A stretch of 38,795 nucleotides of DNA from Candidatus Competibacteraceae bacterium (GTDB taxonomy: Bacteria; Pseudomonadota; Gammaproteobacteria; Competibacterales; Competibacteraceae): positions 1 through 38,795 of the forward strand of contig JAGRHQ010000010.1 in NCBI GenBank assembly GCA_020444905.1, written 5' to 3'. A program made the position numbers and the translations under genes. This document shows, one piece after another, positions 1 to 38,795 of the stretch (position 1 is the stretch's first letter; each line of letters starts with the position of its first letter). Under the pieces are notes generated by a model, which saw nothing but the letters and a program-made list of their open reading frames with translations, did no database searches and was not told the DNA's origin.

Positions 1-62
1 AGCCTCACGTCAACAGCGCCAATCTTCGCTTGCTGATTTGTCTTGGATTTGGTTTCCTTCAT
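1..62 (-). CDS. Unknown protein, N-terminal fragment (cut by window edge)
   Basis: An ATG at 62-60 on the minus strand opens a reading frame that stays open to the window edge. The readable peptide starts MKETKSKTNQQAKIGAVDVR and is rich in Lys and Gln. A good Shine-Dalgarno sequence, TTAGGAGATTCG, lies directly upstream (AGGAG, about 5 nt before the ATG), which is why I call it a real gene start despite the short piece. Nothing in these 20 residues identifies a family. It is divergent from the MoxR operon, so 63-353 must hold promoters for both directions. Confidence 0.55.
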   Translation of the reverse strand, partial: MKETKSKTNQQAKIGAVDVR

Positions 63-353
63 CGAATCTCCTAACTGATCGACGCCGATTGCCAGGATGG
101 AAAGCGCTCCCTAGCGGCGGTTTGATTAACCCTATATATTGGTCTTTCCAGATGGAAGTCGGATAAATTCGGGAACAACTCCCTGTTTCCGTTCCTGAAA
201 CCTGACACTTGGAACCTGTATTAATTATAGGGTAATGATGCAGGAAAAGAAGTCTCTATTAAACTCATAAAGTATTCATTCGATACTCGATATGAATGCA
301 CAGTCCTGGTATAAAACCAAATCTGCACACTATTGTCGCTCATTGCCTACGCT
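63..353. promoter_or_regulatory. AT-rich divergent intergenic region
   Basis: This 290-bp gap separates the truncated minus-strand gene from the MoxR operon. It is much more AT-rich than its neighbours. It contains a possible -10 element (TATAAA near 311) and an imperfect inverted repeat (GTATTCAT, 12-nt spacer, ATGAATGC) around 272-299. No ORF or RNA gene is seen. The promoter assignment is tentative because no clear -35 box accompanies the -10. Confidence 0.35.
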
Positions 354-1283
354 ATGCATCGTGAAACTTACGCTGTTTTATTGAATAATCTGGAAAAAAT
401 CATGATCGGTCAGCGCCGGACGATTCGCTGGCTGTTGGCCGCTTTCATTGCCGGCGGTCATGTGTTGCTGGAAGACTTGCCGGGAACCGGTAAAACCACT
501 CTGGCCAAAGCCTTCGCTCGCTCGCTGACTTTGAAATTTCGGCGGATTCAGTTCACTCCCGACTTGTTGCCCTCTGACTTGCTGGGTGTCTCCATCTTCG
601 ATCCCCAGCGGCAGGAATTCCGCCTGCATCGCGGCCCGGCGTTCACCGAGGTCTTGCTGGCCGATGAAATCAACCGCGCCTCGCCGCGCACTCAGGCCGC
701 CTTGCTGGAAGCAATGGGCGAACGGCAGATCAGCCTGGATGGCCAGCGTCATGACCTGGGAGAATGGTTCTTTGTCATCGCCACCCAGAATCCGATTGAA
801 TTTCACGGCACCTATCCGCTGCCGGAAGCGCAGATGGATCGGTTTGCCCTGCGCTTTGGTCTGGGTTATCCCGATGTGGCGGGGGAAATCGCGGTGTTGA
901 CGGCGCAACGGGAGCAACATCCGCTGGATACGCTGCTCGCCTGCGCGGATCGTGCAGCGTTGGAAAGCTTGCGACGTGCGGCTACAGCGATCCGCATGAG
1001 TGACGAAGTGAGTCGTTATCTGGTGGAACTGGTGGCGGCTACCCGCACCGCGCCGGGCGTTGCAATGGGCGCCAGTCCGCGCGCCTCGCTGACGCTGATG
1101 AAAACCACGCGGGCGCTGGCCTTGTTCGACGGGCTGGATTTTGTTACGCCCGATCATGTGCAGGAACTGGCGGTTCCGGTGCTGGCCCATCGTCTGAAGC
1201 TCGACCCCCAGGCGCGGTTTAGCGGCCTGACGGCGGAATCGGTGGCAAGTGAAGTTCTCCGGCAGGTTGCCGCGCCGGTTTAA
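354..1283 (+). CDS. MoxR-family AAA+ ATPase
   Basis: A 309-residue AAA+ ATPase of the MoxR class, a group of chaperone-like ATPases usually encoded beside DUF58 proteins. Visible motifs are a Walker A (LPGTGKTTLAKAF, near residues 47-59), a Walker B (VLLADEINRASPRTQ) and a sensor-1 region (FFVIATQNPIEFHGTYPLPE) that is very typical of MoxR. I chose the ATG at 354; the frame can be extended to a TTG at 333, but neither start has a convincing Shine-Dalgarno. The stop is 2 nt before the DUF58 gene, so the two are almost certainly cotranscribed. The substrate is unknown. MoxR proteins are thought to remodel or insert cofactors into von Willebrand-type partners, so acting on the downstream DUF58 protein is inference. 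Confidence 0.93.
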   Translation: MHRETYAVLLNNLEKIMIGQRRTIRWLLAAFIAGGHVLLEDLPGTGKTTLAKAFARSLTLKFRRIQFTPDLLPSDLLGVSIFDPQRQEFRLHRGPAFTEVLLADEINRASPRTQAALLEAMGERQISLDGQRHDLGEWFFVIATQNPIEFHGTYPLPEAQMDRFALRFGLGYPDVAGEIAVLTAQREQHPLDTLLACADRAALESLRRAATAIRMSDEVSRYLVELVAATRTAPGVAMGASPRASLTLMKTTRALALFDGLDFVTPDHVQELAVPVLAHRLKLDPQARFSGLTAESVASEVLRQVAAPV

Positions 1284-1285
1284 CC

Positions 1286-2569
1286 ATGTCTCATCCGCTG
1301 CTTCGTCTGTATGCTGCGGTCTATCGTCCCGGACATTTTCTCCGGCAACATTTGACGCCGCTGGGCGGCTGGTTGTTCGGCGGCTGGATCGCAGCAGGCG
1401 CGTTTGGCGTCAACACCCAGGTCGGCATGACCTACCAGTTGCTCGTGTTGCTGACCGTCCTTTTCACAATCGCTTTGCTTATTAGTCGCTTTGGTAAACT
1501 GACGGTGACTGCCAGGCGTCAATTACCGCGCTTTGCCACCGTCGATCAACCGCTGCGCTACCGATTAGCGTTGCACAATCACGGCGCTCAGGTGCAACAT
1601 GATTTGAGCGTGTTCGACGAACTGCGCGATACGCCGCAGTCTTCCGCGACCTTTGGACGCTTGCTCACCTATCGCCAGTGGCGTCACTGGACTACTTGGG
1701 CGCGCGGAGCCAATAGCGCTGCCCATGCGCTGCCGGTTCTACCGCCAGGGGCGACGACTGAAGCGGAATTGATGCTGACCCCACTGCGCCGGGGCTGGCT
1801 GGAATTCGCCGCATTGCGCTTCGGGCGACCGGACCCGTTGGGGTTATGGAAACGACTATCCCGCCAACCGCTGGCCGACCGGCTGCTGGTCCTGCCGCGC
1901 CGCTATCCGGTTCCACCGCTCCACTTTCACGACGGACGGCGCTATCAGCGCGGTGGAGTTAATCTGGCCCAATCGGTCGGTGAAGAAGATGAGTTTGTCG
2001 GTCTACGTGAATATCGTCCGGGTGATCCGCCACGCCGCATTCACTGGCGCAGCTTCGCCAAACGCGGCGAGCCGGTTGTCAAGGAGTTCCAGGATGAGTT
2101 TTTTGTGCGCTATGGCCTGCTGTTGGACAGCTTTGCTTCGGGCGTGGAGGATGCGCGATTTGAAACCGCCGTGTCCGCCGCTGCCTCGATCGCGACCGCT
2201 GAACGCGGCCCGGAGGCGCTGCTGGATTTGCTGTTCGTTGGCGACCGGGCCTACTGCTTTACCGCCGGACGCGGTTTAGGTCAGACCGAGCAGTTGCTGG
2301 AAATTCTGGCGTGCGTGACGCCGCGCCGGGATCAGGCGTTTTCCCAACTGCGGTCTATGGTCGCCAGTCACGCGCCGAAGTTGAGCGCCTGCGTGTGTGT
2401 ACTGCTGAATTGGGATGCGGAACGGCGGCAGTTGCTGAACCTGTTGCGGGGACAGGGCGTGGAAATTGTGGCGCTGGTTATTGGTCCTCTGGCCGCGCCG
2501 CCCGAGCCGGGAATCCGCGTAGCGACTGCGGAAACACTGGCGATGGAATTGGCGAGGCTGACGTCATGA
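1286..2569 (+). CDS. DUF58 domain protein (MoxR operon)
   Basis: A 427-residue DUF58 protein. Two hydrophobic segments near the N-terminus (about residues 28-42 and 46-66) suggest membrane anchoring. The DUF58 signature is clear at LREYRPGDPPRRIHWRSFAK, followed by VVKEFQDE. The C-terminal half resembles a degenerate von Willebrand A fold (LLLDSFASG in place of a full DxSxS metal site). It starts 2 nt after the moxR stop, and its stop overlaps the next start as ATGA at 2566-2569, giving a tightly coupled three-gene operon. Function is unknown; in this arrangement it probably works with the MoxR ATPase and the transglutaminase-like protein at the envelope. Confidence 0.9.
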   Translation: MSHPLLRLYAAVYRPGHFLRQHLTPLGGWLFGGWIAAGAFGVNTQVGMTYQLLVLLTVLFTIALLISRFGKLTVTARRQLPRFATVDQPLRYRLALHNHGAQVQHDLSVFDELRDTPQSSATFGRLLTYRQWRHWTTWARGANSAAHALPVLPPGATTEAELMLTPLRRGWLEFAALRFGRPDPLGLWKRLSRQPLADRLLVLPRRYPVPPLHFHDGRRYQRGGVNLAQSVGEEDEFVGLREYRPGDPPRRIHWRSFAKRGEPVVKEFQDEFFVRYGLLLDSFASGVEDARFETAVSAAASIATAERGPEALLDLLFVGDRAYCFTAGRGLGQTEQLLEILACVTPRRDQAFSQLRSMVASHAPKLSACVCVLLNWDAERRQLLNLLRGQGVEIVALVIGPLAAPPEPGIRVATAETLAMELARLTS

Positions 2570-4632
2570 CCCTGACTCTCCCGTTTGGATTGTTGACCGC
2601 CACCTTGTTGTTCTGGGGCTGGCGCACTGAATTGTGGCCGCTGGCGTTACCGATGGCGCTAATTTTGGAACTGGCGCCGCGCGTGGGCTGGCGCTGGGCG
2701 CTGGGCGATAAGGAATTGGCGCGGGTCATCGATCTAACCGCCCTGCTCTGGGTTGGAGCGCTGATTCTGCTGTTCACCCGCTATCTCAATCAGCCGCCGC
2801 TGGCAACGCATCTTTACACTCTGGCCAGTTGGTTTCCACTCTTGCTGTTCCCGCCACTGGCGATTCAACGCTATTCCACAGCGGGAGCCTTCCGCTTGGG
2901 GCATCTGTTCTACTCCCTGCGTCGTTCGGGAAGCGAGCTGGCCGGGCGACCGCTGAAGCTGGAGCTGTCCTATTTCGTCGTCTGCCTGCTGGCAGCCAGC
3001 GTCACCGCACAGCCGGGGTATCTACTGGGCGCGGGACCGTTGCTGTTCTGGTTGCTGATCGCTGCGCGGCCTCGGCGTTATCGCTGGCCGCTGGCTGTGG
3101 CGCTGAGTCTGGCCGCTGGCCTCGCCGCCTGGCCGCTGAGCCTGGGTCTCCACCGCTTGCAACTGGATATGGAAGACCGCTTTGCCGAGTGGTTTCAAGA
3201 CTGGTTGGTGGATTTCGATCCTTACCGCAGCAGCACCTCGCTGGGCGATATCGGCGAGTTGAAGTTATCGGATCGGGTGGTTCTACGCCTCAAACCCATG
3301 CCTGGCGACTGGGGGCCGTGGTTGCTGCGCGCCGCCAGTTATAACAGCTATTTCGATGGCGTATGGCTGGCCAAGGGTGTTCGTTTCACTCGCCTTGATC
3401 CCCAGGGCGACGGGCGGGAATGGCGGCTGAGTAACCCATCGGACGGTGAAATCCGGCGGCTAAACATCACGCTGGCGCTGCGTCGAGGTACGGGTATGTT
3501 GCCGCTGCCGGCGAACGCCTGGCGGCTGGAACGGTTGCCGGTAGGTGAACTGCAACGCAGCAGTCTGGGCGCGCTCAAGGCCAGCGAAGGACCGGGACTG
3601 GTCGATTACCAGGTCGAATATCAACCAGAAACTCCGGTGAGGGAAGAGGGCGGGAAATTCGATCTGGCTCTGTCTCGCCGGGAACAGGCTACCCTGCAAC
3701 GTCTGGCCAGCGAGCTGGGATTAACCGGCCAACCGCCTGCGGTCGCCGCCGCCAAAATACGCGCCTTCCTGCTCGGCCAGTTTCGTTATAGTTTGGATTT
3801 GCCCACACCCGCAAAGGGCCTGACTGCCCTGGAAACTTTTCTGTTGCACAAACGGGCCGGGCATTGCGAATATTTCGCCACCGCCGCCGTGTTGCTGTTA
3901 CGGGCTGCTGGCATCCCTGCCCGCTACGCCACCGGTTTTTCCGTATCCGAATACAGTCCTCTGGAGGGTGCCTACGTCGCCCGCCGCCGCCATGCGCACG
4001 CCTGGGCGCTGGTCTGGCTGGACGGGCGCTGGCAGGATTTCGACGCCACACCACCGGATTGGACCGGTTTCGAGGAAGCAAGAACACCCTGGTATCAAAC
4101 GCTGGGCGATCTCTGGGACTGGTTGACTTATCAGTTCAGCCGCTGGCGCTGGCGAGAAGTCACCGGCGACAAAGAGGATAATCGCTGGCTGTGGGGATTG
4201 GCGGGACTGTTGGCGGCTATTCTGTTCTGGCGTCTGCTTCGTCGGCAGCGCATGCGCCGATTGCCGGTTAAAAAACCGGCGTCAGTCGTTATCCCGCCCG
4301 GCGCGGAATCGCCTTTCTATCAGATACTGGACCGGATTGCCCTCCAGCGAGGTCCTCGCCCGCCCGGCGAAACCCTGGAACACTGGCTGCGCCGAATCGG
4401 GGCTTGGGAAATCGCCGGCATGACCGAGATGGTCGGCTGGCATCAGCGCTGGCGTTTCGATCCCGCAGGCTTGCCGAGGGAAGAACAACAGCAACTGGCC
4501 AGGGCCGTGACCTCTACCAATAATTCTCCACTGCCATATTGCCAGGCTTGCCGCGCAGGCTCAGGGTCAAACCGCGATCAATCAGCAGTTGCCGGGTTTC
4601 CTGCACCATATCTGGGTTGCCGCAAATCATGA
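2566..4632 (+). CDS. TgpA-like membrane transglutaminase (DUF3488 / transglutaminase core / DUF4129)
   Basis: A 688-residue protein starting at the ATG that overlaps the DUF58 stop; the frame is open further upstream to 2311 but that part is antiparallel to operon logic. Several N-terminal membrane segments (about residues 1-195) precede a periplasmic transglutaminase-like core. The catalytic triad is visible: Cys434 in GHCEYFATA, His478 in HAHAWALVW and Asp493 in WQDFDATPPDW. One more membrane segment (about 544-562, LWGLAGLLAAILFWRLL) and a DUF4129-like tail (SPFYQILDRIALQRG) follow. This is the architecture of Pseudomonas TgpA, an essential periplasmic transglutaminase-like protein. The last ~40 residues look non-homologous and are read antisense to the 3' end of fpr, which suggests the original stop was lost. 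Confidence 0.88.
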   Translation: MTLTLPFGLLTATLLFWGWRTELWPLALPMALILELAPRVGWRWALGDKELARVIDLTALLWVGALILLFTRYLNQPPLATHLYTLASWFPLLLFPPLAIQRYSTAGAFRLGHLFYSLRRSGSELAGRPLKLELSYFVVCLLAASVTAQPGYLLGAGPLLFWLLIAARPRRYRWPLAVALSLAAGLAAWPLSLGLHRLQLDMEDRFAEWFQDWLVDFDPYRSSTSLGDIGELKLSDRVVLRLKPMPGDWGPWLLRAASYNSYFDGVWLAKGVRFTRLDPQGDGREWRLSNPSDGEIRRLNITLALRRGTGMLPLPANAWRLERLPVGELQRSSLGALKASEGPGLVDYQVEYQPETPVREEGGKFDLALSRREQATLQRLASELGLTGQPPAVAAAKIRAFLLGQFRYSLDLPTPAKGLTALETFLLHKRAGHCEYFATAAVLLLRAAGIPARYATGFSVSEYSPLEGAYVARRRHAHAWALVWLDGRWQDFDATPPDWTGFEEARTPWYQTLGDLWDWLTYQFSRWRWREVTGDKEDNRWLWGLAGLLAAILFWRLLRRQRMRRLPVKKPASVVIPPGAESPFYQILDRIALQRGPRPPGETLEHWLRRIGAWEIAGMTEMVGWHQRWRFDPAGLPREEQQQLARAVTSTNNSPLPYCQACRAGSGSNRDQSAVAGFPAPYLGCRKS

Positions 4633-5290
4633 TTCGCGATCGTTCCTGATCAATCGGCAATCCAACATGCGCTTCCAGTTCGCCGTTGATCAGCAAACTC
4701 GTGATGCGGTCATTGAGCGTGGACCGCTCGGCCTGTTCCCGAGTGACGACTGGCACGTACTTCAGCTTGTGAGCGTATTCGGCGAATAACTCATTCTCCT
4801 TGAATGAATCGATGAACTCCTGATAGGCCAACTCATGCCGGTAACGCACGCTGTGAACCAGGACAATATTTTCGTACTGCTCCCAGGTATCAAACTCCTG
4901 TAGGATCGACAGAAACGGCGCAAGCCCAGTGCCAGTGGACAACAGCCAGAGATCCTTGCCGCACTCAAAGCGGTCGGTAGTCAGGTAGCCGTAGTTTTTC
5001 TTCTCGACCATCACCTGATCGCCGATCTTCAGTTTTGACAGCCGCGAAGTAAACGCGCCGTCGGGCACAACGATTGAGTAGAACTCCAAAAATTCATCAT
5101 AGGGCGCCGAACAGATGGAATAAGCCCGCCACACCCGTTCACTCTGGTCATCTACGACGCCCAACCGGGCGAACTGGCCGGCAATGAAGCGGTAGGACTG
5201 ACTGCGGGTGGTTTTGAAGGAAAACAGATTGGACGCCCAGGTCCGAATCTCCGTAATCGTTTCCACAGTGTACTTGTCGCTGGCCTTCAT
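4514..5290 (-). CDS. fpr: Ferredoxin--NADP+ reductase
   Basis: A 258-residue flavoprotein of the bacterial Fpr type that moves electrons between NADPH and ferredoxin or flavodoxin. The FAD site RAYSICSAPYD, the GAFTSRLSKLKIGD segment, the NADP-binding LLSTGTGLAPFLSIL loop and the C-terminal ENYW are all present. The aromatic terminus matches subclass I/II Fpr proteins, so the annotated end at 4514 is right. Its 3' end overlaps the convergent transglutaminase gene by 119 bp. It is divergent from the SulP gene across 5291-5527. No redox regulator gene is adjacent, but a palindrome at 5345-5362 upstream could be an operator. Confidence 0.93.
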   Translation of the reverse strand: MKASDKYTVETITEIRTWASNLFSFKTTRSQSYRFIAGQFARLGVVDDQSERVWRAYSICSAPYDEFLEFYSIVVPDGAFTSRLSKLKIGDQVMVEKKNYGYLTTDRFECGKDLWLLSTGTGLAPFLSILQEFDTWEQYENIVLVHSVRYRHELAYQEFIDSFKENELFAEYAHKLKYVPVVTREQAERSTLNDRITSLLINGELEAHVGLPIDQERSRIMICGNPDMVQETRQLLIDRGLTLSLRGKPGNMAVENYW

Positions 5291-5344
5291 CGGGGTCGAT
5301 CCTGTTGCGGTTTGATTTCAGTTATCAATGAGAAGCAGGGAATA

Positions 5345-5362
5345 CCTGAGTATTGCACTCGG
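5345..5362. promoter_or_regulatory. Palindrome upstream of fpr, possible Fe-S or redox regulator site
   Basis: The sequence CCTGAGTATTGCACTCGG has inverted half-sites (CTGAGT and ACTCGG, 5 of 6 positions symmetric, 6-nt centre). The wider 25 bp (ATACCTGAG through CTCGGTTTT) agree with most positions of the known E. coli IscR type 1 consensus, except for a symmetric C/G exchange in each GACT core. It sits 55 bp upstream of fpr, between fpr and the SulP gene. Binding by an Rrf2-type regulator is only a guess. Confidence 0.3.
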
Positions 5363-5527
5363 TTTTAATGACTAGCTTATAAGGAGAATTCACGAATTAA
5401 AAGGAATAAAAATTCATTTATTTATAGCTAAAATTTATGATTGGATTCTGTTACCAAAACCAGCAGAATACGAGGAACTGCATCTCCATAAAATCATCCT
5501 ACTGGTTTTCATCCATTCTCCGAGGGC

Positions 5528-7675
5528 ATGAAACCTCCTACTCTCCCTCTCAGCGACCTGCGTGGCGGGCTGATCGCTGCCGCTGTCGTTTTGCCGCAGG
5601 CGACTGCTTTCGGAGTCACGGTATTTGCCCCCTACCTTGGGACTGCCCCTGGAGCGTTGGCCGGTTTGGCTGGGGCGATTGGATTACTGTTAATCTCCGG
5701 CGGGGCGGGTGGAACGATTGGCTTGATTAGCGGCCCTACCGGCGCCAGCATGGCTCTGCTCAGCAGCACGGCTGTGCTTCTCACCGCCGCTGGCGTCCCA
5801 CCCGGAGTGATCGCGCCTGCCCTGTTCACCATCACCGTGCTGGCCGGTCTGTTTCAGTTAATGATCGCCTTCGCCGGGGGCGGGCGGCTGATGAAATTCA
5901 TTCCCTACCCGGTATTCGCCGGTCTCGCCACCGGCATTGGCCTATTGCTCATCAAATCCCAGATCAAACCCTGGCTTGGCATTAGTTACAGCGGCCTGTG
6001 GATGCGCTGGTATTGGTTACCCATGGTCACCACTGTGGTCGCCTTCTGCGCCGTTCGTTACGCGCCGCGCTTCATGCCGAACATTCCTGGACCCTTGATC
6101 GGCCTGATCGGCGGTACGCTATTTTATCAATGTATTCTTTATCTTACCAATCCCCCTTCCGTTCCGTCCCATTGGGTGATCGGCGCACTGCCCCGCTGGT
6201 CGGATTTTGACCTGGCGCTCGATCAATTCACCGTCTGGTCTTCCCTGCCTTGGTCTCTGATCCTGCATGCGGCTTTCACCTTGGCGGTGCTTTCCTCTCT
6301 GAATACTTTGTTGACCGCGGTGATCGCTGACACCACCACCGGCCAGCGCCACAACGCCCGCCGCGAATTGCTGGCGCAGAGTATCGGGCAGATGGTTGTT
6401 GGTCTGATCGGTGGCCTGGCCGGCGCAGCCAGTGTGGGCGGCACTACTACGGCGGTTCAGGCCGGCGCTCGCCGCTGGGCGGCGCTGACCGCTGGCGTCT
6501 TTTTGCTCCTCCTTTTGCTGTTCGCTGGCTCCGCTGGTGAATGGCTGCCAACCAGCGCACTGGCCGGCATTATCATCGCTTCCGCCTTGAATCTGATGGA
6601 AAAAGACATCATCGCCTGGGCGCAACAGCGACGAACCCGACTGGATGCGGTGGTTGCGCTGCTGGTCACCATTGTTACTTTCGCCCAGGATTTGATGATC
6701 GCGGTGCTGGTCGGTCTGAGCATTGCCATTCTGCTCTTCATCCGCAGTCAGAGCCGCTTGCCGGTCATCCAGCGCCGGCTGACTGCTCTCGAACGGCCCT
6801 CGGTGCGGCAACGACCGGCGGATCAAGTGGAATGGCTGGCCCATCATGGCGACCGGGTTGTTATGTACCATTTGAGCGGCGTTCTGTTCTTCGCCAAGAC
6901 CGATCAATTGTTCGAGGAAATGTTGCCTGATCTCGACCGGCGGTCCTGGGTCATCCTGCATCTGCGCCGAGTCATTCAGATCGATCTGTCCAGTGTGCGG
7001 TTGTTGCAACAGATTGCCGCGCGACTGGAAACGCATCGCGGGGAATTGCTGTTTTGCGAAGTCCCTGAGCAACTGGGCCTGGGCCGGGATGTGGAGCGCA
7101 CCCTGCGCCGTCTCACCTTGCGCCCAGGACGACTCAATGTCCGCACCTTCGCCGGGGCCGATCAGGCGCTGGAATACGCTGAGAATGCCCTGCTCAAAGC
7201 GCTGAATGTCGACACCACCGCTCTGGACAAGGACATTACCTTGGCGGAGCTTGATCTATGCCGCGATATGAAACCTATGGAACTGGCGGAGTTCGCTTCG
7301 GTGCTTCGCCCGTTGACTCTGGAAGTCGGTGAGCAGTTATTCGACGCCAACCAAACGGGATCGGATCTGTATCTGGTGCTTCGCGGCCGGATTGATATCC
7401 GGCTACATGTCGCTGACGAACGCTACAAACGTCTGGCGGTTTACGGACCGGGCACCGTGTTTGGCGAAATCGCCTTCCTCGATCCTGGTCCGCGCGCCGC
7501 GGAGGCCATCGCTATCCGCCGTAGTGAACTGTGGGTATTGAGCCGAGCGGATTTCGACCGATTGCGGGCGATTTATCCGGATGCCGCCATCGCTTTATTA
7601 CTAGCGCTGGGCCGCTCGCAAAGCCGGGCATTGCGCTGGAGCGCCCGGGAAATCAAGCGTCTGATTCAGTGGTAG
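5528..7675 (+). CDS. SulP-family anion transporter with STAS and cyclic-nucleotide-binding domains
   Basis: A 715-residue inner-membrane transporter. Residues about 1-410 form the SulP/SLC26 membrane domain (QATAFGVTVFAPYLG near the start, GPTGASMALLSST, later SVGGTTTAVQAGARRWAAL). A STAS domain follows at about 434-551 (YHLSGVLFFAKTDQLFEEM). A C-terminal CNB domain spans about 574-704, and its phosphate-binding cassette FGEIAFLDPGPRAAEA keeps the Glu and Arg needed to bind a cyclic nucleotide. The substrate could be sulfate, bicarbonate or another anion and cannot be read from sequence. The start at 5528 has only a GAGGG one nucleotide upstream, so the start is less certain than the gene. 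It converges with the histidine kinase gene. Confidence 0.9.
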   Translation: MKPPTLPLSDLRGGLIAAAVVLPQATAFGVTVFAPYLGTAPGALAGLAGAIGLLLISGGAGGTIGLISGPTGASMALLSSTAVLLTAAGVPPGVIAPALFTITVLAGLFQLMIAFAGGGRLMKFIPYPVFAGLATGIGLLLIKSQIKPWLGISYSGLWMRWYWLPMVTTVVAFCAVRYAPRFMPNIPGPLIGLIGGTLFYQCILYLTNPPSVPSHWVIGALPRWSDFDLALDQFTVWSSLPWSLILHAAFTLAVLSSLNTLLTAVIADTTTGQRHNARRELLAQSIGQMVVGLIGGLAGAASVGGTTTAVQAGARRWAALTAGVFLLLLLLFAGSAGEWLPTSALAGIIIASALNLMEKDIIAWAQQRRTRLDAVVALLVTIVTFAQDLMIAVLVGLSIAILLFIRSQSRLPVIQRRLTALERPSVRQRPADQVEWLAHHGDRVVMYHLSGVLFFAKTDQLFEEMLPDLDRRSWVILHLRRVIQIDLSSVRLLQQIAARLETHRGELLFCEVPEQLGLGRDVERTLRRLTLRPGRLNVRTFAGADQALEYAENALLKALNVDTTALDKDITLAELDLCRDMKPMELAEFASVLRPLTLEVGEQLFDANQTGSDLYLVLRGRIDIRLHVADERYKRLAVYGPGTVFGEIAFLDPGPRAAEAIAIRRSELWVLSRADFDRLRAIYPDAAIALLLALGRSQSRALRWSAREIKRLIQW

Positions 7676-7682
7676 AGTCCAG

Positions 7683-7698
7683 GTTGGGCAGTCCCAGC
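7683..7698. terminator. Weak hairpin between convergent genes
   Basis: GTTGGG and CCCAGC form a 6-bp stem (one G-T pair) around a CAGT loop in the 33-bp gap between the SulP stop and the convergent histidine kinase stop. There is no T-tract on either strand, so terminator function is unproven. Confidence 0.25.
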
Positions 7699-7708
7699 CA
7701 CGCTTTCA

Positions 7709-9187
7709 TCACGATGCGGAATACGCGCGGATCGGCAGATCAAAGCCAAATTGCGTTCCCCGATGCAATTTGCTGGCGACCCACAAGGTGCTGCCATGCA
7801 ATTCCACAATCCGCTTGGCGATCGCCAAACCCAATCCCAAATGATTGCCGTCATCCTTGGCTTTGCTGGAACCACGATAAAACCGGTCAAAGATACGCGG
7901 CAAATCCTCCGGCGCAATGCCTTGTCCGGTATCGGTAATCGCGAAGGTCACGGTCTGGCTGGCGCTGCGCAGTTCCAGGGCGACAATTCCCTCTGGCGGC
8001 GTATGATAGAACGCATTGAGAATGAGGTTGTCCAGCACCCGTTCGAGCAATCCGATATCCGCCTCGACAAACAGCGTCGCCGCCGGCAGACGCACCATAA
8101 AGCGAATCCGGTGTTCGCGGGCCGGCAACTGGTATTTCTGCGCGATATCCTGCACCAATTCGGCGGCGGGAAAGCACTCCCGGCGTGGCTGAATGGCGTG
8201 AGCGTCAAGTTTGGCTAATTCAAACAGGTCGCCCACCAATCGACCCAAGCGTCGCGAATGGCGTAGAGCAGCATCGAGATACAGCACCTGATCAGCGGGC
8301 GATAAGCGGTCGGCCTTGAGTTGCAAAGTCTCCAGATAGCCGTGCAGCGCCGCCAGGGGAGTGCGCAGATCGTGAGAAACATGGTTCACCAACTCACGCC
8401 GCAGCGTATCCCGCTCTTCGAGATGAGCAATCAGAGTTCGCAAGCGCTGCGCCATCCGGTCGAAATATGCGCCCAGTTGTTCGATTTCATCGCCTTGAAC
8501 GCCCTGCCCCTGATAGGGTGTGTAAACGGTAAAATCGCTTCCCTGAAAATCGTTGACCCGGATCGCCAGACGCCGTAACCGGCGGGTCAGGACGTGAAAC
8601 AGCAGCAGCCCGATCAACAATCCCGTCAGCAGACTGCCCGCCAGCACCCAACCGCTGAGTTGCAACAGCAAACTGTCCTGGTAGATGCGCTCGAAAGATT
8701 CATACATCTGCCCGCGCAGCACCACATACAGATAGCCGTCAGCGCCTTCCGTCGCGGGGACGGGCGTCACCGAAAAACTCTTGCGGGCGTCATGACTGCG
8801 CGGGTCATCGCCGAAAATCGGCAAGGCGGCGCCGGCCAAAAACGCCCGGATGGGTTCCAGCGCCACCCGATTGCGCTTGACGACGGACGGCTCCGCCGAA
8901 TAAGCCAGGATCGTCCCCTGAGCGTCCAGCAGGTAAATCTCAATGCTCGGATTGATCGTCATGTATCGCATAAACGTGGCTTTCAGCGCCTTGAGATCGA
9001 GTTGACCACCGGTGACCAGTCCTTGATCGACGACCAGGTTGCGGGCGAGATCGCGATTAAAACTCTGCTGCGCTTCCTGCAGATAACGCTGGGTCAGGGA
9101 ATGGCTGATCAATCCGTAACTCAAACCGATGGCGGCGAGTAGCGCCGCCAGCGCCAGGGCCAGTTTGCCGTAGAGAGTTTTTAGCAT
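7709..9187 (-). CDS. Two-component sensor histidine kinase
   Basis: A 492-residue membrane kinase. One membrane segment lies at about 8-27 and a second at about 176-200, flanking a periplasmic sensor region of roughly 145 residues. HAMP (from 200), HisKA with the phosphoacceptor His272 in NHVSHDLRTPLAALHGY, and a HATPase domain with N box (LDNLILNAFYHTP), DTGQGI and GLGLAIAK follow. Its ATG overlaps the TAA of the response regulator by 7 bp, so the two form a translationally coupled pair. The stimulus is not predictable. The periplasmic region has no motif I recognise. Confidence 0.93.
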   Translation of the reverse strand: MLKTLYGKLALALAALLAAIGLSYGLISHSLTQRYLQEAQQSFNRDLARNLVVDQGLVTGGQLDLKALKATFMRYMTINPSIEIYLLDAQGTILAYSAEPSVVKRNRVALEPIRAFLAGAALPIFGDDPRSHDARKSFSVTPVPATEGADGYLYVVLRGQMYESFERIYQDSLLLQLSGWVLAGSLLTGLLIGLLLFHVLTRRLRRLAIRVNDFQGSDFTVYTPYQGQGVQGDEIEQLGAYFDRMAQRLRTLIAHLEERDTLRRELVNHVSHDLRTPLAALHGYLETLQLKADRLSPADQVLYLDAALRHSRRLGRLVGDLFELAKLDAHAIQPRRECFPAAELVQDIAQKYQLPAREHRIRFMVRLPAATLFVEADIGLLERVLDNLILNAFYHTPPEGIVALELRSASQTVTFAITDTGQGIAPEDLPRIFDRFYRGSSKAKDDGNHLGLGLAIAKRIVELHGSTLWVASKLHRGTQFGFDLPIRAYSAS

Positions 9188-9921
9188 GATTCGGCGAACT
9201 TGTAGCCCACGCCCCAGACGGTGAGGAGGTAGCGGGGTTCCGCCGGATTAGGCTCCAGTTTGGCGCGCAGGCGGTTGATATGCGAATTGACCGTGTGTTC
9301 ATAACCCTCGTGGCCATAACCCCAAACCTGATCGAGGAGTTGGCCGCGGCTGAATACTCGTCCTGGATGACGCGCGAAGTGCAGCAACAGGTCAAATTCC
9401 TTGGCGGTCAGCGACAGCGCCTGACCAGCGAGGGTAGCCTGGCGCTTGTCGGTTTCAATCATTAGCGGGCCACGGGTAATACACTCGCTGTTTACCGCTT
9501 GATCCTGGCGACCGCCCAAAGCTTCAGCCCGGCGCAACAGCGCCTTCACCCGCGCCAACAGCTCCGGAAAGCTGAACGGCTTGGTCAGATAATCGTCCGC
9601 GCCCAGTTCCAGACCCACCACCCGGTCGATTTCCGACGATTTGGCGGTCAACATCAAAATCGGCACATAATCATTGCCGGCGCGCAGTTTTTGGCAGACT
9701 GTCAATCCATCCAGATCCGGCAACATCAGATCCAGAATCACCAGGTCGTAGCGCTGGCGGGCGTAATGGATCAGGGCATCCTGTCCGCAAACGGCAATAT
9801 CCGCCTCGCAGTGGATGTCCTGGAGATGCAGTTTGACCAGCGCGGCGATGTCGCGGTCATCCTCAACCAGAAGTGCTTTACGCGCCATCGGGTTTAACTC
9901 TGCTTCAATGTTGGTCCACAT
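9181..9921 (-). CDS. OmpR/PhoB-family response regulator
   Basis: A 246-residue regulator with an N-terminal receiver domain (acidic pocket VEDDRD, phosphoacceptor Asp64 in LVILDLMLPDLDG, Lys in LTKPFSFPEL) and a C-terminal winged-helix DNA-binding domain (LTAKEFDLLLHFARHPG, then HTVNSHINRLRAKLEPNP). I use the ATG at 9921 because GGAGGG lies 7 nt upstream. The internal ATG at 9888 gives the more usual N-terminus (MARKALLVEDD) but has no good ribosome site. It is the first gene of a pair with the histidine kinase. Direct repeats with 11-bp spacing upstream are a likely autoregulatory site. Confidence 0.93.
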   Translation of the reverse strand: MWTNIEAELNPMARKALLVEDDRDIAALVKLHLQDIHCEADIAVCGQDALIHYARQRYDLVILDLMLPDLDGLTVCQKLRAGNDYVPILMLTAKSSEIDRVVGLELGADDYLTKPFSFPELLARVKALLRRAEALGGRQDQAVNSECITRGPLMIETDKRQATLAGQALSLTAKEFDLLLHFARHPGRVFSRGQLLDQVWGYGHEGYEHTVNSHINRLRAKLEPNPAEPRYLLTVWGVGYKFAESC

Positions 9922-9983
9922 GCCATTGCCCTCCGCCGCTGATCGGTGTCCGATAGACTATGATCCGCCGCGGAGGCCGCGCT

Positions 9984-10014
9984 TTCATCACGAATTCATC
10001 ACGATTCACTCATC
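9984..10014. promoter_or_regulatory. Direct repeats upstream of the response regulator
   Basis: TTCATCACGA occurs at 9984-9993 and again at 9995-10004, an 11-bp period, followed by a weaker third unit TTCACTCATC at 10005-10014. Tandem repeats spaced by one helical turn are the usual binding layout of OmpR/PhoB-type regulators. The site is about 63 bp upstream of the response regulator gene and about 165 bp upstream of maeA, so it could serve either. Confidence 0.5.
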
Positions 10015-10177
10015 GGTTCGTCTGTCAGTCAACTACATTACTTGTTCCAGGCCCAGGGCGTCCATCCATTCGCCAAAGCTATTTGACCCTGCCGTTTTTA
10101 AATGCCATATTGCGCCGCCTCATTAACGAGATCGTCCCTATCCAACCTGTCTCAAGCAGCTCCGCAGAAATCGCCCG

Positions 10178-11938
10178 ATGAAACGAGAACCGATCAGTCC
10201 CTATTTTGACATCAAACAGGATGCCGAAGGCCGTGAATACATGGAAGTTTACCTGGAAGGGATCGCCCTGCTGCGGCTGGTGCTGAGCAACAAGGGCACG
10301 GCCTTTACCGAAGACGAGCGGGTCGCGCTGGGGCTGGACGGTCTGCTGCCGCCCCAGGTCAACACGCTGGAGCAGCAAGTCGCCCGAGTCTATCGCGGCT
10401 TTCTGCGCGAACCGGACCCGATCGCTAAGTATCAGTACCTGCGCGCCTTGCAGGAGCGCGCCGAAACGCTGTTCTACGCCCTGCTGGAACAGCATCTGGA
10501 AGAGATGATGCCGATCATCTACACCCCGACCGTGGGTCAGGCGGTGCAGCAGTTCAGTCATCTTTATCAGAACCCGCGCGGACTGTCATTCTCGCCGCTC
10601 AACATCGATCGCGCCGCCCGAGTGGTCGAGAACTTTCCCTGGAACGACGTGCGCATGATTGTTGCTACCGATTCCTCGGCGATTCTCGGCATTGGCGATC
10701 AGGGTTATGGCGGATTGGCCATCGCCATCGGTAAGCTGGCTATCTATAGCATCGGCGGCGGCGTCAACCCGCTGCACACCATGCCCGTCAAGCTGGATGT
10801 CGGCACCGACCGGCTGGAGCTATTGAACGACGAATTCTATCTCGGCGTCCGCCAGCGGCGCTTGCGCGGGGAGCGATATCTGACGTTTCTGGACAAGTTT
10901 GTCAAGGCCATTCATGAGCGCTGGCCGCGCGCCATCATTCAGTGGGAGGATTTGGCCAAGGAGGTCGCCTTTACTGTTCTGGAGCGCTATCGCAAGCAGA
11001 TTCCTTCCTTTAACGACGATATTCAAGGCACCGGCGCAGTGGCTTTGGCCGGCCTGTTATCCGCCAGCCGACTCAAGGGAGAGTCGCTACGCGATCAGCG
11101 CATCGTGATTCATGGTGCGGGTGCGGGCGGTGCAGGGGTCGCCTGGGCCATCACCCAGGGACTCATCCGCGAAGGCTTGAGTCAGGAGGAAGCCCGCGAC
11201 CGGGTCTGTGTGATCGATTCGCGTGGTCTATTGGTCGAAGGGCGTGCGGTGGAAGCTTACAAGCATTACTACCTGCAACCCCGCGAAAAAGTCGCCGACT
11301 GGTCGATAGTCAATGAAATCCCCACTCTGATGGAGACAATTGAGCACACCAAAGCCACTGCCCTGTTGGGTTTGAGCGGCCAGACCGGTTCGTTCAATCA
11401 TCCGATTGTGCAGACTATGGCGCGTAACACCGCTCGCCCCATTATCTTTCCGCTGTCCAATCCCACCTCGGCCTGCGAAGCGTTGCCGCAGGATATCCTG
11501 GAATGGAGCGAAGGCCGGGCCATCGTCGCCACCGGCAGTCCGTTCCCCGATGTCGTCCGCGACGGTCAGACGCATTACATCGGCCAGGGCAACAACGCCT
11601 TCATCTTTCCCGGTCTGGGTTTAGGCGCCATTCTGGCCGAATGCCGGGAGATCACGGACAGTATGGTGCTGGAAGCCGCCTATGCGCTGGCCGACTACAC
11701 TGCCGCCGCGCACTTGCAGGCCGGCAGGGTCTATCCGCCGGTGGGGGAATTGCGGGAGGTAAGCATCCGGGTCGGCGTGCGGGTCATCGAGCAGGCGTTG
11801 CGCGAGGGTGTTGCCGAAAAGACTGATCTGGCGGGACGCGATCTCGATGCTTACCTGCGCTCGCGCTTCTGGAAACCACGCTATTTACCCATCGTGCGCG
11901 GCGACCATACCGCAATGATTGACCATCCCGGTTATTAA
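10178..11938 (+). CDS. maeA: NAD-dependent malic enzyme
   Basis: A 586-residue malic enzyme that oxidatively decarboxylates malate to pyruvate. The large-subunit form is clear: the catalytic Tyr in MPIIYTPTVGQAVQQFSHLY, the malate/metal segment FNDDIQGTGAVALAGLL, the dinucleotide fold IVIHGAGAGGAGVAWAI, and the late SNPTSACEALPQDILEW. The acidic VIDSRGLL after the second strand favours NAD over NADP, but coenzyme preference is inference. The start ATG at 10178 follows a weak GCAGAA sequence and gives the expected N-terminus. It is a single-gene unit, convergent with the PEGA protein gene. Confidence 0.94.
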   Translation: MKREPISPYFDIKQDAEGREYMEVYLEGIALLRLVLSNKGTAFTEDERVALGLDGLLPPQVNTLEQQVARVYRGFLREPDPIAKYQYLRALQERAETLFYALLEQHLEEMMPIIYTPTVGQAVQQFSHLYQNPRGLSFSPLNIDRAARVVENFPWNDVRMIVATDSSAILGIGDQGYGGLAIAIGKLAIYSIGGGVNPLHTMPVKLDVGTDRLELLNDEFYLGVRQRRLRGERYLTFLDKFVKAIHERWPRAIIQWEDLAKEVAFTVLERYRKQIPSFNDDIQGTGAVALAGLLSASRLKGESLRDQRIVIHGAGAGGAGVAWAITQGLIREGLSQEEARDRVCVIDSRGLLVEGRAVEAYKHYYLQPREKVADWSIVNEIPTLMETIEHTKATALLGLSGQTGSFNHPIVQTMARNTARPIIFPLSNPTSACEALPQDILEWSEGRAIVATGSPFPDVVRDGQTHYIGQGNNAFIFPGLGLGAILAECREITDSMVLEAAYALADYTAAAHLQAGRVYPPVGELREVSIRVGVRVIEQALREGVAEKTDLAGRDLDAYLRSRFWKPRYLPIVRGDHTAMIDHPGY

Positions 11939-11954
11939 CGTCCCTCTCCCCCAG

Positions 11955-11982
11955 CCCCTCTCCCGCAATCGAGCGAGAGGGG
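11955..11982. repeat. GC-rich inverted repeat between convergent genes (REP-like)
   Basis: CCCCTCTC at 11955-11962 and GAGAGGGG at 11975-11982 form a perfect 8-bp stem with a 12-nt loop, preceded by a second CCCTCTCCC tract. Such C/T-rich palindromes recur between convergent genes in many proteobacteria. With no T-run it may act as a REP-type transcript end rather than a classic terminator. Confidence 0.5.
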
Positions 11983-11992
11983 GGCAACCTCC

Positions 11993-14221
11993 TTATTCCA
12001 CCGACACATCGAAGCCGGATCGTTCGATCTGACTGCGGGTCACCAGCGGAATCGAGCTCTCATACGTCCGCCGCAGCCGCCGACTGACCCGCGCCTGCAA
12101 TTGCGCGGATCCCGATGCGGCGTTGCGCACCACAAAACTTAAGGTGATTCCCGTAGTGCGATAGGCCTGCATCGCCGCATTCAACAAGCTGTCGCGGTTA
12201 ACCGTCTGACCCATGTAGCGGTTCAATACCCGTTGCACCTCATCGCGGTCCACGCCAGTAATCGAACCATCAATCTGGATCGAGCCAATTCGCCAGGCGC
12301 CTGCTTGCGAAGGTGGGGCAGGCGCTGGAGTGGGAGGGGTTGGCGGAGCCGCTGTGGCAATCCGCTCCAGACTGATCGACTCAGTCACATCGCGATTGGC
12401 GATTCGCACTGAGACCTGTTTCGTTTCGTAGCCGCTCCGACTGACCTCCACCGTGTACTCACCCGGCGGCAGGCGCACCCCTGGACGGTAGGTAAACGAA
12501 GAGTTGACCAACCGCACGCGCGCCCGCGACGGATCGGTGCGCACGGTCAACCGATAGGTGGCCGGTTCGGGCGGTTGAACCGGCGCGACCGGCTGCGGCG
12601 GTTCAACCGGCGCGACCGGCTCCGGTTCCTTAATCAGCGTTACCGGTACGATCACGTCAGCATTGGCAATGCGCACGGTCAACCGCTGGGTTTGATAACC
12701 GGAGCGGGAGACCTCTACCGTGTAGCTACCCGACTCTAATGCGATGCCGGGTTGATAGCGAGGCTTGATCCCCAGCAACCGGACCTGGGCATTAGCGGGA
12801 TCAGTTCGCAGCGTGAGCCGATAGGATGGCGGTGGTTCTGGTTCAGGCGTCTTGATTAACGTCACCGGCATCGTCACATCCGCGTTGATGATACGCACCG
12901 TGAGCACCTGGGTTTCGTAGCCCGATCGGGAAATCTCCACCGTATAGTTGCCAGACTCTAATTGAAGGCCTGGCTCATAGCGGGGTTTGATATTCAGTAT
13001 GCGAATTTGCGCATTGGATGGATCGGGACGAACAGTCAGCCGATAGAGCGTCGGTTTCTCCGGTTCAGGCAATTTCACGAGCTTTACCGGCATGGTCACA
13101 TCGCTATTAATGATCTTGACCGGCGCCTTCAAAGATTCGTAGCCGTCCGCGCTGACCTCCACCGTGTACTCGCCAGGCGGCAACTCTATGCCGGGTTGGT
13201 AGGGGGTCTTTACGTTCAGCAACCGAATCGTTGCTTGAGCAGGATCGGTCTGCACGGTCAGATGATACTGTTCTGGCGGCGGTGGCGGCGGTGGCGGCGG
13301 TGGTTGTTTTTCCAGCTTCACCGGCACGGTCAGGTCACTATTAGCAATCTGCACCGGCACTTTGCGCGAGACGTAGCCTTCACGCGCAACTTCGATCTCA
13401 TAGTTGCCCGGTGCCAGTGGCATCCCCGGTTGATAAGCGCCTGGAACGCCCAACAGCCGAATCGCCGCGTCCGCAGGCTCTGGGCGAACCGTTAAACCAT
13501 GTTTGGTTTTTTCCAGTTCGACATCGATGGCTACGTCACGGTCCTCAATCCTGACGCTTTTCCGGCTTGCGGCATAACCGGTCTGGCCGATTTCAATTTC
13601 ATAATTTCCCGGTGGCAGCCGCACGCCGGGCTGATAAGGAATTGGACTGTTCAGCAAGCGAACGCTGGCCTCAGCCGGTTGGGTCCTGACCGTTAACCGG
13701 TAGGTCTGCGGCGGTTCCGGCGGCATCGTGATCATCGCCGCCAGTTCGTTGACCTTGATTTGAATGGTATCGATATTCCGGCCCTGGATCTGGCCGCTGC
13801 GCAACAAGGAAGCAGTGCGGGTGTCGATCAGCCGCGCTGTGACAGTGATCAGGTCCCCCAGTTTGTTGACTGCGCCGGTGACTACTGCGTCCACGCCATA
13901 GCGCCGGCCCAATTCAGCCGCAGTTTTTGGATCGAGCAAACCCGTGGAGCCGAGTTCCTGCTGTTTAGCGATCTTGGCCGCCGCCGACAACGCTAACCGG
14001 TCCTTGAGGGTGAAGCGTCCGGTATTGGCGAGCGCCGACATCATCAAGTCGGCAAGGATGGCGCCGGCCTGTTCATGCAGATCGCCCCGAACGCTGAACT
14101 CGATCACCGTGGCGGTCATCTTCGCTTCGGGCGTTCCAGAAGCGGCCTGCGCCAGATGGAACGGTAACCAACCAATTAACATCCATACCAGCATCAGTCC
14201 TTTCAACAGGATTTTGCTCAT
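11993..14221 (-). CDS. Secreted protein: CsgG/FlgO-like domain, six PEGA repeats, POTRA-like C-terminus
   Basis: A 742-residue exported protein. A signal peptide occupies about residues 1-26 (cleavage after LAQA). Residues about 36-165 resemble the CsgG/FlgO family (DAVVTGAVNKLGDLITVTAR). Six PEGA repeats follow at about 174-238, 242-304, 319-383, 393-457, 467-531 and 556-620, each with a YRLTVRTDP-like opening and a PGxYTVEVSRSGYET-like core. Linkers are rich in Pro and Glu, including ten consecutive prolines at 307-316. The C-terminus (about 643-712, WRIGSIQIDGSITGVDRDEV) looks like a POTRA-type domain. GAGGA lies 6 nt before the ATG, and the gene starts 9 nt after the kinase stop, so it is the third gene of the kinase operon. 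It probably acts in the periplasm or outer envelope as an output or sensor; the exact role is unknown. Confidence 0.85.
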   Translation of the reverse strand: MSKILLKGLMLVWMLIGWLPFHLAQAASGTPEAKMTATVIEFSVRGDLHEQAGAILADLMMSALANTGRFTLKDRLALSAAAKIAKQQELGSTGLLDPKTAAELGRRYGVDAVVTGAVNKLGDLITVTARLIDTRTASLLRSGQIQGRNIDTIQIKVNELAAMITMPPEPPQTYRLTVRTQPAEASVRLLNSPIPYQPGVRLPPGNYEIEIGQTGYAASRKSVRIEDRDVAIDVELEKTKHGLTVRPEPADAAIRLLGVPGAYQPGMPLAPGNYEIEVAREGYVSRKVPVQIANSDLTVPVKLEKQPPPPPPPPPPEQYHLTVQTDPAQATIRLLNVKTPYQPGIELPPGEYTVEVSADGYESLKAPVKIINSDVTMPVKLVKLPEPEKPTLYRLTVRPDPSNAQIRILNIKPRYEPGLQLESGNYTVEISRSGYETQVLTVRIINADVTMPVTLIKTPEPEPPPSYRLTLRTDPANAQVRLLGIKPRYQPGIALESGSYTVEVSRSGYQTQRLTVRIANADVIVPVTLIKEPEPVAPVEPPQPVAPVQPPEPATYRLTVRTDPSRARVRLVNSSFTYRPGVRLPPGEYTVEVSRSGYETKQVSVRIANRDVTESISLERIATAAPPTPPTPAPAPPSQAGAWRIGSIQIDGSITGVDRDEVQRVLNRYMGQTVNRDSLLNAAMQAYRTTGITLSFVVRNAASGSAQLQARVSRRLRRTYESSIPLVTRSQIERSGFDVSVE

Positions 14222-14230
14222 GGCGCTTCC

Positions 14231-16231
14231 TCAATTCTTCCCCAACCAGGGTTCCAGCACCAGACGAAATCCGATGTCGGATCGCCATTTCCCATACTCC
14301 GGAGCAGCAGGGAACCGATAGGCGAACCGCACCAGTCCCGGATAATCAGACCAGGATCCCCCGCGCAGCACACGGCGTCCGGCAGATGAGACGCCCTCAT
14401 CGGCGCACCGGGTTTCACCCCCGGCGTAGTTGTTGTCATAGTCGGAACAGGTCCATTCTGCAACATTGCCCAGCATATCGTACAAGCCAAAGGCGTTGGC
14501 CGCGTACTGACCGACCGGCGCCGCCGCCGCTTGCTGATCTTCACAGGGATAATTGGCCCAGTTAAAAGGCTTGGCCTGGCGCGCAGTTTCGTCATAGATA
14601 TTGGCGTAACGGCATGCCTGGTTTGGATCATTACCCCAGTATCGGGAACCAGTCTGACCGGCGCGCGCGGCGTATTCCCATTCTGCTTCGGTCGGCAGGC
14701 GATAGCGCAGACCGGTTTTTTCCGACAACCAGTTCGCAAAGGCGACCGTCTCCTGCCAACTCACGCGAACCACCGGCTGGTCCGGTGCATTCAGCGTGTA
14801 GGATTCATAAACGCCGCTGTCGTGATCACTCTGAAATTTTCGATATTGACCATTGGTCACTTCGGTTTTGCCCATCCAGAATCCCTTCGGGCAAATCTGA
14901 TGCAGCATTTCATTGGCGCTGCGATCCGGCTCGGTTTCGGGACTGCCCATGTTGAAACATCCAGGGGGAATCCAGATAAATTCGATTCCTGTCAAGGGAT
15001 CAGTATAAGTTTGACCGGCTTTGGGATTGGTGGACGGCCCATTTTTCACCGATTCAGCCGGTGGAGTCTCAGCCGGTGGTTGTTCAATCCGCGGTGGCTG
15101 TGGCGAAGGCGTTGGGGTCCACGTCAGCCAAAGACCGCCTCCGATAGCTGTCACGATGACGAACGTCAACCCACCGATCGCCAGCCAGCGCCGGCTTCCT
15201 CCCTTGGGTGAAACCGGCATCGGAGAGGGCTTCGAACCCGATTCATCGATAGCCGATCGCAGCTTGTCGCCGCCGCGGTGTAATTCCGAACGCAGCGGCA
15301 ACTCCAGTTTGACCGTGCATTCTTCCTCTGCTTCGAGGGGCGTTTCCAGCATCGCCCGCATTTGGCTGATGGTCTGAAAGCGCTTCTCGGGACGAACTGC
15401 AATCGAGCGGTCGATCGAGCGCAGCAATGCCGAACTGTAACGTCCGGCGGCGACTTCCTCCGCCGGTTGCAGTGGATCGTCGAGGACGCGCGCCGGCGCT
15501 TCAATCGGCGCTGCGCCGGTCACGCAATGATATAAAACCGTACCCAGCGCATAAATGTCCGTCCAGGGACCATAACCCCGGCCATCAATCAGGTATTGCT
15601 CAATGGGCGAATAGCCAGGCGAGAAGACGCTGGTGATGCTCTTGCTGCGCCGGCCCAGCGCTTGGCGGGCCGCGCCGAAATCAATCAGGATGGTTCGTCC
15701 ATCCGAACGGCAATAAAGATTGGCTGGCTTCAAATCGCGGTGCAGGTAACCCTGGGCATGGACGGCGTCCAAAGCCGGCAGCACGTCGTCAACCAGTCGG
15801 CGCACCCGTTCTTCCGAAAGGGTTTTCTCCCGTTGAAGAATCTGGCTGAGCGGCTCGCCATCGACATAATCCATCACAATATAAGCCGTGCCATTAGCCT
15901 GGAAGTAGTCCTGCACCCGCACCACGCCGGGATGTTCAACGCGCACCAGGGTTTGCGCTTCGTTGAGAAAGCGTTCCAGACCCCAAGTGTAGCAGGCGTC
16001 CTCACCCGCCTCGGAAGTAGGCAGTCCGCCCTGGGTATTGGCCAGAACATGGTCACCATCCCGATAGGACCATTCCACCGGGAAATATTCCTTGATAGCG
16101 ACCCGTTTGAGCAATGCTTCATGCACCGCCATGTAAGTAATCCCAAACCCACCCGCGCCCAGCACCGCTTCAATACGGTATTTGTCAAGTAGGCGATAAC
16201 CAATGGATAGCGTGTTGGATTTTTTGATCAT
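14231..16231 (-). CDS. Membrane Ser/Thr protein kinase with extracytoplasmic FGE-sulfatase-fold domain
   Basis: A 666-residue Hanks-type kinase (670 if the GTG at 16243, directly after the upstream TGA, is used). I prefer the ATG at 16231. Numbered from the GTG, kinase motifs are complete: glycine loop 29-34 (GAGGFG), Lys51 in VAIKEYFP, His168-Arg169-Asp170 with Lys172 and Asn175 in HRDLKPANLY, and Asp188 in IDFGAARQ. One membrane segment at about 352-374 leads to a Pro-rich linker and an FGE-sulfatase domain at about 409-665 (EFIWIPPGCFNMGSP, RLPTEAEWEYAARAG, LGNVAEWTCSDYD, LRGGSWSDYPG). The two catalytic Cys of true formylglycine enzymes are Asp and Val here, so it is probably a binding module. 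The kinase should be cytoplasmic and the FGE fold periplasmic. Confidence 0.92.
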   Translation of the reverse strand: MIKKSNTLSIGYRLLDKYRIEAVLGAGGFGITYMAVHEALLKRVAIKEYFPVEWSYRDGDHVLANTQGGLPTSEAGEDACYTWGLERFLNEAQTLVRVEHPGVVRVQDYFQANGTAYIVMDYVDGEPLSQILQREKTLSEERVRRLVDDVLPALDAVHAQGYLHRDLKPANLYCRSDGRTILIDFGAARQALGRRSKSITSVFSPGYSPIEQYLIDGRGYGPWTDIYALGTVLYHCVTGAAPIEAPARVLDDPLQPAEEVAAGRYSSALLRSIDRSIAVRPEKRFQTISQMRAMLETPLEAEEECTVKLELPLRSELHRGGDKLRSAIDESGSKPSPMPVSPKGGSRRWLAIGGLTFVIVTAIGGGLWLTWTPTPSPQPPRIEQPPAETPPAESVKNGPSTNPKAGQTYTDPLTGIEFIWIPPGCFNMGSPETEPDRSANEMLHQICPKGFWMGKTEVTNGQYRKFQSDHDSGVYESYTLNAPDQPVVRVSWQETVAFANWLSEKTGLRYRLPTEAEWEYAARAGQTGSRYWGNDPNQACRYANIYDETARQAKPFNWANYPCEDQQAAAAPVGQYAANAFGLYDMLGNVAEWTCSDYDNNYAGGETRCADEGVSSAGRRVLRGGSWSDYPGLVRFAYRFPAAPEYGKWRSDIGFRLVLEPWLGKN

Positions 16232-16243
16232 GACGCAAACCAC

Positions 16244-18955
16244 TCAGGGCAATTCCCGAACCAGCCTGAATCCCAGGAAATAGTCCTGGAAATCGAACCG
16301 ACTCCGGTGCCGATCCGCTGAACGCACATTGCGCGGTTCGTCGCTCCAGGAACCACCGCGCACCACAATCTCTTGTTCCCCAAAAGGTTCCTGGCAGCGT
16401 TGAATCGGCGCTTTCGATTCCTTGTCATAGACTGAACAGGTCCATTCCAATACATTGCCCGCCATGTCGTACAAACCAAAATCATTACTCCGATAGCTGC
16501 CAACCGGCGCTGTATAGACTTGGCCGTCGTGACACTGCATCACTGTCCAGCCTACGAAAATCTTTTTACCATCCAGATCCGCCGCATTGGCAAAGGCGCA
16601 CCCTTCATCCGGATCATCGCCCCAATAGCGGCTGGTCGTCGTCCCGGCGCGCGCTGCGTACTCCCATTCCGCTTCAGTGGGCAAGCGATAGCGCTGGCCG
16701 GTTTCCGCGGACAGCCAATCCGCATAAGCCGTGGCGTCCGCCCAGCTCACATTGATGATGGGCCGCCGACCACGCCCCCATTCGTGATCATTCGGTAACG
16801 GCTTACCTTTTGCTGAAGTAAATCGTTCGTATTCGTAAAACATCACTTCATACTTGCCGATAGCAAATGGTTTGGCGATACGGACCGGGTGGGAAGGTTC
16901 GTCGTTGTAGCGGCCCGTTTCCGAAGAGGGCGATCCCATCTGAAATTGGCCCGCGGGAATCACGACCATCTCTGGCCCCTGCGAACCATCGCTCAGCCGG
17001 TCGCGCAGCACGGGATTAGCAGGGGCTAACCGGGCCAGCGCCGCTTCTGCTTCTGCGCGGTGCTGGCAATCTGCCGCACAACGCTCAAGGTAGGCCCAAT
17101 AAGCGTGGCGGGTATCGGCGCGCCGGGCGGCGGCAAAGGCCTCGGCATCGGTCTGCCTGATCCGCTCTGCGGCCTCGGCTTGTTTCAGCGCCTGCTTCAA
17201 CGCCGCCAATTCGGGCAGATCCGGAGATGCTGACTCTGCTTTTTTCAACCACTGACGGGCTTTGCCAGGATCGGATTTATTAAGACTCATCAGCGCTATT
17301 TTGGCCCAACTGCGCGCCAGCCGTTTTCGTCCCGCGGCGACTGCGGGATCATCAGGCGCCAGCTTCGCCAAGGCTTCCAAACGGGACAGAGCTTCATCGC
17401 TTCGCCCCTCGTGGCCTTCTTCCAGCGCCGAGACCAGTATCTGGAAGTCGGTCTTGAGCGCTTCCACCTTTTTCCGGGTTTCCAGATTTTGAATAGCGGC
17501 TCGCGCTTCCTTCCCATAGCCGCACAGCGGACAGCGCTGCAGATAAAGTCGATAAGCAGCAACGGTATCGACCCGTTGCGCGGCTTCGAAAGCGCGCAAG
17601 TCCGTCTCGCGTTCAGCTTCCTGTAATAACGCGCCTTCCTCGGCCGGTATCTCATCCCCCTGGGTTTCCGCAGAAGAAGCAATCTTGTCGGGTTCAACTT
17701 GCAGCGCCTCGGAAGTGGCGTCGATTCCAGGTTCGACGGGTTTCCGTAATCCATAAACCCCCAAACCGATTGCCAGGGCTAGCCCTGCCGCGAGTCCCCA
17801 TACCCATTTAGGCAATGGACCACGGCTTGATGGTGTCGCTATTGCCGGTCGCTGGACGGCATCCAGGTTTTGGATGAACTGGCCGGCGTCCATCGGGCAC
17901 AGCTCGCTGGGATAAGCCAATCCCCGTCGCAAAAGTTGCCAGGCATCATCGGTCAATCCAGGCGGCCGCGGCGCAGCGCCTGGCGACGCGCCCTGGGCTT
18001 CATGGATGCCTCGTCCCTGCAGCAAGTGGTAAATCAGTAACGCCAGCGCAAAAACATCACGGCGAAAGGCTGTTTCGGTGGCCACGGCTTCATTCCCTTC
18101 GCCAGCGGTTTCGCGTCCCGCCCCCCCAGTGCTGAACAAGACGCTACGCGGTTCGCGGATTTCCGTCGCCAGACCAAAGCCCAGCAGTTTGACCGCACCC
18201 TGATCGGTGACAAAGATCGTATCGGCATCAAGATGCTGGCAGGCGAATCGATGCTCATGGCGCGCGTAATCCAGAGCGGCAGCCACGGGGCGCAACCATT
18301 TAGCGATCATTTCCCAGGACAAGCCATGTTGTCCTTCCTGGTCGAGCCATTGCGCCAGGGTGCGGCCTTGGCGGGGATCAACATAGTCCATCTCGGCGAA
18401 TGGCCAGCCATCGGCGCCTTGGCGCCATCCGTATGTGCGGGCGATGGAGGGGTGGTCCAACTTGCTGGCCAATTCCACCCGCGCTCTGATCTTGGCGAGG
18501 TAGGAGCGCAGGCCGATCAAATCCGCTCGTGACGCCCGTTCATCGCGCTCTGCCTCGCGTGAGCCGGTCTCATAGCCAGTGGGCAGGAAGAGCTTGATGG
18601 CCCGGAATTCATCCGTTGCGCCATGACTCTCTGATGCTGGCGTAATAACGCGCGCCAACCAGACGCGTCGCTTACCGCTGAGATCATGCACGAGTCGCAT
18701 TGATCGCTCTGGGGGGCCAATGATCCTTCCGATCTCCAGGACTTCCGAAGCGACAGATCCGGGAGAAGGATGCTTTTCCTGCGCGGTTTCCTGGAGAGTG
18801 TTTACCTCCAAATCGCCGACTGACGATTGTGGATCCTGGTCATCCTCGTTCATGGTGCGCAAAGCTTCTTCCTGGAGGCGCGCCAACTCGGTCTCGTTCA
18901 ACCGACCGGCGGCATAAGCTTGCGCAAGTTCCTCAAGACGCATTTCGATATCCAT
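16244..18955 (-). CDS. Membrane pseudokinase with FGE-sulfatase-fold domain
   Basis: A 903-residue protein, first gene of the kinase operon. Residues about 85-362 have a kinase-like fold: the ATP-anchoring Lys121 survives in FRAIKLFLP, and the hinge region reads FAEMDYVDP. There is no glycine-rich loop, the catalytic loop reads ACQHLDADTIFV instead of HRDLKPANIL, and DFG is GFG (Gly259). I therefore call it a pseudokinase. A membrane segment lies at about 384-403. The middle has two copies of an Ala-rich motif with DT..AY..YL..C (about 455-491 and 605-642) separated by helical sequence. The FGE-type domain is at about 663-902 and lacks both catalytic Cys (VRGGSWSDEPRNV). Its TGA abuts the next gene. 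It may regulate the neighbouring active kinase. Confidence 0.88.
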   Translation of the reverse strand: MDIEMRLEELAQAYAAGRLNETELARLQEEALRTMNEDDQDPQSSVGDLEVNTLQETAQEKHPSPGSVASEVLEIGRIIGPPERSMRLVHDLSGKRRVWLARVITPASESHGATDEFRAIKLFLPTGYETGSREAERDERASRADLIGLRSYLAKIRARVELASKLDHPSIARTYGWRQGADGWPFAEMDYVDPRQGRTLAQWLDQEGQHGLSWEMIAKWLRPVAAALDYARHEHRFACQHLDADTIFVTDQGAVKLLGFGLATEIREPRSVLFSTGGAGRETAGEGNEAVATETAFRRDVFALALLIYHLLQGRGIHEAQGASPGAAPRPPGLTDDAWQLLRRGLAYPSELCPMDAGQFIQNLDAVQRPAIATPSSRGPLPKWVWGLAAGLALAIGLGVYGLRKPVEPGIDATSEALQVEPDKIASSAETQGDEIPAEEGALLQEAERETDLRAFEAAQRVDTVAAYRLYLQRCPLCGYGKEARAAIQNLETRKKVEALKTDFQILVSALEEGHEGRSDEALSRLEALAKLAPDDPAVAAGRKRLARSWAKIALMSLNKSDPGKARQWLKKAESASPDLPELAALKQALKQAEAAERIRQTDAEAFAAARRADTRHAYWAYLERCAADCQHRAEAEAALARLAPANPVLRDRLSDGSQGPEMVVIPAGQFQMGSPSSETGRYNDEPSHPVRIAKPFAIGKYEVMFYEYERFTSAKGKPLPNDHEWGRGRRPIINVSWADATAYADWLSAETGQRYRLPTEAEWEYAARAGTTTSRYWGDDPDEGCAFANAADLDGKKIFVGWTVMQCHDGQVYTAPVGSYRSNDFGLYDMAGNVLEWTCSVYDKESKAPIQRCQEPFGEQEIVVRGGSWSDEPRNVRSADRHRSRFDFQDYFLGFRLVRELP

Positions 18956-19015
18956 AAGCCATCCAATTGTCAGATGGTTCCAAAAGATTTATTTGGATTA
19001 ACAGCCGTAAGACGA

Positions 19016-19043
19016 ATTATGATCTAGTCTAGCAGAAGGACAA
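19016..19043 (-). promoter_or_regulatory. Sigma70-type promoter for the pseudokinase-kinase-PEGA operon
   Basis: On the minus strand, TTGTCC (4 of 6 to the -35 consensus, 19043-19038) and CATAAT (5 of 6 to the -10, 19021-19016) are separated by 16 bp. The -10 ends 61 bp before the operon's first ATG. It lies in the 195-bp divergent region shared with the PPM phosphatase gene. Confidence 0.55.
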
Positions 19044-19150
19044 AACGCGGGGGCGCCTATTCATCAGCAAGCTAACAGCGCTGAAAGGTTCGAACCGCGC
19101 CGACTTTTGAGGCTTGACGCCTGTTACTTTCGACCATGATCTGACCACCG

Positions 19151-20158
19151 ATGCACACTGACCACCATCCATCTCTCACTCACGCGGGATCGACATCCCC
19201 TGCAACATCCCGTTGTCGTGGTCCCCGGCTGGAAATCGCCTTGCGCTCGATATGCTCGCCGACAGGGCAGGGACGTCACGAAAATCAGGATAACTTTTTA
19301 CTCATCAATAGCCGGGGACGCGCCCGGTTTCTCTGGAACGAAAAGGATGCCCAATTGCAACTGCCTGACTGGCCCCATGGACATCGGCGAATCGCGGTGC
19401 TCGATGGAATGGGGGGTCATAGCCACGGACGGGAAGCCGCTGAAAAAACCGTTGAGGGCTTGCTAGAATTATCTGCAGTTACCGACCTGGCGCAACTATC
19501 CAATGAATTAAATATTCTGCACCGGCGACTTTACCAGGAATTTCGGACCGCCGGGTTAGAAACTGGTTGCACACTCATTCTTCTGGAAATCCCGCCCCGT
19601 TCCCCGGCAATGTTGTTCCATGTGGGCGATTCGCGCATGTACGCCATCGACTCGCGCAATGTTCAGTGTCTGACAGTGGATCATGTGCCGGCCACGCATC
19701 TAGCCATATTGGGCCTGTTGGACGGCGCTCAATGGTTGCAACAGGTGCATGTCCAAACCAGTTCGCAAATCAGTCAGGCTTTTGTTTTAGGCAGCACCCT
19801 GGGTGCGACGAATTTTTATGCTGAGGCCATTGAAGAGGAACTCTATGAGCTGCACGAGGGCAATCTGCCGCTATTTCTGCACGGGTTGAACGATCGTCGT
19901 CTCTTGAGCCTGGAATCCGATCGGGTTTACCTGATCGCCAGCGATGGCCTCTGGCACTTGCGATATCCACAAGTATTTATCCAGCGCTGGCCGGTATTGC
20001 TGGCGCAACCGCATCGTCCTCTTGAGGAACTTCTTAATGAGTTGCTGGACGAATTGGCGGCGGCGATTCGGCAACAACAGCACCAACCGGATGATAACTG
20101 CACGGTGATTCTCTTACGCAAATCCAGCGAGGCCGGGGCTTCCCCTGATGAATCCTGA
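19151..20158 (+). CDS. PPM/PP2C-family protein phosphatase
   Basis: A 335-residue metal-dependent Ser/Thr phosphatase. Motifs in order are GRHENQDN (41-48, metal Asp47), VLDGMGGHSHG (Asp85), GCTLILL, FHVGDSRMY (Asp160), LIASDGLW (Asp265) and DDNCTVILL (Asp314/315). All metal-coordinating Asp residues are kept, so it should be active. No signal peptide or membrane segment is seen, so it is cytoplasmic. It is divergent from the kinase operon and is the obvious phosphatase partner of that kinase. Insertions at about 60-75 and 195-245 make it somewhat longer than a minimal PPM domain. The start has only a weak ribosome site. Confidence 0.92.
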   Translation: MHTDHHPSLTHAGSTSPATSRCRGPRLEIALRSICSPTGQGRHENQDNFLLINSRGRARFLWNEKDAQLQLPDWPHGHRRIAVLDGMGGHSHGREAAEKTVEGLLELSAVTDLAQLSNELNILHRRLYQEFRTAGLETGCTLILLEIPPRSPAMLFHVGDSRMYAIDSRNVQCLTVDHVPATHLAILGLLDGAQWLQQVHVQTSSQISQAFVLGSTLGATNFYAEAIEEELYELHEGNLPLFLHGLNDRRLLSLESDRVYLIASDGLWHLRYPQVFIQRWPVLLAQPHRPLEELLNELLDELAAAIRQQQHQPDDNCTVILLRKSSEAGASPDES

Positions 20159-20184
20159 CCCCGATTTTAATGGAGGTCTCCCTG

Positions 20185-20613
20185 TTGAAAATTCGACATA
20201 TTCTTCTCGCATTGGTGGCCATACTGGCGATTGCGTTCATGCAACCACTGGTTTTCTTTGTGGGTGGATTGACTCTGTTATGCGGTGTCGGCGCGCTCAT
20301 CTTCCGGGATTTGTCGCCTGCGGGTCAGGATGCCGTAGAGCGCCGCGTTCTGGGTTGGCTGCGTCGGGCGCGTTCCAACCCAACGCAGGATATTGAGCTT
20401 TCGTCCGTTCGCCGCCGGTCTTCATCCCCGGACATGTCCGCCGCTGGACCGAGTCCCCCAAAATCTGAACGGATCCGTCGCGCTCGCGCCAGAACCCCTA
20501 TACTTCAAAATGATCTTGTTCCGGACATCACCGAATCGCTGACTCACGATAAAACAACGCCCAGCGCCAATCGTTATGCAAAACCCCGCCAGCAACCTGA
20601 TGAGGCGGTTTAA
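20185..20613 (+). CDS. Small membrane protein downstream of the phosphatase
   Basis: An unrecognised protein of about 142 residues. I favour the TTG at 20185 because GGAGGT at 20172-20177 lies 7 nt upstream; the in-frame ATG at 20170 overlaps that ribosome site and would leave it unused. The N-terminus is strongly hydrophobic: two close membrane segments (about residues 5-24 and 25-41) around Q20-P21. After an LSPAGQDAVERRVLGWLRRA helix, the C-terminal 85 residues are Ser/Arg/Pro-rich and look disordered. It starts 26 nt after the phosphatase stop and is probably cotranscribed. It might be a membrane anchor or phosphorylation target, but that is a guess. Confidence 0.65.
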   Translation: MKIRHILLALVAILAIAFMQPLVFFVGGLTLLCGVGALIFRDLSPAGQDAVERRVLGWLRRARSNPTQDIELSSVRRRSSSPDMSAAGPSPPKSERIRRARARTPILQNDLVPDITESLTHDKTTPSANRYAKPRQQPDEAV

Positions 20614-20645
20614 CGCCAGATAGCCAGCGGCGGGGGATTTTCATC

Positions 20646-20661
20646 CAGGGTCGACGCCCTG
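20646..20661. terminator. Weak hairpin between convergent genes
   Basis: CAGGG and CCCTG pair around TCGACG in the short gap before the DUF465 stop. The stem is only 5 bp and no T-tract follows, so this is a low-confidence candidate. Confidence 0.2.
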
Positions 20662-20664
20662 CCT

Positions 20665-20925
20665 TCAAACCAGCGCCTCGGCGCGCGCTTTGGCTCGCAG
20701 GACCGCATAAATTTCATCCTTGAGATGCAAGCGCTTCTTTTTCAGGGTTTCCGTGTAAAAATCAGAAGGCGTCTCGATCTGTAATTCAATTCGCTCCACT
20801 TCGTCGTTGACGGTATGATATTCGTCGTATAATTCGGTGAAATGGGGATCAGCGGCTTTCAGTTCAGCAATACGGTTCTGGTATTCGGGAAACTCATGGA
20901 ATAGATCGTGACTCTCTCCAAGCAT
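20665..20925 (-). CDS. DUF465 (YdcH-type) small coiled-coil protein
   Basis: An 86-residue helical protein that matches the DUF465 family in length and pattern: a short N-terminal FHEFPEYQNRIAELKAADPHF, then a charged helix ending with ETLKKKRLHLKDEIYAVLRA. The frame extends to a TTG at 20949 and an ATG at 20934, but AGGAGG is adjacent to the latter and 9 nt before the ATG at 20925, so I choose 20925. The family is widespread and of unknown function. It is convergent with the small membrane protein gene and divergent from the GTPase gene. Confidence 0.85.
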   Translation of the reverse strand: MLGESHDLFHEFPEYQNRIAELKAADPHFTELYDEYHTVNDEVERIELQIETPSDFYTETLKKKRLHLKDEIYAVLRAKARAEALV

Positions 20926-21130
20926 GGGGGACATCCTCCTATTACGCAATTGTTAAATTTTTTTACCTTAGCAAAGGCAAAGCCTGCCATTTTGGTATAC
21001 AAGTCCCTGCGTATTATTTCAATGCTATTTCAGTGTGGGCGTCAAATCAAACCCGCCCAGTTCGTTGTCAATCCTCAAGGAAAAGAGGCCAAGCGCTGCA
21101 ACGCCGCGCCTCCCCTTGATGATTCGTGGC

Positions 21131-22381
21131 ATGGATCACACCCATTGTGGGATGGCCCGCATGGCGTTGTCTGATGCAAAGCCTAAACATTGGCCCGATG
21201 GCTGGAGCCGTCTGCGCGAGGCGTTGCTCAATCCGCGCGTCGACCCGGAAAAGCTTGAAGAGGCCCTGCGCGAAGCGCGGGTGAGGCAACCACTGCCCGT
21301 CGTATGGCTGATCGGCAAAACGCAAGCCGGCAAGACCTCGATTATCCGTGCGCTCACCGGTAGCGCCGCCGCCGGGATTGGCAACGGCTTCCAACCCTGT
21401 ACCCGCACCGCCCGGTTTTATGACTTCCCCACTGAAGCCCCGGTTGTGCGCTTTCTCGATACCCGTGGTCTGGGCGAAGTCGCCTATGACCCGGCTGAGG
21501 ACATTCACTATTGTGAGTCGCAAGCGCATCTGGCGCTGGGAGTCATGAAAGTCGCCGATCTTCAGCAGGACGCGGTATTCGAGGCGCTGCGCCAAGTCCG
21601 CAAGCGCCATCCGGAATGGCCGGTGCTGATCGCTCAGACCGGTTTGCACGAAGTCTATCCGCCGGGCGCCAACCACATTTTGCCTTATCCCTATGATCAG
21701 CAACCGTGGTCGTTGCAAATTTCACATGATCTGCGCCGTGCCTTGCAGGTGCAAAGGGATCGTCTGGGAAATTTGCCGGGTTCGGCGCCGGTACGTTGGG
21801 CAGCAATCGATCTGACCTTGCCAGAGGATGGTTGGGAGCCAGTGAATTATGGGTTGGAAGCGCTCTGGACCGCGATGGGCGAAGTCTCGGCATGGGGCTT
21901 GCAAGCGCGGTTGCAAAGCGATCCCGGGGTGCGTAACGCCTACGCCCGCGCCGCGCATCCACAGATTGTCGGTTATGCGCTGGCCGCCGCCGGTATCGGC
22001 GCATTGCCGATCATCGACCTGGTTGGGGCGCCGGCGATACAGGCCAAACTGCTGCATGGCCTGGCAACCTTGTATGGACAGAATTGGGATCGTCGAACCG
22101 TTTCCGAATTTATTGGATTGTTGGGTGTGGGTGTGGGGGCCAGTTATGTCGTCCGGTCGCTCGGTCGTGAAGTGATTAAACTCATCCCAGGTTGGGGGCA
22201 GACGGCCGGAGCACTGTGGGGGGCAACCGCCAATGGGGCGACTACCTATGCCTTGGGTCAGGCGGCCAGCGCCTATTTTTTCAGGCGGCAGCGCGGTGAT
22301 CCTGTGGATGCCGAGGCCATCCGCCGCGTTTACGCCGAGGCGCTGACAAGCAGCAGGAATGTCCTGAAGTTTTTTCCGTGA
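21131..22381 (+). CDS. DUF697-type GTPase (Era-like superfamily)
   Basis: About 416 residues from the ATG at 21131. Other in-frame starts are a GTG at 21035 and ATGs at 21152 and 21161; none has a strong ribosome site. The GTPase domain has a clear P-loop (IGKTQAGKTS, 61-70), a switch II DTRGLGE (110-116) and, in place of the usual NKxD, an IAQTGLHE segment. The C-terminal third is hydrophobic (VGYALAAAGIGALPIIDLVG, then two more Gly/Ala-rich stretches), typical of DUF697, and may associate with the inner membrane. Function is unknown. It converges with the first hemerythrin gene, with only 18 bp between stops. Confidence 0.8.
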   Translation: MDHTHCGMARMALSDAKPKHWPDGWSRLREALLNPRVDPEKLEEALREARVRQPLPVVWLIGKTQAGKTSIIRALTGSAAAGIGNGFQPCTRTARFYDFPTEAPVVRFLDTRGLGEVAYDPAEDIHYCESQAHLALGVMKVADLQQDAVFEALRQVRKRHPEWPVLIAQTGLHEVYPPGANHILPYPYDQQPWSLQISHDLRRALQVQRDRLGNLPGSAPVRWAAIDLTLPEDGWEPVNYGLEALWTAMGEVSAWGLQARLQSDPGVRNAYARAAHPQIVGYALAAAGIGALPIIDLVGAPAIQAKLLHGLATLYGQNWDRRTVSEFIGLLGVGVGASYVVRSLGREVIKLIPGWGQTAGALWGATANGATTYALGQAASAYFFRRQRGDPVDAEAIRRVYAEALTSSRNVLKFFP

Positions 22382-22399
22382 TGGCGGTTACCTGTGGAT

Positions 22400-22867
22400 T
22401 CATTTCCGTCCAAACGAGCGCCATAGTTTTTGCGTCCATGATTTCTTGGATAATTCAGGCTTAATCCCCTGCTCCAGGAAATAGGGGCTGTACCGCCTAT
22501 CCGATTCCATAATGTGCCTGGTCAGCCAAACCTTGAGAAAATGCGCCAATTCGAAGCTGATCGAGTTTTTACCCTCTTGAAGTTTGGCGCGAAATCCGTT
22601 CAACTGCTCGATCAGCCGGTCATGCTCGTCCTTATGGCGTTCATATTCGGGATAGTGCAAAATCCGCATCAAACTCTCTTCAACCGCAAAATGAATCCGG
22701 GTGTATTCGCCAAGCTGTTCGACAATTTCGTTAGTGACCTCTACGCCGTGTCGCTGCTGAATCGCCTCATGAACCTGGTTGAGCAGGTCTACCAGCACCT
22801 TATGTTGAGCATCGATTTCTTCGATGCCTATGCTGAGCGCATTCGACCACTCGATAAATTTAACCAT
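22400..22867 (-). CDS. Bacteriohemerythrin 1
   Basis: A 155-residue oxygen-binding diiron protein. Ligands are present in order: His in DAQHKVLVD, His and Glu in IHFAVEESLM, two His in RHKDEHDRL, and His and Asp in RHIMESD. I start at the ATG at 22867 (MVKFIEWSNAL) with GAGGT 9 nt upstream; the frame is open to 22888. The final ~22 residues (GIKPELSKKSWTQKLWRSFG) extend past the four-helix domain as a basic, Trp-rich tail. It is a near twin of the gene at 23115-23582, lying on the same strand 247 bp downstream of it. Confidence 0.93.
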   Translation of the reverse strand: MVKFIEWSNALSIGIEEIDAQHKVLVDLLNQVHEAIQQRHGVEVTNEIVEQLGEYTRIHFAVEESLMRILHYPEYERHKDEHDRLIEQLNGFRAKLQEGKNSISFELAHFLKVWLTRHIMESDRRYSPYFLEQGIKPELSKKSWTQKLWRSFGRK

Positions 22868-23114
22868 TACCAAAATACCTCGCTGCATTTATACAGATCG
22901 AACCAGAAGCTGAAAAGTCATCGAAGTTATCAGAAACTTTGAAGGGATTAAGTGTCTTAAAGCGCAATCCAAGCGCTTGATCCTCACTTTTTTGCTCCAG
23001 GCGTGATGGGTTTCCCGGAAACAGAAAACCTGGACGTTGCTGGGTAATGGTCTGATGGCTGCTCGGTTTTTTGACCAACGGCTCAAGGGCGGCTCGATAA
23101 CGGCGGTTCGGTGC

Positions 23115-23582
23115 TTAACCTCCGCTCAGTGAACGCCAGAACCGCTTTGCCCATGAGCCTTTCGACAATTCTGGCCGGATGCCTTGCGCCAGAAAATGAG
23201 CGGTGTAACGCTTATCCCCTTCCATGATGTGCTCGGCCAGCCAATTCTTGAGAAAATGAGTCAGCTCAATACCAACGGCGCCCTTGCCTTTCTCCCATTT
23301 GGCATGCACATCCGCCAATTGGGCAATCAGCTTATCATGCTCTTCCTTATGTCGTTCATAATCCGGATAGTGCAGGATGCGCATCAGGCTTTCCTCAACG
23401 GCAAAGTGAACGCGCGTATACTCGCCAAGCCGATCAATAATGCCCTTGGTCGTTTGCACCGTTCGTCCCTGCTGTATTGCCTCATGGATCTCGTTCAATA
23501 AATCCACAAGCACCTTGTGTTGAGCATCGATCTCTTCGATGCCGACACTCAGCTCATCAGACCACTCAACAAATTTGCTCAT
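23115..23582 (-). CDS. Bacteriohemerythrin 2
   Basis: A 155-residue paralogue of the preceding gene, identical in length when started at MSKFVEWSDEL (ATG at 23582). The open frame reaches 23654 but the upstream part (QDDPRISRIRSYKHQW) has no counterpart in the family. All seven iron ligands are present (DAQHK, VHFAVEESLM, RHKEEHDKL, EHIMEGD), along with the same kind of basic tail (GIRPELSKGSWAKRFWRSL). No clear ribosome site is seen. The protein probably binds or carries oxygen, or senses it at low tension. The pair is a recent local duplication. Confidence 0.92.
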   Translation of the reverse strand: MSKFVEWSDELSVGIEEIDAQHKVLVDLLNEIHEAIQQGRTVQTTKGIIDRLGEYTRVHFAVEESLMRILHYPDYERHKEEHDKLIAQLADVHAKWEKGKGAVGIELTHFLKNWLAEHIMEGDKRYTAHFLAQGIRPELSKGSWAKRFWRSLSGG

Positions 23583-23694
23583 TTGAGTAAACCACTGGTG
23601 TTTGTATGATCGAATCCGGGATATCCGAGGATCATCCTGCCCATTAAATTGCAAGTATTATACGCCACCCGGCACTGCTTAGCAGGATTATGGT

Positions 23695-23720
23695 CTGATG
23701 CCAGCGTGATCGCGCATCAG
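23695..23720. promoter_or_regulatory. Inverted repeat upstream of the RND operon
   Basis: CTGATGC at 23695-23701 and GCATCAG at 23714-23720 are perfect 7-bp inverted copies around a 12-nt spacer. The site is 50 bp before the adaptor ATG. Its place and symmetry fit an operator for a dimeric repressor, but no regulator gene is adjacent. Confidence 0.3.
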
Positions 23721-23769
23721 TGATCGCTTACCATTGCGGAATAAAAACCCGCGCCACACTGAGTTTTCC

Positions 23770-25044
23770 ATGGCTGAAACCGTTGCTTCTCCCCGTTCAT
23801 CCTACCGGATATGGTTGCTAAAAGTCGGCCTTCCGCTCGCCATTTTGGGCTTGGCCGTCGCCGGTTTCACGCTGCTCAAGGCGACCCGCGCAGTAACACC
23901 CCCGGTTGTTGCACAGGAAAAATCCTGGCGAGTCAGCGCGATCGAAGTGACGCCTGGACGTTTAACTCCCAATCTGCTGCTCTATGGCGTGGTTGAAGCC
24001 CCAAAGCAAGCGGAAATCCGCGCTGCGGTGACTGCCGATGTGGCGCACGTCGAAGTCCGCGAGGGCCAGATCGTTGCCGATGATGCCCCTCTAGTGATCC
24101 TGGATGAACGCGATTTAGCGTTAAGCCTGCGCCAGCGTGAAGCGGATCTTCGGGAGATTGAAGCACAAATTGCCAGCGAACAGGCGCGCTACGCGGCGAA
24201 CCAGGACGCGCTCAAGCGGGAGGAGGCCTTACTGGAGTTAGCGAAACGGGCAGTAACACGCGCCCAGAATCTTAATACCCGCAAGATGATTTCCGAGTCA
24301 GCGCTGGATGAAGCCTTTCAGACGGTGGAGAAACAGGCGCTGGCGTTGAACGCGCGTCAATTGGAAGTGGATGATCACACTGCGCGGCTGGCGCAGCTTC
24401 AGGCGCGTCACGCGCGCGCTGAGGCGTTGCGGGATCAGGCCCGTCTGGACCTGGCCCGGGCGAAGATTACCGCCCCCTTTGCCGGTCGCGTGGTTCAGGC
24501 GCCGGTCGCGCCGGGCGACCGGGTGCGGCCAGGCGACCTGTTGCTGGAAATGTATCCTCTGGGCGACCTGGAAGTTCGCGCCCAAATCCCGTTCCGCGCT
24601 TTGCCAACCGTGCGCGCCGCCCTGGCGGGTAATCATTCGCTGCCCGCAACAGCGATCGTGGATGGTCAGCCGGTCACTGCTCAATTGGATCGTCTGGGTG
24701 GGGAAGCCGGTCAGAATAACGGTGGACTGGATGCGCTGTTTCGGATTGCCCAGGGCGCTCAATGGTTAACGCCTGGTCGAGTACTGACGCTGCACATGGA
24801 TTTACCGCCGGAAGAAGATGTGGTGGCGCTGCCGTTTGAGGCGTTGTATGGCCTGGATCGTATTTACCGTCTGGAAAATGGCCGCATGGCTGCTGTGAAT
24901 GTTGAGCGCGTTGGCGAACAGCGTAATGCTGCGGGTCAGGCGCAAGTGCTGGCGCATAGTCCGGATTTAAAAGCGGGCGACCGCATTATTACCACTCAGT
25001 TGCCCAACGCCATCACCGGTCTCAAGGTCGAGGTGAAAGAGTAA
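23770..25044 (+). CDS. RND efflux periplasmic adaptor (membrane fusion protein)
   Basis: A 424-residue adaptor starting at the ATG of MAETVASPRS; a TTG at 23734 is also in frame. A single N-terminal membrane segment (about residues 19-40, KVGLPLAILGLAVAGFTLL) anchors it. A biotinyl-lipoyl-like half (VEAPKQAEIRAAVTADVAHV), a long helical hairpin rich in Ala, Glu, Gln and Arg (about 120-225), and the second lipoyl half (ARAKITAPFAGRVVQAPVAPG) are followed by a beta-barrel. It starts a two-gene operon and is 4 nt upstream of the pump gene. No outer-membrane factor gene is present, so the complex must borrow one from elsewhere. Confidence 0.93.
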   Translation: MAETVASPRSSYRIWLLKVGLPLAILGLAVAGFTLLKATRAVTPPVVAQEKSWRVSAIEVTPGRLTPNLLLYGVVEAPKQAEIRAAVTADVAHVEVREGQIVADDAPLVILDERDLALSLRQREADLREIEAQIASEQARYAANQDALKREEALLELAKRAVTRAQNLNTRKMISESALDEAFQTVEKQALALNARQLEVDDHTARLAQLQARHARAEALRDQARLDLARAKITAPFAGRVVQAPVAPGDRVRPGDLLLEMYPLGDLEVRAQIPFRALPTVRAALAGNHSLPATAIVDGQPVTAQLDRLGGEAGQNNGGLDALFRIAQGAQWLTPGRVLTLHMDLPPEEDVVALPFEALYGLDRIYRLENGRMAAVNVERVGEQRNAAGQAQVLAHSPDLKAGDRIITTQLPNAITGLKVEVKE

Positions 25045-25048
25045 ACCC

Positions 25049-28000
25049 ATGCCCTTCAGCCACAAAAACGACCTGATTGGCATCTTCGCTCAGCACAAGG
25101 TCGCCGCCAATCTGCTGATGATCATGATGATCCTGGCAGGCGTGTGGGCGTTGGCCAAGCTCAACACGCAATTTTTTCCCAACTTCGCCCTCGACCGGGT
25201 GACGGTGCGGGTGGTGTGGACTGGCGCCGCCGCCGAGGATGTTGAGGAGTCCATTACACATCCCCTGGAGCGGGAGTTGCGCTACCTGGATGGATTGAAG
25301 AATCTGACTTCGACTTCGTCCAACGGCATTGCTTCGCTGAGTTTGGAGTTTGAGGAAGGCAGTGACATTGGCCAAGCTCTGGATGATGTCAAGCAGGCGG
25401 TGGATCAGGTGCGTAATTTACCCGCCACCGCCGAGAAACCTGAAATCGTTCGAGTGATCCGTTACGACTCTATCGCTCGGGTGGTGATTTCCGGCCCTAG
25501 CGACCGCGCCGAACTACGACATCTCGCACGGCGCTACGAGCGAGAGTTGCTGGCGCGGGGGATTGCCCGGGTGGATATCACCGGCTTGCCCGAAGAGGAA
25601 ATCGCGATTCAAGTGCCGACCACCGCCCTACAGGAGTTGGGTTTGTCGCTTCCCCAAGTCGCAGAGCGGGTGGGAGAATTGAGTCGCGATCTGCCAGCGG
25701 GTACGGTGGGCCGCAACGATGTCGCTCGCCAGTTGCGCAGTCTGGATCAGCGCCGTGATGAAGCGGCTTTTACCACGCTGCCGTTGAAAACCGCGCGGGA
25801 AGGGGCGCTGGTAACCTTGGGCGATGTCGCGACGATCGAACGGCGTCCCCGGGACGGCGAGGTATGGCTGAGTTTTCATGGCCGTCCAGCGGTGGAATTA
25901 CGCTTACAGCGCACGGAAACGGCTGACTCTCTTAAATCCGCCCGGATACTGGAAGACTGGCTCGTGGAAACCCGGCCTCAGCTCCCGGCGGGCGTCGAAT
26001 TGACGGTCTTCGACGAATCCTGGCGACTTATCAAGGACCGTATTTTCCTGCTGGTCAAAAATGGCGGCAGCGGTCTGGTGCTGGTCGTGGCCATTCTGTT
26101 TCTGTTCCTCAATGGTCGCGTCGCCTGGTGGGTAGCGCTGGGCATCCCGGTGTCGTTCATGGCCACGTTGGGCGTGCTGTACGCCGTGGGCGGCAGCATT
26201 AATATGATCAGCCTGTTTGCCTTGATCATGGCCTTGGGCATTATTGTTGACGACGCCATTGTCGTCGGCGAGGATGCGTTGACGCACTATCAGACTGGCG
26301 AGCGCTCGTTGGAATCGGCTGAAGGAGGCGCCCGGCGTATGTTGGCGCCGGTCATGGCGTCTTCCCTGACCACCATCGCCGCCTTTCTGCCATTGATGCT
26401 GGTGGGTGGGTCGATTGGCAATATTCTTCGCGACATTCCACTGGTTATTGTCTGCGTGATCCTGGCCTCGCTGGTCGAGAGCTTTTACGTGCTGCCCGGC
26501 CATCTGCGCCATAGCTTTCATCGTTTGCATCACGCCGAACCGAGTCCATTGCGTCAGCGATTGGATGCAGGTTTCAACCACTTCCGCGATCAATGGTTTC
26601 GGCCACTGGTCACGCAGGCAGTGGAATATCGCTGGACGACTTTGGCCGGGGCGGTTGCCGTGCTGATTCTGGCAGCCGGTCTGCTGGCCGGCGGCCGGCT
26701 CGGTTTCAATTTCTTTCCGACACCGGAGGGGACGAGGCTTAACGCTAACGCCAGCTTTGTCGCGGGTACGCCGCCGCAGCGAGTGCGGGCCTTCATGGAT
26801 CAGGTGAACGCGGCGCTGTGGGCGACTGAACAGGAATTAGGTGGAAATTTGGTGGTGGCCGCGCAAACTCGGTACGGCCAGGGCCAGTTAGCCAGCGCGG
26901 GCAGCCTGCAAGGCGATCAACACGCTTCCATGCTGATCGAATTAACCCAGCCCGATACACGCGAGGTGCGGATCAACGACTTCATTAAGACTTGGCGCGC
27001 GAAGGTGCAATTACCTGCCGGCATTGAGAATTTTACCCTGTTCTCGCGCACTTCCGGTCCGCCGGGCCGGGATGTCGATATTCGCCTGATGGGGGAAAGT
27101 GTTGATCAGCTCAAGGCCGCCGCCAACGAACTGGCCCAAACGCTCTTCACCATTCGGGGCGTCTCGGCTATCGAGGACGATATGCCATACGGCAAGGAGC
27201 AATTGATCTACCGTTTAACGCCAGCGGGCGAGGCCCTGGGTTTGACGGTGGACATGATCGGTCGTCAATTGCGGGCAGCGTTTGATGGCCAATTAGTGCA
27301 AATTTTCCAGGATGGCGATGATGAGGTGGAAGTGCGGGTGATGTTGCCCGACGCCGAGCGCGATAATCTCATCGGTCTGGAGCGCTTCAACGTGCTGTTG
27401 CCCAGCGGCGAGTCGGTTCCTTTGAACAATGTCGTAAATTTGCAAGCACGGCGTGGTTTCGAGGCGGTGCGTCACGCTGAGGGCAAGTTAGCGGTGCAGG
27501 TTTCTGCGGATGTCGATACGACAACGGTTAAACAGGGGGAGGTTATTGCTGCGCTGGAGCAGGGGGTGCTCCAGGAGTTGCGGCAGCGCTATGGTATCAA
27601 CTATTCGCTGGAAGGCCGCAGCGCGGATCAGCAGGAGACTCTGGCGGACATGCGACGCGGCGCTCTGTTCGCCTTCGCTTTCATCTATCTGATTCTGGCC
27701 TGGGTGTTTGCGTCTTATGGCTGGCCACTGGTGGTGATGACTGCGATTCCCTTCGGGATCGTCGGGGCGATTGTCGGCCATTGGGTCATGAATATCGACT
27801 TGACGGTTTTATCGCTGTTTGGCCTGTTTGGTCTATCGGGCATTGTGGTCAACGATTCGATTATCCTGGTCACGTTTTACCAACAGTTACGCGCCAAAGG
27901 TCTGGCGGTTCGGGAGGCGCTGGTTGAAGCGGCTTGCCAACGTTTGCGGGCGGTGTTGCTCACTTCGCTGACGACGATTGCCGGGTTGACGCCACTACTG

Positions 28001-28189
28001 TTCGAGAAGTCGTTGCAGGCGCAGTTTTTGATCCCGATGGCTACGTCCATCTCCTTTGGGCTAGCTTTCTCAACGATTCTGGTGTTGTTTTTCGTGCCTG
28101 CCCTCCTGTCCGTGCATGAGAGCGTCGTGCATCGATTAGGTGGCCGATCAAATGCCTTATCCACCTTGCACGTTAAGCCCACCGAGTGA
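25049..28189 (+). CDS. RND efflux pump permease (HAE1/AcrB-type)
   Basis: A 1046-residue inner-membrane proton-driven pump, full length for the family. It begins with a membrane helix (LLMIMMILAGVWALAKL), has two large periplasmic loops, and 12 predicted membrane helices. The proton-relay Asp pair is present in IIVDDAIVVGEDAL, and the second half repeats the pattern (FGLSGIVVNDSIILVTFYQQ). The C-terminus ends FVPALLSVHESVVHRLGGR. Drug or other substrate specificity cannot be inferred. It is probably coupled to the adaptor gene. It converges with tadA with a 31-bp gap. Confidence 0.95.
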   Translation: MPFSHKNDLIGIFAQHKVAANLLMIMMILAGVWALAKLNTQFFPNFALDRVTVRVVWTGAAAEDVEESITHPLERELRYLDGLKNLTSTSSNGIASLSLEFEEGSDIGQALDDVKQAVDQVRNLPATAEKPEIVRVIRYDSIARVVISGPSDRAELRHLARRYERELLARGIARVDITGLPEEEIAIQVPTTALQELGLSLPQVAERVGELSRDLPAGTVGRNDVARQLRSLDQRRDEAAFTTLPLKTAREGALVTLGDVATIERRPRDGEVWLSFHGRPAVELRLQRTETADSLKSARILEDWLVETRPQLPAGVELTVFDESWRLIKDRIFLLVKNGGSGLVLVVAILFLFLNGRVAWWVALGIPVSFMATLGVLYAVGGSINMISLFALIMALGIIVDDAIVVGEDALTHYQTGERSLESAEGGARRMLAPVMASSLTTIAAFLPLMLVGGSIGNILRDIPLVIVCVILASLVESFYVLPGHLRHSFHRLHHAEPSPLRQRLDAGFNHFRDQWFRPLVTQAVEYRWTTLAGAVAVLILAAGLLAGGRLGFNFFPTPEGTRLNANASFVAGTPPQRVRAFMDQVNAALWATEQELGGNLVVAAQTRYGQGQLASAGSLQGDQHASMLIELTQPDTREVRINDFIKTWRAKVQLPAGIENFTLFSRTSGPPGRDVDIRLMGESVDQLKAAANELAQTLFTIRGVSAIEDDMPYGKEQLIYRLTPAGEALGLTVDMIGRQLRAAFDGQLVQIFQDGDDEVEVRVMLPDAERDNLIGLERFNVLLPSGESVPLNNVVNLQARRGFEAVRHAEGKLAVQVSADVDTTTVKQGEVIAALEQGVLQELRQRYGINYSLEGRSADQQETLADMRRGALFAFAFIYLILAWVFASYGWPLVVMTAIPFGIVGAIVGHWVMNIDLTVLSLFGLFGLSGIVVNDSIILVTFYQQLRAKGLAVREALVEAACQRLRAVLLTSLTTIAGLTPLLFEKSLQAQFLIPMATSISFGLAFSTILVLFFVPALLSVHESVVHRLGGRSNALSTLHVKPTE

Positions 28190-28220
28190 TCTGGAATCGC
28201 ATTACTATTTGGGAACAGGT

Positions 28221-28721
28221 CTACTTTTCAGCTTTTTCCCGCCGGGCGCGAAAGAATTCCCGCAATACGGCCCCGCACTCGCCGGCCAGTACGCCGCCCA
28301 TGCTGTCAACGCGGTGATTGAGAAAATCGGTTTGCAATAGATTGCAAGCCGTCCCGGCGGCGCCAGCACGGGGATCGGCGGCGCCGAACACCAGCCGGGC
28401 GATGCGCGCATGAATCATCGCTCCCGCGCACATCGGACACGGCTCCAGGGTGACATACAGCGTACTGTTCACCAGCCGGTAATTGCCGATCCGCGCTGCC
28501 GCCGCCCGCATTGCCATGATTTCTGCATGCGCAGTGGGGTCGCAAGCGCCAATCGACTGATTCCAGCCCTCGCCGAGGCACTCGCCATCGCGCACCAGCA
28601 CCGCGCCAACCGGGACTTCGCCCGCCGCCGCCGCGTCCCGCGCCCGTTCCAGCGCCCGGTTCATCCAGGCACGGTCCTGCGCATCATCCGGCGCGGGCGG
28701 CCCGGTTATAGCCCCATTCAT
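28221..28721 (-). CDS. tadA: tRNA adenosine(34) deaminase
   Basis: A 166-residue zinc deaminase that converts A34 to inosine in the wobble position of tRNA-Arg(ACG). Zinc ligands and catalytic Glu are seen in [12 protein letters not shown] and [17 protein letters not shown] take the ATG at 28721, which overlaps the guaA stop as ATGA; a GTG two codons upstream is also in frame. It is the third gene of guaB-guaA-tadA, so purine nucleotide supply and tRNA editing are cotranscribed here. Confidence 0.94.
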
Positions 28722-30298
28722 TCCCACTCAATGGTCGCCGGAGGCTTGCCGGAGATGTCGTAAACCACCCGGGAGATGCCGCGCACTTCATTGATGATGC
28801 GCCGCGAGACCCGATCCAGAAACGCATAAGGCAGGTGCGCCCAGCGCGCAGTCATAAAATCCACGGTTTCCACCGCGCGCAAGGCGACGACATAGTCATA
28901 GCGCCGCCCATCGCCCATAACCCCCACTGATTTGACCGGCAGGAACACGGCGAACGCCTGGCTGGTCTGGTCGTAGAGTTCTTCCTGCCGCAATTCCTCG
29001 ATGAAAATGTGATCAGCTTGGCGCAGCAGGTCGGCGTACTCCTTGCGCACCTCGCCCAGAATCCGCACTCCCAGGCCGGGACCCGGGAATGGATGGCGGT
29101 ACACCATTTCCGACGGCAAGCCCAGCTCCACCCCCAATCGGCGCACCTCGTCCTTAAACAGTTCCCGCAGCGGTTCGACCAGTTTAAGGCGCATCATTGC
29201 CGGTAGACCGCCGACATTATGGTGAGATTTGATCACATGCGCCTTGCCGGTTTTCGCGCCCGCCGACTCGATCACATCAGGATAAATGGTGCCCTGAGCC
29301 AGCCATTGCACGTTTTGCAGCTTGGCTGCTTCTTCCTCAAAAATTTGCACGAACAATCCGCCGATGATCTTGCGTTTTTGCTCGGGATCGGTCACACCAG
29401 CCAGCAGATCCAGGAACCGCTCCTCGGCATCCACGCGAATCACCCGCACGCCCAGATGCTGACCGAAGGTCGTCATCACCTGATCGCCCTCATACAAGCG
29501 CAGCAGTCCGGTGTCCACGAACACGCAGGTCAATTGTGGCCCAATCGCTTGATGCAACAGCGCCGCCACTACTGAGGAATCCACGCCGCCGGACAGGCCC
29601 AGCAACACTTCATCGTTTCCCACCTGAGAACGGATCGCGGTGATGCTGTCTTCGATGATATTGCCGGTGGTCCACAGCGGCTCGCAACCGCAAATATCCA
29701 GCACGAACCGGCGCAGGATGCGCTCGCCCTGGCGGGTGTGGGTGACTTCAGGGTGGAACTGGACGCCGTACCAGCGTTTTTTGTCGTGAGCCATGCCTGC
29801 GATAGGGCACGTCGTCGTGCTGGCGATGCACACGAAACCGTCGGGCAATTCGGTCACCCGGTCGCCGTGGCTCATCCATACGTCCAACAGGCCGTAGCCT
29901 TCCGGGCTGGTGTGATCCTCAATCGCGTTCAACAGCGCCGAATGCGCATGGGCGCGCACCTGAGCGTAGCCGAACTCCTGGTGATCGGACGCCTCGACCT
30001 GACCGCCGAGTTGCAAGGCCATAGCCTGCATCCCGTAGCAGATGCCCAGCAGCGGCGCATCCATATCGAACACGATGGACGGCAGGCGCGGTCCGTAGGC
30101 CACTGTAGTCGATTCCGGGCCGCCGGACAGGATGACGCCCTGGGGATGAAAGGCATACAGCGCCTCCGGATCGGCGTCCCAGGGATGAATTTCGCAATAG
30201 ACGCCGATTTCCCGCACCCGGCGAGCGATCAATTGGGTGTACTGGGAACCGAAGTCCAGAATCAGAATACGGTCAAGATGAATGTCGCGAGTGGTCAT
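28718..30298 (-). CDS. guaA: GMP synthase (glutamine-hydrolysing)
   Basis: A 526-residue enzyme that makes GMP from XMP, glutamine and ATP. The glutamine amidotransferase domain is first ([20 protein letters not shown], nucleophile Cys in [11 protein letters not shown], His/Glu in [11 protein letters not shown]). The ATP pyrophosphatase domain follows with the PP-loop [18 protein letters not shown], and the C-terminal dimer domain ends [10 protein letters not shown]. Length and termini match the standard bacterial protein. It starts 2 nt after guaB. Confidence 0.97.
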
Positions 30299-30300
30299 GT

Positions 30301-31764
30301 TCAGTCAACCCGGTAATTCGGCGCTTCCTTAGTGATGGATACGTCATGAACATGACTTTCGCGCATCCCCGCTGAAGTGACCCGAGTAAAGGCCGGTTTG
30401 GTGCGCATTTCGGGAATATCCCGGCAACCGACGTAGCCCATGCTTGAACGCAGGCCGCCCATGAGCTGATTAATAATCGCCAGTACGCTGCCTTTGTAAG
30501 GCACCCGGCCTTCGATGCCCTCGGGCACCAGTTTTTCCACCGCGCTGCCTTCCTGGAAATACCGATCGCTGGAGCCGTGTTGTTGGGTCATTGCGCCAAT
30601 GGACCCCATGCCCCGGTAGGATTTGTAGGACCGGCCCTGATAAAGTTCTACCTCGCCCGGCGCTTCCTCGGTGCCGGCGAACAGACTGCCGATCATCACC
30701 GAATGCGCCCCGGCAGCCATCGCTTTAGCCAGGTCGCCGGAGTAACGCACTCCGCCATCGGCAACGACCGGCACATCGCAGTCATGCAAGGCTTCGGCTA
30801 CATTGGAGACGGCGCTGATTTGTGGAACGCCGACCCCAGCGATAATACGAGTGGTACAGATTGACCCTGGACCAATCCCCACCTTCACGGCATCCGCTCC
30901 GGCTTCCACTAAATCCCGGGCGGCGGCAGCGGTGGCGATGTTGCCGCCAATGACTTGAATATCTGGGTGATGTGTTTTAATCCAGCGCACCCGGTTGAGC
31001 ACATTCCGGGAATGGCCATGCGCCGTATCCACAACCAGGACATCAACCCCGGCCCCGATTAACGCCGTCACCCTCTCGCTGGTGTCGCCGCCGGTGCCCA
31101 CCGCTGCGCCCACCCGCAACCGTCCCCATTCGTCCTTGCAGGCCAGCGGGAAGTCGCTGGATTTCTGAATATCCTTGACGGTGATCATGCCGCGCAACTG
31201 GAAACGGTCGTTGACTACCAGCACCTTTTCGATGCGATGCTTATGCAGCAGGGCGACAATTTCCTCACGACTGGCGCCTTCGCGCACTGTGACCAACCGC
31301 TCCCTGGGGGTCATGATGGCGCTGACCGGGGCATCCATATTATGTTCGAAGCGCAGATCACGGCTGGTAACGATGCCGACCAAATCCTCGCCATCGACGA
31401 CGGGCACTCCGGAGATGTGATGCGCGCGGGTCAAGGCCAGCACTTCGCGGATGCTGGCGTCGGGACCAGTGACGATGGGATCGTTGATCACGCCGGTTTC
31501 GTATTTCTTGACCCGCCGCACTTCCTGGGCCTGTTTTTCAACGGGCATGTTCTTGTGGATAATACCGATCCCGCCTTCCTGCGCCAGAGCGATGGCCAGG
31601 CGCGACTCGGTAACGGTGTCCATCGCCGCCGATACCAGCGGAATGTTCAGGGTGATTGCGCGCGTCAATTGGGTCTTGAGGCTCACTTCATTGGGCAGCA
31701 CCTCGGAATAGGCCGGGAGGAGCAGGACATCATCGAAAGTCAGGGCTTCTTGAACGATACGCAT
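30301..31764 (-). CDS. guaB: IMP dehydrogenase
   Basis: A 487-residue enzyme, the usual length, that oxidises IMP to XMP in GMP synthesis. I start at [20 protein letters not shown] (ATG at 31764), which has GAGG about 8 nt upstream; the frame is open 17 codons further but that is leader sequence. The barrel is interrupted by two CBS domains (about residues 90-205). The catalytic Cys is in [15 protein letters not shown], and the flap includes [15 protein letters not shown]. It is the first gene of the guaB-guaA-tadA operon and has a good promoter upstream. Confidence 0.97.
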
Positions 31765-31801
31765 GGTAGGGGCCTCAAGACTGAACGAAAATAAACTGTT
31801 T

Positions 31802-31830
31802 ATTTTATGCCACAATGTCCGCCTGGTAAA
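31802..31830 (-). promoter_or_regulatory. Sigma70-type promoter for guaB
   Basis: On the minus strand, TTTACC (4 of 6, 31830-31825) and TAAAAT (5 of 6, 31807-31802) have a 17-bp spacer. The -10 is 37 bp before the guaB ATG, leaving a leader of about 30 nt. Confidence 0.6.
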
Positions 31831-31944
31831 TGGAAAATCGGCTAAATCGAACGGGCTAACTCACAACAGTGCGGCTACAATCCGGTTTTCCGAAGTCAGC
31901 AAGATTTTTCGCACCATGACTGCACGGTTAAAACTTTTTCCAAG

Positions 31945-32610
31945 ATGAGTGACGATCCAATGTTCGATCTGACCCACCGCTTCAGCGAGACTGAAATCGA
32001 CGCCGTGTACAAAGCGATTGCCTTGCGCCGCGACATGCGCCATTTCCGTCCGGGTCGGGTCCCGGAAGAGCAACTGCAACGCCTGCTGGCGGCAGCCCAC
32101 TGCGCGCCTAGCGTCGGATTCATGCAACCTTGGCGTTTTGTCCGCGTAACCGATGCCGCTTTGCGCCGCGCCATTCACGCCCTGGTCGAAGCCGAACGCA
32201 TCCGCACTGCTCAAGCTATAGGCGAGCGTGAGGATGAATTCATGCGCCTGAAGGTGGAGGGCGTATTGGACTGCGCGGAAGTGTTGGTGGCGGCGCTGAT
32301 GGACGGACGCGAGCGCCATATCTTTGGCCGGCGTACCTTACCAGAGATGGATCTAGCTTCCGTTGCCTGCGCGATTCAAAACCTGTGGCTGGCGGCGCGG
32401 GCCGAGGGACTGGGTATGGGCTGGGTGTCGTTATTTGACCCGGATGCGCTGGCCAAGCTGTTGGGAATGCCGCCAGGGGCGCGGCCCGTAGCCGTACTGT
32501 GTCTGGGACCGGTCGAGCGGTTCTACGAAAAACCCATGCTGGAACAGGAGGGCTGGGCGCAGCGCCAGCCGTTGAGTGAGTTGGTGAGTGAAAACGGCTG
32601 GCCGGAATGA
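31945..32610 (+). CDS. bluB: 5,6-dimethylbenzimidazole synthase
   Basis: A 221-residue flavin-destroying enzyme of the nitroreductase fold that turns FMNH2 into the lower ligand of cobalamin. Diagnostic segments are AIALRRDMRHFRPG, APSVGFMQPWRFVRV, LPEMDLASVACAIQNLWLAA and FYEKPMLEQEGWAQRQ; Asp in RRDMRHF corresponds to the conserved catalytic Asp. No other cobalamin gene and no cobalamin riboswitch is visible nearby. It is divergent from guaB. The nitroreductase fold alone could mislead, but these motifs make BluB by far the best fit. Confidence 0.9.
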   Translation: MSDDPMFDLTHRFSETEIDAVYKAIALRRDMRHFRPGRVPEEQLQRLLAAAHCAPSVGFMQPWRFVRVTDAALRRAIHALVEAERIRTAQAIGEREDEFMRLKVEGVLDCAEVLVAALMDGRERHIFGRRTLPEMDLASVACAIQNLWLAARAEGLGMGWVSLFDPDALAKLLGMPPGARPVAVLCLGPVERFYEKPMLEQEGWAQRQPLSELVSENGWPE

Positions 32611-32769
32611 TTCAGAAATCGGCCCGAACGCTGCTATGGAATTGTCATCAATCAGCCAAACTACGATATTTATCATTCATGTCCTTTATCCCTCAAGCAA
32701 CACCAAAAATAAATACAATTATTTACAATTAGTTAATCAATATTCACTTTTGGCGCGGTGCTTGAATAA

Positions 32770-33567
<798 letters not shown>

Positions 33568-33585
33568 CTTTGAGGAACACCGCGC

Positions 33586-34260
33586 GTGCTGAGCGATGTT
33601 GATTTGGCGGCAGTTTGGTTGACGCTCAAGCTGGCCACCATCACGACCATGATTCTGCTGATCGTAGGGACGCCCATTGCCTGGTGGCTGGCCCGCACTG
33701 GTTCAAAATGGAAAGGCGTGATTGGTGCAGTCGTGGCGTTGCCGCTGGTGCTGCCGCCGACCGTCCTTGGGTTTTACCTGCTGATCGCTCTGGGGCCGCA
33801 CGGGCCGGTTGGTCAACTTACCCAGTTCCTGGGTTGGGGCGTTCTGCCCTTTACCTTCGCCGGCCTGGTGGTGGCCTCCGTGTTCTATTCGATGCCTTTT
33901 GTCGTGCAACCCCTGCAACAGGCGTTTGAGGCGATCGGTTCCCGCCCCCTGGAAGTGGCGGCGACCCTGCGCGCCAGTCCCTGGGATGCCTTCTTCACGG
34001 TCGTTTTACCGCTGGCTAAGCCCGGTTTCATTACCGCCGCGATTCTCGGTTTTGCTCACACGGTGGGGGAATTCGGCGTGGTGCTGATGATTGGCGGCAA
34101 CATTCCGGAGAAGACTCGGGTAGTGTCGGTGCAAATCTACGATCACGTCGAGGCGTTGGAATACGCTGAGGCCCATCTGCTGGCGGGTGGCATGTTGCTG
34201 TTTAGCTTCTTTGTGCTGCTGGCGCTGTATTCCCGCAAGGGAGCACACACTTGGAAATAA
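33586..34260 (+). CDS. modB: Molybdate ABC transporter, permease
   Basis: A 224-residue inner-membrane permease starting at GTG (33586) with TGAGGA upstream. Five to six membrane segments are apparent. The cytoplasmic EAA-type coupling loop [25 protein letters not shown] contacts Mod[15 protein letters not shown] and [20 protein letters not shown] are typical of ModB. It starts 18 nt after modA and overlaps modC by 10 bp. Confidence 0.95.
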
Positions 34261-35342
34261 CGCCCGATTCGACCATCCAGGCCCGTTTCCAGGTAATCTG
34301 GCCGGGCTTTACCCTGGACGTCGATCTTGAACTACCCGGTCGCGGCGTGACCGCGTTATTCGGCCACTCCGGCTCCGGAAAAACCACGCTGTTGCGCTGC
34401 CTGGCCGGTCTGGAGCAGCACGGGCAGGGGGTTCTGCGGTTCAAGGGTGATATTTGGCAAGACAACGGACGCGGTATTTTCCGGCCCACGCATCAACGCC
34501 CGTTGGGTTATGTGTTCCAGGAAGCCAGTCTGTTTCCCCATTTGTCCGTGCGCAAAAATCTGGACTATGGGCGAAAACGGGTGAACAGCGGGCACAAGGT
34601 GTCGCTTGACCATGCCGTGGAGCTGCTCGGCATTGGCCATTTGCTGAACCGAACGCCCGACCGGCTTTCTGGTGGGGAACGTCAACGGGTGGCTATCGCC
34701 CGGGCGTTAGCGACTAGCCCGGAACTGTTGCTGATGGACGAACCGCTGGCGGCGTTGGATCTGAAGCGCAAAACTGAAATCCTGCCTTATCTCGAACGCC
34801 TGCACGACGAGTTGAAAATCCCGGTTTGCTATGTCAGCCACTTGCCGGACGAGGTGGCGCGGCTGGCTGATTACGTCGTGTTGTTGGCGGAAGGGCGCGT
34901 CGTCGCTGCCGGCGGTCTGCGCGAAACCCTGGCGCGCCTGGATTTGCCCACGGCGTTCACCGAAGACGCCGGGGTCGTCATCGAGGCGGTGGTCGCGGAG
35001 CATGACGAACGCTATCACTTGACCCGGCTGGATTTTCCCGGCGGCAGCATCTTTGTAGCGCAACGGCGGGAAACCATAGGGTATAAGCTGCGCTTCCGCG
35101 TCCACGCCCGCGATGTCAGTTTGGCGCTAACCCGCGCCGAAGGAACCAGTATCGTCAATCTGCTGCCAGCCACGGTCACCGAAATAGCCGATGCCGATAC
35201 GCCAGCGCATGTGCTGGTTCGATTGAACGCCGACGGTACGCCACTCATCGCCCGCATCACCCGCCGCTCACTGGATCACTTGAACGTCGTTCTTGGAAAA
35301 TCCCTGTGGGCGCAGATCAAGGCAGTGGCGTTGCTGACATGA
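34251..35342 (+). CDS. modC: Molybdate ABC transporter, ATPase
   Basis: A 363-residue ATPase beginning at TTG (34251), inside the last codons of modB; AAGGGAG lies about 8 nt upstream, supporting this start. Motifs are Walker [14 protein letters not shown], signature [15 protein letters not shown] and Walker [15 protein letters not shown]-terminal molybdate-binding MOP/TOBE domain occupies about the last 70 residues ([15 protein letters not shown]). It drives molybdate import for molybdenum cofactor enzymes. It closes the operon; no modE or molybdate box is evident. Confidence 0.95.
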
Positions 35343-35728
35343 AAAATCATCCACGTTTTTCGGCAGTGTCCCTCAGTATCCGTGCTTAATGAGCCTTTTT
35401 AGAGGCGGTTGAGCCTGGAAACAGCGACCTCTTGGCGGATTCTCAAATCCTGACCTATTCTCGAGAGTCACAAGTTCTCATGCAGCATGGGTTTGAATAA
35501 CATATAACTTTTTGAAGAATAATTGGTTTTTTTCTCCTGTGGAAATAACTTGTCGAATAGGCGAATTTGAACAACTTCAACAAGTTATTGAGAACTTATG
35601 ACTCACGAGACCTATTTAGAGGGCATGATAATCCGGTCAATGAGTATTCATGGTGGGTGCAAAATTATGCGCTACTCTATAAGTCACGCCTTTTGAAGGT
35701 AACAGAGTCCCGCGTTCCAGACGATTCC
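35343..35728. other. 386-bp intergenic region between modC and the second DUF58 gene
   Basis: This gap contains a MITE-like element at 35460-35609 (listed separately). No classic terminator was found after modC. The frame of the downstream DUF58 gene stays open through the right half, back to a TTG at 35567, but that stretch lies partly inside the element and does not look like coding sequence. Confidence 0.6.
35460..35609. mobile_element. MITE-like element, 150 bp, 21-bp terminal inverted repeats, 7-bp target duplication
   Basis: The left end (35460-35480, CTCGAGAGTC then ACAAGTTCTCA) and right end (35589-35609, TGAGAACTTA then TGACTCACGAG) are inverted copies matching at 19 of 21 positions. 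The heptamer ACCTATT directly flanks both ends (35453-35459 and 35610-35616), as expected for a target-site duplication. An inner inverted repeat, ATAACTTGT at 35545-35553 and ACAAGTTAT at 35580-35588, abuts the right arm. There is no transposase. It is AT-rich compared with its surroundings. It probably was moved in trans by an unidentified transposase. Confidence 0.7.
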
Positions 35729-37048
35729 ATGCGTTTTTCCCTGAGTCCTACTCCACTTTTGTTACCTTGGCTGACGGGCTGGACCCTGCTTGGTCTGGCG
35801 CTATCGTTCAGACCCGAGTGGCTGGCCTATTGGCTGTTAGCAGGGAGTTGGTTACTGGCCGTTGCCCTCCAGGATGCCTTTGCGCTACACATCCGTCCCC
35901 CACCACAGGTCGAACGTCAGATCCTGCCGGCGCTGCCGCTAGGCGTGTGGCAAACGGTGCGTTTGCGCATTACCAATGCACAACAACAGCTCGTGACCCT
36001 GACTGTATTCGATCACTACCCGACCGCCGCCGCTGATTGCGCTGACCTGCCGCAACGGGTGACCGTCAAGCCAGGGAGTTGGGTGGAAGTCTGCTACCGA
36101 CTGTGCCCCGTCGTGCGCGGCGCGTGGGCCTTCGCGCCGGTGCAAGCCTGGCTGGAATCGCCGCGCGGGTTATGGCGGCGAGATGACCGGTTGGGGGAAC
36201 CAGCGATCGTGCGCGTTTACCCGGACTTTGCCGCAATAGTCCAGTACATCCGGCTGACCTCGGATCAACGGGAAGCGCTGCTGGGCATTCACCGCCGCCG
36301 GCGGCGCGGCGAAGGCCAAACCTTTCTGCAATTGCGTGAATACCGCATCGGCGACAGTTTGCGGCAGATTGATTGGAAAGCAACCGCACGCACCCGCAAA
36401 CCCATCGCCCGGGACTATCAGGACGAACGCAATCAAACCGTATTGTTCCTGCTCGACTGCGGGCGGCGGATGCGCGCTCAAGACGACGCTCTCAGTCATT
36501 TCGATCATGCGCTTAATGCACTGATTCTTTTGGCTTACGTTGCTCTGCGCCAAGGCGATGCAGTGGGCGTGCAAAGTTTTGGCGGCGAACGACGCTGGCT
36601 GACGCCGCGCCCCGGTCCGGGAGCGCTGACCCCACTGATTAACGGTATCTACGATTTACAACCAACCCTGGAACCTCCAGATTACGCCGAGGCCGCGCAG
36701 CTGATCCTGACCCGACAGCGCAAACGAGCATTGATTGTCCTGCTGACCAACCTGCGCGACGAAGATCAGGACGATCTGTGTTCCGCTGTCGCGCTGTTAA
36801 GCCGCCGCCATCTAGTGTTGATCGCCAATCTGCGCGAGCCGATCCTTGACGAATGGCTGGCGCAACCCATTCACGACTTACCCCAAGCCCAGTTGTACGC
36901 AACGGTCTGCCATTATTTGTTGCTGCGGGATCGCGTACAGCAGGAACTTCGGCATCTGGGGAGCATCGTCCTGAACGCCTCGCCCCAGCATTTGCCGGCG
37001 GCGATGGTCAACCAGTACCTGGAGCTTAAACGCGGCGGGCGGCTCTGA
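35729..37048 (+). CDS. DUF58 domain protein (second copy, no MoxR neighbour)
   Basis: About 439 residues from the ATG at 35729 (MRFSLSPTPLLLPWLTGWT), where the two expected N-terminal membrane segments begin. The frame extends to a TTG at 35567, but that part overlaps the MITE-like element. The DUF58 signature is FLQLREYRIGDSLRQIDWKA, then RKPIARDYQDERNQT. The following VWA-like part reads FLLDCGRRMRAQ, so the MIDAS motif is degenerate. Unlike the copy at 1286-2569 it has no MoxR ATPase next to it within the window. It might use the distant one. Function unknown. Confidence 0.88.
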   Translation: MRFSLSPTPLLLPWLTGWTLLGLALSFRPEWLAYWLLAGSWLLAVALQDAFALHIRPPPQVERQILPALPLGVWQTVRLRITNAQQQLVTLTVFDHYPTAAADCADLPQRVTVKPGSWVEVCYRLCPVVRGAWAFAPVQAWLESPRGLWRRDDRLGEPAIVRVYPDFAAIVQYIRLTSDQREALLGIHRRRRRGEGQTFLQLREYRIGDSLRQIDWKATARTRKPIARDYQDERNQTVLFLLDCGRRMRAQDDALSHFDHALNALILLAYVALRQGDAVGVQSFGGERRWLTPRPGPGALTPLINGIYDLQPTLEPPDYAEAAQLILTRQRKRALIVLLTNLRDEDQDDLCSAVALLSRRHLVLIANLREPILDEWLAQPIHDLPQAQLYATVCHYLLLRDRVQQELRHLGSIVLNASPQHLPAAMVNQYLELKRGGRL

Positions 37049-37063
37049 ATGCACCAAATCGGG

Positions 37064-37092
37064 TTGACGATCCAACCGGTTTTTATGATAAA
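37064..37092 (+). promoter_or_regulatory. Promoter candidate upstream of the Bax-inhibitor-1 family gene
   Basis: TTGACG (5 of 6) and GATAAA (4 of 6) are separated by 17 bp. The -10 is 99 bp before the start codon. The AT-rich stretch after it is consistent with a promoter. Confidence 0.4.
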
Positions 37093-37191
37093 AAATGTCT
37101 TGTTCCCTTGCGCGCGGATCGCGAATGAACCGCTGGCGCTTCTGTATGGTCAATAAGGACAGTTTACAAACCTGAGGAGGTTCTTCCCATC

Positions 37192-37872
37192 ATGACGCAG
37201 AGAGACATACTGACCAAGGCCCCCATTACCCTGACACAGGAACAAGCAACGGTCGGCAACAAGGTGTTGCGCAACACTTATTTGCTGTTGTCGATGACGC
37301 TGCTGTTCAGCGGCCTGACAGCGGGCATCGCCATGGCCACGAACGCTGCGCCCTTGCACTGGTTGATCACCCTGGGCGGCTACTTCGGCTTGTTGTTTGT
37401 CGTTACCCACCTGCGTAATAGCATTTGGGGACTGGCGGCAGTCTTTGCCCTGACCGGATTTCTCGGTTACACCCTGGGTCCGATCCTGAACGCTTACTTG
37501 AGCTTGCCCAATGGTTCGCAGGTGGTCATGACCGCCTTGGGCGGCACCGGCGTCATCTTCCTGGCCCTGTCAGGTTATGCGGTCGTCAGTCGTAAGGATT
37601 TCAGTTTTATGGGCGGGTTCCTGATGGTCGGCATCCTGGTCGCGTTTCTGGCGAGCCTGGGTGCGATGCTGTTCAGCATTCCGGCACTGTCGCTGGCAGT
37701 CTCCGGGATGTTCATCCTGTTGATGTCTGGCATGATTCTCTGGCAGACCAGCGAAATTATCCACGGTGGCGAAACCAACTACATCATGGCCACCGTCACG
37801 CTGTACATCACGATTTTCAACCTGTTCCTCAGCCTGCTGCAAATCCTGGGCGTCATGTCCGGCGATGACTGA
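37192..37872 (+). CDS. Bax inhibitor-1 / YccA-family membrane protein
   Basis: A 226-residue polytopic inner-membrane protein with seven predicted helices. The family pattern is visible at VLRNTYLLLSMTLLFSGLTAG near the N-terminus (split at residue 20), at FALTGFLGYTLGPILNAYL, and at QTSEIIHGGETNYIMATVTL and LYITIFNLFLSLLQILG near the C-terminus, including the conserved Asn/Phe-Leu end. It has a strong ribosome site (GAGGAGG, about 9 nt upstream). In E. coli the relative YccA modulates the FtsH protease; that role here is inference. A clear terminator follows. Confidence 0.92.
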   Translation: MTQRDILTKAPITLTQEQATVGNKVLRNTYLLLSMTLLFSGLTAGIAMATNAAPLHWLITLGGYFGLLFVVTHLRNSIWGLAAVFALTGFLGYTLGPILNAYLSLPNGSQVVMTALGGTGVIFLALSGYAVVSRKDFSFMGGFLMVGILVAFLASLGAMLFSIPALSLAVSGMFILLMSGMILWQTSEIIHGGETNYIMATVTLYITIFNLFLSLLQILGVMSGDD

Positions 37873-37900
37873 TCAAACACACGGTTGAGCTTTACTCCAG

Positions 37901-37922
37901 CCCCGCGCCAGCGGGGTTTTTT
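37901..37922 (+). terminator. Rho-independent terminator
   Basis: CCCCGC, loop GCCA, GCGGGG, then six T. The perfect 6-bp GC stem and T-run lie 29 bp after the Bax-inhibitor-1 family stop. Confidence 0.9.
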
Positions 37923-37977
37923 GTCAAAAATTAGAGTCTTCTGACATTTTTTGAGAGGCTGCCGACAAGTTACTGAT

Positions 37978-38568
37978 TCACCGATGGGAAATTAATCTTG
38001 GTGGAGAATTGGAGAGGATTTGTAGTTCTCGATAGTCAGCTTGCGGAATTTCGTGACGTGGCAGGGTACGGCTGGGAGAGATGTGGAGGCTGGATTCTGG
38101 CGTCACTTGCAACCGGTCGCCGATCTGGATGCCGCGTCGGGCCGCTTCGCCGGCGTTGATTTCCAGGATATAACGCACCGTCGCAGTTTCGCTAGGGTAA
38201 ATGGGGCAATCGGGCGTTACACAGGGTGGAACATCGGCCAGAATTTGCAGCAGTCGCCGGTCGGAATCGAAATACAGCAAATCGAGGGAAATATAAGTAT
38301 TTTTCATCCAGAAGACCGCTGGACCCGGAGGTTGAACGAACAACATTCCCTGCTCGCGCGGTAGCCCCCGGCGAAACATTAGCCCACGCTGGCGATCCTG
38401 CGGCGTTTGCGCGACTTCCACCTGAAAAATTGCTGGACCGACCGTTACCTGCGCCTGATCCAGCGCCCACACGGATCCCGCAATTAAGGCGACCAGCCAG
38501 AATAACCGTCGAATCAATTTTCGATAAAATAGCAACGTGATCGTATTCTGTGGATTGTTTTTAATCAA
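37978..38568 (-). CDS. Secreted DUF192 protein
   Basis: About 196 residues from a TTG at 38568, which has no clear ribosome site; a later TTG is possible. The N-terminus has a basic stretch and a hydrophobic segment (RLFWLVALIAGSVWA) that looks like a signal peptide cleaved before LDQAQV. The DUF192 core is plain: RQRGLMFRRGLPREQGMLF, then FWMKNTYISLDLLYFD and ILEINAGEAARRGIQIGD. DUF192 proteins are small beta-fold proteins of unknown function, often exported. The C-terminal 35 residues (SPSRTLPRHEIPQADY) are an unrelated tail. Confidence 0.88.
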   Translation of the reverse strand: MIKNNPQNTITLLFYRKLIRRLFWLVALIAGSVWALDQAQVTVGPAIFQVEVAQTPQDRQRGLMFRRGLPREQGMLFVQPPGPAVFWMKNTYISLDLLYFDSDRRLLQILADVPPCVTPDCPIYPSETATVRYILEINAGEAARRGIQIGDRLQVTPESSLHISPSRTLPRHEIPQADYRELQILSNSPPRLISHR

Positions 38569-38625
38569 GGGTTCAGGCGGTTTTTAGATGGAGACAAAGC
38601 CGATTATGCCATAATTACAAAGAGT

Positions 38626-38654
38626 TTCATACTATGGATTCTTGAACCTGTCAA
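38626..38654 (-). promoter_or_regulatory. Sigma70-type promoter for the DUF192 gene
   Basis: On the minus strand a perfect TTGACA (38654-38649) and TATGAA (4 of 6, 38631-38626) have a 17-bp spacer. The -10 lies 57 bp before the TTG start. It is one of the better -35 boxes in the window. Confidence 0.6.
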
Positions 38655-38767
38655 AATTGGGCCTTGAGCTAAGTATATGATAGTTTTTTTGAGGAAATGG
38701 GTGTTGAATGCTCATCGGCTCACCACCTATCAGTTCTGAGTTAGACTCTAAGGCGAGTTTAACTGAA

Positions 38768-38795
38768 ATGGCGAGGAGACGATGGGAACGGTTCG
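38768..38795 (+). CDS. Possible gene start at window edge
   Basis: Two ATGs open frames to the edge: one at 38768 (MARRRWERF) and one at 38782 (MGTV). GAGGAG at 38773-38778 would serve the second but is only 3 nt away. The piece is too short to classify and may not be a gene. Confidence 0.2.

Follow-up and report, generated by a model that had tools for sequence, protein, structure and literature searches.

In Pseudomonas aeruginosa, the TagQRST-PpkA-PppA pathway of the H1-T6SS has an inner-membrane kinase that senses outer-membrane damage and is fed by a periplasmic protein, a lipoprotein and an ABC transporter (PMC11881912). Bacterial pseudokinases have experimentally been little explored (PMC12599244). 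GLW pseudokinases carry GLW in the place of HRD and have the beta3 Lys replaced by Leu or Trp (PMC12599244), CP1 and DLHK pseudokinases are devoid of a transmembrane (TM) region and have COG3899 or helicase partners (2025 review), ActPs1 and ActPs3 are mainly actinobacterial, and DYD retains HRD and/or DFG (PMC12599244; 42-family classification). Here we describe a locus of a Candidatus Competibacteraceae bacterium that encodes a TM kinase and a TM pseudokinase, each with a formylglycine-generating enzyme (FGE)-like domain, together with a PPM phosphatase, a small membrane protein and a secreted PEGA protein. The window, i.e. the whole stretch of DNA analysed (38,795 nucleotides), is an entire contig of a 4.0-Mb draft genome.

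Results

The five genes claimed by the first-pass annotation were all found where it had placed them, with the domains and catalytic states it had assigned, and its figures for the gene junctions (0-12 nt and 9 nt) and for the 195-bp divergent gap proved right. Orthologue alignment sets the true kinase ATG at 16231, 12 nt past the pseudokinase stop. The features, in window coordinates, are as follows.

11993-14221, minus strand: secreted protein of 742 aa with a signal peptide, a CsgG/LpoB-like domain, PEGA repeats and a predicted C-terminal POTRA domain (Pfam, fold model, orthologues)
14231-16243 as ORF, refined to 14231-16231, minus strand: predicted active transmembrane Hanks-type Ser/Thr kinase with an extracytoplasmic FGE-like domain (Pfam, invariant catalytic residues, TM)
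16232-16243, no strand: pseudokinase/kinase junction, the site of a gene cassette in relatives, scarless in the window
16244-18955, minus strand: predicted transmembrane pseudokinase with an extracytoplasmic FGE-like domain (Pfam, family-wide conservation, model)
18956-19150, no strand: divergent intergenic region, 195 bp
19025-19037, minus strand: promoter-like 13-bp motif TTCTGCTAGACTA, probably the operon's extended -10 (conservation, near single-copy)
19151-20158, plus strand: predicted cytoplasmic PPM/PP2C-type Ser/Thr phosphatase (Pfam, invariant metal-site Asp)
20170-20613, plus strand: small membrane protein (hydrophobic hairpin; kept beside the PPM gene family-wide)

The module is adjoined by a gene for a DUF697 GTPase (21035-22381), which does not keep this position in relatives beyond the immediate vicinity compared.

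The kinase matches the Pfam families Pkinase (2.8e-36) and FGE (4.9e-52), and its G-loop, VAIK (beta3 Lys), HRDxKxxN and DFG motifs are all intact in every aligned orthologue, as expected of the active Hanks-type Ser/Thr kinase that we predict it to be. A single TM segment (about 355-373 in ORF numbering) lies C-terminal to the kinase domain, and the juxtamembrane segment TVKLELPLR is near-invariant among orthologues. The pseudokinase matches FGE (2e-54) and, under the curated cut-off, Pkinase (1.6e-6). In nearly all orthologues HQHLDxD replaces HRDLKPEN and GFG replaces DFG, while the beta3 Lys (K121) is invariant; every genome has an intact ORF. The degenerate residues are fixed across about 55% identity, thus selection appears to maintain inactivity. 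The pairing of an active with an inactive kinase, proposed from the window by the earlier reading, holds at the level of residue states across the family. The pseudokinase has a single TM segment at about 385-403 and an alpha-helical repeat stalk at about 438-642; the predicted model of the full protein is weak (pLDDT 59). Membership in GLW was rejected, as HQH stands at the HRD position and K121 is invariant, and so was membership in CP1 or DLHK, as the protein has one TM segment and an FGE partner. By its motifs, compared with these three families through the descriptions in the 2025 review only, the pseudokinase seems to fall outside them. A lone pseudokinase relative of 41% (G001, L105 983-3790) has HRH and DFS and lies beside fatty-acid synthesis genes, outside such an operon; its residues mark it as a putative less degenerate intermediate.

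In true FGEs the catalytic Cys pair follows an RGGS motif. Both FGE domains of the locus are devoid of this pair (RGGSWSDYPGLVR and RGGSWSDEPRNVR), and the identity of a formylglycine-generating enzyme was consequently rejected for both. The kinase FGE domain has six other Cys, all invariant, which probably form disulfides. The earlier designation "Cys-less FGE" therefore applies to the active site of both domains and fails for the kinase FGE domain as a whole. The domains are well conserved in alignments between species. Their best PDB sequence matches are FGE folds without FGE chemistry (GldK/PorK, PvdO, variable proteins of DGR), and PDB chains named as kinases (5nxl/5nyy, 7spq) also match them. 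As one TM segment follows each kinase domain, the FGE domains are predicted to lie outside the membrane; the single-TM topology of both kinases is thus compatible with the extracytoplasmic placement suggested before.

The PEGA protein matches PEGA (7.5e-27) and CsgG (3.3e-7) in Pfam. Its N-terminus is hydrophobic and it contains no Cys, thus it is not a lipoprotein. No Pfam match was found for its C-terminus; the AlphaFold2 model of this region (pLDDT 79.7) has a beta-alpha-alpha-beta-beta topology, and the fold-search matches listed were overwhelmingly POTRA proteins (BamA, FhaC, CdiB, TamA, Omp85). The best E value was moderate (0.02), the probability reached 1.0 and the identity of the hits was consistent. 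Fold model and BamA/FhaC-type matches hence agree with the POTRA-like C-terminus of the first-pass annotation, and we regard the region as a predicted POTRA domain. The CsgG-PEGA relatives L127 and L128 were considered as a wider form of the module and rejected, since their surroundings hold at most a generic kinase and nothing recognisable as an FGE, pseudokinase or PPM relative.

The PPM protein matches SpoIIE/PP2C in Pfam. Its metal-binding motifs ENQDN, DGMGG, SDGLW and DDN have Asp residues invariant across the family, and the intact metal site speaks for the phosphatase activity previously ascribed to it. PPM relatives from outside the family (L103, L104) have no FGE or pseudokinase neighbours and were likewise rejected as a wider module. 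In the small membrane protein, the two-segment hydrophobic hairpin is conserved and the basic tail variable. In the sister genomes L065 and L070 (Contendobacter odensis, UBA2788) the PPM gene is gone from the locus and the small membrane protein stays.

Full-length pseudokinase orthologues were found in 31 of the 40 genomes of the order, all 31 belonging to Candidatus Competibacteraceae (Candidatus Competibacter, Contendobacter and other Competibacteraceae), while the other 271 of 274 sampled Gammaproteobacteria gave only generic kinase-domain matches. Two records labelled Phycisphaerales and Synechococcaceae (L077, L086) nest within the family tree; their bins were probably assigned wrongly. 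Gene order was compared between 29 named loci and the window. The divergent PPM and small membrane protein genes, followed across the gap by the pseudokinase-FGE, kinase-FGE and CsgG-PEGA-POTRA genes, were kept in this order on essentially every contig long enough, with PPM missing in L065 and L070; loss of this order in related genomes had been set beforehand as a refuting test, and across Competibacteraceae the order is kept. The flanking sides vary between genera and the core order is constant. Pairwise distances of the pseudokinase correlate with those of the kinase (r 0.96) and PPM (0.90), and with those of four cassette proteins described below (MlaE 0.89, ATPase 0.93, MCE 0.92, TPR 0.93), with 0 of 5000 permutations giving correlations as high. 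The parts thus behave as one co-inherited unit, even if, the family being small and closely related, co-conservation may partly reflect common ancestry.

The next gene beyond PEGA usually encodes a malic enzyme, in tail-to-tail orientation; in one genome a 724-aa open frame without Pfam match intervenes (L044 13874-16045). The genome of the window also has a paralogous two-gene pair of PPM and kinase-FGE (L112 4329-7982, G000:C444), which may be a simpler precursor of the window's module. A kinase-FHA-PPM module is present at L119 1420-5075 and L120 1500-4619 and, in the genome of the window, on contig C115 (L111 1757-5598). In L109 and L117 (G000:C66) a T6SS cluster has an FHA gene and a Stp1-like PPM with no kinase gene alongside. 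A role in anti-phage defence was rejected, as the kinase hit PD-T4-6 and MADS6 through generic similarity of the kinase domain and the PPM, small membrane and PEGA proteins gave no matches.

Upstream of the pseudokinase start, at a distance of 74-110 bp, the motif TTCTGCTARACTA is present at all 20 loci compared, differing by one terminal base at most. Twenty genomes have one copy each and one has two, all but one copy being at the locus. Its core TGCTAGACT resembles, and may be, an extended -10 element.

In 14 of the 29 relatives, four genes stand between the pseudokinase and the kinase, encoding an MlaE permease (8.5e-28), an ABC ATPase, an MlaD/MCE protein (7.8e-13) and a TPR lipoprotein with a lipobox-like LAAC. 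The matches remain under the NCBIfam equivalog cut-offs (MlaE 63.8 vs 212, MlaD 59.9 vs 135). The operon of the window has no MCE transporter genes, and the same is true for its whole genus; in cassette-less genomes no cassette was found elsewhere in the genome. On the pseudokinase tree, the pattern of cassette presence and absence takes six changes to explain, and four or more of these fall on branches with good support. Relics were found in three gaps, after exclusion of MlaE matches at the extreme start of several gaps, where the ORF overlaps with the pseudokinase 3' end: the TPR C-terminus in L085 (82% over 50 aa, E 1e-23) and L073 (93% over 15 aa, E 1.7e-4), and MlaE fragments with the TPR C-terminus, in unchanged orientation and order, in L059 from the genus of the window. 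These fragments imply that the cassette was lost in the three lineages, and the ancestor of the window apparently had it and then lost it. Since the insertion position is constant and the distances agree, the cassette is likely ancestral to the whole family, with repeated gain in other lineages as the alternative. The first-pass annotation, made from the window's sequence alone, missed the cassette, its relics and its loss.

Discussion

A conserved gene set with a lipid-transporter cassette in about half of the relatives probably constitutes an envelope-sensing switch of a type so far undescribed. The reading we prefer, at a probability of slightly below one in two, is a Competibacteraceae-specific transmembrane Ser/Thr phospho-switch in which kinase and pseudokinase pair through their FGE heads, PPM provides the reset and an MCE transporter is an ancestral tie. 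The two kinases would form a mixed receptor through the extracytoplasmic FGE heads, which may read the state of the envelope (damage to the outer membrane, lipids or peptidoglycan) or a ligand that the PEGA-POTRA protein, as the putative envelope link, presents to them. The pseudokinase would set kinase activity, or act as a scaffold or substrate of the kinase, and PPM would reset the phospho-state. With the cassette inside the operon in half the family, a different signal or target becomes probable for the switch. Lipid traffic via the MCE transporter may have been the original target or companion, other outputs persisting after the loss of the transporter; as the cassette is dispensable, the transporter is not the only output. 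A bolder version, in which the live and dead kinase receptor with its FGE heads governs or reads the MCE-type lipid transporter encoded between them, and the control part outlives the transporter in several lineages, is doubtful as a whole.

Unlikely, too, is a scaffold of the MviN-FhaA type, in which phosphorylation by the kinase, either of the pseudokinase or of the kinase's own juxtamembrane tail, would bring in an FHA protein, with no tuning of the kinase. Such a model has a precedent in MviN/PknB/FhaA (PMC12599244), and both the near-invariant TVKLELPLR segment and the kinase-FHA-PPM module that lies immediately past the malic enzyme in the congeneric genomes L119 and L120 would suit it; yet the locus itself has no FHA gene, and in the genome of the window the neighbouring FHA module sits on another contig. 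The mechanism in exactly the form first proposed, with FGE domains as ligand sensors, the pseudokinase as tuner, PPM as reset and PEGA as the sole envelope output, is improbable: every part is present and conserved, but it leaves out the ancestral transporter cassette, and the PEGA protein can equally be placed upstream as presenter of the signal.

We find it hardly probable that the locus serves the family's T6SS as its threonine phosphorylation pathway, the FGE head and the transporter replacing TagR and TagST. A sheath gene occurs in 37 of 39 family genomes, and in the T6SS cluster seen an FHA gene and a PPM stand with no kinase adjoining; however, that PPM is the cluster's own, T6SS genes are not linked to the module, genomes that have no pseudokinase (G022-G024, G032, G033) also possess a T6SS and the ABC part is of the MCE type. 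Membership in this pathway was rejected, there being no T6SS or FHA genes in the locus and the T6SS lying on other contigs. Finally, that unrelated neighbours were kept by vertical inheritance, with the pseudokinase as a decaying duplicate, is very improbable: the adjacent malic enzyme, also conserved without obvious functional link, would favour it, but the pseudokinase substitutions are uniform and its ORF intact in all genomes, the core order is constant while the flanks differ between genera, and the 13-bp upstream motif is conserved.

With an inactive receptor kinase beside its active twin in a conserved operon, two soluble domains suffice for a direct test of what a bacterial pseudokinase does for a kinase. 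Through the cassette and its relics, eukaryotic-type kinase signalling is tied to MCE lipid transport, and, if the bolder version is true, phospho-signalling controls how lipids move across the Gram-negative envelope. Envelope stress responses are little known in the hosts, which accumulate glycogen and live in wastewater plants.

Among known systems, TagQRST-PpkA-PppA appears to be the nearest working analogue. The locus shares with TagQRST-PpkA-PppA-Fha1 an inner-membrane kinase, a PP2C phosphatase and, in the cassette-bearing relatives, an ABC transporter and a lipoprotein. By analogy it would work alike, not as a member, since T6SS and FHA genes are unlinked and a separate PPM belongs to the T6SS of the family. 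A further common feature is the FGE fold, in TagR that of a periplasmic protein and here fused to the kinases; the pseudokinase and the CsgG-PEGA-POTRA protein are extra, and the transporter is of the MCE/Mla type and optional. FGE-fused bacterial Ser/Thr kinases (PDB 5nxl/5nyy, 7spq) also join a kinase to an FGE-fold domain, but have no known pseudokinase twin, PEGA-POTRA protein or transporter cassette. GldK/PorK, PvdO and the DGR variable proteins share the FGE fold without the Cys pair, yet are not receptor-kinase heads in such an operon. The mycobacterial MviN-PknB-FhaA system likewise partners a membrane pseudokinase with an active receptor kinase to control the envelope (PMC12599244), whereas MviN is a flippase whose beta3 and pocket are blocked, in a system without FGE, MCE or PEGA. 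With Mla/PqiB/Mce lipid transporters, the cassette of the relatives shares the MlaE permease, ATPase, MCE protein and lipoprotein, but it is embedded in a kinase operon and absent from the window. A literature search, with most subscription journals outside its scope, retrieved no paper describing the combination and, within the same limited scope, no described link between eukaryotic-type kinase signalling and MCE lipid transport. Each part of the locus is of a known kind, and the combination is apparently undescribed.
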